Origin: Brucella daejeonensis
Lineage (GTDB): Bacteria > Pseudomonadota > Alphaproteobacteria > Rhizobiales > Rhizobiaceae
DNA length: 64,000 nt
Direction: 5' to 3'
Assembly (NCBI RefSeq): GCF_014199265.1
Contig: NZ_JACIJG010000008.1
Location: forward strand, 1 to 64,000
The translations under genes and the position numbers were made by a program. The stretch's first letter is position 1. Each line of letters begins with the position of its first letter. Positions 1 to 64,000 of this stretch are shown one piece after another. The notes beneath the pieces were generated by a model, which was not told where the DNA came from, did not search any database, and worked only from the letters and a program-made list of their open reading frames with translations.

Positions 1-86
1 ACATCGGCCATCTCGTCACAACCATCGAACCAGCAGAATGCGCAAACTACTTCGAAAGCGCCGGATACGCTTCCGTCAAAACCTGA
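1..86 (+). CDS. IS630-family transposase, 3' end only
   Basis: An open frame enters from the left edge and stops with TGA at 84-86, giving 27 visible residues. The tail contains the pattern PAECANYFESAGY, which resembles the C-terminal end of IS630-family transposases as I remember them. The DDE catalytic domain would lie outside the window. The stop is only 6 bases from the end of the convergent Lrp-type gene, so there is little room for a normal IS right end before that gene. The element may be truncated, or may have inserted just behind the regulator. The assignment is from pattern recall on a short piece. Confidence 0.55.
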   Translation, partial: IGHLVTTIEPAECANYFESAGYASVKT

Positions 87-92
87 AAGGCT

Positions 93-530
93 CTAAAGCC
101 GCGCCCGTGTCGAGCGCGGGGTGGCAAGCAGCAGATTGGTTTCGCTGGCCTTGATGCCCGGCACCAGGCGAATGCGCCGCAACACAGCGTCGAAATCGGT
201 GAGCGTCGCCGCACCCAGTTCCACCACCAGATCGAAACGGCCATTGGTGGTATGGACCGCCGAAACCTCGGAAAAGCCGCCAAGCGCCTTCACCACCCGG
301 TCGGCGACATGGCCCTCAATCTCGATCATCATGATGCCGCGAACGGGCAGATCGACCGCATCGGACCGCAGGATGACGGTATAACCGATGATATCGCCGG
401 AGCGTTCGAGCCGCTCCATGCGGGCGCGCACGGTCGCGCGGGACACGCCGAGATCGATCGCGATATCGGAAATGCTGCGGCGGCCATTATGTCGTAAAAG
501 CGTTATCAGCTTTTCATCCAGATCGTCCAT
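93..530 (-). CDS. Lrp/AsnC-family regulator, probably of arginase
   Basis: A 145-residue protein with an N-terminal winged helix-turn-helix (MDDLDEKLITLLRHNGRRS, recognition helix near VSRATVRARMERL) and a C-terminal RAM/AsnC ligand-binding domain. I chose the ATG at 530 because the protein then begins at the canonical DDLD...L start of the family; an in-frame ATG at 575 would add 15 residues that do not fit. It is divergent from the arginase and ornithine cyclodeaminase genes, the usual place for an Lrp-type regulator sensing arginine or ornithine. Its role as activator of that operon is inferred from position and from repeats in the intergenic region. Confidence 0.85.
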   Translation of the reverse strand: MDDLDEKLITLLRHNGRRSISDIAIDLGVSRATVRARMERLERSGDIIGYTVILRSDAVDLPVRGIMMIEIEGHVADRVVKALGGFSEVSAVHTTNGRFDLVVELGAATLTDFDAVLRRIRLVPGIKASETNLLLATPRSTRARL

Positions 531-548
531 GCTTTCTCCATTTTGAAA

Positions 549-602
549 AGCCAATCCGACATTCTGATAAACCAATCCGATAAAATTGCCAATCCGGTTG
601 GT
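549..602. promoter_or_regulatory. Direct repeats between regulator and rocF, possible Lrp operator
   Basis: The octamer CCAATCCG occurs three times in the same orientation, at 551, 572 and 589 (steps of 21 and 17 bases). The last copy is part of a partial palindrome CCAATCCGGTTGG. The spacing is about one and a half to two helical turns, which fits a multimeric Lrp/AsnC protein. The repeats lie between the divergent regulator start (530) and rocF start (661). Operator function is inference. Confidence 0.5.
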
Positions 603-660
603 TCACATCGCCAAGCGTAAATGGTCAATCTTGGTACAGAGATTAGAAGGACTCCAGATT

Positions 661-1581
661 ATGCATTGCAAGATTTTGGGATTGCCCGTTCAGGAAGGCA
701 CCGGCCGCGTAGGCTGCAATATGGGCCCGGATTCCTATCGCGCCGCGGGTATCGCGGCTGCCATCAGGGAACTCGGGCACGACTTCACCGATCTCGGCAA
801 TCTGGCGCCTGCCGTCCCGCGTCCGCTTGGCCATCCGAACCGGGCGATCAAGGCGCTTCCCCATGCTGTCGCATGGATCGAGGCGATCAGCGAAGCAGCC
901 TATCGCGAGAGCGCTGACGGTTTTCCGATCTTTCTCGGCGGTGACCACCTTCTGGCTGCCGGTACCGTGCCCGGCATTGCGCGCCGCGCTGCCGAAAAGG
1001 GACGCAAGCAGTTCGTCCTCTGGCTCGATGCCCATACGGATTTCCACACGCTGGAAACGACGGAAAGCGGTAATCTGCATGGCACGCCGGTGGCCTATTA
1101 CACTGGTCAGAAGGGTTTCGAAGGCTATTTCCCGGACCTCGTTGCCCCGGTTGATCCGAAGAATGTCTGTATGCTGGGCATCCGCAGCGTCGATCCCGCC
1201 GAACGCAATGCGATCAAGAAGACGGATGTTGCCGTCTATGACATGCGCCTGATCGACGAACACGGCGTTGCCGCCCTGCTGCGCCGCTTTCTGGAGCGGG
1301 TGACGGAGGAGGACGGTCTGCTGCATGTGAGCCTCGACGTCGATTTCCTCGATCCGGCCATTGCACCTGCCGTCGGCACGACCGTGCCGGGCGGCGCAAC
1401 GTTCCGCGAGGCGCATCTCATCATGGAAATGCTGCACGACAGCGGGCTGGTGACAAGCCTCGATCTCGTTGAACTCAATCCATTCCTCGATGAACGCGGG
1501 CGGACCGCGACCGTGATGGTGGACCTGATGGCAAGCCTGCTTGGCCGCAGCGTCATGGATCGTCCCACCATCAGCTACTGA
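661..1581 (+). CDS. rocF: Arginase
   Basis: A 306-residue ureohydrolase that hydrolyses L-arginine to ornithine and urea in the cytoplasm. All binuclear manganese motifs are visible: GGDH with following LLAAG, DAHTDFH, and SLDVDFLDP, plus the family ending SLDLVELNP. The ATG at 661 gives the normal family length and an N-terminus MHCKILGLPVQEG; an AGAAGGA ribosome-binding site lies upstream near 645. A longer in-frame start at 586 would run through the regulator's repeats. It is followed 38 bases later by ornithine cyclodeaminase, so together they convert arginine to proline. Induction by the divergent Lrp-type regulator is likely. Confidence 0.95.
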   Translation: MHCKILGLPVQEGTGRVGCNMGPDSYRAAGIAAAIRELGHDFTDLGNLAPAVPRPLGHPNRAIKALPHAVAWIEAISEAAYRESADGFPIFLGGDHLLAAGTVPGIARRAAEKGRKQFVLWLDAHTDFHTLETTESGNLHGTPVAYYTGQKGFEGYFPDLVAPVDPKNVCMLGIRSVDPAERNAIKKTDVAVYDMRLIDEHGVAALLRRFLERVTEEDGLLHVSLDVDFLDPAIAPAVGTTVPGGATFREAHLIMEMLHDSGLVTSLDLVELNPFLDERGRTATVMVDLMASLLGRSVMDRPTISY

Positions 1582-1619
1582 CGCAGCCCGCTTGGCTGCC
1601 AAATGCTCAAGGAGCAATG

Positions 1620-2696
1620 ATGACCCAACCGAACCTCAATATCGTTCCCTTCGTCAGCGTCGATCACATGATGAAGCTGGTGCTTTCCGTCGGTGTCGAG
1701 ACGTTTCTGAAGGAACTTGCCGATTATGTGGAAGAAGATTTCCGCCGCTGGGAAAGCTTCGACAAGACGCCGCGTGTGGCTTCGCATTCCAAGGAAGGCG
1801 TGATCGAACTGATGCCGACGAGCGACGGTACGCTCTACGGCTTCAAATATGTGAACGGCCATCCGAAGAATACGCGGGAAGGTCTTCAGACCGTGACGGC
1901 ATTCGGTGTTCTCGCCGATGTGGGCAGCGGCTATCCGATGCTGCTGACCGAAATGACCATTCTGACGGCGCTGCGCACGGCTGCGACTTCGGCCGTTGCC
2001 GCACGGCATCTGGCGCCGAAGAATGCCCGCACCATGGCGATCATCGGCAATGGCGCGCAAAGCGAGTTTCAGGCGATGGCCTTCAAGGCGATCCTCGGTA
2101 TCGACAAGCTGCGCCTCTATGACATCGACCGCGGCGCATCGGAAAAATGCGCCCGCAACCTTCAGGGTGCCGGTTTTGACATCGTGATCTGCAAGGACGT
2201 CGAGGAAGTGGTCGAGGGTGCCGAAATCATCACCACCGTGACCGCCGACAAGGCCAATGCGACGATCCTCACCGACAACATGGTTGGCGCTGGCGTGCAT
2301 ATCAATGCGGTCGGCGGCGATTGCCCCGGCAAGACGGAACTGCATGGCGATATTCTGCGCCGCTCGGATATTTTCGTGGAATATCCGCCGCAGACCCGCA
2401 TTGAAGGTGAAATACAGCAACTGCCGGAAGACTATCCGGTCAATGAGCTTTGGGAAGTCATTACCGGCAAGATCGCCGGGCGCAAGGACGCTCGCCAGAT
2501 CACGCTGTTCGACTCCGTGGGTTTCGCAACCGAGGATTTTTCGGCGCTGCGCTATGTGCGTGACAAGCTGAAGGATACGGGCCTTTACGAACCGCTCGAC
2601 CTTCTGGCCGACCCGGATGAGCCGCGCGATCTCTACGGCATGTTGCTGCGCCACGAAAAGCAGCTTCAGTCCGAAAAGACCAAGCCTGCGGCCTGA
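1620..2696 (+). CDS. ocd: Ornithine cyclodeaminase
   Basis: A protein of about 358 residues of the ornithine cyclodeaminase/mu-crystallin family, converting L-ornithine to L-proline and ammonia with bound NAD. Visible signs are the Rossmann motif MAIIGNGAQSEFQ and the substrate-site motif AVGGDCPGKTEL, whose Asp is the catalytic residue in characterised members. Two ATG codons are adjacent at 1617 and 1620. The GGAG at 1611-1614 lies five bases from the second, which I prefer. It forms an operon with rocF and completes the arginine-to-proline route. Confidence 0.93.
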   Translation: MTQPNLNIVPFVSVDHMMKLVLSVGVETFLKELADYVEEDFRRWESFDKTPRVASHSKEGVIELMPTSDGTLYGFKYVNGHPKNTREGLQTVTAFGVLADVGSGYPMLLTEMTILTALRTAATSAVAARHLAPKNARTMAIIGNGAQSEFQAMAFKAILGIDKLRLYDIDRGASEKCARNLQGAGFDIVICKDVEEVVEGAEIITTVTADKANATILTDNMVGAGVHINAVGGDCPGKTELHGDILRRSDIFVEYPPQTRIEGEIQQLPEDYPVNELWEVITGKIAGRKDARQITLFDSVGFATEDFSALRYVRDKLKDTGLYEPLDLLADPDEPRDLYGMLLRHEKQLQSEKTKPAA

Positions 2697-2745
2697 TCCC
2701 GCTTTTCCGGAGACGGCCTCGGTCTGGATCCCGAACCGTCGCCGC

Positions 2746-2850
2746 TAGAGCGGTTCCTGTTTTGACTGAATCGTTGGAACGGCTCTAACTATTTGTTTTT
2801 ACGCATTATCCTACGCAAAGCCGCTTCGCACTTTTGCTGGAAATGCTCTA
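2746..2850. repeat. Intergenic palindromic repeat (family A)
   Basis: A complex palindrome after ocd. The outer arms TAGAGCGGTTCC and GGAACGGCTCTA (2746-2788) are followed by a second arm pair around TACGCATTATCCTACGCAAAGC and the closing GAAATGCTC. The same sequence recurs in reverse orientation at about 35393-35452, and its first 18 bases recur near 22856. This marks it as a dispersed non-coding element. Confidence 0.75.
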
Positions 2851-2967
2851 TTCCCTGCCGCGCTGACCGCGTCAGGGATGGGTTGCCGCAATCAGTGCGA
2901 TAAGCGCTTGGTGCCTTCTGCAATTTCCATTATGGAAGATGTGGGTTTCAAAAACGGGGCAGGCGGC

Positions 2968-4764
2968 ATGAATGACAGCGCGCAAGGTGAAACGATCTTC
3001 GGACAATCAGGGCGAGACGTTCGGTCTGCCGCCGCGCCCATCGTTTTTTGCGATACGCTGGGACTTTACCAGCAGCCTCTTGGCCAGCCTCTCGACACTG
3101 TTGTCCTGTTTGCAAGCCCCTGGGGGCTGGAAGATCTTTGCACGACTCGGAAATTCTGGCGCATCATCGCCGATGAACTCGCCGCACGCGGCATAGGTTC
3201 GTTCCGCTTCGACTGGCCCGGCACGGGCGACGGACGCGACGATATCGACTTTTCGAAGGGGCTTCAGGTCTGGCGGGACGCACTCGTCGAGGCGGCGACG
3301 AAGGCCCGCACGCTGTCCGGGGCCAGCCGTGTCGTGATCATCGGCCAGAGCCTTGGAGCCGCCATTGCCGCCGAAACAGCGCCGCAAATCGAAGGTGTCG
3401 AGGCACTGGCTCTGCTCGCGCCGGTTATTTCCGGGCGATTTTACATACGCGAGCTTGCCGTCTGGTCGAGCATGGTCGATGCCGATCTGGGACTGACGGA
3501 CGATCAGAGGATAAGGGACGGCGTGGCCATCGCATCGTTGAAGATGCAGCCGGAAATCGCTGCCGATGTGAAGAAGCTCAATCTCCTGTCGCTCACGGCA
3601 AAGCCTGCACCGGCCTGTCTCCTGCTGGCGCGTACCGACCGTCCGAACGATGCCGAGCTTGCCATCCATCTGGAAGGGCTTGGCGCCAATGTGACGGTGG
3701 AATCCTTTGACGGCTACCGCAATCTGATCTCCAACCCGGTCATTACCCGCTTGCCCCTGGACGTGGCAGATCGTCTCGTTGCGTGGGTAGCGGGGATAGC
3801 CGGCGAGACGCCTGCCAGCAGTGAAGCCGACGATGCCGATCTTGGCGGCGAACTTGCCGGCGACGGGTTTTTCGACACGCCGGTTTCCTTCGGACCGAAC
3901 AACCGTCTTTCCGGCGTGCTGTGTGCGCCTGCCGGGCTGCGTCGAGGCAGGACGGTCCTGTTCCTGTCATCGTCTTATGACCGCCGCATCGGCTGGGGCC
4001 GCACCACCGTCGAGATGGCGCGCAAGCTTGCGCGTGAGGGCATTGCATCCCTGCGTTTTGATCTTGCCAATGCAGGCGACAGCCCGCCCAATCCGGCCAT
4101 GCCCGAACAGGTGCTTTATACGCATGGGCCGGAGGCCGACGTTGCCGATGCTCTCGATTATCTCGATGCAATCGGCTTGGGGCGTCCTGTGGTCGCGGGA
4201 CGATGCAGCGGCGCGTTTCTCGGCTTCTATTGCGCGGTCAAGGACGAGCGCGTTTCCGGGGCGATTCTCGTCAATCCGGTCACGCTCTACTGGGCGCCGG
4301 GGCGTTCCGTAGAGGAAGCGGTGCGCGAGGGCAATCGCACGCTGGAAGATTATGGCAGCCGCGCCATGCGTCTGGAAACCTTCCAACGCCTGTTTCGCGG
4401 CGAGCTGGATTTTCGCGCCATCCTGCGCAATCTTGCACGCGGTGTCGGCGGGCGTATCCGAGGGGTAGGGCGCAAGCTGTTTCGCGGTCACACGCCGGAA
4501 GGCCGGGCGATCTATTCGGCCTTTGACGAGTTGAAGTCGCGTCAGGTCCCGCTGGCTCTGGTCTTTGCCGAAAAAGACAGCGGGCGCGAGCATTTCAATT
4601 TCTATTTCGACCAGACGGGTGACAGGGTACAGCGGTTCGATAATGTGTCGGTGTCGATCATCCCGAACGCCGACCATAATCTGACGCCGGAACATTCACG
4701 CGAAATCTATATCGACGCGATTCGTTCTCTGGCTCTGAAGTCGTCAGAACCAGACGATGCGTGA
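2968..4764 (+). CDS. Tandem alpha/beta hydrolase
   Basis: A 598-residue protein made of two alpha/beta-hydrolase domains in series. Domain 1 carries the nucleophile elbow GQSLGA and domain 2 the elbow GRCSGA, with a late PNADHNLTPEH histidine region that could complete the second triad. Each half also has the strand-plus-oxyanion pattern FRFDWPGTGDG or LRFDLANAGDS. No signal peptide is seen, so it is probably cytoplasmic. I chose ATG 2968 (MNDSAQGE) because upstream residues are not protein-like; ATG 2932 is possible. Substrate is unknown. Such double hydrolases occur near polysaccharide genes elsewhere, but no such genes are adjacent here. Its last 21 bases overlap the convergent GH2 gene. 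Confidence 0.75.
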   Translation: MNDSAQGETIFGQSGRDVRSAAAPIVFCDTLGLYQQPLGQPLDTVVLFASPWGLEDLCTTRKFWRIIADELAARGIGSFRFDWPGTGDGRDDIDFSKGLQVWRDALVEAATKARTLSGASRVVIIGQSLGAAIAAETAPQIEGVEALALLAPVISGRFYIRELAVWSSMVDADLGLTDDQRIRDGVAIASLKMQPEIAADVKKLNLLSLTAKPAPACLLLARTDRPNDAELAIHLEGLGANVTVESFDGYRNLISNPVITRLPLDVADRLVAWVAGIAGETPASSEADDADLGGELAGDGFFDTPVSFGPNNRLSGVLCAPAGLRRGRTVLFLSSSYDRRIGWGRTTVEMARKLAREGIASLRFDLANAGDSPPNPAMPEQVLYTHGPEADVADALDYLDAIGLGRPVVAGRCSGAFLGFYCAVKDERVSGAILVNPVTLYWAPGRSVEEAVREGNRTLEDYGSRAMRLETFQRLFRGELDFRAILRNLARGVGGRIRGVGRKLFRGHTPEGRAIYSAFDELKSRQVPLALVFAEKDSGREHFNFYFDQTGDRVQRFDNVSVSIIPNADHNLTPEHSREIYIDAIRSLALKSSEPDDA

Positions 4765-7194
4765 CGAACCGGCGATGCGAATTTCGCCTGAAGGCTTTTC
4801 GGGCGTTTCGTTGCGTGGAAGGAGCGCGACGCGCCTCGTCTCGTTGGGTGCGAGGTGAAACCAGTTTTCTGCGGGGCGCCAGTCGCCCGCATCGATGCTG
4901 ACGGACTGAGCCAGAACCTGCGTCTTCAGATCGAGGAACCAGTTTCCGTTCTCTTCAACAGTTGCGGCTTCGATAATCGCATCGTGGAAGGCCTTTGTTC
5001 GGCCAAGCGGGAAGTGAAAGGCCTCGGCGACGGTCTCGCCGTTGTGTTTCAGTCGCGCGACGGTCACGTCATGGGCCGGAGGGCCGAAACGATAGGCGTA
5101 GGTGATATCGAAAAACGCGCCGAACAGGTCTGTGGCGGGGATCGTGACTGCTGAACGGCCTGCGAGGGACAGTTCGCGACGGCCGGTCACCACGGGCTGC
5201 GAACCGGCGCGCAGACAGGCCACATCGAGCGAGAGATCGGCAGTGCGCGCCTTTTCATTCAATACGTGAATCGCAAGGCCATTGACGCCTTCATCGGTCA
5301 AGGCGACCTGCTGCGGGCGGGAGGCGCGCTTGAGGCCATGCCACGAGGCCTTGGGTTCGCCGGTTGCATCGATCATGCCCCAGCCCGCACCGGGCAGCAC
5401 GTCCTGAAACATCCAGACAAGCGCGCCGAAGCAGGTGCTTCCCGGCCTGCGCCATTCGGCAAGGGTCGCTTCCATCACTTCCGCGGTCACAGCGCGGGAA
5501 AGATGGAGATATTGTTCCACATCCTCGCGGCGCAGGCGCGCCGGATCGTAACCGTAGAGCGTTTCCAGATAGTGATCGCGCACGTCCTCGAAGTCCCACG
5601 ACACGCCACGGTCGCGCGGCACACGTGCTTTCCAGCGCGGATCGTGAACGGGTGGAACGTCGAGATGGGTTTTCAGCGTGCGGGCTTCCGGCACGTTGGA
5701 AAAGGCAAGGCATTCCGTGGCGAAGCGTACTTCGGCGCGTCGTGCGTCCTCCAACGGACGGCAATAGGCGCTGACGCCGTAATAATGGCTTACACCTTCA
5801 TTGCTGGTGAAGGGCAGGGCGCCATCGCAAGGCGAGTTCGGCACATAAGGAATGCCGGGGCAGAGCGCGCGCGCCACGCCGGGCAGTATCTCCTCGGTGA
5901 GCGCGCCCTTCCAGGTCGTTTCCGGCAGGCCCATCATCGCGCCCTGCTGGTAGATTTCGCTGCCGCCGCAAAGGACGGTCAGCGACGGTGCGTGTCCGAC
6001 AGCGGCGAGGAGCTGGGATGCTTCAGCCTGTACTTTCCCGACAAATGCCTCGTCCTTCACCGGATAGTCGAAGTTGGCGAACATGAAGTCCTGCCACACC
6101 ATGATGCCAAGCTCGTCGCAAAGGGCATAGAAATCCGGTGTTTCATAGGCGGTGATGCCGCTCAGGCGCAGCATGTTCATGCCTGCTTCCTGTGCAAGTT
6201 TCAGCCACGGCTCATAATCGTCGCGCGTGCCCGGCAGGCGGATAATGTCGGCGGAACTCCATACCGCGCCCCGGCAGAAGATTTTTTCGCCATTGATCCT
6301 GAGTGCAAATCCCTTGCCGTCTGCGCCTCGGTCCACGCCGATGCGGCGAAAACCAGTCCGTCCGAGCGACCGCATTTTTCCATCGAACGACAGCTCGACA
6401 TCATGAAGCGTTGGATTGCCATGCGTGTGCGGCCACCATGGTTCGACTGACGGGATGGTCAATTTCACCCGCCATTGCCCGTCGACCGACCGCGCACAGG
6501 CGATATGCCGGCCAGCACAATGGAGAATCAGTTCTGCGGCCTTGCCGTCATAAATAAAGCTGACGTCGAGTTCGCCGTCTCCACCTTCTGTCAGTGTTGC
6601 CCGAATGACGATCTCGCTGATGGCTTCGGTATCGGCGCGGCTGATCGTTATCGGACGCCATGGACCAACGGCATGTATCTCCGGGCACCAGCCCGGCATA
6701 TAGCCCAGTGCCGTGGTGCGTACGAGGCGCAGACCCTGATTGCTCATCAATTGCGTGCGCCAGCGGGCGCGCGGGCCTTTCTGATCGAGACGCGATGCGA
6801 GCGCACGAAAACAGAGCGCAAGCTCGTCCCCGCCGCTCAGAACGACGGGCAGATCATGGTGCAGGAACATGCTGTCGGTTTGCAGCAGCAATTCGCCGTT
6901 GAGGAAAATATCGCAAATGGTGGCGAGGCCATCGAAATGCAGCGTGGCGGGGCCGGGCGCTGCATCGAGATCGAGGAAATACCAGGCGTCCCGATTGTCG
7001 AGCGGTATCGGCTTGTTACGGTCGAAGCGTCCGGCCTTTTCGAGCGCTTCGGCTACGGTGCCGGGAACCGGCGCTTCAAGGCCGTTTCCGTCACGCCCGA
7101 CATCGCCGGGTTTCCGGGCAGCATCCGGTGTGGTGACGAAAAGCCGCCAGCCTTTCGCGAGCGAACGACTGGCGGCATTTGCGTCCATCGGCAT
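4744..7194 (-). CDS. Glycoside hydrolase family 2 (beta-mannosidase-like) protein
   Basis: A protein of about 816 residues with the GH2 order: N-terminal sugar-binding jelly roll, immunoglobulin-like domain, TIM barrel (FRRIGVDRG...INGEKIFCRG, LRLSGITAYETPDFY, LGIMVWQDFMFANFDYP) and C-terminal beta domains. The expected nucleophile is the Glu in RFATECLAF. The acid/base Glu sits in LCGGSEIYQ, where the usual Asn before it is replaced by Ser, so activity or specificity may be unusual. No signal peptide is seen. Alternative ATG starts are at 7206 and 7188. It follows the DUF1839 stop almost directly and is the last gene of the carrier-protein operon, suggesting a sugar-containing substrate or product. 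Confidence 0.8.
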   Translation of the reverse strand: MPMDANAASRSLAKGWRLFVTTPDAARKPGDVGRDGNGLEAPVPGTVAEALEKAGRFDRNKPIPLDNRDAWYFLDLDAAPGPATLHFDGLATICDIFLNGELLLQTDSMFLHHDLPVVLSGGDELALCFRALASRLDQKGPRARWRTQLMSNQGLRLVRTTALGYMPGWCPEIHAVGPWRPITISRADTEAISEIVIRATLTEGGDGELDVSFIYDGKAAELILHCAGRHIACARSVDGQWRVKLTIPSVEPWWPHTHGNPTLHDVELSFDGKMRSLGRTGFRRIGVDRGADGKGFALRINGEKIFCRGAVWSSADIIRLPGTRDDYEPWLKLAQEAGMNMLRLSGITAYETPDFYALCDELGIMVWQDFMFANFDYPVKDEAFVGKVQAEASQLLAAVGHAPSLTVLCGGSEIYQQGAMMGLPETTWKGALTEEILPGVARALCPGIPYVPNSPCDGALPFTSNEGVSHYYGVSAYCRPLEDARRAEVRFATECLAFSNVPEARTLKTHLDVPPVHDPRWKARVPRDRGVSWDFEDVRDHYLETLYGYDPARLRREDVEQYLHLSRAVTAEVMEATLAEWRRPGSTCFGALVWMFQDVLPGAGWGMIDATGEPKASWHGLKRASRPQQVALTDEGVNGLAIHVLNEKARTADLSLDVACLRAGSQPVVTGRRELSLAGRSAVTIPATDLFGAFFDITYAYRFGPPAHDVTVARLKHNGETVAEAFHFPLGRTKAFHDAIIEAATVEENGNWFLDLKTQVLAQSVSIDAGDWRPAENWFHLAPNETRRVALLPRNETPEKPSGEIRIAGSSRIVWF

Positions 7195-7195
7195 T

Positions 7196-8194
7196 TCAGG
7201 CGGCATCACGGACGAGTTCCGTTGCAAGAGCCTCCATCATGCGATCCCAGGCGTCGGCAGCCGGTTGCAGGCTTCCGGCCAGGGCGTCGAATTTCTTGCG
7301 CATGACGGCGCGGGCAAGCTGGAACTGGACAGCCTTGGCGGTTTCCGCGATCTGCAAGGCATCTGCCGAGGCCGATGCAAAGCGCCTGCCTTGCCCCAGC
7401 CACTCCAGATGGCTTGCCGCGAGCTCGAAATTCGCGCCGAGCTGGCGCAGCGTGTTGAAAGCATATTTATGGAAGAAGCCGAACTGACGTTCCGCGATTG
7501 CTTCCACCTGTGCTGGAAAAAGCTGCGCGAAGGCCCTGATCGGGTTCTCCCCCGGTCTGCGCGCAAAATGGCGCGGCAGGAGAATTTCGGCGACACGTCG
7601 CTGATGAGCCTCGTCCGGCACGTTCTTCGGAAATTTGGCGAATTCCGTATAAGGCAGGAATGGCGGATCGTTCTCCGTCAGGTGCCGCTGGAAAACGCCA
7701 TCGAAATCCTCGCCTTCCAGATGATAGAAGCCGCCATTGTGGAAGTAGTCCAGCGCGCGGTTTTCGACATCCATGCGGTTGATGGCGATGGTGGTCTTGC
7801 CATGTTCGGTGCGATAGCTCACGCCGTGCGTATCCGGCATGAAGAAGCTGTCCATCTCCACCATGCACAGGCGACCGCGCCCGATCTGGGCCGCAATATG
7901 GCTCTCGACGTTGTCGAAGATCGCAAGTTCCGTTGCGCGCAGGCCGTAAAGCGCCTCGAGGTCTTCCAACGGCACCTTGAAAAAGGTGAACTGGTCGCCC
8001 TCGAAATCCTGTGTCAGCGTGAAACCGAGCATGGCTTCAGGGGCGGCGCCCAAAGTCGCCAGAACTTCGATCCAGAGATCGACGTAGCAATTGGTTTCCG
8101 GCCAGATGCGCGTCTGCGCGTGAAGTGCGTGCGGCTCGTAACGTTCGGGTGCGATGTTCGGAAAAACAGCCTGCATAGAAGCGATCAGCCCCAC
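7196..8194 (-). CDS. DUF1839 family protein
   Basis: A protein of 332 residues recognised as DUF1839, a family of unknown function that I associate with amino acid:[carrier protein] ligases. Visible conserved stretches include [30 protein letters not shown] and [14 protein letters not shown]. No signal or membrane segment is seen. The start is a GTG at 8192-8194 preceded by AAGGA, overlapping the ligase stop by ten bases; an ATG at 8176 without a clear ribosome-binding site is the alternative. The overlap indicates translational coupling to the ligase. It might act on the aminoacyl-S-carrier protein, for example as transferase, but this is inference from position only. Confidence 0.75.
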
Positions 8195-9093
8195 AATTCC
8201 TTGCGCGTGTTTTCAGGCCAGGCTTCGACGTCCAGGCCATGGTGATGAAACAGCGCCAGTGCGATGCGTTCCAGTCCGAAACCGACGCAGGCGGTATGCG
8301 CCACGGAACCGTCGTGCAGCGAGAGGCCCCATTTCACGCCGAACTGATCCTGATGATAGTTGAAGCTCATGCAGGCGGTCGGCTTTTCGGTGCTGGTGAT
8401 CGGGATCAGCAGTTCGAATTTCAGGTTCTGGTCGCGCTGGTTGTTGACCAGCATCTTGCCCGCGCGTCCGAAGAAGGGATCGTTGGCGACGTCGATCTCG
8501 ACCGGCAGGCCAACCCTCTTCATCATTTCCGTGCCGCGCTCGATCCAGAGCTGGCGGAAGGCCATCACGTCGGCTTCTGTGCCCATGCGCACATATTCGC
8601 GCATACGGAAAAGCTGTTGCCGGGCCGGGTCCACCGAAGGTTCATGGCGGAAGCAATAGGATTGCAGATCGTATAGCCCGCCGCCCTGCGGCAACGGTCC
8701 GCGCCGGGCAACGGTCGGATAGAGTGGATAGCAGGCCGCGGGCGTCAGCACGATGTCCGTCGCCTTCTGTTCCAGTGTCCAGTCCTCGCCTTCGTCCATG
8801 CACTTGATGAGACTGATATGGTCAAGCTCGCAGCCGCAGAAGCTGTGCACGGTGCCCGCCAGTTGCGGGAAGCTTTTCATATAGCCGCTTTTTTCGAAAA
8901 AAGCGCGGTTCATGCCGGGCGGGAAGCGGATCGCTTCCGCGCCGTCATTGCCGCCTGTTCGGTCGATCAGCCGTTCGAAAGCCTGGATGACGTCCTCGAA
9001 CCGACCGGAACGGCCATAAAGCCCGTCCACGCCGGTGTCGATCAGCAGGCCGGAATCGAAAAGCCGGTCGAGAAACGATCTTTGAGCATCCAT
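8185..9093 (-). CDS. Amino acid:[carrier protein] ligase (seryl-tRNA synthetase-like)
   Basis: A 302-residue class II synthetase catalytic core lacking a tRNA-binding domain. It matches the small family from Bradyrhizobium and Agrobacterium shown to adenylate small amino acids (Gly/Ala) and load them on the phosphopantetheine of a dedicated carrier protein. Motif 2 is seen as FRHEPS with RMREY, and motif 3 as [12 protein letters not shown]. The probable zinc ligands of the atypical SerRS-type site are C121, E166 and C269. The start MDAQRSF at 9093 lies five bases after the acyl-CoA dehydrogenase stop. Its partner is almost certainly the 83-residue carrier protein two genes upstream. Amino acid specificity cannot be read from sequence. 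Confidence 0.9.
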
Positions 9094-9098
9094 TGCGA

Positions 9099-10271
9099 TT
9101 ATCCCAAAAGGCTGTTGTTCTGTTTGTGAATGAGCAGCATCGTGGCCGTATTGCCGAGAATGCGCTCGTTGGAAATCATGAGCTGTGCGGAATGTGCATC
9201 GCGCAGATGGCGTCCGAGGCTGTAGGGCGTGCCGTTCTTGTAGCCCATGATGCCGCAAACCAGCATGGCGTGGTTGATGATCTGGAGGATGGTCTGCGAG
9301 GCGGCAATCTTGAGATTGTTCATCGCAATCGCAAAACCCATCGAGGCCAGCTTGTCGGGATCGTGCTTCGCGTCGCGATAGGTCTTGAGACAGGCGACGA
9401 TTTCCGACTTCAGCATCTGAAGCATGTTGGATGCTTCGGCAACACGCAATACGCCCGGCTGCGGTGCGCCCGGATTGCGCCGCGCGGCGGCGCGCACGAA
9501 TGCCTGTGCCCGGTTGACCGCATCGACGGCGATGCCGTACCAGAGCGAACTCCACAGCGTATGCGACTGCGCCAGCATGGATTGCGCCGCGATTTCGGCG
9601 AAGGGATGCGGCAGTATCTGCACCTTTTTTGCCTCGCCGCGGAAGACGAAACCTTCGGAGCAGGTGCCGCGCATGCCGAGCGTGTCCCAGTCATTGGTCT
9701 TTTCGAGCGTATACTGGTCCTTGAGGAACACCGTCATCACCTGATCGGACGAAGCCGCGTCCTTGTGTGCGCGCGACGTGATCAGGATGGCGTCGGCGTA
9801 GACGCCGTAAGAGATGACCGTTGCATTCTTCTCCAGGCGGCACGTGTCGCCTTCGACCTCGATGGCGCAGATCGAATTGCGCAGATCGCCACCGATGCCG
9901 CCCTCCGTCGTCGCGGAAGCGAGCAGCAACTGCTCCCTGGCGATCCGCCGCATGAAATCGCGATGCCAGTCTACCGACTGGCCATGTTCCACGAGGCTCG
10001 AGAGCTTGATGTGATGCATGGCGAAAATCATCGCGCTCGACGCGCAGGACTGGCCCAGGATGCAGCACAGTTCGGCAATCTGGTCGATTCCGGCGCTTTC
10101 GCCGCCCAGTTCGCCCGGCACCTGAATGCCGAGCAGGCCTTCGGCCTTCATCGCGTCGATCGCCTCACGCGGGAAGCGGCCTTCCTTATCGACGCCATCG
10201 GAAAATTTGCCCGCTATGGCCGCAACGCGGCCCATGCGCTCTGAAAGACTGTTCCCCGCACCGACATTCAT
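9099..10271 (-). CDS. Acyl-CoA dehydrogenase family flavoprotein
   Basis: A 390-residue protein with the acyl-CoA dehydrogenase layout: N-terminal helical domain with [14 protein letters not shown], a middle beta domain with [21 protein letters not shown] and GTCSEGFVF, and a C-terminal helical bundle. It probably binds FAD. In this operon the natural substrate may be the aminoacyl thioester on the carrier protein rather than a fatty acyl-CoA, so an oxidised (dehydro- or imino-) amino acid is possible; that is inference. Its ATG overlaps the carrier-protein TAA by one base (TAATG), which implies coupled translation. Confidence 0.85.
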
Positions 10272-10522
10272 TATACGGCCTCTTTATCCTTGAGAATCTG
10301 GCTGATCGTCTGTTCGATGGCCTTGATGCTCGCGAAAGACTTGCGGTTGAGATACTGGTCCGGGAATTCGATATCGAACCTGTCTTCGAGACCGAGCATG
10401 AGCTGGACCGATGCAAAGGACGACAGGCCCGCGCTGTAAAGATCGGCGTCGTCGGCGATGTCCGTCACCGGCGTCGGCAATCCGCCGACCCTGGACAGAA
10501 GTTCGCGAATGGATTCGTTCAT
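10271..10522 (-). CDS. Acyl carrier protein (aminoacyl carrier)
   Basis: An 83-residue carrier protein. The phosphopantetheine attachment site is Ser35 in AGLSSFASVQ, which differs from the DSL of fatty-acid ACP. The helix after it (LMLGLEDRFDIEFPD) is typical. ATG 10522 is preceded by AGGGAG eight bases away; the frame is open further upstream but without a site. As first gene of the operon followed by an acyl-CoA dehydrogenase and the amino acid:[CP] ligase, it is the expected acceptor of the activated amino acid. It is too divergent to be the housekeeping AcpP. Confidence 0.9.
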   Translation of the reverse strand: MNESIRELLSRVGGLPTPVTDIADDADLYSAGLSSFASVQLMLGLEDRFDIEFPDQYLNRKSFASIKAIEQTISQILKDKEAV

Positions 10523-10834
10523 ATTCAATCTCCCTGCATGTCTGCCCAAGTGGAATGTTCGCGTCTGGGTTGACGGAGCGTCCGGCCTTTGAGCTTCCCT
10601 GAAAAGCCATGGCAACTGTTCGAAATTCTCGTCGATTATGCAAGCGGCATATTGTGAATATTAGTTAGTTCGTAAATACGTCGCCGTGCGTTTCGCCTTA
10701 TCTGCCCTTGCAAGCCTTTATTTTCTGTTGACGTGACTGAGCGGCAATCCGCCAGATCTGGAGAAGTGCTTATATAGTTAAATATTCGATGACAAGATGT
10801 ATTGTATTGCCCGCAAGAGTTGCGGATACGACTT
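10523..10834. other. Intergenic region upstream of the carrier-protein operon
   Basis: This 312-base gap separates the carrier-protein operon from the truncated haemoglobin gene, both on the minus strand. It should hold the operon promoter. It becomes AT-rich around 10655-10690 and 10770-10810, but I see no strong palindrome or convincing terminator. No small gene with a good ribosome-binding site is evident. Confidence 0.4.
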
Positions 10835-11254
10835 TCAGAGGGGGCGGCGTGAATGCCTCGGCGTGGAAATTTTTCCCGTATGGGTGGCGATTGCCATTTC
10901 GAAGCTGTCGGCGATGCGCCGTGCGCGGTCGATGAAGATGATCGCAGCTTCCGGTGGAAAAATCTCGCGCGCGGTTTGTTCGAACAGGTCCAGCCAGCGG
11001 TCGAAGTGTTCGTTTGCCAGCGCCAGTTTCAGGTGGGGCGGCATGGGGCGCCCCTCATAGCCGCCGGTCTTGAGGATGACGGACGACCAGAAGGCGGCAA
11101 TCTGCGCGATGTGATGGTCCCAGTCGTGCACTGCCCTGGCGAAGATTGGACCGATGACGGCGTCTTCACGCGCTCGTCCATAAAACGTGGCCACCAGCTT
11201 GTGAATGGAGGTCGTGTCGATGGAGGGATGCGGCTGATTGATGAGAACGGTCAT
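10835..11254 (-). CDS. Group III-like truncated haemoglobin
   Basis: A 139-residue globin of the truncated (2-over-2) type. Visible signs are LVATFYGRAREDAVIGPIF, the helix-E/F region FWSSVILKTGGYEGRPM, and the proximal-histidine segment NEHFDRWLDLFEQTA. The residue pattern is closest to group III truncated globins. It would bind haem and O2 or NO in the cytoplasm. ATG 11254 gives a family-length protein; the frame runs upstream to 11350 without a plausible start. In this group of organisms the gene is sometimes misnamed as a translocase subunit. Confidence 0.8.
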   Translation of the reverse strand: MTVLINQPHPSIDTTSIHKLVATFYGRAREDAVIGPIFARAVHDWDHHIAQIAAFWSSVILKTGGYEGRPMPPHLKLALANEHFDRWLDLFEQTAREIFPPEAAIIFIDRARRIADSFEMAIATHTGKISTPRHSRRPL

Positions 11255-12145
11255 GATCGTATGTCCGGGTGCCTGTAATGGCGGGAGTTGCGGGCTGCGC
11301 CACCGATATAGTCGTTCGATCCCCCGCAATCCAGTGAAGCGTTGCCGCACGGTTTCCGCTGGCAGCGTGGAGAGGAGGTTGACTGTTGTCCAACTCGCCC
11401 AAACGATAAAACCGAAAGAATCGATAAGAGTATCTTCGTTAACCTAAGAAAGTTAAAGTCCATTTTTACGATAGACAGAAAATACAAAATTTTATATCCA
11501 TTTTTCGGGAAAGCACAGCCTGTAGACGAAGTATTCCAAGATCAAAATGGAATATTATGAGTTGCTTATATAATATTTTGGATTGGTTTCTTTTCGGCAG
11601 GGTAAGGATGGCGGTCCCGTTCATTTTTGAGGATGTGGGTTTTGCTATGGAGAACCCTTCATTGAGTTTGCATGGCGTGAACCGTCTCTTCTCTTGGAGT
11701 TCAGGTTGCCAAATGAGCCGATAGCGCCTCAAACCAAAGTCGTTGAACTGACAGATGAGGAGAAAAAACGAAGGGCAAAGGTCAGGATGACAGGTGGGCC
11801 GGTTCCCACGAAATATCAGAGGTCATGAAGGCCGGGGGCTTCGCATTGATGCGAAATTCGCAAGGCGATGAGTTGGCGGCGGAAGGATGTTCCGCCTGCA
11901 ACATGGACATACAGACGGAAATACCGGTCGATGCTTGCTGAAATCGTGACATGGCTGGCAAGGTTTTCGTCAAGTCAGGTCGTTGCCCGGATTACAGGCG
12001 TCCACGAAAACATGACGTGTTGGCGTTGAAGTTGGCTTCGCCATTTATTGGCGGTGCGACGAAAGGCAGGACCGCGGTGTCCGCATAAAGAATACTCTTC
12101 CTTTACAACGCTCTGCCGGTTTTGACTGGCGTATAAGGAGATAAA
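11255..12145. other. AT-rich gene-poor gap
   Basis: An 891-base stretch without a convincing intact gene. It is strikingly AT-rich from about 11400 to 11600 compared with the surrounding sequence. A protein-like open stretch lacking a start lies at 11631-11828 and is listed separately. The last 100 bases should contain the promoter of the lipase-like gene, whose ribosome-binding site AAGGAG is at about 12136. The composition suggests decayed or transferred DNA. Confidence 0.4.
11631..11828 (+). pseudogene. Possible gene remnant, family unknown
   Basis: After an in-frame TGA at 11628-11630 the frame stays open to a TGA at 11826-11828. It reads like real protein, with IEFAWREPSLLLEF followed by a charged segment LTDEEKKRRAKVRM and an ending TKYQRS. 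There is no start codon with a ribosome-binding site. A different frame begins with ATG 11609 behind AGGGTAAGG and closes at 11725-11727, which would fit a frameshifted remnant. I do not recognise a family. Confidence 0.25.
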
Positions 12146-13462
12146 ATGAAATCCATCCTCAAGAAAAACGCTCTCAGGCTCACGGTTGTTGCTTTTGCAA
12201 CGATCGGCGCGAGTGCATCGGCTTTGGCCGAACCGGATGTGCCGCCGTTTTATGCAGCGGTGATGCAGATGAAGCCTGAAGGCAAGCTTGGTCAGGTCAT
12301 CAGCAAGGAAAAAATCTCTACGTCGATCGAAGGCGCTCAGGCCTGGCGAATTGCCTATATTTCCTCGGACGTCAATGATCGCAAGACGATTTCGACCGGC
12401 TTTCTGGTTGCTCCCATTGGCGATGCCCCGAAGGAAGGGCGGCCGGTGATTTCCTGGGCGCATGGCACGACGGGCACGGCGCAGAATTGCGGCCCCTCGC
12501 AAGTGGTCAGCCCGGCGGCCCCGTTGAACCTGTATTTCCTTCCTGATGGTAACGCATCGACGGATTATGGCGCCCCTGCACTCGATACTTTCATCAAGGC
12601 CGGTTACGTCGTCGTCGCGACGGATTATCAGGGTCTGGGCGGTGGCGGCAAGCACCAGTATACTGTTGCGGCAACCAACGGTCGGGATGCCATCAATGCC
12701 ATTCGTGCTGCGGGTGACGTGAAGGAAACCGGAGCTGGAAAGAAGGCTCTTATCTATGGCTGGTCGCAGGGGGGCGGAACAACCATTGCTGCCGCCAGTT
12801 CGGGCGATTACATCAATCAGACAGGTACGGCTTTCGACGGCATTGAACTCGTCGGATTTGTCGCCATGGCGCCGCAGGATATCGCGGCCGCAGCTTCTAA
12901 AGGCGAGATAACCGAAGCATCGAGCCAAGCCATGCTGGGGCGCTTGGTGAATCACTTTGCCGGCAACGTGTTCGATTTTACGCACTTTGCACAGAACATC
13001 TGGGCGACACAGTCAGCGTTTCCCGACAAGCTTAAGCTGACGGACATCTTCACGGATGACGGTGCCAAAATCGTTGACGAAATCATGTCGAACAAATGTA
13101 TCCATGTGGCTTCGGATTCGTTGAACTACGCGCTGGGCGATAAATTCAGTTCAATGCTGAAACCCACACCGACGAATGCCAAGGCATGGGCAGATGCCAT
13201 GCTGGCGGGCAGCGTTCCGAATGCCAAGCCGGTTGCTCCCGTCCTTGTTTACTGGGGCACGAAGGACACGGTCGTTCCACCGGTCATGGGTGAGATTTAT
13301 CGGGAACAGATGTGCAAATTGGGCGGTAACGTTACGCGTGTGCAGTTGCCGGGCCAACAGAGCCATTTCAGCACGCCTGCTGCTGCACTGCCGCTGTATC
13401 TGCCCTGGATCACTGATCGGTTCGCCGGTAAAACTGCGGCTGATGGCTGCGCCGCTCAGTAA
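12146..13462 (+). CDS. Secreted lipase-like alpha/beta hydrolase
   Basis: A 438-residue protein with a Sec signal peptide (positively charged KSILKKN, hydrophobic core, cleavage near ASALAEP) followed by an alpha/beta hydrolase resembling the secretory-lipase (LIP) family. The nucleophile elbow is GWSQGG. Asp in YWGTKDTVVPP and His in PGQQSHFSTP complete a triad. The oxyanion region is SWAHGTTGTAQNCGPS, with cysteines that may form disulfides in the periplasm. ATG 12146 is preceded by AAGGAGATAAA. It stands alone. The substrate, probably a lipid or aromatic ester, cannot be deduced. Confidence 0.82.
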   Translation: MKSILKKNALRLTVVAFATIGASASALAEPDVPPFYAAVMQMKPEGKLGQVISKEKISTSIEGAQAWRIAYISSDVNDRKTISTGFLVAPIGDAPKEGRPVISWAHGTTGTAQNCGPSQVVSPAAPLNLYFLPDGNASTDYGAPALDTFIKAGYVVVATDYQGLGGGGKHQYTVAATNGRDAINAIRAAGDVKETGAGKKALIYGWSQGGGTTIAAASSGDYINQTGTAFDGIELVGFVAMAPQDIAAAASKGEITEASSQAMLGRLVNHFAGNVFDFTHFAQNIWATQSAFPDKLKLTDIFTDDGAKIVDEIMSNKCIHVASDSLNYALGDKFSSMLKPTPTNAKAWADAMLAGSVPNAKPVAPVLVYWGTKDTVVPPVMGEIYREQMCKLGGNVTRVQLPGQQSHFSTPAAALPLYLPWITDRFAGKTAADGCAAQ

Positions 13463-13563
13463 GCCCGATGTGGTGGCATTCCCGGCTCATCGGTCTCCAC
13501 GATCCGATGTGAATATCCGGGAAGCGAGCCGCGACAGTTTATTGATGGCTTGAAAACAGTTTG

Positions 13564-13590
13564 CCAGGAGGAACACCGGTTTCCTCCTGG
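13564..13590. terminator. Hairpin downstream of the lipase gene
   Basis: Perfect ten-base arms CCAGGAGGAA and TTCCTCCTGG enclose a seven-base loop about 100 bases after the lipase stop. A run of seven T residues follows only about 20 bases later, so it is not a textbook intrinsic terminator, though it may end that transcript. Confidence 0.4.
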
Positions 13591-13616
13591 CACAGGCTGC
13601 CGCAATGGCTTTTTTT

Positions 13617-13642
13617 AGAACCTGTGCCAAAGTCGCCATAAG
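13617..13642 (+). repeat. Dispersed intergenic repeat (family B)
   Basis: AGAACCTGTGCCAAAGTCGCC is one of at least five copies in the window of a motif close to GAGCCTGTTCCAAAAGTCGCC. The other copies are near 21677, 21813, 41128 (reverse) and 41742. All are in gaps between genes. Confidence 0.6.
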
Positions 13643-13701
13643 CGGTTGCAATCTTGCGGTGATGACACGGTTCTATCACGCTATCCTCGACGCAAGGCGT
13701 T

Positions 13702-13858
13702 GAAGCGTGTCGCGCTCAATCACATTCGGGCGGTACACTTTAAGTTTTTGTTTTGACGCATGTCTTTATCCCGTCGAAGCGGGACTAGAAATCAGTCCAG
13801 TAGACTGATTTCCCTGCGTAGCCGGTTTCCACTTTCGGGAGACAGGCTGTAGGATTGC
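13702..13858. repeat. Intergenic repeat (family C) before tRNA-Met
   Basis: It starts with GAAGCGTGTCGCGCTCAAT, continues through TTTTTGTTTTGACGCATG and ends with CCGGTTTCCACTTTCGGGAGA. A shorter copy of its first part is at 19936-19984 behind ctrA. An internal perfect hairpin AATCAGTC-CAGTA-GACTGATT is present near 13791-13811. It is non-coding and resembles repeats widespread in this bacterial group. Confidence 0.6.
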
Positions 13859-13956
13859 CTTCCCGCGAAATGATGCCGATTATCGCTAGCCGTAGCATTG
13901 GGCCAATAATGGTCCATCTAGCTTGCTGCGCCATTTTTATAATGAAATCAGAGTTT

Positions 13957-14033
13957 TGGTAGCGGAGGAGGGATTCGAACCCCCGACACAAGGATTATGA
14001 TTCCTCTGCTCTAACCTACTGAGCTACTCCGCC
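13957..14033 (-). tRNA. tRNA-Met(CAT), elongator type
   Basis: The complement folds into a full cloverleaf of 77 bases including an encoded CCA. The acceptor arms are GGCGGAG and CTCCGCT (one G-U pair at the end), the D arm is in GCTCAGTAGGTTAGAGC, and the anticodon loop ATCATAA lies between GAGGA and TCCTT. The T arm contains GGTTCGAATCC. Anticodon CAT with this D arm and G1-U72 pairing indicates elongator methionine tRNA, though the tRNA-Ile2 (lysidine) type also has CAT and cannot be wholly excluded. Confidence 0.92.
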
Positions 14034-14219
14034 ACGCGTCGCTTTACAGAGACGATCTCACAGTCACCGTTTCCAGTAAGGCAAATCATCGTTCCTGCAA
14101 GGAATGGCGGCGGTATATGTGGGGAATGAAAAGCTGTCAAGCACTCTTCGCATAGCTTTCGTCTTGTTTTCTATCATTTGCACCGATAAGGAACTCCGTA
14201 TCAATAAAGGCTTGGTTTT

Positions 14220-15176
14220 ATGGCACCTCGTATTGCGGTTTTGGGTTGCGGCTATTGGGGCGGCAACCACATTCGTACCCTGAAGAGCCTCGGAGTCCTT
14301 CAGGCAGTTTCAGATTCACGGACAGAACAGGCGGAACGCTTCGCGACCGAGTTCAACGTTCCCAGCGTTCCCGTCGACGAATTGTTCTCCCGTCCGGATA
14401 TTGACGGCATCGTTCTCGCATTGCCGGCGCAGTTTCATGCGCAATATGCCATCGAGGCCGTGAAGAACGGCAAGGACGTTCTGGTCGAAAAGCCGATCGC
14501 GCTCGATATTCCGGCCGCCGAGGCCGAAGTCGAGGCCGCGCGCGACAATGGCCGGATTTTCATGGTCGGTCATGTTTTGCGCTTCCATCCGGCTTTCGAG
14601 AAGCTGCTCGACATGGTGAAGAGTGGCGAACTTGGCGATATTCGCTATGTGCATTCGCATCGCGTCGGGCTTGGAAAATTTCACAGCGAATTCGACGCCC
14701 TGTGGGACCTTGCGCCGCACGATCTCTCGATGATCCTTGCCATCACCGGCGAGGAACCGACCGCAGTTCGCGGCGAAGGCGTCGCGACGCTCGATCATCT
14801 CAGCGATTTCGCCCATCTTCATCTGGAATTCCCGAACGGTATTCGCGGACATCTGTTCGCCTCGCGGCTGAATGCCTATCGCGAACGCCGCCTGAGCGTT
14901 ACCGGCACCAAGGGCATGGCGGTGTTCGACGACGGTGAGCCCTGGGACCGCAAACTTGCGCTCTACAGCCATGAAGTCTGGCGGGAAGACGACCGCTGGT
15001 CTTTCAAATCCGCGGAGCCTGCCTATATTCCGGTCGAGGAAGGGATGCCCCTGACCCGCGAATTGCAGCATTTCCTGCATTGCATCGAAACACGCGAAAA
15101 GCCGCGTACGGATGGCTGGGAGGCGATCAGCGTTCTGCGTATCCTTACCGAAGGTACGGTGCGCCATCCCCGATAG
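14220..15176 (+). CDS. gnnA: Gfo/Idh/MocA oxidoreductase, probably UDP-GlcNAc 3-dehydrogenase
   Basis: A 318-residue NAD-dependent oxidoreductase with N-terminal Rossmann motif VLGCGYWGGNHIRTL and the family Lys motif VEKPIAL. It is followed 157 bases later by a DegT-type aminotransferase. In bacteria making lipid A from 2,3-diamino-2,3-dideoxyglucose, this pair (GnnA, GnnB) oxidises C3 of UDP-GlcNAc and transaminates the ketone. Brucella-group lipid A is known to contain diaminoglucose, which supports the call. An alternative is a WbpB-like dehydrogenase for another 3-amino sugar. ATG 14220 has only a weak AAGG ribosome-binding site. Confidence 0.75.
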   Translation: MAPRIAVLGCGYWGGNHIRTLKSLGVLQAVSDSRTEQAERFATEFNVPSVPVDELFSRPDIDGIVLALPAQFHAQYAIEAVKNGKDVLVEKPIALDIPAAEAEVEAARDNGRIFMVGHVLRFHPAFEKLLDMVKSGELGDIRYVHSHRVGLGKFHSEFDALWDLAPHDLSMILAITGEEPTAVRGEGVATLDHLSDFAHLHLEFPNGIRGHLFASRLNAYRERRLSVTGTKGMAVFDDGEPWDRKLALYSHEVWREDDRWSFKSAEPAYIPVEEGMPLTRELQHFLHCIETREKPRTDGWEAISVLRILTEGTVRHPR

Positions 15177-15333
15177 GGGGGGCTGCGCGGTTCGCTTTAC
15201 GCCGCGTCAAGCGGTGTTACAGGAATCGCAAAACTTTGAACGCGCCAGCCATGGCAGGGCAGGGCGCAAGCGAATAAACAGGTTGCCGAGGATTCGCACA
15301 TAGACTGTGCGGGCCAGATATATTGGAGCCAAC

Positions 15334-16458
15334 ATGCAGTTCATTGATCTTGGAGCGCAGCGCGCGCGTATCGAAGACCGTCTCAATGCCGCCATTTCCA
15401 AGGTTGTTGCGGAAGGCCGTTATATTCTTGGACCGGAAGTCGCCGAATTCGAAAAGAAGCTCGGCGAATATCTGGGCGTCGAGCATGTGATTGCCTGCGC
15501 CAACGGCACCGACGCCTTGCAGATGCCCTTGATGGCACGGGGTATCGGTCCGGGTCATGCGGTTTTCGTCCCCTCCTTCACTTTTGCCGCCACGGCGGAA
15601 GTCGTCGCGCTTGTTGGCGCGGAGCCGGTATTCGTCGATGTGGATCCGGACAGCTACAACATGAATGTCGAGCAGCTTGAAGCTGCCGTCGCCGCTATCC
15701 GCAAGGAAGGCCGTCTGGAGCCGAAGGCGATCATCCCGGTCGATCTGTTCGGTCTGGCTGCCGATTATAACGGCATCACGGCCATTGCCGACCGTGAAGG
15801 CCTGTTCATCATAGAAGATGCAGCCCAGTCCATCGGCGGCAAGCGCGACAATGTCATGTGCGGCGCTTTCGGTCATGTCGGGTCGACCAGCTTCTATCCG
15901 GCCAAGCCGCTCGGCTGCTATGGCGATGGCGGTGCGATGTTCACGAACGATGCGGAGCTTGCCGACACGCTGCGTTCGGTCCTGTTCCACGGCAAGGGCG
16001 AAACGCAATACGACAATGTCCGCATTGGCATCAATTCGCGTCTCGACACGATCCAGGCCGCTGTTCTCCTTGAGAAGCTGGCGATCCTCGAAGATGAAAT
16101 GGAAGCCCGCGACCGTATTGCCAAGCGCTACAATGAAGCGCTGAAGGATGTGGTGAAGGTTCCGGCACTTCCTGCTGGCAATCGTTCTGCCTGGGCGCAA
16201 TATTCCATCGAGAGCGAAAACCGCGATGGGCTGAAGGCGCATCTTCAGGCGGAAGCCATTCCTTCGGTTATCTATTATGTGAAGCCGCTGCATCTCCAGA
16301 CGGCCTATAAGCATTATCCGGTCGCGCCGGGCGGTCTGCCGGTTTCCGAAGCCCTGCCATCGCGCATTCTGAGCCTGCCGATGCACCCTTACCTGTCGGA
16401 AGCGGATCAGGACAAGATTATCGGCGCGATCCGTGGTTTCCACGGCAAGAAGAGCTGA
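15334..16458 (+). CDS. gnnB: DegT/DnrJ/EryC1 aminotransferase, probably UDP-3-keto-GlcNAc transaminase
   Basis: A 374-residue PLP-dependent sugar aminotransferase. Family marks are GTDALQMPLMARGIGPG, FVDVDPDSYNMN, the Asp motif IIEDAAQSIGG, and the PLP-lysine segment STSFYPAKPLGCYGDGGAM (Lys in PAKPLG). MQFIDLG at 15334 is the start: TTGGAG lies six bases upstream, and it is the typical N-terminus. With the preceding dehydrogenase it should form UDP-GlcNAc3N for lipid A with two amide-linked chains more than the enteric form. A perfect terminator follows. Confidence 0.8.
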   Translation: MQFIDLGAQRARIEDRLNAAISKVVAEGRYILGPEVAEFEKKLGEYLGVEHVIACANGTDALQMPLMARGIGPGHAVFVPSFTFAATAEVVALVGAEPVFVDVDPDSYNMNVEQLEAAVAAIRKEGRLEPKAIIPVDLFGLAADYNGITAIADREGLFIIEDAAQSIGGKRDNVMCGAFGHVGSTSFYPAKPLGCYGDGGAMFTNDAELADTLRSVLFHGKGETQYDNVRIGINSRLDTIQAAVLLEKLAILEDEMEARDRIAKRYNEALKDVVKVPALPAGNRSAWAQYSIESENRDGLKAHLQAEAIPSVIYYVKPLHLQTAYKHYPVAPGGLPVSEALPSRILSLPMHPYLSEADQDKIIGAIRGFHGKKS

Positions 16459-16483
16459 TCTGCTCTCAATCCAATTGACAGGA

Positions 16484-16508
16484 AACCCGGCGAAAGCCGG
16501 GTTTTTTG
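16484..16508 (+). terminator. Intrinsic terminator after gnnB
   Basis: Perfect eight-base arms AACCCGGC and GCCGGGTT with a GAAA tetraloop, then a T-rich tail. It lies between the convergent gnnB and VOC-family genes, with its tail just before the stop of the latter. Confidence 0.9.
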
Positions 16509-16509
16509 T

Positions 16510-16902
16510 TCAGGTTTGCAGGTTCAGCTGCCAGGAGACGCCATATTTATCCTTGATCCAGGCGAAACGTTTGCTGAAACCGTAATCGTCGAGCGGCATC
16601 AATATCTCGCCGCCATCCGATAGCTTTTCGAAAACGCTGTCCAGTTTTTCCTCGTCGTGAAAATCCACGAAAAGGGAAATGGATGGGTTGAAATCGAACT
16701 GGTGAGGGATGGGGCTGTCGATGACGATCAGCCGATGTTCGGCAAAGGACACCCGGGCGATCTGCACCTTGCCGGGGCTGGCGCTCTCTTCGTCATAAAT
16801 CTTGATCGAGTCGATCTGAAAGTCGGGAAAGATCGAGCGATATGTTTCGAGAGCTGCGCTTGCACTGCCCTGAAACATGAGATGGGTGCAAACCTGTGTC
16901 AT
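16510..16902 (-). CDS. PhnB-like VOC-fold protein
   Basis: A 130-residue protein of the glyoxalase/VOC superfamily, nearest to the PhnB/3-demethylubiquinone methyltransferase-like group. It begins VCTHLMFQGSASAALETY and ends RFAWIKDKYGVSWQLNLQT, where the terminal DKYGVSWQLN is characteristic. Such proteins are often of unknown catalytic role. It is a single gene, convergent to gnnB. Confidence 0.8.
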   Translation of the reverse strand: MTQVCTHLMFQGSASAALETYRSIFPDFQIDSIKIYDEESASPGKVQIARVSFAEHRLIVIDSPIPHQFDFNPSISLFVDFHDEEKLDSVFEKLSDGGEILMPLDDYGFSKRFAWIKDKYGVSWQLNLQT

Positions 16903-16951
16903 GAAGAAAGCCTAACACGGTCCCGCCAGTTCCGGCAATCGGGCTTGTAGG

Positions 16952-18079
16952 CTACTCGTCCGCCCGCCTGGCGGTGAGGCGTTTATTGACGCGAGCGGCG
17001 ACGAAACGGGCAATGGCGGGGCCTGCGAGAAGCACGATGAAGAAACGGCTCGTCTGCATCGCGATGATGAAGGGCAGGTCGACATTGCTCGATGCGGCGA
17101 TGATGGCGACCACGTCCGCGCCGCCCGGACTGGTGGCAAGATAGGCGGTCAGCGGATCGAAGCCGAAAAGATGGCCGAGCGCCATGCCGAACAGGCCGCA
17201 GATGGCGATCAGGACCAGCGTGGATGTCAGGACCGCAGGGAGGGCTCGCGCCGCATGGGCGATGATGGATCGCGAGAAACCGAGACCGATCCGCCAGCCG
17301 ATGAGCACATAGCTGGCGCCAAGCAGCCATGGCGGAAGGTCGATCGTCATGATCCCTATGGCCTGCAACAATGCGCCCAGCGCGAGCGGCACCAGCATGG
17401 CGCCGGTCGGAATGCGGGAGATTTCACCGACAAACGCGCCACCCACGATCAAGAGCAGGGTCGGGCCGAGTGTCGTCCAGTCTGGGGGCGGGAACCACAC
17501 CGTTTCCGCCGGCGCCACGGTTTCAACGCCTGTGCTGAGACGGAGGACGAGCGAGGCGGCGGTGGCGACGAGCACGACGCGCAGATACAGCATGAAGGCA
17601 ACGAGGCGGGCATCCGCTCCGTAGGACTCGGCCATCAGCGTCATTGCCGTGGCAGCTCCCGGCGAAGAACCCCACACGGCGGTTGTTCCGGGCAGGATGC
17701 GAAAGCGGGCAAGGAGATAGCCGATCAGCGTGCTTGCAAGCAGCACAAAGCCGACGGACAGCAGGATCACCAGCAGATGCTGGCCCATGCTGGTGAAGAA
17801 CTCAGCGGTAATCGAGCGGGCTATGAGAGAGCCAACGACCGCTTGTGCGCCAAGCGACAGCCAGTGATGAATCCGCAGGGTGGTTTCGCCCGCGGTCATC
17901 AATATGGCGCCCAGCATGGCGCCAAGCAGCAGCGCGGCAGGCAATTGCAGTTTTTCGCCCGCAAGGATCAGGGCGGCGGAAAACACGACCAGCAAGCCCC
18001 ACTGGACCAGCTTCGGTGCATTTCTGAAACTGAACTTGCCTGGGGTCACAACCGATCCGGAAGGGGAGATTTTCTGCAT
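16952..18079 (-). CDS. AbrB-family (PF05145-type) membrane protein
   Basis: A 375-residue polytopic inner-membrane protein with about ten hydrophobic segments arranged as two similar halves: LPAALLLGAMLGAILM in the first and IPTGAMLVPLALGALLQAIGI in the second. This duplication is the mark of the family annotated as AbrB or ammonia monooxygenase. Those names are historical; the actual function, possibly transport, is unknown. ATG 18079 is used. Neighbours give no functional hint. Confidence 0.78.
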   Translation of the reverse strand: MQKISPSGSVVTPGKFSFRNAPKLVQWGLLVVFSAALILAGEKLQLPAALLLGAMLGAILMTAGETTLRIHHWLSLGAQAVVGSLIARSITAEFFTSMGQHLLVILLSVGFVLLASTLIGYLLARFRILPGTTAVWGSSPGAATAMTLMAESYGADARLVAFMLYLRVVLVATAASLVLRLSTGVETVAPAETVWFPPPDWTTLGPTLLLIVGGAFVGEISRIPTGAMLVPLALGALLQAIGIMTIDLPPWLLGASYVLIGWRIGLGFSRSIIAHAARALPAVLTSTLVLIAICGLFGMALGHLFGFDPLTAYLATSPGGADVVAIIAASSNVDLPFIIAMQTSRFFIVLLAGPAIARFVAARVNKRLTARRADE

Positions 18080-18246
18080 TGCCCTTTCTCACTACATCCG
18101 GCGCAGGGGCTATGCAAATCCGATTTTACGTCGGAAATATTGATTTCCAAATATCAATATGTCGGGGAAATCAAGATGGTTGCAGCAGACGGCAGGACGC
18201 TGCTTTTTAAAGACAGCGTCCTCAAATTCGGTTGGAACCGCTTCGA

Positions 18247-18639
18247 TCAGCCGATCATTGCGCGGCGCTGATTGGCAGGCCGTTCGACGATTGCCCTAGG
18301 TGCCTTGCCGCCGTCGCGCTCTTCCAGTGCCTCGGCTTTCGACAGTTCGACCTCCGCAGCCGACAGTTCAGCTTCGGCTGCTTCCTTCTGGGACATCAGG
18401 TCGCGAATCGAAACGAAGAGATTGTCGCGCCGCTGGCGTGCCGCCTTGGCAAAGGTCGGATAGGCGAAATGATTAATGTCGGTGATGCCGGCCTTCTTTT
18501 CCTCCGAAAGAATCTGGGCGTCGAGTTCGCCTGCCATCCGTTCGAATTCGCCGATCATCAGGTCAAGCTGCCCCAGTTGACGGCGTTTCTCTTTCACCTG
18601 AAACAGTTTCAGCCTGACGAGGCTTTCACGTGGCTTCAT
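18247..18639 (-). CDS. fliJ: FliJ-like flagellar export protein
   Basis: A 130-residue highly charged coiled-coil protein beginning MKPRESLVRLKLFQVKEKRR, typical of alphaproteobacterial FliJ, the chaperone-escort of the flagellar type III export apparatus. ATG 18639 follows AAGGAG at a good distance; the frame extends upstream to 18726 without support. It lies divergent from ctrA across a 528-base gap. The position next to ctrA supports the call, since flagellar genes are CtrA targets in this class. FliJ is poorly conserved, so the call is moderate. Confidence 0.68.
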   Translation of the reverse strand: MKPRESLVRLKLFQVKEKRRQLGQLDLMIGEFERMAGELDAQILSEEKKAGITDINHFAYPTFAKAARQRRDNLFVSIRDLMSQKEAAEAELSAAEVELSKAEALEERDGGKAPRAIVERPANQRRAMIG

Positions 18640-19167
18640 ACGCAATACTCCTTGAACACCAACCAGCTTCATATGTTGGGGCGTTCCCCCCGACTTTGTT
18701 AACAGGTGTAAACAGGCAAAACGCACCTGTTACACCGCCGAATCTCCTTGCGAATCCGCCTTCCCTAAAGGGGGAAGCGCCGCATTTGGCTTTAGAATGA
18801 GCTTCATAAGCGAAACAAAAAGTTAAGGATTCGCTCGTTTGGTAACCATTCCTTTACCGGCGGAGTTAATCATACGCGTTAGGACTTAAGGCTCGGTAAA
18901 CCGAGTGTGGTTTTTGGGTAACAGGCGAAAGCTAGAGTCAGATGAATCGCTTAGAGAAGATTCTTAAAGTGATGCATTAGAGTCGTTATAGGGCGAATGT
19001 CTTTATGATTCAGGCAGATATGAGAATTTTCTAAACGGAACATAAATATGCTTGCCAAGCAGAATCATATTTTGTTAACCATTTGCTGGCACCTTCATGC
19101 AAAGGCAACGACAGTTCCGTGTGCTGCCGTGAGGGACATCTGGTCGGCTGCGGAAAGGGGATAAAAG
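18640..19167. promoter_or_regulatory. ctrA-fliJ regulatory region with GANTC cluster and CtrA half-site
   Basis: Nine GANTC sites, the CcrM methyltransferase target, occur at 18740, 18752, 18828, 18935, 18944, 18959, 18980, 19007 and 19062. Chance predicts about one or two in this length. A CtrA half-site TTAACCAT is at 19075-19082 and a near match GTAACCAT at 18842. A second GTTAAC is near 18698. The layout fits CcrM- and CtrA-dependent control of ctrA as known in Caulobacter. Exact promoters cannot be fixed by eye. Confidence 0.7.
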
Positions 19168-19866
19168 ATGCGCGTCCTTTTGATTGAAGACGACAGTGCT
19201 ATCGCACAGAGCATCGAGTTGATGCTCAAGTCCGAGAGTTTCAATGTCTACACGACCGATCTGGGCGAAGAAGGCATCGATCTCGGCAAGCTTTACGATT
19301 ACGATATCATCCTGCTGGATCTGAACCTGCCGGATATGTCGGGTTATGAAGTCCTGCGTACCTTGCGTCTGTCCAAGGTCAAGACGCCGATCCTCATCCT
19401 TTCCGGCATGGCCGGCATCGAGGACAAGGTTCGCGGTCTGGGCTTCGGCGCCGACGACTACATGACAAAGCCCTTCCACAAGGACGAGCTGATCGCCCGT
19501 ATTCATGCGATCGTGCGCCGTTCGAAGGGTCATGCCCAGTCGGTCATCACGACGGGCGACCTGATCGTCAATCTCGATGCCAAGACGGTGGAAGTCGGCG
19601 GTCAGCGTGTTCATCTGACCGGCAAGGAATATCAGATGCTGGAGCTTCTGTCGCTCCGCAAGGGCACAACGCTCACCAAGGAAATGTTCCTGAACCATCT
19701 TTATGGCGGCATGGACGAGCCGGAACTGAAGATCATCGACGTCTTCATCTGCAAGCTGCGCAAGAAGCTCGATGCGGTTTCCGGTAGCCAAAGCTATATC
19801 GAGACTGTCTGGGGCCGCGGTTATGTGCTGCGCGAGCCGGATGCCGAATTGCGCGAAAGCGCCTGA
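19168..19866 (+). CDS. ctrA: Cell-cycle master response regulator CtrA
   Basis: A 232-residue OmpR-type response regulator. The receiver domain has the acidic pair ED at 7-8, phospho-acceptor Asp51 in [10 protein letters not shown] and Lys in DYMTKPF. The C-terminal winged helix ends with [15 protein letters not shown]-like sequence ([14 protein letters not shown]). Length and sequence match alphaproteobacterial CtrA. It is phosphorylated through the CckA-ChpT relay; chpT is the next gene, convergent. GGAAAGGGG precedes the ATG. The C-terminal two residues are Ser-Ala, compatible with ClpXP recognition as in Caulobacter. Confidence 0.97.
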
Positions 19867-19890
19867 TCGCACGGCAGGGACTGAAACGTA

Positions 19891-19922
19891 AAAAGCTCCG
19901 CTTCGGCGGAGCTTTTGCTTTT
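19891..19922 (+). terminator. Intrinsic terminator after ctrA
   Basis: Perfect eleven-base arms AAAAGCTCCGC and GCGGAGCTTTT with a TTCG tetraloop, 24 bases past the ctrA stop. Confidence 0.9.
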
Positions 19923-19935
19923 GAGCCGGATATTT

Positions 19936-19984
19936 AAAGCGTGTCGCGTTCAATCATGCTCAGGCGACATGCTTTCGTTACAAA
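19936..19984 (+). repeat. Intergenic repeat (family C), short copy
   Basis: AAGCGTGTCGCGTTCAATCA followed by a partly complementary CGACATGCTT. It matches the first part of the copy at 13702. It sits between the ctrA and chpT terminators. Confidence 0.6.
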
Positions 19985-19986
19985 AG

Positions 19987-20018
19987 AAAAGCGCGGGACG
20001 TTTGCCCGCGCTTTTTTT
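19987..20018 (-). terminator. Terminator after chpT
   Basis: Eleven-base arms AAAAGCGCGGG and CCCGCGCTTTT with a seven-base loop, directly after the chpT stop on the minus strand. T runs on both sides could let it serve both directions. Confidence 0.85.
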
Positions 20019-20021
20019 GAT

Positions 20022-20651
20022 TCATTCCGCTGAGAATACGATGTCTTCCGCGGTGGCATGAATGGAAATCTTCATGCCTGCTTCTTCCGCCAGAAGCAGC
20101 GTGTAATAGGGTTGGACGGAATGCGCATCGATCGGTTCTTCCGGCGTCGCGCCTGAGTGAAGCTCAAGAAACTTTGGCGGAACCCGCAGGATACGGCCCT
20201 TCACGGTGATGACGAAACGCGGTTCGGTGTCGCCGCCTTCAAGGCGCACGGCCAGTGAACCGCCGCGCGGTATGGCGGCATTGCCGATGAGGAGCAGGTT
20301 GAGGAGCAGCTTGACCTTGTTCTTCGGCAGAAGGACACGCGTGCCTTCCCAGCTGAATTCCGGCTTCTCGTTCTTGAAATATTCGGCGGCGACATTCTGC
20401 GCGTCACCTGTGTCGATCTGCACACCGGCGGAGCCTGCCGCGCCAAAAGCGATGCGGGCGAACTGGAGCCGTGCAGAGGCGTTGCGCGCGCTCGACTTGA
20501 TCAGCGCCATCGCATCTTCGTCCGCTCCGCCTTCTTCAAGCAGTTCCAGGCCATTATTGATCGCGCCGACAGGCGAGATGATGTCATGACAGATCCTGCT
20601 GCACAGAAGCGCACCGAGGTCGAGTGCGGAAAGGGTAACGGGCAATGGCAT
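20022..20651 (-). CDS. chpT: Histidine phosphotransferase ChpT
   Basis: A 209-residue dimeric histidine phosphotransferase with a degenerate histidine-kinase fold. The phosphorylated His22 lies in LLCSRICHDIISPVGAINNG and the C-terminal domain is a pseudo-ATPase domain. It passes phosphate from CckA to CtrA and CpdR. Length and motif match Brucella ChpT. It is convergent to ctrA, so the relay's last two members are adjacent. Confidence 0.95.
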   Translation of the reverse strand: MPLPVTLSALDLGALLCSRICHDIISPVGAINNGLELLEEGGADEDAMALIKSSARNASARLQFARIAFGAAGSAGVQIDTGDAQNVAAEYFKNEKPEFSWEGTRVLLPKNKVKLLLNLLLIGNAAIPRGGSLAVRLEGGDTEPRFVITVKGRILRVPPKFLELHSGATPEEPIDAHSVQPYYTLLLAEEAGMKISIHATAEDIVFSAE

Positions 20652-21081
20652 GGCGCTTTCTCCGGGAACGCGGATCGATCCTTGTCGTTCTGGCGACGCC
20701 AGGTGACAGAACCGTTATCGGTTGACAAAACAGCCCGTAAAGCCTGTCGTTTACGCGCTGCATGAAGGCGGGCGAATCGCCCTGAATATCGATTTAACTG
20801 GATACACGCGACATCTGGCCGCCGCAACAAAGCTCTATTCTCCAGCCACGCCGGGATGGCCCGTCAGGCGCGGGTTCACATCGGCGTGAGAACCGGCTTT
20901 TTCTGTCCGCGAGGCCCAAATCGCGTCGCCTTTGTAAAGCCAATTTCAGACCCTAAAGGTTTAGACAATAAATTTGCGTCTAAAATAGACGCGATTCGAC
21001 GGAAACGTCCGCAAGAGGCGCCGTCCGGCTTTCCAACAGGGGCCGTCAGACAGAGGAACGGATAGCCAAAAGGAATTGTAA
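20652..21081. other. chpT-eipA intergenic region with inverted repeat
   Basis: This 430-base gap holds the divergent promoters of chpT and eipA. A perfect inverted repeat GCGTCTA-AAA-TAGACGC occupies 20976-20992, followed at once by a GATTC (GANTC) site at 20993-20997. I could not find a full CtrA box although eipA is known as a CtrA target in Brucella. eipA has AAAAGGA as ribosome-binding site. Confidence 0.5.
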
Positions 21082-21678
21082 ATGGCCATACCAACCCTGT
21101 CACAAACCAGAATCCGCAAAGCGGCGTGCTTCATGGCGTTTTTCGCGGCTCTGTTTGTTTCTTTCATCGCCCGGCCCGATCAGGCCAGGGCACAGAACAC
21201 CTACACGGCCGAAGAAATCGTCGCGTCCGGTCACAGATTTTTCGGCTCGACCTCGGGCGGCCTTGCCAGCGCGGTCGAGAAGGCATTTCAGAGCTTCGGA
21301 TTGCCGAACGGCTACATTCTGGGCGAAGAAGGCTCCGGCGCCTTTATCGGCGGACTGACCTATGGTGAAGGCACGCTCTACACCAAGAATGCCGGCGATC
21401 ATAAGACGTTCTGGCAGGGGCCTTCGCTCGGCTGGGATTTTGGCGGGCAGGGCTCTCGTGTGATGATGCTCGTCTATAATCTCGACGACATTCAGAACCT
21501 TTACGGCCGCTATGCAGGCGTCTCCGGTTCTGCCTATGTTGTCGCGGGCGTCGGTTTCAATGTTCTCAAGCGCGGGAATATCGTGCTGGTTCCGATCCGC
21601 ACCGGCGTCGGCGCGAGGCTCGGCGTGAATATCGGTTATCTGAAGCTTTCAGCCGCGCCGACCTGGAACCCGTTCTGA
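21082..21678 (+). CDS. eipA: Periplasmic envelope integrity protein EipA (DUF1134)
   Basis: A 198-residue DUF1134 protein with a Sec signal peptide (hydrophobic AFFAALFVSFIA, cleavage near QARAQ). The mature part is a small beta-barrel rich in Gly and aromatic residues. It corresponds to Brucella EipA, a soluble periplasmic protein needed for envelope stress resistance and virulence and activated by CtrA. The location beside ctrA and chpT fits. ATG 21082 has a good ribosome-binding site. Confidence 0.93.
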   Translation: MAIPTLSQTRIRKAACFMAFFAALFVSFIARPDQARAQNTYTAEEIVASGHRFFGSTSGGLASAVEKAFQSFGLPNGYILGEEGSGAFIGGLTYGEGTLYTKNAGDHKTFWQGPSLGWDFGGQGSRVMMLVYNLDDIQNLYGRYAGVSGSAYVVAGVGFNVLKRGNIVLVPIRTGVGARLGVNIGYLKLSAAPTWNPF

Positions 21679-21716
21679 GAGCCTTTTCCAAAAGTCGCCA
21701 TGCCGGTCTGTTTCAA
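21677..21716 (+). repeat. Dispersed intergenic repeat (family B)
   Basis: GAGAGCCTTTTCCAAAAGTC starts two bases inside the eipA stop and is followed by GCCATGCCGGTCTGTTTCAA. It is one of five family B copies. Confidence 0.6.
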
Positions 21717-21812
21717 TCAGATCGGCGCTCCGGCGCGCATACCCGAAACTGCCCGAAAAATGACCGACAACCGGTTCACACCTTTCGGGATGCGCTCTAT
21801 GATCAGCCCGTT

Positions 21813-21839
21813 GAGAGCCTGTTCCAAAGTCGTCATGGG
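21813..21839 (+). repeat. Dispersed intergenic repeat (family B)
   Basis: GAGAGCCTGTTCCAAAGTCG then TCATGGG, a second family B copy in the same eipA-downstream gap. Confidence 0.6.
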
Positions 21840-21929
21840 TGACTGCAAATGGCAGTTTTCGCACGCACATGCCGCTTTTGATTCAGGCCCTGAGTTCCTG
21901 TCCGAAACCGCCCGAGCTCGTTTGAAACC

Positions 21930-22856
21930 GTGATCCAGTCCGCTCTCTTTTTCATCCTTGGCGTTCTCGTGGCGGTTTTCGCCGTGGTTCTGCTTGGGCC
22001 GTCGGTCTGGCGTCGGGCTTTCTTTCTTGCGCGACGACAGGTTCAGGCGGAATTGCCGATCACGCTTGCCGAGATACGCGCCGACCGGGACGGACTTCGG
22101 GCGGAACATGCCGTCGCGGCGAGCCGTCTGGAGCAGCTTCTGAAGCTCGAACGTCATGAGGCGGCGGAACGACAAGTGGTTCTGGCCCGGCAACATGAAG
22201 AGCTGAAACGGATTCCGCTTCTCGAAGAAGGTCTCGCTCATGCGCAGACACAGATGGCGGAGCACGAAAAAGCCGTGAAGGAAGCCGGGACCGTGCGCGA
22301 TACTGCTCTTGAAGAAGCCGGTATCCTGAAGGCCGAACTGGAGCGGATGCAGAGCCATTACAGCGCGCTTGAAGGGCTTGCCGATACGTTGCGTATAGAG
22401 ATAAGTGGGAACGAGGCTGAATACAGCCGCCTGATAAACGAGATGACCGAAATGCGCCGTGACCGCAAGGAAGCCACTGCCCGCTACAACAAGCTCTCGA
22501 CAGAACTGACGACAGCGCAAACGGAGCTGAAAAGCGAAAAGCGCCGGAATGGTGAGTTGCAGCAGAAGCTTGAAAAGCTGATTTCCGATTTATCCGATGC
22601 GCAGGAAAAACTGGAGCGTCGCGGTCGCAACGGCGCGGAGCCATCCGAAAGCGCCGATCTGGCGGAGATCAACAGGGAAAATGCGGTACTCCGCGAGGAA
22701 ATGGCGCGTCTTGCCGCCCGCATGGTTGCGGCAACGGCTGAAAAGGAAGGGCCGGGATCGCCCATCCATAAGATCCTGGAGGCTGAAGACGTTCTCCATA
22801 AGGGGAAAAAGCCGCGCCGGAAAAGCCTGGCGCGACGTGTCCGCGATCTGCAATAG
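21930..22856 (+). CDS. Membrane-anchored coiled-coil protein, unknown function
   Basis: A 308-residue protein with one N-terminal membrane helix (ALFFILGVLVAVFAVVLLGP), then a conserved juxtamembrane segment FFLARRQVQAELPITLAEI and about 200 residues of predicted coiled coil (LKAELERMQSHYSALEGLAD, LTTAQTELKSEKRRNGELQ). The tail is basic (KGKKPRRKSLARRVRDL). The start is GTG 21930. I recognise it only as a conserved rhizobial hypothetical. Its place within the ctrA-eipA-sciP block hints at an envelope or division role, which is inference. Confidence 0.7.
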   Translation: MIQSALFFILGVLVAVFAVVLLGPSVWRRAFFLARRQVQAELPITLAEIRADRDGLRAEHAVAASRLEQLLKLERHEAAERQVVLARQHEELKRIPLLEEGLAHAQTQMAEHEKAVKEAGTVRDTALEEAGILKAELERMQSHYSALEGLADTLRIEISGNEAEYSRLINEMTEMRRDRKEATARYNKLSTELTTAQTELKSEKRRNGELQQKLEKLISDLSDAQEKLERRGRNGAEPSESADLAEINRENAVLREEMARLAARMVAATAEKEGPGSPIHKILEAEDVLHKGKKPRRKSLARRVRDLQ

Positions 22857-22897
22857 AGCGGTTCCTGTTTTCACCGCATTTGCGGCCGGATGCCGGC

Positions 22898-23194
22898 CTA
22901 TTCGTTTCCGAAGACATCCGACCAGTCGGGATGGCGCATGGACTGCGCATGCATGAAGCTGCAGCGCGGAATGATCTTCCATCCGTTGCGGCGTGCATCC
23001 ATGACCGCGTTCTTCGCGAGAGCCTGCGCGATGCCCTTGCCGCGCATCGCGTCGGGAACAAAAGTGTGATCGATGGAGACGAGCGAAGGCCCGAGCTTCG
23101 TATAGGTCATTTCGGCTTCGCTGCCGTCGAGCAGGGCGGAGTAGCGTCCGCCGTCCGAACTGTCTTCCTTGCGAATAGCGATATTTCCGCTCAT
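22898..23194 (-). CDS. Small GNAT (YjdJ-type) acetyltransferase
   Basis: A 98-residue single-domain protein of the short GNAT group. The acetyl-CoA loop is DAMRGKGIAQALAKNAV, and WKIIPRCSFMHAQSMRHPD is the typical C-terminal Cys-containing motif. The substrate is unknown. ATG 23194 has AGGAGG a few bases before it. It is convergent with the coiled-coil gene and has a terminator upstream shared with sciP. Confidence 0.85.
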   Translation of the reverse strand: MSGNIAIRKEDSSDGGRYSALLDGSEAEMTYTKLGPSLVSIDHTFVPDAMRGKGIAQALAKNAVMDARRNGWKIIPRCSFMHAQSMRHPDWSDVFGNE

Positions 23195-23253
23195 GCCATC
23201 CTCCTGATGAAATTGTTTTCCAGTTCATATTATCGGGAAGAATTGTGCAAACA

Positions 23254-23278
23254 AAAACCGGCCCGAGGGCCGGTTTTC
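23254..23278 (-). terminator. Terminator between sciP and the GNAT gene
   Basis: Palindrome AAAACCGGCCC-GAG-GGCCGGTTTT, followed on the minus strand by an AAAC/TTTG context. It ends the sciP transcript about 50 bases after its stop. Confidence 0.75.
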
Positions 23279-23329
23279 CGTTTGTTGAGCCGATGGCTGT
23301 CATTGCAGCGGCTCCCGGCATAGAAGGTT

Positions 23330-23605
23330 TTAATGCCGATATTGTTGAATTCTGGTGGTCCTGAGGCCGGCGAGACCATGCTCATCGATTGAGGATTGCC
23401 AGGAAAGGAATTCCTCCACCGTCAACGTGTAACGCTGGCATGCCTCCTCAAGACTCAGAAGCCCGCCGCGTACAGCGGCAACGACTTCGGCCTTGCGGCG
23501 GATGACCCAGCGCCTCGTATTGGCGGGGGGGAGGTCCGCGATGGTCAGCGGGCTGCCATCAGGACCAATAACATATTTTATACGCGGTCTTACCAGATCG
23601 GTCAT
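23330..23605 (-). CDS. sciP: CtrA inhibitory protein SciP (DUF1153)
   Basis: A 91-residue DUF1153 protein with the helix-turn-helix segment RRWVIRRKAEVVAAVRGGLL and LSLEEACQRYTLTVEEFLSW. In Caulobacter SciP binds CtrA in G1 and blocks recruitment of RNA polymerase to CtrA promoters. Length and motif agree. It makes the block ctrA-chpT-eipA-sciP a near-complete CtrA control neighbourhood. ATG 23605 is used. Confidence 0.92.
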   Translation of the reverse strand: MTDLVRPRIKYVIGPDGSPLTIADLPPANTRRWVIRRKAEVVAAVRGGLLSLEEACQRYTLTVEEFLSWQSSIDEHGLAGLRTTRIQQYRH

Positions 23606-23906
23606 TGTACTCTCTACACAACACTCAAGGACCTAATCGTGTAGGAGACTAGCGCGACAGCTTTAAAATTTACCTAAGCTGCCGGTAACGCTCTGGTAAG
23701 ACTTGGAAAAATATTCACCTATGCCGGATTTCGGGCAATCTTGCGGCACACTGCGGGAAAACTTCACGGGGAAGTGCGCGCGACCCGCGGCAATCCTGAC
23801 AATGATTGTTAGCTTACCCTTGGCAAATTGCCGCAGTTTGGCCTATATAGGGCGCAGAAACCTAAATTCTGAGAAGCAGGGCATATGCCCGGAAGCTGGA
23901 TCAATC

Positions 23907-25103
23907 ATGAGCCTGAACAGCCTCGATCTGCCGGGAAAGCCGGAAGACACGCGCGTTGTCGTCGCCATGTCGGGCGGCGTCGATTCATCTGTTGTGGCCG
24001 GGATTCTCAAACGTGAAGGTTACGATGTCGTCGGCGTTACGCTTCAGCTTTACGATCATGGCGCGGCGGTTCACCGCGCCGGGTCCTGCTGCGCGGGACA
24101 GGATATCGAAGATGCCCGCCGCGTTTCGGAAAGCCTTGGCATTCCCCATTACGTCCTCGATTACGAAGCCCGTTTTCGCGAGGCGGTGATCGATCCTTTC
24201 GCCAATTCCTATGTGAGCGGCGAGACGCCGATCCCTTGCGTCGCCTGCAACCAGACCGTCAAATTCGCCGATCTTCTCCAGACCGCGCGCGATCTGGGCG
24301 CTGATGCGCTTGCCACGGGGCATTATATCCGCAGTCGTGCCAATGGCGCGCATCGGGCACTTTATCGCCCCGTCGATGCCGACCGCGACCAGAGCTATTT
24401 CCTTTTTGCGACCACGCAGGAGCAGATCGATTATCTGCGTTTCCCGCTGGGGCATCTGCCGAAGGCACAGGTGCGCGAGATCGCCGAGGAAATGGGGCTG
24501 ACGGTTGCCAAGAAGCAGGATAGTCAGGACATCTGCTTCGTGCCGCAGGGCAAATATTCCGATATTATCTCGCGCCTCAAGCCGGAAGCCGCCAATCCGG
24601 GCGATATCGTCCATATCGACGGACGCACGCTTGGACGCCACGACGGCATCGTTCATTATACGGTCGGTCAGCGGCGCGGTATCGGTGTCGCCACCGGCGA
24701 GCCGCTTTATGTGGTGCATCTTGATGCCGCCAACGCCCGGGTGATCGTGGGGCCGCGTGAGGCGCTTGAAACGCACAAGGTGTTCCTGCGCGATATCAAC
24801 TGGCTGGGCGACGGTCCGATCGGCGGTCTGCCGGAAGGCGGGATGGAAGTTTTCGCCAAGGTGCGCTCCACGCGTCCGCCGCGTCCGGCGGTGCTGCATC
24901 ATGCCGACGGCCAGACCTGGGTCGAACTGGTTGACGGCGAAAGCGGTATCGCGCCAGGTCAGGCCTGCGTGCTCTATTCCGATGAAAGCAACACGGCGCG
25001 TGTTTTCGGCGGCGGCTTCATCGGCCGGTCCGAACGGGAACCGAAGGCGGAAGAAATGCTTCGCCGCCTCGTTGCCGGCACGACAAGCGCTTCGGCGGCC
25101 TGA
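23907..25103 (+). CDS. mnmA: tRNA-specific 2-thiouridylase MnmA
   Basis: A 398-residue ATP-dependent enzyme placing sulfur at C2 of wobble uridine 34 of Lys, Glu and Gln tRNAs. The P-loop motif is [17 protein letters not shown]. Catalytic cysteines are in [10 protein letters not shown] and in [15 protein letters not shown]. The length is family-normal from ATG 23907; a longer in-frame start at 23703 adds sequence unlike the family. It stands alone with its own terminator. Confidence 0.97.
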
Positions 25104-25157
25104 CCCGCTCTCGCTGCGGTCTGTTTCCTGGAAGAGAGACGCCGCGTTGAAAACAAG

Positions 25158-25188
25158 AACCCCGGCTCGAAGCCGGGGTTTCTCTTTT
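25158..25188 (+). terminator. Intrinsic terminator after mnmA
   Basis: Arms AACCCCGGCT and AGCCGGGGTT around a short CGA loop, then TCTCTTTT. It also lies just after the convergent methyltransferase gene. Confidence 0.88.
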
Positions 25189-25208
25189 GGTGGGTTCGCG
25201 CAAGCCCT

Positions 25209-26036
25209 TCAGGAAAATTTGCTGAAATGCGACAGTGCAATCCCCGAGGCGGTCGCGACGTTCAGGCTGTCGAATTCCGTCGACATGGGAATGCGGGCCG
25301 CCTGCAGCTTTTCGAGCAGGCGGGGCGGCAGTCCTTCCCCTTCCGTGCCGAGGAGGAGAGCCTGACGATCATGCCTGTCCGCGCGATAGATGCTGAGGTC
25401 GGACGACGGGCTGAGCGCGAGCAGATTGAACCCGGCGTCCCCGATCGCGCCGATGATCTCATCGATAGTGCCGCCGCGAAAGTAGGGGACCTTGAGCGTC
25501 GCGCCCACGGAAACGCGAGTGGCTTTGCGATAGAGCGGGTCGCAGCAGGTCTCGTCCATAAGCACGCAGTCGGCTTCAAACGCCGCCGCATTGCGAAAGA
25601 TTGAACCGACATTGTCGTGATTGGAAATGCCGCATAGCACGACGATGAGCGATTTTGCCGGCAATCCATTCAGCATGGACCGCAAATCCGGTTGCGGTTT
25701 GCGGTGACCGACGGCCAGAATGCCGCGATGAACATGAAAACCCGCAACCGCATCCATGACCGTTTGCGGAACGGAATAGACGGGTACGCCATCGGGTAAT
25801 TGCCGCAATTGCCCGGCAAGGCCGGCGAGGCGGTTTTCCAGCACGAGCAGGGACCGGGTCTCAAAACGTGCGGAAGAGGAAAGCAGGACGTTGAGGACGA
25901 CTTTGCCTTCAGCGATGAAACTCTGCTGACGGCCAACGAGATCTTTCTCCCGTATGTCGCGATAAGGCGCCAGACGTCCGTCGTCGGGATCGTCGATCCT
26001 CAAGACACAGCCGTGCGAACAGGTTTTTTCCTTCAT
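25209..26036 (-). CDS. SpoU/TrmH-family RNA methyltransferase
   Basis: A 275-residue SPOUT-class RNA 2'-O-methyltransferase. The three family motifs are visible: NHDNVGSIFRNAAAF, LLLGTEGEGLPPRLLE and MSTEFDSLNVATASGIAL. The N-terminal part (about 100 residues) resembles the RNA-binding extension of TrmH-like proteins. The target base is not deducible. It follows the NolR-type regulator by 22 bases and may be co-transcribed. Confidence 0.88.
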   Translation of the reverse strand: MKEKTCSHGCVLRIDDPDDGRLAPYRDIREKDLVGRQQSFIAEGKVVLNVLLSSSARFETRSLLVLENRLAGLAGQLRQLPDGVPVYSVPQTVMDAVAGFHVHRGILAVGHRKPQPDLRSMLNGLPAKSLIVVLCGISNHDNVGSIFRNAAAFEADCVLMDETCCDPLYRKATRVSVGATLKVPYFRGGTIDEIIGAIGDAGFNLLALSPSSDLSIYRADRHDRQALLLGTEGEGLPPRLLEKLQAARIPMSTEFDSLNVATASGIALSHFSKFS

Positions 26037-26058
26037 CGCACGGCTATATCCTCATGTG

Positions 26059-26409
26059 CTATGATGCGTGGGCGACTGCCGCCAGATTATGACGACGTGG
26101 AGTCGGACTCATATACAGACTCGAAAGCGTCGACAACATCAGTTCGATATGCGGTGAAGAGACCATGTAATATATGGTCTGTGCGTCGCGACGGGTCGAT
26201 ACGAGGTCAAGAGCCCGTAACTTCGCCAGATGCTGAGACAAGGCGGATTGGCTGAGGTCGATCGCTTTGGCGAGCGCGCCTACAGACATTTCATTGTGAA
26301 GCAACTTACATAATATCTGCAATCTCTTGTTATTGGCGAGAGCCGAAAGAAAATCGGCTGCCTGATCTACATTTTCCATCAAATCAATAAAAGTAACTTC
26401 GTTGCTCAT
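26059..26409 (-). CDS. NolR-type ArsR-family regulator
   Basis: A 116-residue winged-helix repressor. The recognition region LSQSALSQHLAKLRALDLVSTRRDAQTIYY is almost diagnostic for the rhizobial NolR group. Only one Cys (residue 34) is present and the ArsR metal site is absent, so it is neither a metal sensor nor the two-cysteine BigR redox type. In rhizobia NolR is a global regulator of symbiosis and growth; the role here is unknown. ATG 26409 gives the family length. Confidence 0.85.
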   Translation of the reverse strand: MSNEVTFIDLMENVDQAADFLSALANNKRLQILCKLLHNEMSVGALAKAIDLSQSALSQHLAKLRALDLVSTRRDAQTIYYMVSSPHIELMLSTLSSLYMSPTPRRHNLAAVAHAS

Positions 26410-26577
26410 TTGCCGTCATACCCCCGTAAGACTGGACAAAGTTAAAAATAAACATGCGTATTTCTATAGGCATGCAGATATAAATTAATACTATCTGTCG
26501 GGTTTGAAAAGCCCTTGCTTATATTCGTTGCAGGGCAAAATTATGCAGTTTTGTCCCAAAAAAAGAGCCGATTTGTT

Positions 26578-27333
26578 TCAAGGGGCTTTATTTTCCCATT
26601 TGGTCAATGTTTTAACCATCAAACTTGGGGAATCGAACGCGGACGAAAAACCATGCCGCAATACGGTATCGCCCAGGGCGATATCCATGCCGTCCGGGTC
26701 CAATCCTATCACCTTCCCACGGTCATTGACACTCGCAACTTTCAAGAGCGTTTGCAGGATGCGAGGGACCGTATCCCGGTCCTTCCGGTTCAAGGCGTCA
26801 ATGGCTTCCTGCTCGCCATCCGCAAACCTTTCACTGGCGTCTTTCGCGCAGAGCAGGTCCTCACGGCGCAGGTTGAACGCCTTGCCGAAGCCGCCATTCA
26901 GGCTTGCGCTTTCGACCTTGAGGCGGAAGAAGGAGAAATCTCCCAGATCGACGTAAAGAGACCCTTTGGGATTGTGGTTCAGGTAACGCCGGCGAATGCG
27001 TGCATAGTCGGGCGCTGTGGGGGCGACCTTTTCGGCTTCGCAATGGATCGTGATCCGGGGGTGGGCGAGGGGGTCGCCTTTGCCCGGTTCCCCCAGAAGC
27101 AGGGACGAGGCCGGATGCGCCAGCAGGCCCGGCGTGTGCGCGGCCAGACCGGAAACAAGGATCAGCGGCGTCCCGTCAATGTCGGTTGCGACCGCGACGC
27201 GGCTGGCCAGCGGTCTTCCCGTTGCGGGGTCCAGCACCGCAATCGCGCCATGGCGCGCGGTTCGCAGCAGGCCCTTGGCAAGCCCGATGGCTTCGGGCGT
27301 CGTCGGGCGGATAGGGTTGCCGGTTTGTGTCAT
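26578..27333 (-). CDS. HugZ-like/pyridoxamine-phosphate-oxidase-fold protein
   Basis: A 251-residue protein with an N-terminal FMN-binding split barrel (LRTARHGAIAVLDPATGRPL, then SLLLGEPGKGDPLAHPRITI) and a C-terminal DUF2470-like domain. This arrangement is that of HugZ-type haem-utilisation proteins, which degrade or handle haem, though many members are uncharacterised. ATG 27333 follows CAGGAGCC; upstream in-frame ATGs to 27474 lack a ribosome-binding site. Confidence 0.78.
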   Translation of the reverse strand: MTQTGNPIRPTTPEAIGLAKGLLRTARHGAIAVLDPATGRPLASRVAVATDIDGTPLILVSGLAAHTPGLLAHPASSLLLGEPGKGDPLAHPRITIHCEAEKVAPTAPDYARIRRRYLNHNPKGSLYVDLGDFSFFRLKVESASLNGGFGKAFNLRREDLLCAKDASERFADGEQEAIDALNRKDRDTVPRILQTLLKVASVNDRGKVIGLDPDGMDIALGDTVLRHGFSSAFDSPSLMVKTLTKWENKAP

Positions 27334-27743
27334 GGCTCCTGCCTCAAAGGTGAGTGTATTTATCCGGTTAATAGCCTGCATTTTGACGCCGGGCCAGAAC
27401 CAGGCTGCCCTTTTCGATTCAAACACTGAAACCGGTTCGCTTACAGGACGGAAGTCATCGTGTTTCGGCACCATTGCAGGTTGTGTTCCCGTTGCCGGGG
27501 AATCAGCTGAAACGGGTAAAAACCCTGTGCGAATATTATTATAATTTAAATGGCTTTAGCGCAATTTTTCGAAAAGTCGGCAAATTTTGGAATAAAAATC
27601 CATCAGACGGAGCTTAAACCGGTTGAGAATGTGAACGCTTTCCTAAAATTGCGCTTGCAAAGTAGCGACCCACACGTTTCGATAGATGCAGGCTGCGGGC
27701 AATGGGGTGCGCGCGGCGTGTTTTTCCGTGGAGGCGGATAATA
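27334..27743. other. HugZ-dppA intergenic region
   Basis: A 410-base gap with the divergent promoters of the HugZ-like gene and dppA. It is AT-rich around 27530-27610. I see no clear terminator, repeat or riboswitch. dppA has GTGGAGGCGG as ribosome-binding site. Confidence 0.4.
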
Positions 27744-29339
27744 ATGAAACTCTACCAGAAACTCCTGGCAGCGACTGCGCTCGTGGCTCTGATGAGCGGC
27801 GCTGCTTCGGCCAAAACTTTTGTGTACTGCTCGCCGGCATCGCCGGAAGGCTTCGATCCGGCAGCTTATACGGGCGGTGACACGTTCGATGCGTCGGCGC
27901 ATCCGGTTTACAACCGTCTTGCGGAATTCGAAAACGGCACGACCAAGGTCGTACCGGGTCTGGCCGAGAGCTGGGACGTGTCCGACGACGGTCTGGAATA
28001 TACGTTCCATCTGCGCAAGGGCGTGAAGTTCCATTCGAACGATCGCTTTACGCCGACCCGCGATTTCAATGCGGACGATGTGATCTTCTCCTTCGATCGC
28101 ATGAGCAACAAGGAAAATCCCTGGCACGAATATACCGCAGGCATCACCTACGAGTATTTCGACAGCATGGAAATGGGCACGCTGATCAAGGAAATCGTCA
28201 AGGTTGACGACTACACGGTCAAGTTCGTGCTCAACCGTCCTGAAGCGCCGTTCCTTGCCAATATCTCGATGCCTTTCGCGTCGATCATCTCCAAGGAATA
28301 TACGGACAAGCTCGCTGCCGAAGGCAAGAAGGAAGACCTGAACCAGTACCCGGTCGGTACCGGTCCGTTCGTCTTCGTCGCCTATCAGAAGGACGCTGTC
28401 GTTCGCTACAAGGCCAATGAAAACTACTGGGGCGCCAAGCCGAAGATCGACGATCTGGTCTTCGCGATCACGACCGATCCGGCCGTGCGCGCGCAGAAGC
28501 TCAAGGCTGGCGAGTGCCATCTGATGTCCTATCCGGCTCCGGCCGACATCAAGGGCCTGCAGGCCGATTCCAACCTCAAGGTCGACGAACAGGCTGGCCT
28601 CAATGTTGCTTATTTCGCGTACAACACGCTGAAGGCACCGTATGACAAGCCGGAAGTCCGCAAGGCGCTCAATCAGGCTGTCAACAAGCAGGCCATCATC
28701 GACGCCGTGTTCCAGGGGCAGGGTCAGGTTGCCAAGAACCCGATCCCGCCGACGATGTGGGGCTATAACGACAAGGTCGAGGACGACAAGTACGATCCGG
28801 AAGCCGCCAAGAAGGCTCTCGAAGCGGCTGGCGTCAAGGATCTGAAGATGAAGCTGTGGGCGATGCCCGTCAGCCGTCCTTACATGCCGAATGCACGCCG
28901 TACGGCTGAACTCATGCAGTCCGACCTGGCCAAGGTTGGCGTCAGCGCCGAAATCGTTTCGATGGAATGGGGTGAATACCTCAAGAAGTCGTCCGACAAG
29001 GAACGTGACGGTGCCGTGATTCTCGGCTGGACCGGTGACAACGGCGATCCGGACAACTTCATGGGCACGCTTCTCGGCTGCGCTGGCGTCGGTTCGAACA
29101 ACCGCGCCCAGTGGTGCTACAAGCCGTTCGAAGACCTGATCCAGAAGGCCAAGGTTTCGACCAGCCAGGAAGAACGCACGAAGCTTTATGAAGAAGCCCA
29201 GGTGATCTTCAAGGAACAGGCCCCCTGGAATACGCTTGCTCACTCGACGGTCTTCGTGCCGATGTCGGCCAAGGTTACGGGCTTCAAGCAGAGCCCGCTC
29301 GGCGACTATCGCTTCGAAGATGTCGATATTGCCGAGTAA
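27744..29339 (+). CDS. dppA: Dipeptide ABC transporter, periplasmic binding protein
   Basis: A 531-residue family 5 solute-binding protein with a Sec signal peptide ([19 protein letters not shown], cleavage near ASAK). The mature part starts [20 protein letters not shown], as in DppA, and two Cys pairs typical of DppA are present (for instance AGECHL and LLGCAGVGS with QWCYKP). It captures dipeptides, possibly also haem or 5-aminolevulinate as in other DppA. It heads dppABCDF. Confidence 0.95.
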
Positions 29340-29352
29340 TATCTGACAACAT

Positions 29353-29428
29353 GAGTGTGGTGGATTTGAGGTTCCTGTCCTTTGCGTGACATGCGCGTTC
29401 GGGGATCTCAAATTCGTAAACCACACTC
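29353..29428. repeat. Palindromic element (family D) between dppA and dppB
   Basis: Arms GAGTGTGGTGGATTTGAG (29353-29370) and CTCAAATTCGTAAACCACACTC (29407-29428) pair with a small internal mismatch and a 36-base spacer. Its outer GGTGGA/ACCAC ends are shared with the elements near 36823 and 36913. Confidence 0.65.
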
Positions 29429-29455
29429 CATTCAACTGGTTGCTGGTTTTGTTTT

Positions 29456-29509
29456 GAAACCGAAATTCGTCCATGGCCTCACTCCAGAGGGCATACGAAT
29501 TTCGGTTTC
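29456..29509. repeat. Perfect inverted repeat between dppA and dppB
   Basis: Fifteen-base arms GAAACCGAAATTCGT (29456-29470) and ACGAATTTCGGTTTC (29495-29509) separated by 24 bases. It could form an RNA stem that reduces expression of the permease genes relative to dppA, as is common behind binding-protein genes. Confidence 0.8.
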
Positions 29510-29564
29510 GCCAAATCGGTGGCCGGGTGTAGGGTGAAGCCCTGCACCCGGTCGGAGTTTTTGT

Positions 29565-30572
29565 ATGCTTCGCTTCATATTCAACAAGCTCGTCTATCTG
29601 GTCCCGACCTTCATAGGCATCACCATCGTGGCTTTCGCCTTCGTCCGGGTCCTGCCCGGCGATCCCGTGCTGCTAATGGCCGGCGAACGCGGCGTCAGCC
29701 CGGAACGTCACGCCGAACTCATGGCGCAACTCGGATTCGATCGTCCGATCTGGCAGCAATATCTCCAATATGTCTGGAACCTGCTGCACGGCGATTTCGG
29801 CCAGTCCCTCGTCACCAAGAAGCCTGTTCTCGCCGAATTCTTCACCCTGTTTCCCGCGACCATCGAATTGTCGGTCTGCGCGATCATTCTGGCTGTTTTC
29901 CTCGGCATTCCGGCGGGCGTCATCGCCGCAGTCAAGCGCGGGTCGTGGTTCGACCAGGGGCTGATGGGCGTGGCTCTCGTCGGCTATTCGATGCCGATCT
30001 TCTGGTGGGCGCTGCTGCTCATCATCTTCTTCTCCGGCGTCCTGCAATGGGCCCCGGTCTCGGGCCGCATTTCGCTGCTCTATTATTTCCCTTCCGTAAC
30101 CGGCTTCATGCTGATCGACAGCCTTATGTCCGATCAGAAGGGCGCGTTCATTTCGGCGCTTTCGCATCTCATCCTGCCAAGCATCGTGCTCGCGACCATT
30201 CCGCTTGCCGTCATTGCGCGCCAGACCCGTTCGGCAATGCTGGAAGTGCTGGGCGAGGACTATGTGCGCACCGCGCGCGCCAAGGGCCTGCCCGCCCGCC
30301 GCGTCATCGGACTGCACGCGCTGCGCAACGCCATGATCCCGGTCATCACCACCATCGGCCTGCAGGTCGGCGTGATGATGGCGGGCGCGATCCTGACGGA
30401 AACCATTTTCTCGTGGCCGGGAATTGGCAAATGGATGCTCGATTCCATTTTCCGCCGCGACTATCCGGTCGTGCAGAGCGGACTGTTGATCATCGCCTTC
30501 ATCATCATGCTGGTGAATCTGGTGGTCGATCTGCTGTATGGCCTCATCAATCCGCGTATCCGGCACAAGTGA
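29565..30572 (+). CDS. dppB: Dipeptide ABC transporter permease DppB
   Basis: A 335-residue inner-membrane permease with six hydrophobic segments. The N-terminal MLRFIFNKLVYLVPTFIGIT and the EAA-loop region YVRTARAKGLPARRVIGLHA are typical of DppB/OppB. ATG 29565 is used. It is followed by dppC after seven bases. Confidence 0.95.
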   Translation: MLRFIFNKLVYLVPTFIGITIVAFAFVRVLPGDPVLLMAGERGVSPERHAELMAQLGFDRPIWQQYLQYVWNLLHGDFGQSLVTKKPVLAEFFTLFPATIELSVCAIILAVFLGIPAGVIAAVKRGSWFDQGLMGVALVGYSMPIFWWALLLIIFFSGVLQWAPVSGRISLLYYFPSVTGFMLIDSLMSDQKGAFISALSHLILPSIVLATIPLAVIARQTRSAMLEVLGEDYVRTARAKGLPARRVIGLHALRNAMIPVITTIGLQVGVMMAGAILTETIFSWPGIGKWMLDSIFRRDYPVVQSGLLIIAFIIMLVNLVVDLLYGLINPRIRHK

Positions 30573-30579
30573 GGGTACT

Positions 30580-31488
30580 ATGACAGACTCAGCTATTCAG
30601 CCGGAAGCCGCAAGCGACATCGGAAAAATCCGCGCGCTCAAGGATTTCTGGTTTTATTTCAGCGTCAATCGTGGCGCTGTCGTCGGCCTGGTGGTTTTCC
30701 TGGCTCTCGTCCTTGTCGCCATTCTGGCGCCGGTTCTGGCGCCGCACGATCCGGCGGAACAGTTCCGCGAGTTCCTGCTCGCGCCTCCCTTCTGGGAAGA
30801 CGGCGGCTCGACCCGCTTTCTGCTCGGAACCGATGCGGTCGGTCGCGATATCCTGTCCCGCATGATCTACGGCTCGCAATATTCGCTGCTCGTCGGTTTC
30901 GTGATCGTGATCATCTCGATGTGCCTTGGCATCACGATCGGTCTTGTCACCGGCTATTTCGGTGGCGGCGTCGATACGGTCTTCATGCGCATCATGGACG
31001 TCATCCTTGCCTTCCCGTCGCTGTTGCTGGCACTGGTCCTGGTGGCGATCCTCGGCCCCGGCCTCATCAATGCCGTGCTTGCGATCACGCTGGTTCTTCT
31101 GCCGCACTTTTCGCGTCTGACCCGTGCCGCCGTGATGGCGGAAAAGGAACGCGAATATGTGACGGCGGCCAAGCTTGCAGGCGCAAGCAAACTGCGCCTG
31201 ATGTTCAAGACCATTTTGCCAAACTGCCTTGCGCCGTTGGTGGTGCAGGCCACGATGTCGTTCTCCAACGCCATTCTCGATGTGGCGGCACTGGGCTTCC
31301 TCGGCATGGGCGCGCAGCCGCCAACGCCGGAATGGGGCACGATGCTGGCAGAAGCGCGTGAATTCATCATGCGCGCCTGGTGGGTCGTCACCTTCCCCGG
31401 CCTGGCAATCCTGATCACTGTTCTCGCCATCAACCTGATTGGCGATGGTCTGCGCGATGCGCTTGATCCGAAGCTTAAACGGAGCTGA
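30580..31488 (+). CDS. dppC: Dipeptide ABC transporter permease DppC
   Basis: A 302-residue permease with an N-terminal OppC_N segment (DFWFYFSVNRGAVVGLVVFL) and an EAA loop EYVTAAKLAGASKLRLMFKT. It contains FLLGTDAVGRDILSRMIYG, characteristic of the DppC group. ATG 30580 follows GAGGG; the longer frame lies inside dppB. Confidence 0.95.
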   Translation: MTDSAIQPEAASDIGKIRALKDFWFYFSVNRGAVVGLVVFLALVLVAILAPVLAPHDPAEQFREFLLAPPFWEDGGSTRFLLGTDAVGRDILSRMIYGSQYSLLVGFVIVIISMCLGITIGLVTGYFGGGVDTVFMRIMDVILAFPSLLLALVLVAILGPGLINAVLAITLVLLPHFSRLTRAAVMAEKEREYVTAAKLAGASKLRLMFKTILPNCLAPLVVQATMSFSNAILDVAALGFLGMGAQPPTPEWGTMLAEAREFIMRAWWVVTFPGLAILITVLAINLIGDGLRDALDPKLKRS

Positions 31489-31491
31489 CCG

Positions 31492-32346
31492 ATGGCGCTT
31501 CTAGAAATCAAGAATCTTTCGGTTTCCTTTGAAACATCCGTCGGCCCGTTCAAGGCTGTCGATGGTATCGATATTACGGTCGACAAGGGCGAAGTCCTCG
31601 CCATTGTCGGTGAATCCGGCTCCGGCAAGTCGGTCGGCATGTTGGCTGTCATGGGGCTCCTGCCCAAGACCGCGACCGTGACCGCCGACAGGATGGTGTT
31701 CGACGGCAAGGATCTGCGGACCATCTCCGACCGGGAGCGCCGCCAGATCATCGGCCGCGATATTTCGATGATCTTTCAGGAGCCGATCGCCAGCCTCAAT
31801 CCGTGCTTCACGGTTGGCTATCAGCTTGAGGAAGTGCTCAAGCGTCATATGGGGCTCGGGGGGTCGGCAGCGCGCGCGCGTGCGGTGGAACTGCTCGAAC
31901 TCGTCGGCATCCACGATGCGGGCGAGCGCCTGAAAAGCTTCCCGCATCAGATGTCGGGCGGCCAGTGCCAGCGCGTCATGATCGCGATGGCGATCGCCTG
32001 CAATCCGAAGCTGCTCATCGCTGACGAGCCGACGACCGCGCTCGACGTGACGATCCAGAAGCAGATCCTCGATCTCCTGATGCAGCTTCAGGTCGAACAT
32101 GGCATGGGCCTGATCATGATCACCCATGACATGGGCGTCGTTGCGGAAACCGCGGACCGCGTGATCGTGCAGTACAAGGGACACAAGATGGAAGATGCCG
32201 ACGTGCTGTCGCTGTTTTCCGCGCCCAGGCATCCCTATACGCGCGCGCTGCTTTCGGCCCTGCCGGAAAACGCGACGGGCGACCGCCTGCCGACGGTGTC
32301 CGACTTCGTTTTTGAGAATAACAGTGCGGCGGGAGATGCCCGATGA
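31492..32346 (+). CDS. dppD: Dipeptide ABC transporter ATPase DppD
   Basis: A 284-residue ATPase. Walker A is GESGSGKSV, the signature is [14 protein letters not shown] and Walker B is LLIADEP. The oligopeptide-type C-terminal region after [13 protein letters not shown] is short, lacking the cysteine-rich segment of the enteric DppD. It overlaps dppF by the four bases ATGA. Confidence 0.94.
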
Positions 32347-33191
32347 GCGAGATCGTTCTCGAAGCGCGCGATATCAAGCGCGACTATCATGTGGGCGGCG
32401 GACTGTTCGGCCAGGGAAAGGTGGTTCATGCCGTCAAGGGCGTGAGCTTCAAGCTGGAGAAAGGCAAGACGCTCGCCATCGTTGGCGAATCGGGTTGCGG
32501 CAAGTCTACGCTAGCCCGCATTCTCACCATGATCGATCCGCAAACGTCGGGTGACCTGATGGTGGGCGGCAAGGGCGTCAATATTGCCCGTGACGGCCTG
32601 ACGGCGGAAATGCGCCAGAAGGTGCAGATCGTGTTCCAGAATCCCTATGGTTCGCTCAATCCGCGCCAGAAGATCGGTGATGTTCTGGCTGAACCGCTAT
32701 TGCTCAACACCAAGATGTCGGCTGAAGAGCGTCGCGACAAGGCCATGCAGATGCTGTTGAAGGTCGGCCTTGGTCGCGAACACTTCAACCGTTATCCGCA
32801 TATGTTCTCCGGCGGCCAGCGCCAGCGTATCGCCATTGCGCGCGCGCTGATGCTCAATCCGAAGCTGCTGATCCTCGACGAGCCGGTTTCGGCGCTCGAT
32901 CTTTCGGTGCAGGCGCAGGTTCTGAACCTTCTGGCCGATCTTCAGGAGGAATTCGGGCTGACCTATGTCTTCATCAGCCATGACCTTTCGGTGGTGCGTT
33001 ATATCGCCGACGAGGTGATGGTGATGTATTTCGGTGAGGTCGTCGAATACGGTTCGCGTGACGACGTGTTCAACAATCCGCAGCACGATTATACCAAGAA
33101 GCTTTTCGCAGCGACGCCGCGCGCCGATGTGGATGCTATCCGCGCGCGCGTGGAAGCGCGTGCCGCTGCAAGACAGGCTGCACATAGCTGA
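32343..33191 (+). CDS. dppF: Dipeptide ABC transporter ATPase DppF
   Basis: A 282-residue ATPase. Walker A is GESGCGKST, the signature is [14 protein letters not shown] and Walker B is [12 protein letters not shown]. It pairs with DppD to power import. Start ATG 32343 overlaps the dppD stop. A strong terminator follows. Confidence 0.94.
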
Positions 33192-33213
33192 TCCTGTCTA
33201 TATGCGATCAAGC

Positions 33214-33253
33214 AACAAAAGCCGCACATGAAAATGTGCGGCTTTTGTTTTTG
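33214..33253. terminator. Bidirectional terminator between dppF and choV
   Basis: A perfect sixteen-base stem AACAAAAGCCGCACAT with ATGTGCGGCTTTTGTT and a GAAA loop, flanked by A runs on one side and T runs on the other. It can end both convergent operons. Confidence 0.93.
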
Positions 33254-33282
33254 GTGGTGAACTCTAATTTCGGAGTTTTTGT

Positions 33283-34335
33283 TTAGCTCTGTGTGCCGCG
33301 CTGCTGATGCCAGGCGAGGGCGCGGACAATATCGTCGGAGGCGATCTTGCCGATAATCGCGCCGTTCTCGATGATGCCGACATCGCCGCTGCTGTCGGCG
33401 ACGGCTCCCATCAGGTCGCGCACCAGCGTTTCGCGGCTGGCTGTCGCCGCGAAGGGACGGGGGGCCGCATTGCGGTCGAAGGGAACCATGATGTCGCCCG
33501 CCCGAAGAACGCCGAGCGGGTTCATATGGGCCACGAAATCGGCGACATAATCGTCGGCGGGGCGAAGCAGGATTTCCTGCGGCGTGCCGCATTGCACGAT
33601 GCGCCCGCCCTCCATGATGGCGATGCGATTGCCGATTTTCATCGCTTCGTCGAGATCGTGACTGACGAAGACGATGGTCTTTTTCAGGCGCGACTGGAAG
33701 GCAAGCAGTTCATCCTGCAACCGCGTACGGATCAGCGGATCGAGCGCGGAGAAGGGTTCGTCCATCAACAGGATGGGCGCGCCGGTGGCAAAGGCGCGGG
33801 CAAGCCCGACGCGCTGCTGCATACCGCCGGAAAGTTCGCCCACCTTGCGTTTGGCCCAGTCTTGCAGGCCGACCAGTTCAAGCTGTTCGCGCGCCTTGGC
33901 GAGACGCTCTTCCCTGCTCATGCCTGAAATTTCCAGGCCGAAGCCGACATTATCCTCGACGGTGCGCCATGGCAGGAGACCGAATTGCTGGAACACCATG
34001 GAGACGAGTTCCGTGCGCAGATGGCGAAGCGCGGCCCGGTCGGCCTTTTCGACATCGATGGTCCGGTCCCCGTCACGCACGAGGACACGCCCGCGCGAGA
34101 TCGGATTGAGTCGGTTGATGGCCCGCAGCAGGGTGGATTTGCCCGAACCGGACAGTCCCATCAGAACCAGGATTTCCCCTTCCTCGATGTCGAGCGTGCA
34201 ATTGTGCACGCCCAGAACGAGGTCGGTTTCCGCCTGAATCTGAGAGCGGGTTGCGCCGCGATCGGCCAGCGCAAGGGCGTTGCCGACGTCATTGCCGAAA
34301 ATGATGCAGACATCTTCGAGAGCGATGATGGTCAT
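33283..34335 (-). CDS. choV: Choline ABC transporter ATPase ChoV
   Basis: A 350-residue ATPase of the glycine betaine/choline (ProV) group with Walker A GLSGSGKST, signature LSGGMQQRVGLARA and Walker B LLMDEPFSALDPLIR. The C-terminal 80 residues look like a CBS-type region (VADSSGDVGIIENGAIIG). MTIIALEDV at 34335 is the natural N-terminus. It is the last gene of choXWV. Confidence 0.92.
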   Translation of the reverse strand: MTIIALEDVCIIFGNDVGNALALADRGATRSQIQAETDLVLGVHNCTLDIEEGEILVLMGLSGSGKSTLLRAINRLNPISRGRVLVRDGDRTIDVEKADRAALRHLRTELVSMVFQQFGLLPWRTVEDNVGFGLEISGMSREERLAKAREQLELVGLQDWAKRKVGELSGGMQQRVGLARAFATGAPILLMDEPFSALDPLIRTRLQDELLAFQSRLKKTIVFVSHDLDEAMKIGNRIAIMEGGRIVQCGTPQEILLRPADDYVADFVAHMNPLGVLRAGDIMVPFDRNAAPRPFAATASRETLVRDLMGAVADSSGDVGIIENGAIIGKIASDDIVRALAWHQQRGTQS

Positions 34336-34345
34336 CCGCTTCCTC

Positions 34346-35194
34346 CTATTTCTCGCGACTATTTTCGTGATTGGCGCGGAAGATGCGGTCGAGCACGATG
34401 GCGACCACGACAATGACGAGCCCTGCCTCGAAGCCGAGGGCGGTGTTGACCGAGTTCAGCGCGCGTACGACCGGTACCCCGAGGCCATCCGCACCGACGA
34501 GCGCGGCGATCACCACCATCGACAGCGACAGCATGATGGTCTGGGTGAGACCGGCCAGAATCTGCGGCATGGCATAGGGCAGTTCGATTTTCCACAGGAG
34601 CTGCGAGCGCGACGCGCCGAAGGCTTCGCCGGCCTCGATCAGCGAGGAAGGCGTGGACGATATGCCGAGATGTGTCAGGCGTATCGGGGCGGGCAGGACG
34701 AAGATCGCGGTGGCAAGCAGGCCGGGCACCATGCCGATGCCGAAGAAGACGATGGCCGGGATCAGGTAGACGAAGGTCGGCAATGTCTGCATCAGGTCGA
34801 GGACGGGACGCATGGCGGCATAAAGCGTGGGGCGGTGGGCGGCTGCAATGCCGAGCGGAACACCGATGGCCATGCAGACAAAACAGGCCGAAAGCACGAG
34901 CGTCAGCGTTTCCAGCGTGCGGTCCCAGTAACCCTGATTGATGATGAACAGGAACCCCGCCACGGTCAGAATGACGACCAGGATGCGGCGCTGGATGAAC
35001 CATGCGGCGAGCGCGAAAATGGCTATGAGCAGCAGGGGGTGCGGGAGCTTGAGAAGAAAAAGCAGGCCGTCGATGAGGCTCTGCATGACGGCGGCCAAAG
35101 CATCAAAAAAGCCGCCCATATTGTTCGTCAGCCAGTCCACCACGGCTTTGGCGGTCGGTCCGACAGGAATTTTATAGTCCGTCAGCCAGTTCAA
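34346..35194 (-). CDS. choW: Choline ABC transporter permease ChoW
   Basis: A 282-residue permease of the ProW type with six or seven membrane helices and the conserved EAA-like loop GASRSQLLWKIELPYAMPQI. It begins MNWLTDYKIPVGPTAKAVVDW. It is separated from choX by a 319-base gap filled with repeat elements and from choV by ten bases. Confidence 0.92.
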   Translation of the reverse strand: MNWLTDYKIPVGPTAKAVVDWLTNNMGGFFDALAAVMQSLIDGLLFLLKLPHPLLLIAIFALAAWFIQRRILVVILTVAGFLFIINQGYWDRTLETLTLVLSACFVCMAIGVPLGIAAAHRPTLYAAMRPVLDLMQTLPTFVYLIPAIVFFGIGMVPGLLATAIFVLPAPIRLTHLGISSTPSSLIEAGEAFGASRSQLLWKIELPYAMPQILAGLTQTIMLSLSMVVIAALVGADGLGVPVVRALNSVNTALGFEAGLVIVVVAIVLDRIFRANHENSREK

Positions 35195-35219
35195 CGATCA
35201 AGTCTCCTGCTGCGTGCTA

Positions 35220-35390
35220 GGGTCTAAACTCAATTAGGTTTCGGGCGCGGCGTCCCTTCGGGATATGGCGGAAATTCTCCATCTTGGTGTCGCGAAACCT
35301 CGATGGAGGGACACTCCACCTTCGGTTTCGCTCCTAAAGCTGAAGGATTTCCGCTCATACCGCGCTCCAAATCCTAATTGCGTTTAGCCC
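35220..35390. repeat. MITE-like element between choX and choW
   Basis: A 171-base non-coding element bounded by inverted repeats. The left end GGGTCTAAACTCAATTAGG (35220-35238) matches the complement of the right end CCTAATTGCGTTTAGCCC (35373-35390), with 17 of 18 positions and one extra base. Internal smaller palindromes such as GCGGAAAT/ATTTCCGC suggest strong secondary structure. No coding potential is seen. Confidence 0.65.
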
Positions 35391-35452
35391 CCAGAGCATT
35401 TCCAGCAAAATTGCGAAGCGGTTTTGCGTAGGATAATGCGTAAAACAAAGGG
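35391..35452 (-). repeat. Intergenic palindromic repeat (family A), reverse copy
   Basis: Begins with AGAGCATTTCCAGCAAAATT and contains GCGTAGGATAATGCG; it is the reverse complement of the 3' half of the element at 2746-2850. It adjoins the MITE-like element. Confidence 0.75.
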
Positions 35453-35513
35453 ATAGGGTGGGGGTATCCACGGGTCGCTGGCTGCGGTTTTCCGCAGCCC
35501 GCTTTGTCGCAAA

Positions 35514-36482
35514 TCAGAGGCCGAGAGCGGTCTTGACGGCTGGCAGGCCTTCCTTGCCGTCGACGGTGGTGACGCCTGCAAGCCACTGGTCGAGAGCGCC
35601 CGGATTGGCTTTCAGCCAGTTGGTTGCGGCTTTCGAAGGCTCTTCACCGTCATCGAGAATCTTGCCCATGATCTCGTTTTCGATGTCGAGCCTGAATTCC
35701 AGATTTGTGAGGAACTTGCCGACATTCGGGCATTCCTGCGTATAACCGGTGCGGACATTGGTCTCGACCTTGGCGCCGCCGAGATTGGGGCCGAAGAAAT
35801 CGTCGCCGCCGGTCAGATAGGCGATTTCAAAGCGCTTGTTCATGGGGTGGGGTTCCCATGCGAGGAAGACGACCGGCTCCTTGCTCTTGATGTTGCGCGC
35901 GACCTGCGCAAGCATTCCCTGTTCGGAGGATTCCGCCAGTTGGAAGGATTTGAGGCCGAAGGCATCCTTGCCGATCATGTCGAGGATCAGGCGGTTGCCG
36001 TCATTGCCCGGCTCGATGCCGTAAATCTTGCCGCCGAGCTTGTCCTTGAACTTGGCTATGTCCTTGAAATCCTTCAGGCCTTCGTCATAGGCATATTTCG
36101 GCACGGCCAGCGTATATTTCGCGCCGGTCAGGTTGGTGCGCAGCGTCTCGACGGTCTTGTCATCGAGGTAGGGCTGAAGGTCGGCGGTCATGGACGGGTT
36201 CCAGTAGCCGAGGAAGACGTCGATATCCTTCTTGCTGAGCGACGCATAGGTTACCGGAACGGAGAGAACCTTGATATCGGTCTTGTATCCGAGGCCCTTG
36301 AGGATTTCGGTGGCGACCGCCGTGGTGGAGGTGATGTCGGTCCAGCCCACATCGGAAAAACGGACGGTCGAGCAGCTTTCGGGTTCTGCGGCGAGCCCGC
36401 TTGTCGGGGCGGCGAACATTGCCGTTCCCGTGGCAAGCCCACCCAGGGCAAGCGTCAGCATATAGGTTGATACGGGTTTCAT
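35514..36482 (-). CDS. choX: Choline-binding periplasmic protein ChoX
   Basis: A 322-residue OpuAC-type substrate-binding protein with a Sec signal peptide (MLTLALGGLATGTAMFAAP). The mature protein starts near EPESCSTVRFSDVGWTDI, a pattern of ChoX. Aromatic residues for quaternary ammonium binding are present (VFLGYWNPSM, FLAWEPHPMN). Two ATGs lie at 36485 and 36482 after GGAGAG; the second has better spacing. It starts the choXWV operon, feeding choline to betaine and phosphatidylcholine synthesis. Confidence 0.93.
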   Translation of the reverse strand: MKPVSTYMLTLALGGLATGTAMFAAPTSGLAAEPESCSTVRFSDVGWTDITSTTAVATEILKGLGYKTDIKVLSVPVTYASLSKKDIDVFLGYWNPSMTADLQPYLDDKTVETLRTNLTGAKYTLAVPKYAYDEGLKDFKDIAKFKDKLGGKIYGIEPGNDGNRLILDMIGKDAFGLKSFQLAESSEQGMLAQVARNIKSKEPVVFLAWEPHPMNKRFEIAYLTGGDDFFGPNLGGAKVETNVRTGYTQECPNVGKFLTNLEFRLDIENEIMGKILDDGEEPSKAATNWLKANPGALDQWLAGVTTVDGKEGLPAVKTALGL

Positions 36483-36822
36483 CATTCTCTCCATTTACCG
36501 GGCCGTTTTGACGGATTGATTGTTTTTCCGGTTCCAGCTTTAGCAAACACCAAAGATTTCGCCATTCAAGTACCATAGCGGCGAAAATATTCTTGATTGC
36601 GACGTTGGTTGCAGTTTCCGGCGGAAAACCGTTCCGCACCTGTCCTGAAACCGCCTGTCACTCACCATTTTCCGGAACCGTCGACCGAGGGGAAACGGGC
36701 AGGATTGCCGCGCATTTGGCCGAAGCGGGGTGGCGCCATGTTAAGGATCGAGGCTCCGGTTTCAACCCTGTCAGCGGAAAATGACCGATAAAATCAGTTG
36801 GATGCCCGTTCTGGTGGTTTCA

Positions 36823-36870
36823 TTCCGACATTTGCATCCCTCTGATACAGGTGCCGAGCAAATGTCGGAA
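36823..36870. repeat. Palindromic element (family D), copy 1
   Basis: Perfect 13-base arms TTCCGACATTTGC (36823-36835) and GCAAATGTCGGAA (36858-36870). Flanking GGTGGT and ACCACTAG extend the pairing. Confidence 0.75.
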
Positions 36871-36912
36871 TCGAACGACCACTAGTAAATTTATGCATCT
36901 GGTGGAGTTTTC

Positions 36913-36966
36913 GAATTTGACGTTTGAAACAGCATCTCATTCAGTCGGGATTCAAACGTCAAATTC
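36913..36966. repeat. Palindromic element (family D), copy 2
   Basis: Perfect 16-base arms GAATTTGACGTTTGAA (36913-36928) and TTCAAACGTCAAATTC (36951-36966) with a 22-base spacer, and outer GGTGGA/TCCACTAG ends as in copy 1. Confidence 0.8.
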
Positions 36967-37056
36967 AATCCACTAGCTTGTCGAAAAGACAGCCACCCTC
37001 TATTTGAGGGGAAAGGGTTTCCGACCCATCCATGGCCGGCGGCAAAAGGAAGGACA

Positions 37057-38241
37057 GTGAAAGTGTTGAATGCAGTGCGGGGCTTTTTCTCCTTTCTCGG
37101 TCGTTTCATTGCGGCGCTTGCCCGCCTGATCGCCATTCCGCTGGGCGCCTTGTGGCGACTTTTCCTCCGGCTCGGAATCTTGTGGAAAGCAGTGGTCGCG
37201 GTCGTCGTGGTCGTGCTTGGCGGTCTCTACCTCTATTTCATCTGGCAGACTCAGGTCTGGGCAAATTTCGATCCCGACTATCCGGCTAAATACAGTTATC
37301 AGGATGCGGCGACGCCCGGCGAAGAGAAGAAGGCGGAGGCAGCGGAGGAGGCCATTGGGGGCGCCGATGCGCAGGCCGCGCCGGAAAACCAGCCGGTTCA
37401 GGCCGCTCAGGCACCGTCTGCGGCACGCAAATGCTCGCCCTCGGCCATTGCGGAAGTCGCAGCCGACCTCACCGATTTCAACGTCAACCAGAATGCATGG
37501 ATTTCCTCCATGCTGCTTTACAAGCTCGGTTTCTTCGGCCTAGACTGGGATCGTACGCCATTCCTCGATAACAAGGCGTCGTTCCAGCGCGGCATCAATG
37601 CCGCCGTGCGCCGCACGGCAATCGAACTGGTCGATAATATCGGGCGCTTGCGCGGCACGTCGCAGATCGATGCCGATTTGCAGAAAGCGCGCGGCAATCT
37701 CCAGTTTGCGGAAGATGCCTGGTATTTCGGCCTCAGCCCCTTCGGGCCCAAGACGCCGACCCCAAGCTACTACCGATCGGCGATCAAGGATTTGCGCGCG
37801 TTCAACGGGCGGCTTGAAAACTGTCAGGCGACCTTCGATGCCCGCGCCGATAATCTGATCCAGTTCGTTGACCGCATTGCAAGCGATCTGGGCTCCACCT
37901 CCGCGATCCTGAAGGACCGCGCCGAAAATTATCATGCGGGCTGGTTCGATACGCGCGCCGACGACCGCTTCTGGTTCGCCTATGGCCAGCTTTACGCCTA
38001 TTATGGTCTGCTGCGCTCGGCACATTCCGATTTCCGGGGCGTTCTTGCCGAAAAGCACCTCGACGGTGTCTGGGACGAGATGGAAAAGCAGATGCGGGCC
38101 GCGCTCGACATGCAGCCCCTGATCGTCTCCAACGGCAGCCCGGATGCCTGGTTCACCCCGTCACACCTGACCACCATGGGCTTCTACATCTTGCGTGTCC
38201 GCTCCAATCTGGTCGATGTGAAGCAGGTCCTGGAGCGCTGA
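37057..38241 (+). CDS. DUF2333 family inner-membrane protein
   Basis: A 394-residue protein of DUF2333. One strong membrane helix (AVVAVVVVVLGGLYLYFIW, about residues 45-63) is followed by an Ala/Glu-rich linker and a periplasmic domain with the conserved segments NAWISSMLLYKLGFFGLDWD and RADDRFWFAYGQLYAYYGLL. The function is unknown; it is probably in the cell envelope. The start is GTG 37057 after AAGGAC. It is seven bases upstream of the Rsm22 gene and likely in one operon with it. Confidence 0.85.
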   Translation: MKVLNAVRGFFSFLGRFIAALARLIAIPLGALWRLFLRLGILWKAVVAVVVVVLGGLYLYFIWQTQVWANFDPDYPAKYSYQDAATPGEEKKAEAAEEAIGGADAQAAPENQPVQAAQAPSAARKCSPSAIAEVAADLTDFNVNQNAWISSMLLYKLGFFGLDWDRTPFLDNKASFQRGINAAVRRTAIELVDNIGRLRGTSQIDADLQKARGNLQFAEDAWYFGLSPFGPKTPTPSYYRSAIKDLRAFNGRLENCQATFDARADNLIQFVDRIASDLGSTSAILKDRAENYHAGWFDTRADDRFWFAYGQLYAYYGLLRSAHSDFRGVLAEKHLDGVWDEMEKQMRAALDMQPLIVSNGSPDAWFTPSHLTTMGFYILRVRSNLVDVKQVLER

Positions 38242-38247
38242 TCGGCA

Positions 38248-39213
38248 ATGGAACTGCCAGCTTTATTGCGACAGGCGGTGGATGCCGCGCTTGAGGGCGT
38301 GGCGCTGGCCGATCTCAAACGCGCATCCGAAATGCTGTCCCGTCGCTACCGCGCGGAAACGCGGGACGGGCGGATGCATATATCCGACGATCTGGCGGCA
38401 AGGGCCTATCTGGCGGCGCGGCTGCCCGCGACCTATGCCGCCGTTCGCACCAGTCTGGACAGCGCCGCTGCGATATGCCCCGATTTCACCCCGCAATCCA
38501 TGCTCGATGTGGGGGCGGGACCGGGGACGGCGCTCTGGGCCGCGAAGCAATGCTGGCCGAAACTTCATTCCGCGACAATGATCGAGGCCAGTCCGGCGAT
38601 ACGCGCTGTCGGCAGCGAACTTGCGCAGCGAAGCGGAGTGGACGCTCTCGACTGGCGGGCGGGCGATGTCGTACGCGAGAAGATCGACTTCCCGCAAGCC
38701 GATCTCGTGACCCTCGCTTATGTTCTGGACGAGCTTGCTCCCGAGAACCGGCAGAAACTCATCGAGCGGCTGTGGGCGTCGGCGAGGCAGATGCTGGTGA
38801 TCGTGGAGCCGGGCACACCGGCGGGCTGGCAGCGCATTGTCGATGCACGCCGGGCGCTGATCGCGCAGGGCGCCCATATTGCCGCACCTTGCGCTCACCA
38901 ATTGGAATGCCCGCTGGCCGCGCCGGATTGGTGCCATTTTTCGCGCCGCGTTGCCCGGTCGCGCATTCATCGCATGACCAAGGTCGCGGATGTTCCGTGG
39001 GAAGACGAAAAATTCATCTATCTCGCCGCCGTCCGGGAGACGGCGGAAAGCGTGGAAGCACGCATAATTGCGCCGACGAGGGTTGGCGGCGGCAAGGTTT
39101 CGCTCAAGCTTTGCAGGCGGGATGGCGCGGCGGAAGAACGCATGACCACGAAACGGGACGGTGAATTCTTCCGCTGGGCGCGCCGCGCGGACTGGGGCGA
39201 TGCCTTTCTATGA
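38248..39213 (+). CDS. Rsm22/METTL17-family methyltransferase-like protein
   Basis: A 321-residue protein of the Rsm22 family. The SAM-binding motif is MLDVGAGPGTALWAA, with a second motif LVTLAYVLDELAP. Four cysteines form the family's metal site: CAHQLEC and DWCHF in the middle and CRRDG near the C-terminus, equivalent to the Fe-S site found in mitochondrial METTL17. The family is tied to small ribosomal subunit assembly. Its stop overlaps the end of the convergent MFS gene by six bases. Confidence 0.85.
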   Translation: MELPALLRQAVDAALEGVALADLKRASEMLSRRYRAETRDGRMHISDDLAARAYLAARLPATYAAVRTSLDSAAAICPDFTPQSMLDVGAGPGTALWAAKQCWPKLHSATMIEASPAIRAVGSELAQRSGVDALDWRAGDVVREKIDFPQADLVTLAYVLDELAPENRQKLIERLWASARQMLVIVEPGTPAGWQRIVDARRALIAQGAHIAAPCAHQLECPLAAPDWCHFSRRVARSRIHRMTKVADVPWEDEKFIYLAAVRETAESVEARIIAPTRVGGGKVSLKLCRRDGAAEERMTTKRDGEFFRWARRADWGDAFL

Positions 39214-40500
39214 AGCCTGAAGGGCGGGGCTTACGGCGGGCCGGCTGATGATGAACACCATGGCGGCTGCCGCAATGCACATGGCTCCGGCAAGAATCAG
39301 CGCAGGCGTGTAGCTGTCGTAATCCGTGCGCACGAAGCCCGCGAAGGCGGCAGCGGCGGCTGCACCGATCTGGTGGCCGGTGAACACCCAGCCGAAAACC
39401 AGACCGGCCTTTTCAGGACCGAAGCGCTCTGCGGCCAGCTTTACCGTGGGCGGCACGGTCGCCACCCAGTCGAGACCGTAAAAGACGGCGAAGAGCGCCA
39501 GCTCATAGACGCTGAAGTCGGTGAAGGTGAGATAGATCAGCGACAGTCCGCGCAGGGCATAGAACCAGAACAGGAGCCAGCGATTGTCGAAGCGGTCGGA
39601 AAGCCAGCCGGACATGATCGTTCCAATGAGGTCGAAGGCGCCGATCACTGCGAGAATGCCCGCCGCGCCCACCGGGGCGATGCCGAAGTCGCCGCACAGC
39701 GTGATCCAGTGCGTCTGGATGAGGCCGTTGGTGGAAAAGCCGCAGACGAAGAAGGTGAGGAACAGCACCCAGAAGGTCGCGGTGCCGGATGCCTCGCGCA
39801 GCGTCACGAGCGGCGAGGCCAGCATGGCGCCGAAGCCCTTTTTGGGTTCGGGCGCGGGAAGTGGTGCGGTGCGGCCGAAGGGTTTCAGGCCGATATCTGC
39901 CGGATGGTCGCGCATCAGGACCAGAACCAGCACCAGCGCCGCAATGAGAAAGCAGATGACGACGGCAAGCGCGGTGCGCCAGCCGATGGTCTGGCTTACA
40001 CTGGCAAGGATGGGCATGAAGATGAGCTGGCCGGTGGCGTTGCTGGCCGTCATGAGCCCGACGACCAGGCCACGCCGCTTTTCGAACCAGCGTGCGGCGA
40101 CGGTCGCACCGAGTACAAGCGCGGTCATGCCCGTGCCGAGGCCGATGACGACGCCCCATAATCCCACCATCTGCCATTCCTCGGTCATGAAAATGGAGCC
40201 GATCAGCCCGAGAGAAATCATGACGAGGGCCGCCGTCACGACGCGGCGCAGGCCGAACTGGTTCATGAAGGCGGCGGCGAACGGTCCCATCAGGCCGAAG
40301 AGAACCAGTCGCAGCGCCATTGCGAAGGAAATATTGGCGTTGGTCCAGCCGAATTCGCGCTGGAGCGGCTCGATCAGGATCCCTGCCGAACCCATGGCAC
40401 CCGCTGTCGCCAGCATGGTGAGAAAAGTGATTCCCGCGACGACCCATCCATAGTGGATGTTTCTTCGGGCGAGGAAACTGGCGAGGCGGGCAGAAATCAT
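39208..40500 (-). CDS. Major facilitator superfamily transporter
   Basis: A 430-residue transporter with twelve hydrophobic segments. The loop 2-3 motif is reduced (GPFAAAFMNQFGLRRV), and a central loop GLKPFGRTAPLPAPEPKKGF separates the halves. The pattern resembles oxalate/formate-antiporter-type MFS proteins or monocarboxylate carriers. The substrate cannot be told. ATG 40500 is used. A MarR-type regulator lies upstream in the same direction and may control it. Confidence 0.85.
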   Translation of the reverse strand: MISARLASFLARRNIHYGWVVAGITFLTMLATAGAMGSAGILIEPLQREFGWTNANISFAMALRLVLFGLMGPFAAAFMNQFGLRRVVTAALVMISLGLIGSIFMTEEWQMVGLWGVVIGLGTGMTALVLGATVAARWFEKRRGLVVGLMTASNATGQLIFMPILASVSQTIGWRTALAVVICFLIAALVLVLVLMRDHPADIGLKPFGRTAPLPAPEPKKGFGAMLASPLVTLREASGTATFWVLFLTFFVCGFSTNGLIQTHWITLCGDFGIAPVGAAGILAVIGAFDLIGTIMSGWLSDRFDNRWLLFWFYALRGLSLIYLTFTDFSVYELALFAVFYGLDWVATVPPTVKLAAERFGPEKAGLVFGWVFTGHQIGAAAAAAFAGFVRTDYDSYTPALILAGAMCIAAAAMVFIISRPAVSPALQAS

Positions 40501-40652
40501 CTTCGGTGCTTTCCGGTTGGCTGGTTTCCAGCAGTCCGTTGTTCGATGGTGAAGCCGCCCGCCGGGTAGCGGGAAATCGGCTTCAGTTCATTGTTTTCAG
40601 TCAATAGATGCGTCGATCCGAGAAACCGGCGCATCCGGGTCAAGCAGGGCGG

Positions 40653-41054
40653 TCAGTCGAGAGAGCGGAGCAGGGCCTGCAACTGCCCGACGCCTTCGCT
40701 GCCGAGGCGAGCCTCGATTTCGTCCTGCGCCTTGTCCCAGAGGGGCGCGCCACGTTCGACCAGATCGTGCCCTTCCGCGGTCAGGGTTACGCTCGTTTCG
40801 CGATGGTCGTCGCTTTGCGCGGGCGCAAGCAGGCCCATGCGCTGCAAAACCCTGGCATTGCGCCCCATCGTCGACCGATCCAGTTCGGACAGGCGGGCCA
40901 GTTCGGTCAGCGAAATGGAGCCTGCGCGGCGAACCTTTCGCAATATGCTGAACTGTCCGACATTGATGCCAAGCGGAGCCAGCGCCTCGTCATAGACAGT
41001 TGAGGTTTTGCGGGCTGCCTGACGCAGAAGAATACAGAAACACGGACTGGTCAT
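40653..41054 (-). CDS. MarR-family regulator
   Basis: A 133-residue winged-helix repressor with the MarR core: ISLTELARLSELDRSTMGRNARVLQRMGLL and the wing DDHRETSVTLTAEGHDL. Two cysteines near the N-terminus (SPCFCILL) could be redox-active; this is only a suggestion. It lies upstream of the MFS gene and probably regulates it. Confidence 0.85.
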   Translation of the reverse strand: MTSPCFCILLRQAARKTSTVYDEALAPLGINVGQFSILRKVRRAGSISLTELARLSELDRSTMGRNARVLQRMGLLAPAQSDDHRETSVTLTAEGHDLVERGAPLWDKAQDEIEARLGSEGVGQLQALLRSLD

Positions 41055-41127
41055 GTTGCGGGTATATACCCCTATTCAATCTATGACAATATCCCCCGGA
41101 CCCCAAAAGGCCATTGCTGTCACGCTA

Positions 41128-41155
41128 CTGACAGCGGCTTTTGGAACAGCCTCTT
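41128..41155 (-). repeat. Dispersed intergenic repeat (family B), reverse copy
   Basis: The minus strand reads GAGGCTGTTCCAAAAGCCGC, a family B copy. It includes the palindrome-like CTGTCA/TGACAG at 41117-41134 and borders the Lrp stop. Confidence 0.5.
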
Positions 41156-41615
41156 ATACCGAAATACAGGCGGTTTCCTTTACCTCTTCCATCACGGCGT
41201 AGGTATGGGATTCGCGGACGCCGGGGAGGGAAAGCAGCGCTTCCGAAAGGAAGCGGCGATAATGGTCCATGTCGGAGACGCGGGCCTTGACGAGGTAATC
41301 GAAGCCGCCCGCCACCATGTGACATTCCAGAATGTCGGGATTGCTGCGCGTGAAGGTCGAGAAGGTTTCGAAGACTTCCGGCGTGGTGCGGTCCAGCTTG
41401 ATCTCGATGAAGACGAGCATGGCGCGGTCGAGCATCTTGGGCGAAAGCCGCGCCGAATAGCCCATGATATAGCCTTCGCGTGTCAGGCGCTTGACGCGTT
41501 CGGCGGTTGCCGTCTGCGACAGTTTTATGCGATCGGCAAGTTCGGTATTGGTAAGGCGTCCATTTTCCTGAAGCGCGCGCAAAATGCTCCTGTCCACCGC
41601 ATCGAGACTTTTCAT
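41154..41615 (-). CDS. Lrp/AsnC-family regulator
   Basis: A 153-residue leucine-responsive-type regulator: N-terminal helix-turn-helix TNTELADRIKLSQTATAERVKRLTREGYI and a RAM domain with MVAGGFDYLVKARVSDMDHY. ATG 41615 (MKSLDAVDRSIL) follows GGGGAAT; an upstream in-frame TTG at 41627 is less likely. The resemblance to the Lrp/PutR group is close, but no putA gene is adjacent, so its regulon is unknown. Confidence 0.88.
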   Translation of the reverse strand: MKSLDAVDRSILRALQENGRLTNTELADRIKLSQTATAERVKRLTREGYIMGYSARLSPKMLDRAMLVFIEIKLDRTTPEVFETFSTFTRSNPDILECHMVAGGFDYLVKARVSDMDHYRRFLSEALLSLPGVRESHTYAVMEEVKETACISV

Positions 41616-41741
41616 TTCATTCCCCAATGGCCGTTTAATTTTGACGGCTCTGTTCTTGATTTATGGATATGTGATTAAGTTGCGTCGGAAATGAATCCGA
41701 AATTGGTTCCCGACGCAAGATGAAACTTGCCGTATTGTTCT

Positions 41742-41770
41742 GGTGTCTGCTCCAAAAGTCGCCGTGCCAG
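41742..41770 (+). repeat. Dispersed intergenic repeat (family B)
   Basis: TGTCTGCTCCAAAAGTCGCC followed by GTGCCAGCTCG, matching the other family B copies. Confidence 0.55.
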
Positions 41771-41952
41771 CTCGTAAACGGCAAATTTTTCCGCGCGGGG
41801 GGCCTCATAGGGTCAGTACATTCAAGCTCCGGTACTCGAAAATGGCCATTTTCGCCACGGCCTGACGCCTTTCGATTCAGTCACTTGCGAAGTTTTCCAA
41901 ATATTCCGCTGAATCGCGTTTGAATAAAAGGATATACTTAAATATAAATCAC

Positions 41953-41975
41953 AGGTTGCATAGTATATGCAACCT
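41953..41975. promoter_or_regulatory. Perfect 23-base palindrome, possible operator
   Basis: Ten-base arms AGGTTGCATA and TATGCAACCT around GTA. The shape is like operators of GntR- or IclR-type repressors. It lies 338 bases upstream of the Lrp gene and 466 bases upstream of trpL, and no gene directly adjoins it. Confidence 0.45.
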
Positions 41976-42440
41976 ATGCTATCGGTGTATTGCATATTGA
42001 AAATCATACCGCACCAATCAATTTAGTGTTGGGGTATGGGGCGCTCAAGCTTGAAGGATATATTGTTCCTTCCTGCTTGTTGATCCCAGTTTGAAGGAAA
42101 TCCGGGCAGCTCCGGACTGTCCGGATTTTCATCGATGCGAAGGCGAACGGGGTTCGAGCAAATTTTGCCCCGGTGAGCAATCGAACCATTCATTCGGGCT
42201 TTTTCATTCCGGCGTGTCGAAAGATCGTCCGGGCGGCGCAGCTTGCCTTTATCCAGCGGTCGGTTCGGCCTTCGGCATGTGCCGGGGCGTCCGGGTTGGC
42301 CGGGTGGCCGGTTGTCTTTGTCGGGGAGGGCGGCTGTCGTCTGTATCGCGTGCGGTTGCGGGATGTGCTCCGGCGGGGTTCGATTCTCCGGCTGCTTTTT
42401 CGGGTTGCAAGGGAGCACGTTCGAGGCTAACAGTAGCTCC

Positions 42441-42491
42441 ATGAACATTTCGCGCAACATCGTTATGAACGGTTGGTGGTGGGCCCGCTAA
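42441..42491 (+). CDS. trpL: trp leader peptide TrpL
   Basis: A 16-codon ORF encoding MNISRNIVMNGWWWAR with three consecutive Trp codons two codons before the stop region. It closely resembles the rhizobial leader peptide, which also ends WWWAR. When charged Trp-tRNA is scarce the ribosome stalls on the TGG codons and lets the antiterminator form. In Sinorhizobium the released leader peptide and the attenuated RNA also act in trans; whether this holds here is unknown. An internal ATG at 42465 could start a shorter peptide. Confidence 0.92.
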   Translation: MNISRNIVMNGWWWAR

Positions 42492-42562
42492 AGCGGCCAC
42501 GCAGGCGTTTGTGCATTTGCGTTCAGAAAACAGGCCGCTGGGATTATCCGGGCGGCCTTTTT
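42492..42562 (+). promoter_or_regulatory. Transcription attenuator of trpE(G)
   Basis: AGCGGCC (42492-42498) can pair with GGCCGCT (42533-42539) to form the antiterminator. The alternative terminator pairs AGGCCGC (42532-42538) with GCGGCCT (42552-42558), followed by five T (42558-42562). A small hairpin ACGCA/TGCGT lies between. This is a full attenuator layout; the short terminated transcript would be the homologue of the rnTrpL small RNA. Confidence 0.9.
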
Positions 42563-42640
42563 GTTTGGCTGTCCGGCCGGTGTTCAGGGAACCGTGTTCT
42601 GGAAGTGTTCGGAAACAAGCAAGATTTGGGATAGCCGATC

Positions 42641-44836
42641 ATGAATGCGAAGATTGCGGATAGCGAGATATTTCAGCACGAGACGGCAGGCGGCATCGTC
42701 GTCGAGCGCGTGCGCCACCTCACGGCCTACAAGGGCGCCATCGAATCCTACATCGATGCGCTGAACGAAAGGCGCGGTGCGGTGTTCTCGTCCAATTATG
42801 AATATCCGGGGCGCTATACGCGATGGGACACGGCCATCGTCGATCCGCCTGTCGCGATCACTTCCCGCGCCCGCACGATGCGCATAGAGGCGTTGAATGC
42901 GCGTGGCGTCATCCTGCTTCGGCCCATTCTCGAAACGGTTGCGGCGCTTGCCGAAGTGACGGTGGACAATGCGACCGAAACCCGCATCGACCTGACCATC
43001 GCCGAGCCGAGCGGTACCTTCACGGAAGAAGAACGCTCGCGTATGCCGTCCGTCTTCACGGTGCTGCGCGCCATTGTCGGGCTGTTCTTCTCGGAAGAGG
43101 ATTCCAATCTCGGCCTTTACGGCGCCTTCGGCTACGATCTGGCCTTCCAGTTCGATCCGATCCAGTACAAGCTGAAGCGCCCTGACGATCAGCGCGATCT
43201 CGTCCTGTTCATTCCCGACGAAATCTTCGTTGCCGATCACTATGCGGCGCGCGCCTGGGTCGATCGCTATGAATTCACCTGCGGCGGCTCCTCCACGCAT
43301 GGGCTGGCGCGCGCGACGCCCGTGCAGGCCTTCAAGCCTTCCGAGCGCGACTTGCCGCGCGGCGATCACAATCCGGGCGAATATGCGAAACTGGTCGAAC
43401 GCGCCAAGGAAAGCTTCCGGCGGGGCGATCTGTTCGAGGTGGTGCCGGGCCAGACATTTTATGAGCGCTGCCACACCGCGCCTTCTGAAATCTTCCGTCG
43501 TCTGAAGACGATCAATCCGTCGCCCTATTCCTTCTTCATCAATCTGGGCGACAACGAATATCTGGTCGGCGCTTCGCCGGAAATGTTCGTGCGCGTCAAT
43601 GGTCGTCGCATCGAAACCTGCCCGATTTCCGGCACGATCAAGCGCGGCGAGGATGCGATTTCGGACTCCGATCAGATCCTGAAGCTGTTGAATTCCAAGA
43701 AGGACGAATCCGAGCTGACCATGTGTTCGGATGTGGATCGCAACGACAAGAGCCGGGTTTGCGAGCCGGGTTCGGTGCGTGTCATCGGTCGTCGCCAGAT
43801 CGAGATGTATTCGCGCCTGATCCATACGGTCGATCATATCGAGGGCCGTCTGCGCGACGGCATGGACGCTTTCGACGGTTTCCTCAGTCATGCATGGGCC
43901 GTAACTGTGACCGGCGCGCCGAAATTATGGGCGATGCGCTTCCTTGAGGAAAACGAGCGCAGCCCGCGCGCATGGTATGGCGGGGCCATCGGCATGATGC
44001 ATTTCAACGGCGACATGAATACCGGCCTGACGCTGCGCACTATCCGCGTCAAGGACGGCGTCGCGGAAATCCGCGCCGGTGCGACGCTTCTGTTCGATTC
44101 CAACCCGGAAGAAGAAGAGGCGGAAACCGAGCTGAAGGCCTCGGCGATGATCTCGGCTGTGCGCGAGGCGCAGAAGAGCAATCAGGTGGCTGAAGAGCGT
44201 GTTTCGGCCAAGGTGGGCGAGGGGGTTTCGATCCTGCTCGTCGATCACGAAGATTCCTTCGTGCATACGCTCGCCAATTATTTCCGCCAGACGGGAGCGA
44301 GCGTTGCGACCGTGCGTTCGCCGGTGACCGAGGATGTGTTCGACCGCGTCAATCCCGATCTCGTGGTGCTGTCGCCCGGACCGGGCTCACCGCAGGATTT
44401 CGATTGCAAGGCGACCATCGACAAGGCGCGCAAGCGGGAACTGCCGATTTTCGGCGTCTGCCTCGGTCTTCAGGCGCTGGCGGAAGCTTATGGCGGCACG
44501 TTGCGCCAGTTGCGCATTCCCATGCACGGCAAGCCGTCGCGCATTCGCGTGTCGAAGCCTGAACGCATTTTCTCCGGCCTGCCGAAGGAAGTGACAGTCG
44601 GGCGCTATCACTCGATCTTCGCCGATCCTGAACGCCTGCCGGACGATTTTCTCGTGACCGCGGAAACCGAAGACGGTGTCATCATGGCTTTCGAGCACAA
44701 GAAGGAGCCGGTGGCCGCGGTTCAGTTCCACCCGGAATCGATCATGACGCTCGGTCACAATGCAGGGATGCGCATGATCGAGAATGTCGTGACCCATCTG
44801 GCAGGCAAGAACAGGAAGCGTCGTTCCAACTACTGA
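42641..44836 (+). CDS. trpE(G): Fused anthranilate synthase TrpE(G)
   Basis: A 731-residue fusion of anthranilate synthase component I (about 1-510) and glutamine amidotransferase (about 525-731), as in rhizobia. TrpE marks are [12 protein letters not shown] and [13 protein letters not shown]; the amidotransferase has LSPGPGSP, the Cys nucleophile in [10 protein letters not shown] and the His/Glu dyad in [12 protein letters not shown]. It makes anthranilate from chorismate and glutamine. ATG 42641 is used, with the trpL attenuator 78 bases upstream. Confidence 0.97.
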
Positions 44837-44865
44837 TCGAATGCATTTCGTCCTGATTTGAAACC

Positions 44866-44894
44866 AGCCGCAGCTACACGCTGCGGCTTTTCTT
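44866..44894 (+). terminator. Intrinsic terminator after trpE(G)
   Basis: Arms AGCCGCAG and CTGCGGCT with a seven-base loop and then TTTCTT, 30 bases after the stop. Confidence 0.88.
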
Positions 44895-45154
44895 ATGATC
44901 GGGTGGCGTTTTTAAGCTTGCTCCGGCAACTCATTTGCAACTGTAATGCCTTGCATTTGCAGGAGAAAATTAAATGCGGGAACTGAAAAAACAGGGTACG
45001 AAATTTTGTTGATCTGGGGTATAGAACGGCGGTGAAGTGCTGCTGCACATGCCAGATGCGTTGAGGGTATGTCCCGCGTGCCGGCTGTTGAGTGAAGGGC
45101 TGCGCGTTGGCCCACCCGGTTTCGGGACAAGATCAAAACATTCAAAGGTTCATC

Positions 45155-46063
45155 ATGGACGCGAGTGCAAAGGTTCGGCGGCTTGCCGCTTGGTCTATTC
45201 CCGTTGCTTTCGGTGTGATGGGGCTGAAATATCTGGCCTATGCGCTGACAGGCTCCGTGGCTCTTTATTCGGATGCTCTGGAATCCATCGTCAATGTGAT
45301 CGCGGCCATCGGTGCGTGGTGGGCGATCCGGGTAAGTTACCTTCCCGCCGATGAAAATCATCCTTTCGGCCATCACAAGGCGGAATATATTTCGGCCGTC
45401 GTCGAGGGGGTGCTGATTACGGTTGCCGCGCTTTTGATTTTCCGCGAGGCCTGGTTTGCGCTACAGACGCCGCACCGGCTCGAAGAACCGTGGCTGGGCC
45501 TTGCCATCAATACGGGCGCGGCGGCGATTAACGGCTTGTGGGCGACGCTTTTGATCCGCACGGGCCGCAGCCTGCGCTCTCCAGCCCTTGAGGCGGACGG
45601 CAAGCATATCATGACCGATGTGTTCACCTCGGCGGGCGTGCTGGTGGGTCTTGTGGGCGCGGTCCTGACCGGCTGGGCGGTGCTCGATCCCCTGCTCGCC
45701 ATCCTGGTGGCGATCAATATTCTCTGGCAGGGCTGGGGCGTCATCAATTCGTCCGTGCAGGGGCTGATGGATATCGCCGTCGAACCCATGGAGGAAATGC
45801 GCATCCGTGACGTGATCTCGGCCAATGCGGGCGGCGCCATAGAAGTTCACGATCTGAAAACGCGCATTGCCGGACGGGTGACATTCGTCGAGTTCCATCT
45901 GGTGGTGGCGGCGGAAATGAGCGTCGGTGAAGCCCATGTGATCTGCGACCGCATCGAAGATGCGCTGCAGGAACAGATCAAGAGCGTGCGTGTGGTCATC
46001 CATGTCGAACCGGAAGAGGAAGCGAAGCTGCCGCTTGGCACCAGTTCCGTTCCATTCGCGTGA
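45155..46063 (+). CDS. Cation diffusion facilitator transporter
   Basis: A 302-residue CDF-family metal exporter with six membrane helices and a cytoplasmic C-terminal domain. Metal-site motifs are YSDALESIVN in helix 2 and GKHIMTDVFTSAG in helix 5, with HPFGHHKAE between. The Asp/His arrangement fits Zn or Fe/Mn; the exact metal cannot be told. ATG 45155 (MDASAKVRR) is chosen over an upstream frame that reaches 45092. The 318-base gap upstream holds only the trpE(G) terminator and a promoter. Confidence 0.88.
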   Translation: MDASAKVRRLAAWSIPVAFGVMGLKYLAYALTGSVALYSDALESIVNVIAAIGAWWAIRVSYLPADENHPFGHHKAEYISAVVEGVLITVAALLIFREAWFALQTPHRLEEPWLGLAINTGAAAINGLWATLLIRTGRSLRSPALEADGKHIMTDVFTSAGVLVGLVGAVLTGWAVLDPLLAILVAINILWQGWGVINSSVQGLMDIAVEPMEEMRIRDVISANAGGAIEVHDLKTRIAGRVTFVEFHLVVAAEMSVGEAHVICDRIEDALQEQIKSVRVVIHVEPEEEAKLPLGTSSVPFA

Positions 46064-46110
46064 GCAAAATCGTCTTGCGCTAATCTGGTCCCGTGTGTAA
46101 AAGCTTTTCC

Positions 46111-46233
46111 ATGATGACGATGAACGCAACATTTCTGGAACATTCGGCAGCCGCCTCCGGCGCGCGCGTGAATGTCTGCGTTCTAAACTCGCTTCTTACC
46201 CTCGGCCTTAGCGGCGATCGCCGGGCTCGTTGA
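46111..46233 (+). CDS. Putative leucine leader peptide
   Basis: A 40-codon ORF directly upstream of leuA. Codons 25 to 33 read Leu-Asn-Ser-Leu-Leu-Thr-Leu-Gly-Leu, so five of nine are Leu, and the first is the rare CTA. In-frame ATGs at 46111, 46114 and 46120 are possible starts; none has a strong ribosome-binding site. The ORF ends just before a strong stem-loop. This matches the pattern of leuA attenuators predicted in proteobacteria. I infer that leuA responds to charged Leu-tRNA. Confidence 0.7.
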   Translation: MMTMNATFLEHSAAASGARVNVCVLNSLLTLGLSGDRRAR

Positions 46234-46353
46234 AGGAGCGTCCGGCGGTCGATTACGGTCCCGCCGACTTCAGCTCCTTACACAATATCTCCATAAGACC
46301 TATCATCAGGAAATCCGCGCTTGACGGCTTGAGGGCCGGTGTGAAGCCGGGAG
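46232..46353 (+). promoter_or_regulatory. leuA leader stem-loops
   Basis: AAGGAGC (46233-46239 region) pairs with GCTCCTT (46273-46279 region), with an inner GTCCGGCGG/CCGCCGAC stem, giving a long hairpin right after the leader ORF. No T run follows it, so it is not a classic terminator. A second hairpin CGGCTT (46325) with AAGCCG (46344) ends at the leuA ribosome-binding site GGGAGG (46349-46354) and could mask it. Control may therefore act on translation or through Rho. Confidence 0.5.
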
Positions 46354-46363
46354 GAAACCAGAA

Positions 46364-48088
46364 ATGAACCAGACTGTCGCCGCACCGCAAACCGAAGCCA
46401 GATCCGCCGGGCGCAAGGGTATGCCCGTTGCCGGCACCAAATATTCGCCGTTTCCCGTACCGCAGCTCGATGATCGTACCTGGCCGTCGAAGCGCATCGA
46501 AAAAGCACCTGTCTGGTGCTCGGTCGATCTGCGCGATGGCAATCAGGCCCTGATCGACCCGATGGGACACGACCGCAAGGAGCGCATGTTCCGCCTGCTG
46601 GTGGATATGGGCTTCCCGGAAATCGAGATTGGTTTTCCGTCAGCGTCGCAGACCGACTTCGATTTCTGCCGCTGGGCAATCGAGCAGGGTGATGTGCCCG
46701 ACGATGTGGATTTGCAGGTTCTGGTGCAGTGCCGCCCGGAACTGATCACCCGCACCTTCGAGGCGCTGGAAGGCGCGAAAACGCCGATCATCCATTTTTA
46801 TAACTCCACCAGCGAATTGCAGCGCCGCGTGGTGTTCGCAAAGGATGTGGCCGGCATCAAGCAGATCGCGACCGATGCGGCCAAGATGATCATGGATATG
46901 GCCACCAAGGCTGGTGGTGGTTATCGTTTCCAGTATTCGCCGGAAAGCTTTACCGGCACCGAGCTGGAGGTGGCGCTGGAAATCTGCAACGCGGTGACCG
47001 AGATCGTGAAGCCGACGGCGGAGAATAAGCTGATCTTGAACCTGCCGTCCACGGTGGAGATGAACACGCCGAACGTGTATGCGGACCAGATCGAATGGAT
47101 GTGCCGCAATCTGGACAATCGAGAGAACCTGATCATCTCGCTGCATCCGCATAACGACCGCGGCACCGGCGTCGCGGCGACCGAACTGGGCCTGATGGCC
47201 GGTGCGGACCGTGTCGAGGGCACGCTGTTCGGCAATGGCGAACGGACGGGCAATGTCGATGTCGTGACGCTGGCGCTCAATATGTACACGCAGGGCGTCG
47301 ATCCCGAACTGGACTGCACCGACATCAACCGGATGAAGGACGTCTACGAATATTCCAACCAGATGAAGATCGCCGAGCGCCACCCCTATGTGGGCGAACT
47401 GGTCTATACGGCTTTTTCCGGTTCGCATCAGGATGCGATCAACAAGGGCATGAAGGTTCGCCGCAGCGCCAATTCACCGATCTGGGAAGTGCCCTATCTG
47501 CCTATCGATCCGCAGGATGTGGGGCGCTCCTACGAGGCGATCATCCGCATCAACTCGCAGTCCGGCAAGGGCGGTATCGCCTATATCCTGCAAGCCGATT
47601 ACGGCCTGAACCTGCCGCGCAACCTTCAGGTGGAGTTCCGCGAAATCATCCAGGGCATCACGGATGTGGAAGGCAAGGAACTGCCGTCGAAGCGCATTCA
47701 TGACGAGTTCCAGGCAACCTATGTCACGCAGCCCGACGCCCGCATCAAGTTCGTCGATCATCACACGGTTCCCGATCCCGAACAGAAGGGCCGCCGTATC
47801 CTCACTGCCGAAATCATCGATAATGGCGTGACGAAGAATATCGAGGGCAGGGGCACCGGACCGATCGACGGCTTCGTGGATGCGCTGTCGAAATATCTCG
47901 GCGTGAAAATGTCGGTCGTCGATTATTCCGAGCACTCGCTTCAGCAGGGCTCCGACGCCTCGGCGATTTCCTATGTCGAAATGGCCTATCCGGGCGGCAA
48001 GCTGTTCGGCGTCGGCATCAACGACAATATCGTCAGCGCTTCGCTGGAAGCCGTGGTTTCGGCTGCGAACCGCGTCGCCGGCAAATAA
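46364..48088 (+). CDS. leuA: 2-isopropylmalate synthase
   Basis: A 574-residue LeuA that condenses 2-oxoisovalerate and acetyl-CoA, the first step of leucine synthesis. The catalytic domain shows WCSVDLRDGNQALIDPM and the metal motif LHPHNDRGTG; the C-terminal about 130 residues form the leucine-sensing LeuA dimer domain. ATG 46364 follows GGGAGG. Length and sequence match the longer LeuA type of alphaproteobacteria. Confidence 0.96.
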   Translation: MNQTVAAPQTEARSAGRKGMPVAGTKYSPFPVPQLDDRTWPSKRIEKAPVWCSVDLRDGNQALIDPMGHDRKERMFRLLVDMGFPEIEIGFPSASQTDFDFCRWAIEQGDVPDDVDLQVLVQCRPELITRTFEALEGAKTPIIHFYNSTSELQRRVVFAKDVAGIKQIATDAAKMIMDMATKAGGGYRFQYSPESFTGTELEVALEICNAVTEIVKPTAENKLILNLPSTVEMNTPNVYADQIEWMCRNLDNRENLIISLHPHNDRGTGVAATELGLMAGADRVEGTLFGNGERTGNVDVVTLALNMYTQGVDPELDCTDINRMKDVYEYSNQMKIAERHPYVGELVYTAFSGSHQDAINKGMKVRRSANSPIWEVPYLPIDPQDVGRSYEAIIRINSQSGKGGIAYILQADYGLNLPRNLQVEFREIIQGITDVEGKELPSKRIHDEFQATYVTQPDARIKFVDHHTVPDPEQKGRRILTAEIIDNGVTKNIEGRGTGPIDGFVDALSKYLGVKMSVVDYSEHSLQQGSDASAISYVEMAYPGGKLFGVGINDNIVSASLEAVVSAANRVAGK

Positions 48089-48109
48089 TATTTGCTGGCT
48101 GAAAATAAC

Positions 48110-48138
48110 AAGGCGGAGCTTCGGCTCCGCCTTTTTTT
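48110..48138. terminator. Terminator between leuA and phosphoesterase gene
   Basis: Arms AAGGCGGAGC and GCTCCGCCTT with a TTCG loop and seven T. It ends leuA, and the convergent phosphoesterase gene stops seven bases beyond it. Confidence 0.92.
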
Positions 48139-48144
48139 GCAGTA

Positions 48145-49047
48145 TCAGTAGAGAATACGTTCGTTCAGTTTTGAAATCTTTTCCGTGGCGTCGGAAATGC
48201 CGTGCTCTTCCATCACGCACGACCAGTTTCCGTCACCGCCTTTGTCGATATTGAATATATTGTAGCGCGCGGCGGGCTTATGGCCGCCAAAATTCTGGCT
48301 TGCGGAAGGAACGCTGATGACCGGCACCTTTCCGCCCGGCCCGTCGATTTCGTAATGGGTTATGAGATGGGTATGGCCGTGCAGCACGAGTTCCGCGCCG
48401 TGTTTGCGGATGACATTCTGGAAACGGCGGATTCCGAAAAGGCGCTTATGGGTCGGCGTCGCCCCGCGAATCGGTGGGTGATGGATCATGACGACGCGGA
48501 AAAGTCCGCGCTTCGCGGCATCGTCGAGCATGGCCCCAAGCCGCTTGGCCTGCGCGGAACGGAAATCGCCGCTGGCCATGAAAGGGGCGGTCGCCCGGGC
48601 GGAGGAGACGCCGATCAGCGCCACCGGCCCGCGTATGCGCATATAGGGAAATTCCGGGCGCTTGCCTTTATTGTCGATGCCGTCGCCGCGCATCCACGGC
48701 TCCCATCGGCCGCAGGACTTGTCCAGCGCGCCGGGTACATAGGCATCGTGGTTGCCGGGAATCACCGAGACGTCGTGCGGGTTGCCAAGCCGCTCCAGCC
48801 AGTCATGCGCGGCATCGATTTCGAGATTGAGAGCCAGATTGACGAGATCGCCCGTCACGGCGATGTGGTTGGGCGACCGGGCCAGCATGTCGGCGACAAG
48901 ACTGTCGAGCACGGTTCCATGCATTGCGTCTTTGCGATTGCGCAGCCAGTTGATGTAACCGGTGATGCGCTTCGACGCCAGTTCACGGTATCGGATGCGC
49001 GGCAGCGGCGAGAGATGAATGTCGGATATGTGGGCTAGACGGAACAT
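48145..49047 (-). CDS. Metallophosphoesterase
   Basis: A 300-residue calcineurin-like phosphoesterase. All five dinuclear metal motifs are visible: HISDIHL, VTGDLVNLA, PGNHDAY, MIHHPPI and LHGHTHL. It is nearest to the CpdA-type group, but cyclic-nucleotide activity is not proven. ATG 49047 is used. No partner gene is adjacent. Confidence 0.9.
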   Translation of the reverse strand: MFRLAHISDIHLSPLPRIRYRELASKRITGYINWLRNRKDAMHGTVLDSLVADMLARSPNHIAVTGDLVNLALNLEIDAAHDWLERLGNPHDVSVIPGNHDAYVPGALDKSCGRWEPWMRGDGIDNKGKRPEFPYMRIRGPVALIGVSSARATAPFMASGDFRSAQAKRLGAMLDDAAKRGLFRVVMIHHPPIRGATPTHKRLFGIRRFQNVIRKHGAELVLHGHTHLITHYEIDGPGGKVPVISVPSASQNFGGHKPAARYNIFNIDKGGDGNWSCVMEEHGISDATEKISKLNERILY

Positions 49048-49153
49048 GAGGCCCGTTTACTGGATAATTCTTAAAATCGAAACCTGTTTGGCGACTTTTT
49101 ATTGATGTCATTGATGCATTGATTCGAGGTATAATATTTCGCGGAGAGACGGA

Positions 49154-49609
49154 ATGCGTTTTCGACATATTGTATTTCATACGTATTTTTTAATGCGACG
49201 TCCCATGACATTGGGAGTAAGGGCGATTGTCCTGGACGAGAAGAACAACAGCGTTTTCCTCGTAAGACATACTTATGTCCCCGGATGGCAGTTGCCGGGG
49301 GGAGGGGTCGAGCGTGGTGAGACTTTCGGGCAGGCGCTTGAAAAGGAATTGCGCGAAGAGGGCAATATCGTGCTGAAAGGACGTCCGGAGCTTTTCGCCC
49401 TGTACAAGAATGCCCATGCATCGCCCCGCGACCATGTGGCGCTCTATGTCTGCCGCCAGTTCGAACAGACGGCGCCGCGCCTGCCGGACAGGGAGATCGC
49501 GGAATGCGGTTTTTTCCCTCTCGACAGTCTGCCCGAGGGGACGACGCCGTCAACCAAGCGGCGGCTTCAGGAAGCGCTTCACGATCTGGAACCGCTGCCT
49601 TTATGGTGA
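49154..49609 (+). CDS. Nudix hydrolase
   Basis: A 151-residue Nudix-fold protein. The Nudix box GGVERGETFGQALEKELREE then GNI deviates from consensus: the usual Arg of RE is Lys and the final Gly is Asn, though the metal-binding Glu residues are kept. YKNAHASPRDHVALYVCR is the next core strand. Substrate is unknown. A TATAAT sequence at 49131-49136 may be its -10 element. Confidence 0.83.
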   Translation: MRFRHIVFHTYFLMRRPMTLGVRAIVLDEKNNSVFLVRHTYVPGWQLPGGGVERGETFGQALEKELREEGNIVLKGRPELFALYKNAHASPRDHVALYVCRQFEQTAPRLPDREIAECGFFPLDSLPEGTTPSTKRRLQEALHDLEPLPLW

Positions 49610-49660
49610 AGGGTACGGGGGTACCCTTCACCTGAGCTCGATTTTGTACAAAGTCGAGCT
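49605..49660. repeat. Two adjacent palindromes after the Nudix gene
   Basis: GGTGAAGGGTAC (49605-49616) pairs perfectly with GTACCCTTCACC (49621-49632). Immediately after, a 26-base nearly perfect palindrome (49635-49660) centred on TGTACA has arms AGCTCGA and TCGAGCT with a single T/G mismatch. They lie between the stops of the Nudix and ompW genes and may act together as a bidirectional terminator, although T runs are weak. Confidence 0.6.
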
Positions 49661-49677
49661 AAGATGGTGCGCCTGGA

Positions 49678-50358
49678 TCAGAAGCGGTAGGTGATACCCG
49701 TGCCGATCAGCCATGGGTTGAGCTTGGCCTTGCCCGTCAGTTCCTGACCGGCGACGGTCACGTCGAATTTCGGTTCGAGGAAAAGCTTCTTCACGTCGAA
49801 GTTCAGGCCCCAATGTTCGTCGATCATGTAGTCGAAGCCGATCTGAAGCGCGCCGCCGAAGGTGTTCTTGACCTTCAGATAATCGGCGCTGCCCGCATCC
49901 TGATTATAGAACACGGTGTAGTTCACGCCTGCGCCGACATAGGGCTTGAAGGCGCCGAAGTCGGTGAAATGATATTGCAGGGTGAGGGTCGGCGGCAGAA
50001 TCCAGACTTTGCCGACCTTGCCGAGGCCGTCGATGGAGCCCGCGCCATTGATATTGGCATAGGTCGTACCGAGGATGAGTTCGGCGGCGATGTTCTTGGT
50101 GAAGTAATAGGTGATGTCGAGTTCCGGGGTAATCGATTTGGAATAATCGAGATCGGAACCGGGAACGCCGTTCACATGGCCCTTGTTGTCGGCAATGACG
50201 CCAAGCGCCCTTACGCGGATCTGCCATGGCGACAGCGCTTCGGGCACGGCCTCGATTTCGGTCGCAGGCTGGGCGACGATCACGTCTGCTGCGTAGGCGG
50301 CCGGAACGGCCAGGGTCAGTGCGGTTGCGGCCAGAAGCCCCTTGGCAACGCGGTTCAT
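49678..50358 (-). CDS. ompW: OmpW-family outer membrane protein
   Basis: A 226-residue protein with a Sec signal peptide (GLLAATALTLAVPAAYA) and an eight-stranded OmpW barrel. Typical segments are WQIRVRALGVI, DYSKSITPELDITYYFTKNIAAEL and LPPTLTLQYHF, ending with the outer-membrane assembly signal ITYRF (terminal Phe). ATG 50358 follows AGGAGAGAG. A perfect FNR-type box lies about 70 bases upstream. OmpW forms a channel for small hydrophobic molecules and is tied to oxygen-limited growth in enterics. Confidence 0.93.
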   Translation of the reverse strand: MNRVAKGLLAATALTLAVPAAYAADVIVAQPATEIEAVPEALSPWQIRVRALGVIADNKGHVNGVPGSDLDYSKSITPELDITYYFTKNIAAELILGTTYANINGAGSIDGLGKVGKVWILPPTLTLQYHFTDFGAFKPYVGAGVNYTVFYNQDAGSADYLKVKNTFGGALQIGFDYMIDEHWGLNFDVKKLFLEPKFDVTVAGQELTGKAKLNPWLIGTGITYRF

Positions 50359-50420
50359 GGTCTCTCTCTCCTTCAAGGTCTTGGGTCGTGATGCGGGGCA
50401 ATCTGAACCGCATTGCGAAA

Positions 50421-50448
50421 CGCCCCATTGATCTGGATCAACGGGGCG
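50421..50448. promoter_or_regulatory. FNR/FixK-type box upstream of ompW
   Basis: TTGATCTGGATCAA (50428-50441) is a perfect match to TTGAT-N4-ATCAA. It is embedded in a larger palindrome with CGCCCC and GGGGCG arms. Its centre is 76 bases before the ompW ATG, a workable activator position. Binding by FnrN or FixK is inferred. Confidence 0.8.
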
Positions 50449-50518
50449 CCGGAGATTTGAGAGAGTGATGATAATCGAAACCGCACTGTTGCAGGAAAAG
50501 CGCAGTTTCCTGTTACGG

Positions 50519-51505
50519 TCAGCTTTTCGCGAACCGGTCCCGGTCATGCGGGGCCGAGAAGTCGATCTGCGGTCCCTGCGGCACGACGCCGGTCGGGTTG
50601 ATCGTCTTGTGGCTGCGGTAATAGTGCCCCTTGATGTGCTCCATGTCGACGGTCGCGGCCACGCCCGGCACCTGATAAAGCTCGCATGTGTAGTTCCACA
50701 GGTTCGGATAATCCGCGAGACGGCGGAGGTTGCATTTGAAGTGACCGACATAGACCGGGTCGAAGCGGAGCAGCGTGGTGAACAGCCGCCAGTCGGCCTC
50801 CGTCAGCCTGCCGCCAGCGAGGTAGCGCTGCCGGGAAAGCGTGTCTTCGAGTTTGTCGAGCGCTGCGAACACCTGGCCGAACGCTTCGTCATATGCTTCC
50901 TGTGTCGTTGCAAAACCGGCGCGGTAGACGCCATTATTGATGTTCGGATAGATGAAATCGTTGAGCGCGTCGATCTCGCCGCGCAGCGCTTCGGGGTAGA
51001 AGTCGAGCGATGCGTCGCCGAACGCGTTGAAGGCGCTGTTCAGCATACGGATGATTTCCGATGATTCGTTGGAGACGATCGTCTCGCGCTTCTTGTCCCA
51101 CAGAACCGGAACGGTGACGCGACCGGAATAGGTCGGGTCGGCGCGGGTGTAGATTTCATGGAGCCGTTTGGCGCCATAAAGCGCATCGCCCGTGCTGCCG
51201 GTGGTGCCGTGGAAGGTCCAGCCTTCGTCCGCCATCAGATAATCCACCACGGACACCGAGATGATGTCTTCTAGCCCCTTCAGGGCGCGGAAGATCAGCG
51301 TGCGGTGCGCCCACGGACAGGCGTAGGAAACATAAAGATGATAGCGGCCGGGTTCTGCCTTGAAACCGCCTTCGCCGCTGGGGCCGGCGCTGCCATCGGC
51401 CGTCACCCAGTTGCGGAATTGCGATTTCGAGCGCTCAAAGCGACCTTGCGTGCTCTTGGTGTCATACCAGACATCGTGCCATTTGCCGTCGACCAGAAGT
51501 CCCAT
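50519..51505 (-). CDS. Glutathionyl-hydroquinone reductase (GST, Xi/omega type)
   Basis: A 328-residue glutathione transferase of the YqjG/PcpF group, which reduces S-glutathionyl-hydroquinones. The catalytic Cys63 lies in SYACPWAHR, and the Xi-class motifs SVSVVDYLM with GWTF, FYPEALR and FDPVYVGHFKCN are present. The first half is the thioredoxin-like domain, the second the helical domain. ATG 51505 is used. Confidence 0.93.
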   Translation of the reverse strand: MGLLVDGKWHDVWYDTKSTQGRFERSKSQFRNWVTADGSAGPSGEGGFKAEPGRYHLYVSYACPWAHRTLIFRALKGLEDIISVSVVDYLMADEGWTFHGTTGSTGDALYGAKRLHEIYTRADPTYSGRVTVPVLWDKKRETIVSNESSEIIRMLNSAFNAFGDASLDFYPEALRGEIDALNDFIYPNINNGVYRAGFATTQEAYDEAFGQVFAALDKLEDTLSRQRYLAGGRLTEADWRLFTTLLRFDPVYVGHFKCNLRRLADYPNLWNYTCELYQVPGVAATVDMEHIKGHYYRSHKTINPTGVVPQGPQIDFSAPHDRDRFAKS

Positions 51506-51681
51506 GTGATTTCTCCTTTTGACACAAGAATAGGAATTTCGGTGCCGGTCCGCAGCCTTTTAAGAGGTGAACAGTGCGTAACGGTGCCAAAAAGGGAAGT
51601 CCACTCCGCCATTTTGAAAAAAATTGTTTTACCTCTTTCCATTTTGGTGCTAGGCAAATTCCAGTTTGCGGTACGGTTCTC

Positions 51682-51830
51682 ATGATGCGGGCCGAACCTA
51701 CAGGAGAAACCTTGATGGAAATGCTGTTCATCCGACGATGAATCTTTGGCTGCGCCGCAGGCGCAGGATGCATTCCATCGACCGTTCGGCGGTCTTTTTC
51801 GACGGTATCGACTTCTCCCATTGCGATTGA
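51682..51830 (+). other. Two overlapping tiny ORFs upstream of a GNAT gene
   Basis: One ORF runs 51682-51741 (20 codons from the first ATG; internal ATG 51715 has AGGAGAAACC before it) and ends ...FIRR. A second, 51738-51830 (30 codons), overlaps it by ATGA and starts MNLWLRRRRRMH, with a run of Arg codons including AGG. Inside it a hairpin GACCG-TTCG-GCGGTC is followed by five T (51779-51799). The second ORF ends eight bases before the GNAT start. This looks like a leader region, but translation is unproven. Confidence 0.35.
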
Positions 51831-51838
51831 AGCCCTCC

Positions 51839-52348
51839 ATGCAGCAGCTTGAACTGACCTATGCGCCAGAAGATCCGGCGCACGACATCGAAATCGAAGC
51901 CATCAATGCGGAAGCCTTCGGGCCTGCACGTTTCACCCGCGCCGCGCATTTCATCCGGGAAGGCGGTCCGCACGACGTGAACCTGTCCTTCGTTGCACTG
52001 ATGGGCGGCATAGTGGTCGGTTCCGTGCGGCTGACGTCGGTCGTGATCGGAACGACGCAAGCGCTTCTGCTCGGTCCGCTTGCCGTGCGGCCGGAATGGA
52101 AGAAGCGGGGGATCGGCGGCGCGCTGATGCGCATGTCGATGGAAGCGGCCCAAAAGGCCGGGCACAGACTGGTGATCCTCGTCGGCGACGAACCCTATTA
52201 CGGGCCGTTCGGCTTCAAGATGGTGCAGCAGCCCGGCAGCATGATCATGCCCGCGCCCGTCGATCCGCGCCGGATGCTGGCCTGCGAACTGGTCCCCGGC
52301 GCGCTGAATGGCGTCGGCGGTATCGTGCGTCACGCCAACCGGGCCTGA
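51839..52348 (+). CDS. GNAT acetyltransferase (YhbS-like)
   Basis: A 169-residue protein. The acetyl-CoA motif is LLLGPLAVRPEWKKRGIGGALMRM, and the C-terminal DEPYYGPFGFKMV is typical of YhbS-type acetyltransferases. Substrate is unknown. ATG 51839 is the only plausible start but has a weak ribosome-binding site, suggesting coupled translation from the small ORF before it. Confidence 0.85.
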   Translation: MQQLELTYAPEDPAHDIEIEAINAEAFGPARFTRAAHFIREGGPHDVNLSFVALMGGIVVGSVRLTSVVIGTTQALLLGPLAVRPEWKKRGIGGALMRMSMEAAQKAGHRLVILVGDEPYYGPFGFKMVQQPGSMIMPAPVDPRRMLACELVPGALNGVGGIVRHANRA

Positions 52349-52406
52349 TTGATCCCGCCCTCGATCCTTCGGCAAACTCGGGACGAGGGAGATGGGCGAA
52401 GGCGGT

Positions 52407-54482
52407 TTACCGCCCTTCGCGATACCACATCCCGCCGAATACAAGCAGCAGGGCTGCAAGCGCCAGAAAACCGGAGAACAGCGGCAGGCGGTTGACGCTT
52501 TTGAGCTGGGTGTCGGACGTTTCGCGCAGGCCGATCCAGTCATTGCCGCTGGCGGCGCGACCGGCGCTGACGGCCACGATGGCAGGAACCCGCACCGGAC
52601 CATCCGCCGTCGCCCTGACGCGGTGGACGGAACCGTCGGTTTCCGCCGCGAGCGGTTGCAGGCGGCTGGCGGTCGAGATGCTGTCGGCAAATTCGGGCGC
52701 ATCGACCGGGCCGACATGGGCCAGCGCTTCCAGATCGCCGTTCTTCACCCGGAAGATGCCGATTTCGTCGGTCTGTATCGAACCTTCGAAGAGGCCGGGC
52801 TTGCTTCGGGCAAGCCTGACCTGCAACGTCTTGCCCGATGGCGTCGTAACGGTGGCGGCGCCGGGGTCGTCGCCCATGGTCTGGCGGCGGATGGAAAGGG
52901 CGCGGCCATTGCCTGCGGCGGTCAGTGCTTCCTCTTCCAGTTCGGGTTCCTGCATCAGCCAGTGGGCAATGCGGCGATAGAGCGAGGCATAGGGGCCGCC
53001 GCCCTCGAAGCCGCGCGCCCACAGCCAGCCCTGATCGGAGAGGAACATGCCGACGCGGCCCTTGCCGACACGGCTCAGCACCAGAAGCGGCTTGTTGTCG
53101 GCGCCGCTCATCACCGTTTCGCCCTGCGGCGCGGTGATGTCGATGGTGCGGAACCAGCGGCTCCAGTGCGGCGGTTCCTGATCGCTGCCGTCGAGGCCAC
53201 GGGTCACGGGGTGGCGCTTGCCGACATCGGTGAGACGCGGATAGAAAGCCTTTTCTGTCACCGCGCCTGTCGGCATGGCGGGCAGTGCGCTGTAGAGCGG
53301 TGTGCGGGCAATGGACATTTCACCTGCATATTCCGGCCCGGCGGCGATCAGAAGCGCACCGCCATTTTCCACATATTGCGCGATATAATCGTAATAGAGC
53401 AGCGGCAGCACATCGCGATGCTGGTAGCGGTCGAGAATGATGAGATCGAATTCGTTGACCTTGTCGACGAAGAGTTCGCGCGTCGGGAAAGCGATGAGCG
53501 ACAATTCGTTGATCGGCGTGCCGTCCTGCTTTTCCGGGGGGCGCAGAATGGTGAAGTGGACGAGGTCCACCGCCGCGTCGGATTTCAGCAGGTTGCGCCA
53601 GGTGCGCTCGCCATTATGCGGCTCGCCCGACACGAGAAGCACGCGCAGGTTTTCGCGAATGCCGTCCACGGTGGCGACGGCGCGATTGTTGGCGTCGGTC
53701 ACTTCGCCGGGTTGTGCCGGGGTGACGATCTCGACAATGTTCACGCCCGCGCGCGGCAGGTCGATGGTGATCGGCGTTTCCTGCCCGACCTGCGCCTCTT
53801 CCTGCGCCACGGTCTGGCCGTTCACGCGGATATCGACCGGAGCCGGGCTGCCGAGGCTCTTGCCTTCATCGATCACCGTGAAGGACATTTCAAGCGGCTT
53901 GCCGCTGATGCCGTAGCGCGGCGCCTTGTTGAAACGGATGCGGCGGTCGAATTCGTCGGGCCTGCCGGTCACGAGCGCGTGCAGCGGGGCATCGAAGCCA
54001 AGCGCGTTCCTGCCTGCCGGAATGTCATGCACCTGTCCGTCGGTGATCACGATAGCGCCCGCCACGCGGGAAGGCGGCACGTCGAGAAGCGCGCGCGCCA
54101 GCGGGCCGAAAAGCCGGGTGGCATAGCCGTCATTGTTCTCGTCCGGCTTGCCGGTTTCCACCACGCGGGTTTCGAATTGCGGCATGGCGGCAAGCTGATC
54201 CTGCACCACTTTCAGCGCTGCGTCCGTATCGGCACGACGCTGCCCAAGCTCCTGGCTCTGGCTGCGATCCGCAATCAGCGCAACCACGCTTTTCAGCGGC
54301 TCGCGCTCCTCATTGATGACGACCGGATTGAAAAGCGCCAGCGCCAGTGCAGCAGCGGCCAGCAAACGGATCAGGCCACCACGCATCCGCAAGGCAATCG
54401 TCGCGAGCACCAGAAGCGCCAGCGGCACGAGAATGGCAGCAAGCCACGGCGTGGAAAGGAACGGTTCGAATTCGATATTCAT
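52407..54482 (-). CDS. Large membrane protein, last gene of the MoxR operon
   Basis: A 691-residue protein with two N-terminal membrane helices (LAAILVPLALLVLATIALRM and LIRLLAAAALALALFNPVVI), a vWA-like segment (VVALIADRSQS, VAGAIVITDGQVHDI), a glutamine-amidotransferase-like domain (YIAQYVENGGALLIAAGPEY) and a C-terminal helix (FSGFLALAALLLVFGGMWY). It is membrane-bound with a large periplasmic part. ATG 54482 follows GGAGGTGAGA. It works presumably with MoxR, DUF58 and BatA-like proteins; this operon type is linked to envelope stress or metal insertion elsewhere. Confidence 0.8.
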   Translation of the reverse strand: MNIEFEPFLSTPWLAAILVPLALLVLATIALRMRGGLIRLLAAAALALALFNPVVINEEREPLKSVVALIADRSQSQELGQRRADTDAALKVVQDQLAAMPQFETRVVETGKPDENNDGYATRLFGPLARALLDVPPSRVAGAIVITDGQVHDIPAGRNALGFDAPLHALVTGRPDEFDRRIRFNKAPRYGISGKPLEMSFTVIDEGKSLGSPAPVDIRVNGQTVAQEEAQVGQETPITIDLPRAGVNIVEIVTPAQPGEVTDANNRAVATVDGIRENLRVLLVSGEPHNGERTWRNLLKSDAAVDLVHFTILRPPEKQDGTPINELSLIAFPTRELFVDKVNEFDLIILDRYQHRDVLPLLYYDYIAQYVENGGALLIAAGPEYAGEMSIARTPLYSALPAMPTGAVTEKAFYPRLTDVGKRHPVTRGLDGSDQEPPHWSRWFRTIDITAPQGETVMSGADNKPLLVLSRVGKGRVGMFLSDQGWLWARGFEGGGPYASLYRRIAHWLMQEPELEEEALTAAGNGRALSIRRQTMGDDPGAATVTTPSGKTLQVRLARSKPGLFEGSIQTDEIGIFRVKNGDLEALAHVGPVDAPEFADSISTASRLQPLAAETDGSVHRVRATADGPVRVPAIVAVSAGRAASGNDWIGLRETSDTQLKSVNRLPLFSGFLALAALLLVFGGMWYREGR

Positions 54483-54534
54483 TCTCACCTCCTACCGCCG
54501 CGTTTTTCTAACGAGATCAGCTACCATGCTTCTC

Positions 54535-54692
54535 ACCTCATCCTGAAGCGCGGAGCGAAGCGCAGCATCATCCTGAGCTTGTCGAAGGATCGAAGGACGA
54601 GGGCAGGTGCGCTGTGCGTTTCCCCTCAGCCCTTCGAGACGCCGTGCCTTCGCAAGCTCAGGACGGCTCCTCAGGATGAGGGGAAAACGAGA
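54535..54692. repeat. Repeat of the CCTGAGCTTGTCGAAGG type
   Basis: CATCCTGAGCTTGTCGAAGG (about 54570) and, inverted, GCAAGCTCAGGACGGCTCCT (about 54650), with CATCCTGA/TCAGGATGAGG ends near 54540 and 54675. This is an intergenic repeat found in many alphaproteobacteria. A degenerate piece, GATCCTTCGGCAAACTCGGG, is near 52363. Confidence 0.75.
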
Positions 54693-54726
54693 CGGGGAAC
54701 GGGAGATGTCGTTGGAAAATATCATG

Positions 54727-57588
54727 CTAATTCCCCAGCCGTTCGAGCAGGGCCGGAACGTGGACCTGATCGGACTTGTAATTGCCGGTGAGCATATACA
54801 TCACGATATTGACGCCGCCGCGTATGGCATAGATGCGCTGCATCGGGTCGTTCGGCACTGTGGGCAGCAGGGGATTGCCTTGCTCATCGACGGCCCATGC
54901 GCCCGCGAGATCATTGGCCGTGATCATGATCGGCGTCACGCCATCGCCGGTGCGCACCGGGCGATCCTGCGGGGAGGCGTTCGGCGTCGTGGCTTCGACC
55001 CAGAGCGGGCTTCCTTCATAGCGACCCGGAAAATCCGGCATGATGAAGAAGGATTTGGTCAGCACATGGTCGTCGGGAACCGGTTCCAGCGGCGGCACGT
55101 TCATATTGTCGAGAATGGCACGCAGGCGCTGGTTGGCGGGTGAGGCGGACGGATCGAGGCTCGCGCCCGCCTGCAACTGGTCGCGGGTATCGAAAAGCAC
55201 CGTGCCGCCCTGCTGCATATAGGCGTCGACCCTGGCAATCGCTTCGGGGCCGGGCATCGGCGCATCGGGGGCGATAGGCCAGTAGATCAGCGGGTAGAAG
55301 GCCAGTTCGTCTTTTGCCGGATCGACGCCGACAGGGTCGCCCGGTTCCAGCGCGGTCTTGTCCATCAGGGCGAAGCTCAGACCCCGCAAGCCCGCCTTGC
55401 TGATATTGTCGGTCCCGGCATCGCCGGTGACGATATAGGCAAGATGCGTCTGTGCGACCGAGTTGACGATGGCTTCATCGCCCGGCTTGCTGTCGTCATG
55501 CGCCTGCGGCGCGGACGGCTGCGCCTCCTGCGCGACGGCGCGCCCGGCAGGCAGCAGCGTGAACGCCAGTCCGCCCGCAAGCAGGATGGCGATCCCTGCC
55601 GCCCCGGCGCGCACCTTCATGCGGCGGCGGAACGCGCCGCGCAGCCACAGCATCAGAAGCGTATCGAGCGCCAGAAGCATCGCGGCGACGGCGAAAAAAG
55701 GCCCGGCAAGCGAGATCGAGCGGTCGTCGGTGTAGGACAGGTTCACGATGCCCGCGGAAAGTTGCGGCTGACGGATGGGTTGCAGCCTGGCGTCGCTGCC
55801 TTCGAAAATGTTGAGCGCTTTCAAACCGTCCTCATTGCCGTAGAAGCCGGGCGGCGTGTTGATGCCGACGCTGGCCTGCCGGTTCTTTTCGACGATCAGC
55901 GGTTTTGCCTCGGGGGTTGGCGGCGTCAGCGCGCCGGAAGCGGAAAGAAGCTGGAAAGGCGGCAGCGATACCGCGTCCCGGTTCTCCTGCGCGCCGGTTC
56001 TCTGCGACAGCGAAACGAGGCGGCGCAGCATCTCCACGAAAGAGCCGGAGATCGGCAGATTGGACCATAAGGCGTCCGGCGCGATGTGGAAGAGCACGAT
56101 ATTGCCGCGTCCGCGCCGTTCGCCGGTGACGAGCGGCGTACCGTCCTGAAGGATGGCATAGGCCTTGTCGTTGAGGTCGAAAGACGGTTCGGCCAGAACC
56201 TGCCGGTTGATGTCGACGTCCTCGGGGATGGCAAGCCCGGCAAAAGGCCCCTTGTCGGTGAAGGCGCGCAATTTCTGCGGTTCCGACCATGACAGGGTGC
56301 CGCCGAGCGCGCGTTCGCCCTTGCGCAGCCGGACGGGCAGCAGCGGATCGCTGTCGCTCGCGCCCGCAAGGCGCGGACCGGCGAAGCGCACCAGAGTGCC
56401 GCCGTCCTGCACCCATTTGGAAAGCTGTTCGATGGCGGGCTGCGGCATGGTGCCGATATCCGCCATGATGAGGACCGACGGTTTTGCCTCCAGCAATTCG
56501 GGTACGGATTGCAGCAGGTCGGCGGAACGCGGCTCGACCAGATTGGCGTAGGGCGACAGGGCGCGGGAAATATAGTGCAGGGGCGAAAGCAGGGGCTGGG
56601 CGAGATCGCCGTCGCCGCTGGCGACGAGGCCGATGGTGCGGCGCTGGGAACCGGCATCGACCAGCCGTGCCGCTCCGGCCTGCTCGCTGCCCTCGATACG
56701 GATCACGCGGAAATCGTTGCGCAGTTCGACCGGGAGGTTGAAGCGCGCCGTGCCTTCCGCGCTGCCGAGCGCGAAGGAAAGCGGCGCTTCGGCGATGCGC
56801 CGGCCCTTGTCGTCATAGGCGGCGGCGGTCAAGCCGCGCGGGGCGGTCACACCTTCGGGACGGATGGCGCGCGCTTCCAGACTGTCGGCCTTGTTGTCGA
56901 TGCTGGTCAGCGCAATCGTGCGGCCAAGATCGGCGGCATACCACAGCACGGAAGCAAGACGGCCGGACCTATCGAGCGCGGCGAAGGCTCCCGCGTCGTC
57001 CGGCGCGGCCAGCCCGTCATTCATGAAGACGAGGCGCAGGCGCGTGCCTTGCGGCGCGGCGGCGGCAAGGCGGTCCATGGCGGTTTTGCGATCCACCGGG
57101 ATCGGGCGCGGTTGCAGCGCCTGAAGGCGTTCGGCGGCGCGCCTGCCGTCATAGGGGCCGATTTCGGCATTGGCCGGTTCGGCGGTCCCCAGCACATAGA
57201 TTTGCGCGCCGTTGCCTTCGGCGTCGGAGATCAGTTTTTCGGCGGCATCGACACGCTGCTGCCAGTCCTCGGCGGAAGCCCAGCCATTATCGATGACGAG
57301 CGCCAGCGGTTCGTTGCCGGTGAGCGCGGTCGGGCGCGGGTTCCATACGGGCGAAGCAAGGGCAAGAATGACGAGGCCGGCGATCAGAAGACGCAGAAGC
57401 GTCATCCACCAGGGGCTTTTCGAGGGCACTTCCTCGCGCTTGAACACCTGCGCCAGAATGCGAAGCGGCGGAAAGGTCTCCTCCTGCGGGCGCGGCGGGG
57501 TCATACGCAGAAGCCACCAGATGACCGGCAGGGCGATCAGTCCGGCAAGAATGAGCGGAGAACCGAAGGCGAGCGGCAGAAAATTCAT
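54727..57588 (-). CDS. BatA-like/DUF4159 membrane protein
   Basis: A 953-residue protein. The N-terminus is the BatA-type segment (FGSPLILAGLIALPVIWWLL, then TFPPLRIL), followed by a vWA-like domain (PLALVIDNGWASAEDWQ), a membrane helix (FFAVAAMLLALDTLLMLWL), another (GIAILLAGGLAFTLLP) and a C-terminal DUF4159 domain (LSFALMDKTALEPGD, FYPLIYWP). It is anchored in the inner membrane. Its ATG overlaps the DUF58 stop, and it precedes the 691-residue protein. Function is unknown beyond association with MoxR. Confidence 0.87.
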   Translation of the reverse strand: MNFLPLAFGSPLILAGLIALPVIWWLLRMTPPRPQEETFPPLRILAQVFKREEVPSKSPWWMTLLRLLIAGLVILALASPVWNPRPTALTGNEPLALVIDNGWASAEDWQQRVDAAEKLISDAEGNGAQIYVLGTAEPANAEIGPYDGRRAAERLQALQPRPIPVDRKTAMDRLAAAAPQGTRLRLVFMNDGLAAPDDAGAFAALDRSGRLASVLWYAADLGRTIALTSIDNKADSLEARAIRPEGVTAPRGLTAAAYDDKGRRIAEAPLSFALGSAEGTARFNLPVELRNDFRVIRIEGSEQAGAARLVDAGSQRRTIGLVASGDGDLAQPLLSPLHYISRALSPYANLVEPRSADLLQSVPELLEAKPSVLIMADIGTMPQPAIEQLSKWVQDGGTLVRFAGPRLAGASDSDPLLPVRLRKGERALGGTLSWSEPQKLRAFTDKGPFAGLAIPEDVDINRQVLAEPSFDLNDKAYAILQDGTPLVTGERRGRGNIVLFHIAPDALWSNLPISGSFVEMLRRLVSLSQRTGAQENRDAVSLPPFQLLSASGALTPPTPEAKPLIVEKNRQASVGINTPPGFYGNEDGLKALNIFEGSDARLQPIRQPQLSAGIVNLSYTDDRSISLAGPFFAVAAMLLALDTLLMLWLRGAFRRRMKVRAGAAGIAILLAGGLAFTLLPAGRAVAQEAQPSAPQAHDDSKPGDEAIVNSVAQTHLAYIVTGDAGTDNISKAGLRGLSFALMDKTALEPGDPVGVDPAKDELAFYPLIYWPIAPDAPMPGPEAIARVDAYMQQGGTVLFDTRDQLQAGASLDPSASPANQRLRAILDNMNVPPLEPVPDDHVLTKSFFIMPDFPGRYEGSPLWVEATTPNASPQDRPVRTGDGVTPIMITANDLAGAWAVDEQGNPLLPTVPNDPMQRIYAIRGGVNIVMYMLTGNYKSDQVHVPALLERLGN

Positions 57589-58499
57589 GCGCCCGCACTC
57601 CCTGTCGCACTTCCGATTGCACTTAATGCGTCGTGAAGTCGTGCCAGCGCTTCCGCCGTCGGCCTGTCGGTCCGGTGGACCGTATAGCTCCAGCCGAGCC
57701 GCGTGCAGAAATCGATGAGGGTTTCGCGACGGGCGATGTAAAGGCGGCGATAGTCCTCCGCGTAGGTTTCGGCACGGCCCGCAACGATGGTCGTGCCTGT
57801 CTCCGGGTCGCGAAATTCGGTACGGCCGGAATAGGGAAAGGTTTCCTCGGCCGGATCGGCGATCTCGACCAGATGGGCGCGCACGCCACGCTTTGCCAGA
57901 CGGTCGAGAAGTCCGGTCACGTCCTCGAAAGGATGCAGGAAATCCGAAATCAGCACGACCTCCGAAAAGCGGCGGATCTGGCCGATATCGGGAAGGGCGC
58001 TTGCAGGCGCTTCATGCATCAGCGCGCCTGCAAGGCGTTCGGCGCCGTTGCGGGCGGAAAAGGGCTGCATCAGTTCGGGAAAGGCAATGCGTTCGCCCGA
58101 ACGCGAAAGCAGTTCGGCCAGCGCCAGCGTCAGCACCAGCGCGCGCGCTTCCTTCGATACCGGCGCAAGCCTGGAACGATAGAGCATGGAGGGCGAAAAA
58201 TCGCTCCATAGCCAGACCGTATGGGCGGATTCCCATTCGCGGTCGCGCACATAGGTATGGTCGTCGCGGGCGGAACGCCGCCAGTCGATGCGGGCAAGCG
58301 ATTCACCCTCGACATAGGGCCGGAACTGCCAGAAATTCTCGCCGGGGCCGCGCTTGCGCCGCCCGTGCCAGCCGTTCATGACGGTGTTGACGACGCGCCG
58401 GGCCTCGACCAGCAGATCGGGGATCGCCGCCGCCCGCGCGCGGGCGCGGGCAAGCGTATCCTTGCGGTCTGCGGTGGAAACTTCTGCGCCGATCACCAT
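57585..58499 (-). CDS. DUF58 domain protein
   Basis: A 304-residue protein with the DUF58 core: GRRKRGPGENFWQFRPYVEG, LARIDWRRSARDDHTYVRD and a vWA-like fold (VWLWSDFSPSM as a degenerate MIDAS). DUF58 proteins accompany MoxR ATPases. ATG 58499 overlaps the moxR stop and its own stop overlaps the next ATG, so the operon is translationally coupled. Confidence 0.9.
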   Translation of the reverse strand: MVIGAEVSTADRKDTLARARARAAAIPDLLVEARRVVNTVMNGWHGRRKRGPGENFWQFRPYVEGESLARIDWRRSARDDHTYVRDREWESAHTVWLWSDFSPSMLYRSRLAPVSKEARALVLTLALAELLSRSGERIAFPELMQPFSARNGAERLAGALMHEAPASALPDIGQIRRFSEVVLISDFLHPFEDVTGLLDRLAKRGVRAHLVEIADPAEETFPYSGRTEFRDPETGTTIVAGRAETYAEDYRRLYIARRETLIDFCTRLGWSYTVHRTDRPTAEALARLHDALSAIGSATGSAGA

Positions 58500-59506
58500 C
58501 AGACCGCGGCCTTCACCAGACCGGCAATCACGTCGCGCACGTGCATTCCGTCGGCGCGGGCGGCGAAATTGAGCGCCATGCGGTGCTGAAGAACGGGTTC
58601 GGCCAGCGCCTTCACGTCATCGACGGACGGGGCGAGACGGCCTTCATAGAGCGCGCGGGCGCGGGCGCACAGCATCAGGGCCTGGCTCGCGCGCGGGCCG
58701 GGACCCCAGGCGATGTGCTTTTTCGCATGGTCGTTGTCGGCATCCGGGCGGGCGGAGCGGACGAGCTTGAGGATCGCATCGACCACGCTTTCCGATACCG
58801 GCATACGGCGAACCAGCGTCTGCATCTGCCGGAGACGCTCGGCGTCGAGGATCGCATAGGGCTTCGTCTCGGCGACGCCGGTGGTTTCCAGAAGGATGCG
58901 GCGCTCGGCGTCCAGTTCGGGGTAGAGAATGTCGACCTGCATCAGGAAGCGGTCGAGCTGCGCTTCGGGCAGGGGATAGGTGCCTTCCTGCTCAAGCGGG
59001 TTCTGCGTCGCAAGCACGTGGAAGGGCACTGGCAGGTCGTAGCGCTGGCCCGCGACCGTGACGTGATATTCCTGCATGGCCTGCAAAAGCGCCGACTGGG
59101 TGCGTGGGCTGGCGCGGTTGATCTCGTCGGCCATCAGAAGCTGGGCGAAGATCGGCCCTTTCAGGTAACGGAAGGAGCGGCGTCCATCGGAATCCTGCTC
59201 CATCACTTCCGAGCCGATGATGTCGGAAGGCATCAGGTCGGGCGTGAACTGGATGCGCTGGCCGGAAAGGCCGAGCACAGTGCCGAGCGTTTCGACCAGC
59301 TTGGTCTTGGCGAGACCCGGCACGCCGACCAGCAATGCGTGGCCACCGGCGAGGATCGCGACGAGTGTGCGCTCGATCACGCTTTCCTGACCGAAAATGA
59401 CGGTGCCGACACTTTCCCTGATGCGCGCGATGTCGGCGAGCGCCCGTTCGGCCTCCGCGACGATCTGCTCGGAACTGGCGGTTTCGGGCGTGATGACGAC
59501 ACTCAT
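58499..59506 (-). CDS. MoxR-family AAA+ ATPase
   Basis: A 335-residue ATPase with Walker A LLVGVPGLAKTKLV, Walker B LLMADEINRASPR and sensor ATQNPLEQEGTYPLPEAQLD. MoxR proteins act as chaperones with vWA-containing partners such as the downstream genes. ATG 59506 gives the typical N-terminus with GAGG upstream. It is the first gene of a four-gene operon and is divergent from the DUF1285 gene. Confidence 0.94.
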   Translation of the reverse strand: MSVVITPETASSEQIVAEAERALADIARIRESVGTVIFGQESVIERTLVAILAGGHALLVGVPGLAKTKLVETLGTVLGLSGQRIQFTPDLMPSDIIGSEVMEQDSDGRRSFRYLKGPIFAQLLMADEINRASPRTQSALLQAMQEYHVTVAGQRYDLPVPFHVLATQNPLEQEGTYPLPEAQLDRFLMQVDILYPELDAERRILLETTGVAETKPYAILDAERLRQMQTLVRRMPVSESVVDAILKLVRSARPDADNDHAKKHIAWGPGPRASQALMLCARARALYEGRLAPSVDDVKALAEPVLQHRMALNFAARADGMHVRDVIAGLVKAAV

Positions 59507-59649
59507 GGGAACCTCGCAAAGTAACCGCTCTTGGTAACAGCTCTGGCATAACCGCACTGGCGGAACTGCCTCATAAATCGCTATATAATACTGACAAGCC
59601 GTGAAAGGGTGACTATTTCATGGCTTTGGGCAAGGAATAACCGAGTCGG

Positions 59650-60315
59650 ATGATAAAAAGCACCCCTGGCGGCCAACAGACGCCGCAAAGTTCGATGCGA
59701 GGCGCGGAAGGAACGGGCGGGCTGGAAGCCCTGATCGCGCGCGCCCATGCGGATGCGAGGAGCGGCCCGGCGACGAAGGAACGCGGCATTCCACCCGTCG
59801 AGCGCTGGAACCCGGATTTCTGCGGCGATCTCGACATGGAAATCAGGGCTGACGGGACGTGGTTCTACATGGGCACGCCGATCGGCCGCAAACAGCTCGT
59901 GCGGCTGTTCTCGACCGTGCTGCGCAAGGACGATGACGGGCGGACCTATCTCGTGACGCCGGTCGAAAAGGTCGGCATCCGCGTCGAGGACGCGCATTTC
60001 ATCGCCGTCGAAATGCAGGTTTCCGGCGAAGCGGAAAAGCAAAGCCTGACATTCCGCACCAATGTGGGCGACGTGGTGGAGGCGGATGCGCAGCATCCCT
60101 TGCGCTTCGTCATTGAAAAGGCGAGCGGCGGATTGAAGCCCTATCTGCTGGTGCGCGGCCGCCTCGAAGCGCTGGTCGGGCGTTCGGTCATGTACGATCT
60201 GGTGGCGCTTGGCGAGGAAATCGAGGTGGATGGCGTGACCATGTTCGCCGTGCGCTCGGGCGGCGCGGTCTTTCCGGTCATGCCCGCGGAGGAACTGGAG
60301 GCCGCGCTTCAATGA
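59650..60315 (+). CDS. DUF1285 family protein
   Basis: A 221-residue DUF1285 protein with FCGDLDMEIRADGTWFYMGTPI and GRKQLVRLFSTVLRKDDDG, then YLVTPVEKVGIRVEDAHF. It is a two-domain beta-rich cytoplasmic protein of unknown function, usually found with the CoA pyrophosphatase and CCA genes. It overlaps the next gene by ATGA. Confidence 0.85.
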   Translation: MIKSTPGGQQTPQSSMRGAEGTGGLEALIARAHADARSGPATKERGIPPVERWNPDFCGDLDMEIRADGTWFYMGTPIGRKQLVRLFSTVLRKDDDGRTYLVTPVEKVGIRVEDAHFIAVEMQVSGEAEKQSLTFRTNVGDVVEADAQHPLRFVIEKASGGLKPYLLVRGRLEALVGRSVMYDLVALGEEIEVDGVTMFAVRSGGAVFPVMPAEELEAALQ

Positions 60316-60950
60316 GCGAACATCTTTCCGGTCTTTTTCCTGCCTTTTCAGCCGGCGATTTTGCCGAGCGGGTTCGGCAATGGCGTCCCGACCACGATGC
60401 CGTGACGGGCGATCATTCCCTTAATCCCAACTTCACGCAGTTCATGGTGACGACGAAGATGCGTGACGCGGCGGTGCTTGTGCCGGTGGTGGACCGCGGG
60501 CGGGAAGCAACGCTGCTCCTGACGACGCGCACCGATACGTTGCGCAAGCATTCGGGCCAGATCGCCTTTCCGGGCGGGGCCATAGACCCCGAGGACGGAA
60601 CGGCGGAACGGGCGGCGCTGCGCGAAGCGAATGAGGAAATCGGGCTTGCCGCCGACCGCGCCGAGATCGTCGGCAATCTGCCGCGCTACCTGACGGGCAG
60701 CGGCTTTTCGATCACGCCCATTCTGGCGGTGGTCAAGACCCCGTTCGATCTTCATCCCAATCCTCACGAGGTCGCCGATATTTTCGAAGTGCCGCTTTCC
60801 TTCCTGATGAACCCGGCCAACCATCGGCGCGAAAGCCGTCTGTTCAACGGCAAGGAACGTTTCTATTACGCCATGCCCTATCACGAGCGATTCATCTGGG
60901 GGGCGACCGCCGGTATCATTCGCGGACTTTATGAAAGGCTCTATGGTTGA
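60312..60950 (+). CDS. CoA pyrophosphatase (NudL-type Nudix)
   Basis: A 212-residue Nudix hydrolase. The box FPGGAIDPEDGTAERAALRE with ANEEIGL is present, preceded by TLRKHSGQIA, which is the UPF0035-type CoA-site motif. It probably cleaves CoA to 3',5'-ADP and phosphopantetheine. It overlaps the DUF1285 gene (ATGA) and the CCA gene (TTGA). Confidence 0.9.
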   Translation: MSEHLSGLFPAFSAGDFAERVRQWRPDHDAVTGDHSLNPNFTQFMVTTKMRDAAVLVPVVDRGREATLLLTTRTDTLRKHSGQIAFPGGAIDPEDGTAERAALREANEEIGLAADRAEIVGNLPRYLTGSGFSITPILAVVKTPFDLHPNPHEVADIFEVPLSFLMNPANHRRESRLFNGKERFYYAMPYHERFIWGATAGIIRGLYERLYG

Positions 60951-62218
60951 GCGACAGCATCAATATTTCAGACAGGGCCGACTGGCTTGAGGCAAAGCCG
61001 TTGCAGGCGCTTTTCAAGGCGCTGAACCGCGACGGCGGCGAGGCTCGCGTCGTCGGCGGCGCGGTGCGCAACACGCTTTTGGGCAGCAAGGTGAGCGATG
61101 TCGATCTCGCAACCACGCACCGGCCCGAGGAAACGGTGCGGCTGGCAAGGGAAGCCGGTTTCAAGCCGGTGCCGACCGGCATGGAGCATGGCACGATCAC
61201 CGTCGTCGTGCAGGGGCATCCGTTCGAGGTGACGACGCTGCGGCAGGATGTGGAGACGAACGGCCGCCATGCCAGGGTCGCCTTCGGGACTGACTGGAAA
61301 GCCGATGCGGAGCGGCGCGATTTCACCATCAATGCGCTCTATGCGACGGCTGACGGCACCGTCATCGACGATGTGGGCGGGCTTGCCGATGTCGAATCGC
61401 GGACGCTGCGTTTCATCGGCGATGCCGAACAGCGCATTCGCGAGGATTATCTGCGCATCCTGCGGTTTTTCCGGTTTTTCGCCTGGTACGGTTCGGGCCG
61501 GCCGGAAGCCGATGGCCTGCGCGCCAGCGCCCGGCTGAAGGACGGTATTGCGCAGCTTTCGGCCGAACGGGTCTGGGCGGAACTGAAAAAACTGCTTTCC
61601 GCCCCCGATCCCTCACGCGCGCTCCTTTGGATGCGGCAGGCGGGCGTGCTGACGCTCATTCTGCCGGAAAGCGAAAAATGGGGCATCGACGCCATTCACG
61701 GTCTGGTGCGCACCGAGGGCGATCTCGGCTGGCAGGCCGATCCGCTGCTCAGGCTCGAAAGCATCGTGCCGCCGGATGCCGTGCGGATGGAGCAGATGGG
61801 CAAAAGGCTCAGAATGTCCAATGCGGAACGCGCGCGCCTCGAAGCCTGGGGCCGCGCTGACGCGGTGAAGCCGGAGCTTTCCGAACAGGCCCTGAAGAAA
61901 ATGATCTATCGCGGCAGCAAGCAGGCCGTGACCGACCGTATCCGTCTGGCCTATGCATCGGCACGCGCCGAAGCGGTGGGCAGCGACGACGCGATGATCA
62001 GGGCGGGCGGGCTTGCGCGGCTTCTCGATGCCGCCGAACGCTACGACGCTCCCGTCTTTCCGGTCACCGGCGGCGACCTTCTCGCACGCGGGATCGAGAA
62101 GGGGCCGGGGCTTGGGAAAAGATTGCGGTCGCTCGAAACTTTCTGGATAGACTCCGGTTTTAGTCTTGACCGTGCCACACTTCTGGACAAGCTTGATCGC
62201 GATAATATGAACGGCTGA
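60947..62218 (+). CDS. cca: CCA-adding tRNA nucleotidyltransferase
   Basis: A 423-residue class II nucleotidyltransferase. The catalytic motif is VVGGAVRNTLLG with SDVDLATT, then RRDFTINALYA and EDYLRILRFFRFFA. It repairs or adds the 3' CCA of tRNAs. The start appears to be TTG 60947, overlapping the upstream stop (TTGA); no ATG fits. It might alternatively be a poly(A) polymerase-like paralogue. Confidence 0.93.
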   Translation: MSDSINISDRADWLEAKPLQALFKALNRDGGEARVVGGAVRNTLLGSKVSDVDLATTHRPEETVRLAREAGFKPVPTGMEHGTITVVVQGHPFEVTTLRQDVETNGRHARVAFGTDWKADAERRDFTINALYATADGTVIDDVGGLADVESRTLRFIGDAEQRIREDYLRILRFFRFFAWYGSGRPEADGLRASARLKDGIAQLSAERVWAELKKLLSAPDPSRALLWMRQAGVLTLILPESEKWGIDAIHGLVRTEGDLGWQADPLLRLESIVPPDAVRMEQMGKRLRMSNAERARLEAWGRADAVKPELSEQALKKMIYRGSKQAVTDRIRLAYASARAEAVGSDDAMIRAGGLARLLDAAERYDAPVFPVTGGDLLARGIEKGPGLGKRLRSLETFWIDSGFSLDRATLLDKLDRDNMNG

Positions 62219-62300
62219 CGGCTTGTTTGCAAATTTCTGCCGTAGTTTCATTGATTTATGGCTGAGAGCTTCTTGGCGCGCGTTTTGAAAGAGCAAGAAG

Positions 62301-63137
62301 ATGTCTAACCCCGATACTTCGATACAAGACAAGACCGGCTCCGAACCGCAGCAGAAATTCGGTACGGCGGGGATTGCGGCGATGGACCGTCCAAGCGCCA
62401 TCACCCGCTTTTTCATGGGCATAGTCTCCTGGGCCGAGAGGCTCAATCTGAAATATGCCAGGCTCGGCAATCCGTCGGTCTACGATAATGCGACTTTTCC
62501 ATGGGCTGCCGAGATCGAAAAGGAATGGCCCGCCATCCGCAAGGAGCTGGACACGATCCTGCTGCGCCAGAACGAGCTGCCCTCGTTTCAGGATATTTCG
62601 ACCGATGTGAAGACGATTTCGACCGACAATCGCTGGAAGACCTTCTTCCTGCTCGGTTTCGGCTTGAAGTCGGAGCAGAATATCAAAGCCTGCCCGGAAA
62701 CGTGGCGCATCGTCAACAAGATCCCCGGCCTGACGACGGCCATGTTCTCGATCTTCGAGCCGGGCAAGCATCTGCCGCCGCATCGCGGGCCTTATAATGG
62801 CGTGCTGCGCCTGCATCTGGGTCTTATCGTGCCGGAGCCGAACGACAAGCTTGCCATCCGCGTGGACAGCCAAGTCTGCCACTGGCACGAAGGCAAGGTG
62901 CTGATTTTCGACGATGCTTATGAACACGAGGCATGGAACCATTCCGACCATACGCGCGTGGTGCTGTTCGTCGATTTCGTGAAACCGCTGAAATTCCCGG
63001 CGCGCTTCATCAACTGGTGCCTGATGAACCTCGCGATCTTCACGCCTTTCATCAAGGAAGGGCTGGATAACCACAATGAGTGGGAAAAGAAGTTTTATGC
63101 GGAGGCTGAAAAGCTGCGTAATCAGCCAAAGATATGA
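62301..63137 (+). CDS. LpxO-like aspartyl/asparaginyl beta-hydroxylase
   Basis: A 278-residue Fe(II)/2-oxoglutarate-dependent dioxygenase of the aspartyl beta-hydroxylase family, of the type that includes lipid A hydroxylase LpxO. Metal ligands are His in LPPHRGPYNG and His in DDAYEHEAWNH, and Arg in DHTRVVLFVDF binds 2-oxoglutarate. A C-terminal hydrophobic stretch (FINWCLMNLAIFTPFI) suggests membrane association. Hydroxylation of secondary lipid A acyl chains is inferred. Confidence 0.82.
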   Translation: MSNPDTSIQDKTGSEPQQKFGTAGIAAMDRPSAITRFFMGIVSWAERLNLKYARLGNPSVYDNATFPWAAEIEKEWPAIRKELDTILLRQNELPSFQDISTDVKTISTDNRWKTFFLLGFGLKSEQNIKACPETWRIVNKIPGLTTAMFSIFEPGKHLPPHRGPYNGVLRLHLGLIVPEPNDKLAIRVDSQVCHWHEGKVLIFDDAYEHEAWNHSDHTRVVLFVDFVKPLKFPARFINWCLMNLAIFTPFIKEGLDNHNEWEKKFYAEAEKLRNQPKI

Positions 63138-63177
63138 CGCGGTTTGACTATCGGCAGGCATGATCTTAAATGAATGA

Positions 63178-63205
63178 AGGAGGGCCTGTCGCCCTCCTGT
63201 TTTTT
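63178..63205 (+). terminator. Intrinsic terminator after the LpxO-like gene
   Basis: Arms AGGAGGGC and GCCCTCCT with a five-base loop, then G followed by seven T. Confidence 0.92.
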
Positions 63206-63392
63206 GGCCTCTGAACGAGGAATTGTTGATGCTGGAGATTGTAGGAAGCCTTTAATCGTTCCGAACGCGGTGATGGGCGCTGAGGGTGCCTGATCCGCTG
63301 ATGTTCAGGAACGGAAACGGCATTGGCCGTGGGCAGTTGGCTGTCCGCGAAGGCTGGTGCTTGTCTTGGTTTCCATCCAGGCATTAACAACG

Positions 63393-63647
63393 ATGAATAT
63401 CTCACGCATGGAACAGCGCGTGTTGCACGTGCTGGCGCAGGGCGGTCACATCCGCCATCTGCGCGAAAACGGACGCATCTGCGAAATCGAATGCTACACC
63501 CGCGAGGGCCATTTGCTTTCCGATTGCACGATGGCAGTTTTCCAACAATTGCGCCGCAAGCGGCTGATCGAATCCCGTATGGGCAGTCCGTATCGCATCT
63601 CGCTGAAAGGGCGCGAAAATGTCCGCGCTCAGGCCAACAACCGGTGA
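63393..63647 (+). CDS. YjhX/UPF0386 family protein
   Basis: An 84-residue protein matching the YjhX family: [38 protein letters not shown] and the winged-helix-like [14 protein letters not shown]. It is annotated as a toxin by homology with E. coli YjhX, but no antitoxin-like gene is adjacent, so that role is doubtful. ATG 63393 is chosen; an upstream in-frame start at 63357 is less likely. The next gene is 11 bases downstream. Confidence 0.88.
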
Positions 63648-63658
63648 AGGAGGACGTC

Positions 63659-64000
63659 ATGCATATTCGCAGGGAAAGGCCTGAAGACGCCGCCGAAATT
63701 CGCCATCTGACCGACGAGGCGTTTCGGAGCGCGCCTTATAGCAACGGGAAGGAAGGCGAAATCGTCGATACGCTTCGCGCCGCAAAGGCACTCACCCTGT
63801 CTCTGGTTGCCGAAGACAAGGGCAGGATTCTCGGTCATGTCGCTTTTTCGCCGGTTCTGACCGGCGGCGAGAACAAGGGCTGGTACGGGCTTGGTCCCGT
63901 CTCGGTCCGTCCCGAGCGTCAGGGCGAGGGCATTGGCGGCGCGCTGATCCGGGAAGGGCTTGGCATCCTGCGGCGAGAAGGCGCGGGAGGCTGCGTTCTT
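63659..64000 (+). CDS. GNAT acetyltransferase (YhbS-like), 5' part
   Basis: An open frame from ATG 63659, with AAGGAGG as ribosome-binding site, continues past the right edge; 114 codons are visible. MHIRRERPEDAAEIRHLTDE and the acetyl-CoA motif YGLGPVSVRPERQGEGIGGAL identify a GNAT of the YhbS type. It is probably co-transcribed with the yjhX-like gene. Its substrate is unknown. Confidence 0.9.
   Translation, partial: MHIRRERPEDAAEIRHLTDEAFRSAPYSNGKEGEIVDTLRAAKALTLSLVAEDKGRILGHVAFSPVLTGGENKGWYGLGPVSVRPERQGEGIGGALIREGLGILRREGAGGCVL

What the first reader, a model, noticed from the sequence alone, without database searches (positions are those of the whole stretch)
4744..10522. Carrier-protein operon with a tRNA-independent amino acid ligase, a dehydrogenase, DUF1839 and a GH2 protein
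Five tightly packed genes (stop/start overlaps or gaps of a few bases) join an 83-residue ACP (Ser35), an acyl-CoA dehydrogenase, a SerRS-like amino acid:[carrier protein] ligase, DUF1839 and a GH2-like protein. Ligase and carrier activities are known from related bacteria (established family knowledge), but the end product is, to my knowledge, unknown. The gene content suggests that an amino acid is activated as a thioester, possibly oxidised while bound to the carrier, moved by DUF1839 and linked to, or released from, a sugar by the GH2 protein. This is the best candidate here for an undescribed pathway.
Basis: partly seen in the sequence, partly recalled or inferred. Interest (0 to 1): 0.8.

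Follow-up and report, generated by a model that had tools for sequence, protein, structure and literature searches.

The report
Amino-acid-to-sugar joining gene cassette
Six bacterial genes that travel together appear to load an amino acid onto a small carrier protein and then attach it to a sugar, probably one bound for the cell surface, by a route predicted in 2010 whose product is still unknown.

Summary
The operon is real and correctly placed: five packed genes, ACP, acyl-CoA-dehydrogenase-fold flavoprotein, SerRS-type amino acid:[carrier protein] ligase, DUF1839, GH2. The unit recurs in many genera and in two proteobacterial classes.

In 21 distinct rhizobial loci it is fused to a Wzx-type flippase.

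Best reading: glycine or alanine is loaded on the ACP, possibly oxidised, and amide-linked by DUF1839 to an amino sugar of a lipid-linked or exported glycan. The core idea is in print as a prediction (PMC2922099, note added in proof); the fold match and flippase-linked sixth gene sharpen it. Product, acceptor and GH2 step are unknown.

The parts
10271..10522 (-). Aminoacyl carrier protein (83 aa), phosphopantetheine site Ser35
   Evidence: NF005480 117.5 bits, cut-off 72; nearest solved chains 4h2w_C and Atu2571 2jq4; Ser35 in 104 of 104 aligned rows
9099..10271 (-). Acyl-CoA-dehydrogenase-fold flavoprotein (390 aa), likely oxidase or oxygenase of the carrier-bound amino acid
   Evidence: PF02771/PF00441; nearest by sequence DnmZ, KijD3, SCAD; SCAD base position is Ile/Val, IVD base position Ser/Ala/Thr/Cys, His86 and His237 in 105 of 105 rows
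8185..9093 (-). SerRS-type amino acid:[carrier protein] ligase (302 aa)
   Evidence: NF005479 516 bits, cut-off 357; Bll0957-type chains 4h2w and 3mey 330 and 313 bits; Cys121, Glu166, Cys269 in at least 99% of 106 rows
7196..8176 (-). DUF1839, predicted carrier-protein-dependent amide synthase (326 aa), Cys30-Thr128-His146
4744..7206 (-). GH2 glycosidase, beta-mannosidase-like (820 aa from ATG 7206, 827 aa from TTG 7227); no signal peptide seen by eye
   Evidence: PF22666, PF17753; beta-mannosidases 5n6u, 7op6; Glu424 and Glu505 (827-aa numbering) in at least 99% of 101 rows
2932..4764 (+). Sixth partner: tandem alpha/beta-hydrolase; C-terminal domain with Cys443-Asp567-His600 (numbered from a start at 2878), N-terminal domain without conserved nucleophile
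   Evidence: TIGR03101- and TIGR03100-like below cut-offs; with DUF1839 in 8 of 8 and 17 of 17 genomes, 0 of 17 controls; flippase fusion in 22 of 60 clustered ORFs, 21 distinct

Best explanation
A cytoplasmic cassette that aminoacylates an amino sugar. Step 1 (near-certain by family): the ligase activates a small amino acid, probably glycine or alanine, and loads it as a thioester on the dedicated ACP. Step 2 (inferred): the acyl-CoA-dehydrogenase-fold flavoprotein oxidises the carrier-bound amino acid, more likely by oxygenation than by classical desaturation. Step 3 (strongly suggested by fold): DUF1839 takes the acyl group on Cys30 and passes it to the amino group of a sugar, making an amide, as CcbD does. 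Step 4 (weak): the GH2 enzyme trims a glycosyl residue from the acceptor or product. Step 5 (inferred): the product belongs to a lipid-linked or exported glycan; the Cys-type alpha/beta-hydrolase protein edits, transfers or releases a group at the flippase.
Against: No product, acceptor or activity was observed. In the annotated Azospirillum, Mycetohabitans and Phyllobacterium records no polysaccharide cluster adjoins the cassette, only single sugar-transferase genes several kb away in two of them; none was seen by eye in the window. So a soluble glycoconjugate remains possible. Four or more unlinked hydrolase genes (L196, L197, L199, L200) have ABC-transporter-type neighbours by eye, not glycan genes. 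The DUF1839 triad order is swapped relative to CcbD and CtaG. An intracellular GH2 with both catalytic glutamates has no obvious place in an export pathway. In Shinella (L191) the only hydrolase gene sits in a different carrier-protein module, so it may serve that one there. G171 and G326 have hydrolase, ligase and ACP without DUF1839 or GH2, so the hydrolase is tied to the ligase, not to DUF1839 alone. Two more class genomes have weak partial hydrolase hits (G186, G318) without a ligase match.
Confidence: 0.55

Rival explanations
1. Same chemistry, but the product is a soluble small molecule (an aminoacyl-amino-sugar metabolite, like a stripped-down lincosamide) and not part of a surface glycan. 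GH2 matures it and the alpha/beta-hydrolase protein is a thioesterase or activating hydrolase.
For: CcbD, CtaG and AziU3 are known from small-molecule pathways (azinomycin for AziU3 is recalled). The cassette stands alone, sometimes on plasmids, with unrelated flanks. In 4 of the 9 nearest named loci (L056, L057, L059, L060) the six genes stay together while the window's outer neighbours are not found within the flanks.
Against: Flippase fusion in 21 distinct loci and flippase genes beside the hydrolase gene; sugar-transferase and Wzc neighbours in L222-L225. No small-molecule exporter gene was seen to recur beside the cassettes in general (clusters, by eye; an ABC transporter recurs in 18 loci, mostly Agrobacterium).
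Confidence: 0.25
2. Nonribosomal peptide-type role: the carrier-bound amino acid is passed to another amino acid or amine, and the sugar genes are incidental.
For: CtaG is described as a proposed peptidyl transferase in closthioamide synthesis (PMC6772006, one passage). The authors of the ligase work proposed a nonribosomal peptide role (as reported in PMC2922099, passage).
Against: GH2 and the hydrolase gene were found in every intact DUF1839 locus or genome checked for them (GH2; hydrolase; the broken locus L091 keeps only the start of GH2). No second adenylation or condensation gene in the 5 annotated stretches seen.
Confidence: 0.1
3. DUF1839 is a thioesterase or protease-like hydrolase that releases the oxidised amino acid; the set makes a free modified amino acid.
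For: Papain-like fold; papain-like enzymes are commonly hydrolases (PMC10318531 passages).
Against: The full-length match, including the helical C-terminal part, is to CcbD, CtaG and AziU3 only, of which CcbD is a shown and CtaG a proposed acyl transferase; GH2 goes with DUF1839.
Confidence: 0.1

Closest known systems
Predicted SerRS-paralogue gene neighbourhood (Biol Direct 2010 5:48, PMC2922099, note added in proof)
   Same: ACP, redox enzyme, SerRS-like ligase, conserved uncharacterised protein Atu2574 (I read this as the DUF1839 gene; not checked against the Atu2574 sequence), glycosidase, liposaccharide genes; amide ligation to a surface amino sugar predicted, with oxidation 'probably via monoxygenation'.
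   Different: The word flippase does not occur in its main text; in the passages read I saw no tandem hydrolase and no CcbD relation (its supplement was not seen); untested.
Lincosamide condensation (CcbD/LmbD with carrier protein)
   Same: Carrier-bound amino acid joined to an amino sugar by a papain-like enzyme; same predicted fold.
   Different: Loading by a stand-alone NRPS-type adenylation domain there (PMC4351081, passages) and a SerRS-type ligase here; triad Cys-His-Glu against Cys-Thr-His; no GH2 or flippase-linked hydrolase known to me there.
CtaG (closthioamide) and AziU3 (azinomycin)
   Different: Different substrates; 12-14% identity.
Amino acid:[carrier protein] ligases Bll0957 and Atu2573 with their carrier proteins
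   Same: Over the family cut-off; Gly or Ala loading (PMC5370406, passage).
   Different: The unnamed locus L153 (Bradyrhizobium-like, my guess) has an ACP-like ORF (by eye), a DH-like gene and a ligase, and its genome has no DUF1839 or GH2 match.
Exosortase-A-associated hydrolases 1 and 2 (TIGR03100/TIGR03101)
   Same: Both domains of the sixth protein resemble them; in Shinella L191 it sits with TIGR03098- and TIGR03099-like genes and an ACP-like ORF.
   Different: Below the curated cut-offs; fused in tandem; an exosortase was not looked for.

Membership tests
Amino acid:[carrier protein] ligase (NF005479) | Family score over the curated cut-off | tested here: met
   516.3 bits, cut-off 357
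Amino acid:[carrier protein] ligase (NF005479) | Zinc-binding Cys-Glu-Cys (recalled for Bll0957) | tested here: met
   Cys121, Glu166, Cys269 in at least 99% of 106 rows; equivalence to the Bll0957 zinc ligands is from recall
Amino acid:[carrier protein] ligase (NF005479) | Loads Gly or Ala on its ACP | not testable with these tools
   Needs an assay
Aminoacyl carrier protein (NF005480) | Score over cut-off and phosphopantetheine serine | tested here: met
   117.5 bits, cut-off 72; Ser35 in 104 of 104 rows
CcbD/CtaG kind of amide synthase | Papain-like domain plus helical C-terminal part, whole length | tested here: met
CcbD/CtaG kind of amide synthase | Catalytic cysteine | tested here: met
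   Cys30 in 106 of 106 rows, at the start of helix 30-41; matching to CcbD C19/CtaG C11 is by position in the fold, no residue alignment was printed
CcbD/CtaG kind of amide synthase | Catalytic His before Asp/Glu | tested here: not met
   Thr128 (105 of 106, one Ser) and His146 (106 of 106): order swapped (the swap was reported for DUF1839 in PMC10318531, passages). So filed as a relative, not a member
CcbD/CtaG kind of amide synthase | Arg patch that binds the carrier protein | tested here: inconclusive
   Arg289 and Arg293 in 106 of 106 rows have the 4-residue spacing of CcbD Arg312/Arg316, but no residue-level structural alignment was available
BtrH family (PF14399) | Profile match | tested here: not met
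   Only PF08893 reported at E up to 0.001
Acyl-CoA dehydrogenase | Fold | tested here: met
   PF02771 and PF00441; Foldseek dehydrogenase rows from E 3.9e-16
Acyl-CoA dehydrogenase | Catalytic Glu at the MCAD/SCAD or IVD place | tested here: not met
   Ile 99, Val 6 of 105; Ser 96, Ala 5, Thr 3, Cys 1 of 105; the column equivalence was set by eye against recalled ACAD sequences
Flavin N-oxygenase or monooxygenase (KijD3, DnmZ, DszC) | Closer to these than to dehydrogenases | tested here: inconclusive
   Top sequence rows DnmZ and KijD3 with SCADs close behind; top fold row KijD3 1.5e-16 against butyryl-CoA dehydrogenase 3.9e-16
GH2 beta-mannosidase | Both catalytic glutamates | tested here: met
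   Glu424 and Glu505 in at least 99% of 101 rows, aligned to the NE and SE glutamates of 7op6 (their catalytic roles recalled)
Exosortase-A hydrolases 1 and 2 | Curated cut-off | tested here: not met
   86.8 of 168.45 and 68.3 of 202.75 bits

The most novel reading that the evidence does not exclude
A widespread, unassigned route for decorating an exported bacterial glycan with an amino acid or oxidised amino acid: a tRNA-independent SerRS-type ligase and dedicated ACP feed a CcbD-like amide synthase with a swapped Cys-Thr-His centre, and a Cys alpha/beta-hydrolase, fused to a Wzx-type flippase in many rhizobia, couples the modification to export.
Probability: 0.4. Interest if true: 0.8.

Novelty: new variant of a known kind. 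Interest (0 to 1): 0.58.

Why it matters
Structures of the ligase and carrier protein have existed for years, yet the purpose of loading amino acids on these carriers was still listed as unknown in 2022 (PMC9437257, passage). A CcbD-like fold for DUF1839 names the chemistry to test (amide to an amino sugar). The flippase-fused sixth gene names the place to look (a lipid-linked or exported glycan). That makes an open question directly testable in a harmless Rhizobium.

Tried and rejected
BtrH (butirosin) membership for DUF1839: considered because both are papain-like; no PF14399 match, and the solved structures nearest the model are CcbD, AziU3 and CtaG. No BtrH row was listed, which says nothing against kinship.

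Sequence search for a solved relative of DUF1839: best chain E 0.051, glutamate-tRNA ligase, over 67 positions; rejected as chance.

The fold search of the dehydrogenase-like protein does not separate oxygenases from dehydrogenases.

Gfo/Idh and DegT genes at 14220-16458 as the source of the amino sugar: considered, then set aside. They lie beside the cassette only in part of the nearest loci and look like the lipid A diamino-sugar pair GnnA/GnnB (recalled).

EpmA- and EpmB-type genes near the cassette in 48 of 94 loci (domains shown for L028): probably shared Rhizobiaceae synteny; no link tested.

Paper searches (all 10 allowed): searches found none. 'DUF1839' occurs in one paper. Mocibob 2010 (PMC2930448) is not held, so what I say of it is recall or other papers' summaries. 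PMC10064268 was a false lead (GH28). PMC11941606 (one mention of Atu2573) was not opened. No paper was read whole; listings or passages only.

GNAT reading of the ~285-aa proteins in L153, L155, L191: related to each other (BLASTP E 1e-17 or better), but no Pfam or NCBIfam match; kept only as a remark.

Parts given and rows dropped. One search fetched 20 of the 26 other DUF1839-positive genomes (not G001, G006, G015, G018, G024, G030). One search tested 14 of the 26 named loci without a nearby hydrolase gene, plus L091, G214 and G045. One search fetched 10 of the 17 new positives. Five of 59 plasmid records were opened. In the conservation counts proteins under 85% of the window protein's length were left out (DH 105, GH2 101, hyd 73, LIG 106, ACP 104, DUF1839 106 rows kept, window included). 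Rows are not independent: eight pairs of loci carry identical DUF1839 proteins: L028/L106, L037/L054, L040/L061, L041/L058, L042/L059, L045/L060, L046/L056, L078/L079. The Fisher values ignore phylogeny.

Full report
Observation. The five genes are present exactly where described, on the minus strand, with gaps or overlaps of -1, 5, 8 and -11 (or -32) bases. Domain and family assignments hold: DUF1839 470 bits, GH2 N-terminal and Ig domains, acyl-CoA dehydrogenase N and C domains, PP-binding; amino acid-[ACP] ligase 516 bits over a cut-off of 357 and its carrier-protein family 117.5 over 72. The nearest solved chains are Bll0957-type proteins for the ligase and 4h2w_C and Atu2571 for the ACP.

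Conservation. DUF1839 was found in 20 of 60 near genomes and 8 of 387 of the class, the window's own genome counted in both; I fetched 20 of the 26 other positives. All 20 have ACP-DH-LIG-DUF1839 in that order; GH2 follows in 19 of 20 and the hydrolase gene is near in 18 of 20. Of 80 named loci, 79 have all five genes in order; the other, L091, is a broken remnant. Ten of the 17 new positives of a phylum-wide sample are 10 of 10 for the five genes, four of them outside the window's class. Five annotated plasmid records (Phyllobacterium, Rhizobium leguminosarum, two Azospirillum, and Mycetohabitans, a betaproteobacterium) have all five, and four of the five show the hydrolase gene next in line. 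In G214, whose DUF1839 locus lacks GH2, GH2 lies on another contig directly before the hydrolase gene. These sets overlap in part (seven loci occur in both the unnamed and the named set).

A sixth gene. The convergent gene at 2932-4764 encodes two alpha/beta-hydrolase domains. It lies within the flanks in 53 of 80 named loci. In four of the nine nearest loci (L056, L057, L059, L060) the window's outer neighbours are not found but all six genes stay together. In the 387 class genomes DUF1839 is in 8, the ligase over its cut-off in 13, with 8 more below it, and the hydrolase in 10 with E below 1e-30, two of these over part of its length (G171 57-513, G326 32-419 of 610), plus two weaker partial hits. 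All 8 DUF1839 genomes have ligase and hydrolase. G171 and G326 have ligase, ACP and hydrolase close together, without detectable GH2. A further test took the 17 DUF1839-positive genomes of the phylum sample not seen before and 17 DUF1839-negative ones (12 from the window's own family): hydrolase in 17 of 17 and 0 of 17 (five of the 17 had already shown it); ligase in 17 of 17 and 1 of 17. Where it was not near the cassette I looked in 17 genomes (14 of the 26 such named loci, plus L091, G214, G045) and found it elsewhere in 17 of 17.

What the sixth protein is. Only its C-terminal domain looks catalytic: Cys443 and His600 in 73 of 73 rows, Asp567 in 70 of 73; the N-terminal nucleophile place is Gly 46, Ser 18, Arg 9. 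In 22 of 60 clustered ORFs (21 distinct; 19 in records titled Rhizobium, 2 'Rhizobiales bacterium') it is fused behind a Wzx-type flippase (Polysacc_synt_3 domain shown for L028). Flippase genes lie beside it in L186, L190 and L191 and near it in L226. Against this, L196, L197, L199 and L200 have ABC-transporter-type neighbours by eye.

Flavoprotein. The sequence lacks Glu at the two places where acyl-CoA dehydrogenases carry their base (column equivalence set by eye and recall). Its nearest solved relatives include the nitrososynthases DnmZ and KijD3, but short-chain dehydrogenases are close behind. Oxygenation is favoured, as the 2010 note also guessed, but not shown.

GH2. It aligns to beta-mannosidases with both catalytic glutamates in place, conserved in at least 99% of 101 rows. 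No orthologue was found in the 5 genomes with an over-cut-off ligase but no DUF1839. It therefore belongs to the DUF1839 branch of the pathway; its step is not known.

Setting. In several relatives the cassette lies near polysaccharide genes: a priming sugar transferase directly upstream of the ACP (L222, L223) or nearby (L036, L225), Wzc (L222, L224), glycosyltransferases, a GumK-like protein (L132). L226 adds a polysaccharide deacetylase, which could free an amine. In the Azospirillum, Mycetohabitans and Phyllobacterium records no such cluster adjoins, nor in the window by eye.

Known or new. [quoted passage not shown] The ten paper searches listed under Tried and rejected turned up no later test in the open-licence library searched. 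New here, as far as those searches show: the CcbD/CtaG/AziU3 fold match, the constant tandem hydrolase, its flippase fusion, and the profile tests.

Verdict. A real, conserved, functionally unassigned pathway. Chemistry is now fairly well constrained; product and acceptor are not. Confidence in the amide-to-amino-sugar reading for an exported glycan 0.55.

Noticed in passing
L191:2813-11328 (Shinella yambaruensis genome, G456): The only copy of the sixth gene found in this genome sits with an ACP-like ORF (by eye), an AMP ligase like TIGR03098 (566 bits, cut-off 592), a PLP decarboxylase like TIGR03099 (414, cut-off 478), an ATP-grasp_ST and a flippase: an exosortase-A-like carrier module sharing the same hydrolase.
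   Followed up: partly
L153:10041-10916, L155:5421-6278, L191:7062-7907: A related ~285-aa family without Pfam or NCBIfam match accompanies two ligase loci that lack DUF1839 and the Shinella module; it might replace DUF1839 as acyltransferase.
   Followed up: partly
L154:6085-10275, L157:8413-11506: A smaller variant with ACP, ligase and the hydrolase but no DUF1839 or flavoprotein found by tblastn, and no GH2 in the genome.
   Followed up: partly
L222:12750-13685 (G697) and G638:C159:127-1047: Two genomes outside the window's class carry a second, diverged DUF1839: about 1.3 kb past the end of the cassette's GH2 in L222, and on the contig that bears the hydrolase gene in G638.
   Followed up: no
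L028:4164-6991 and other loci: EpmA- and EpmB-type genes lie just upstream of the ACP in 48 of 94 loci; EF-P, EpmA-type and radical-SAM domains shown for L028 only.
   Followed up: partly
L091 (R. leguminosarum Vaf-46 contig): A broken remnant of the cassette: second half of the ligase, DUF1839 and the start of GH2, with no ACP or DH in the 4 kb before.
   Followed up: no
window 14220-16458: Gfo/Idh oxidoreductase and DegT aminotransferase pair, by recall like GnnA/GnnB of lipid A diamino-sugar synthesis.
   Followed up: no
window genus: The cassette is patchy in the genus: DUF1839 in 17 of 34 same-genus genomes; in two low-completeness assemblies (G001, G006) the match is split in two pieces.
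   Followed up: no
PMC10888616 (passage): A Bradyrhizobium table lists bll0957 and bll0958 (acyl-CoA dehydrogenase) both changed 3.0-fold in a phaR mutant: a regulatory hint for the related ligase locus.
   Followed up: no
window 586-2696: Arginase and ornithine cyclodeaminase genes next to a Lrp-like regulator (by eye), a separate ornithine catabolism unit.
   Followed up: no
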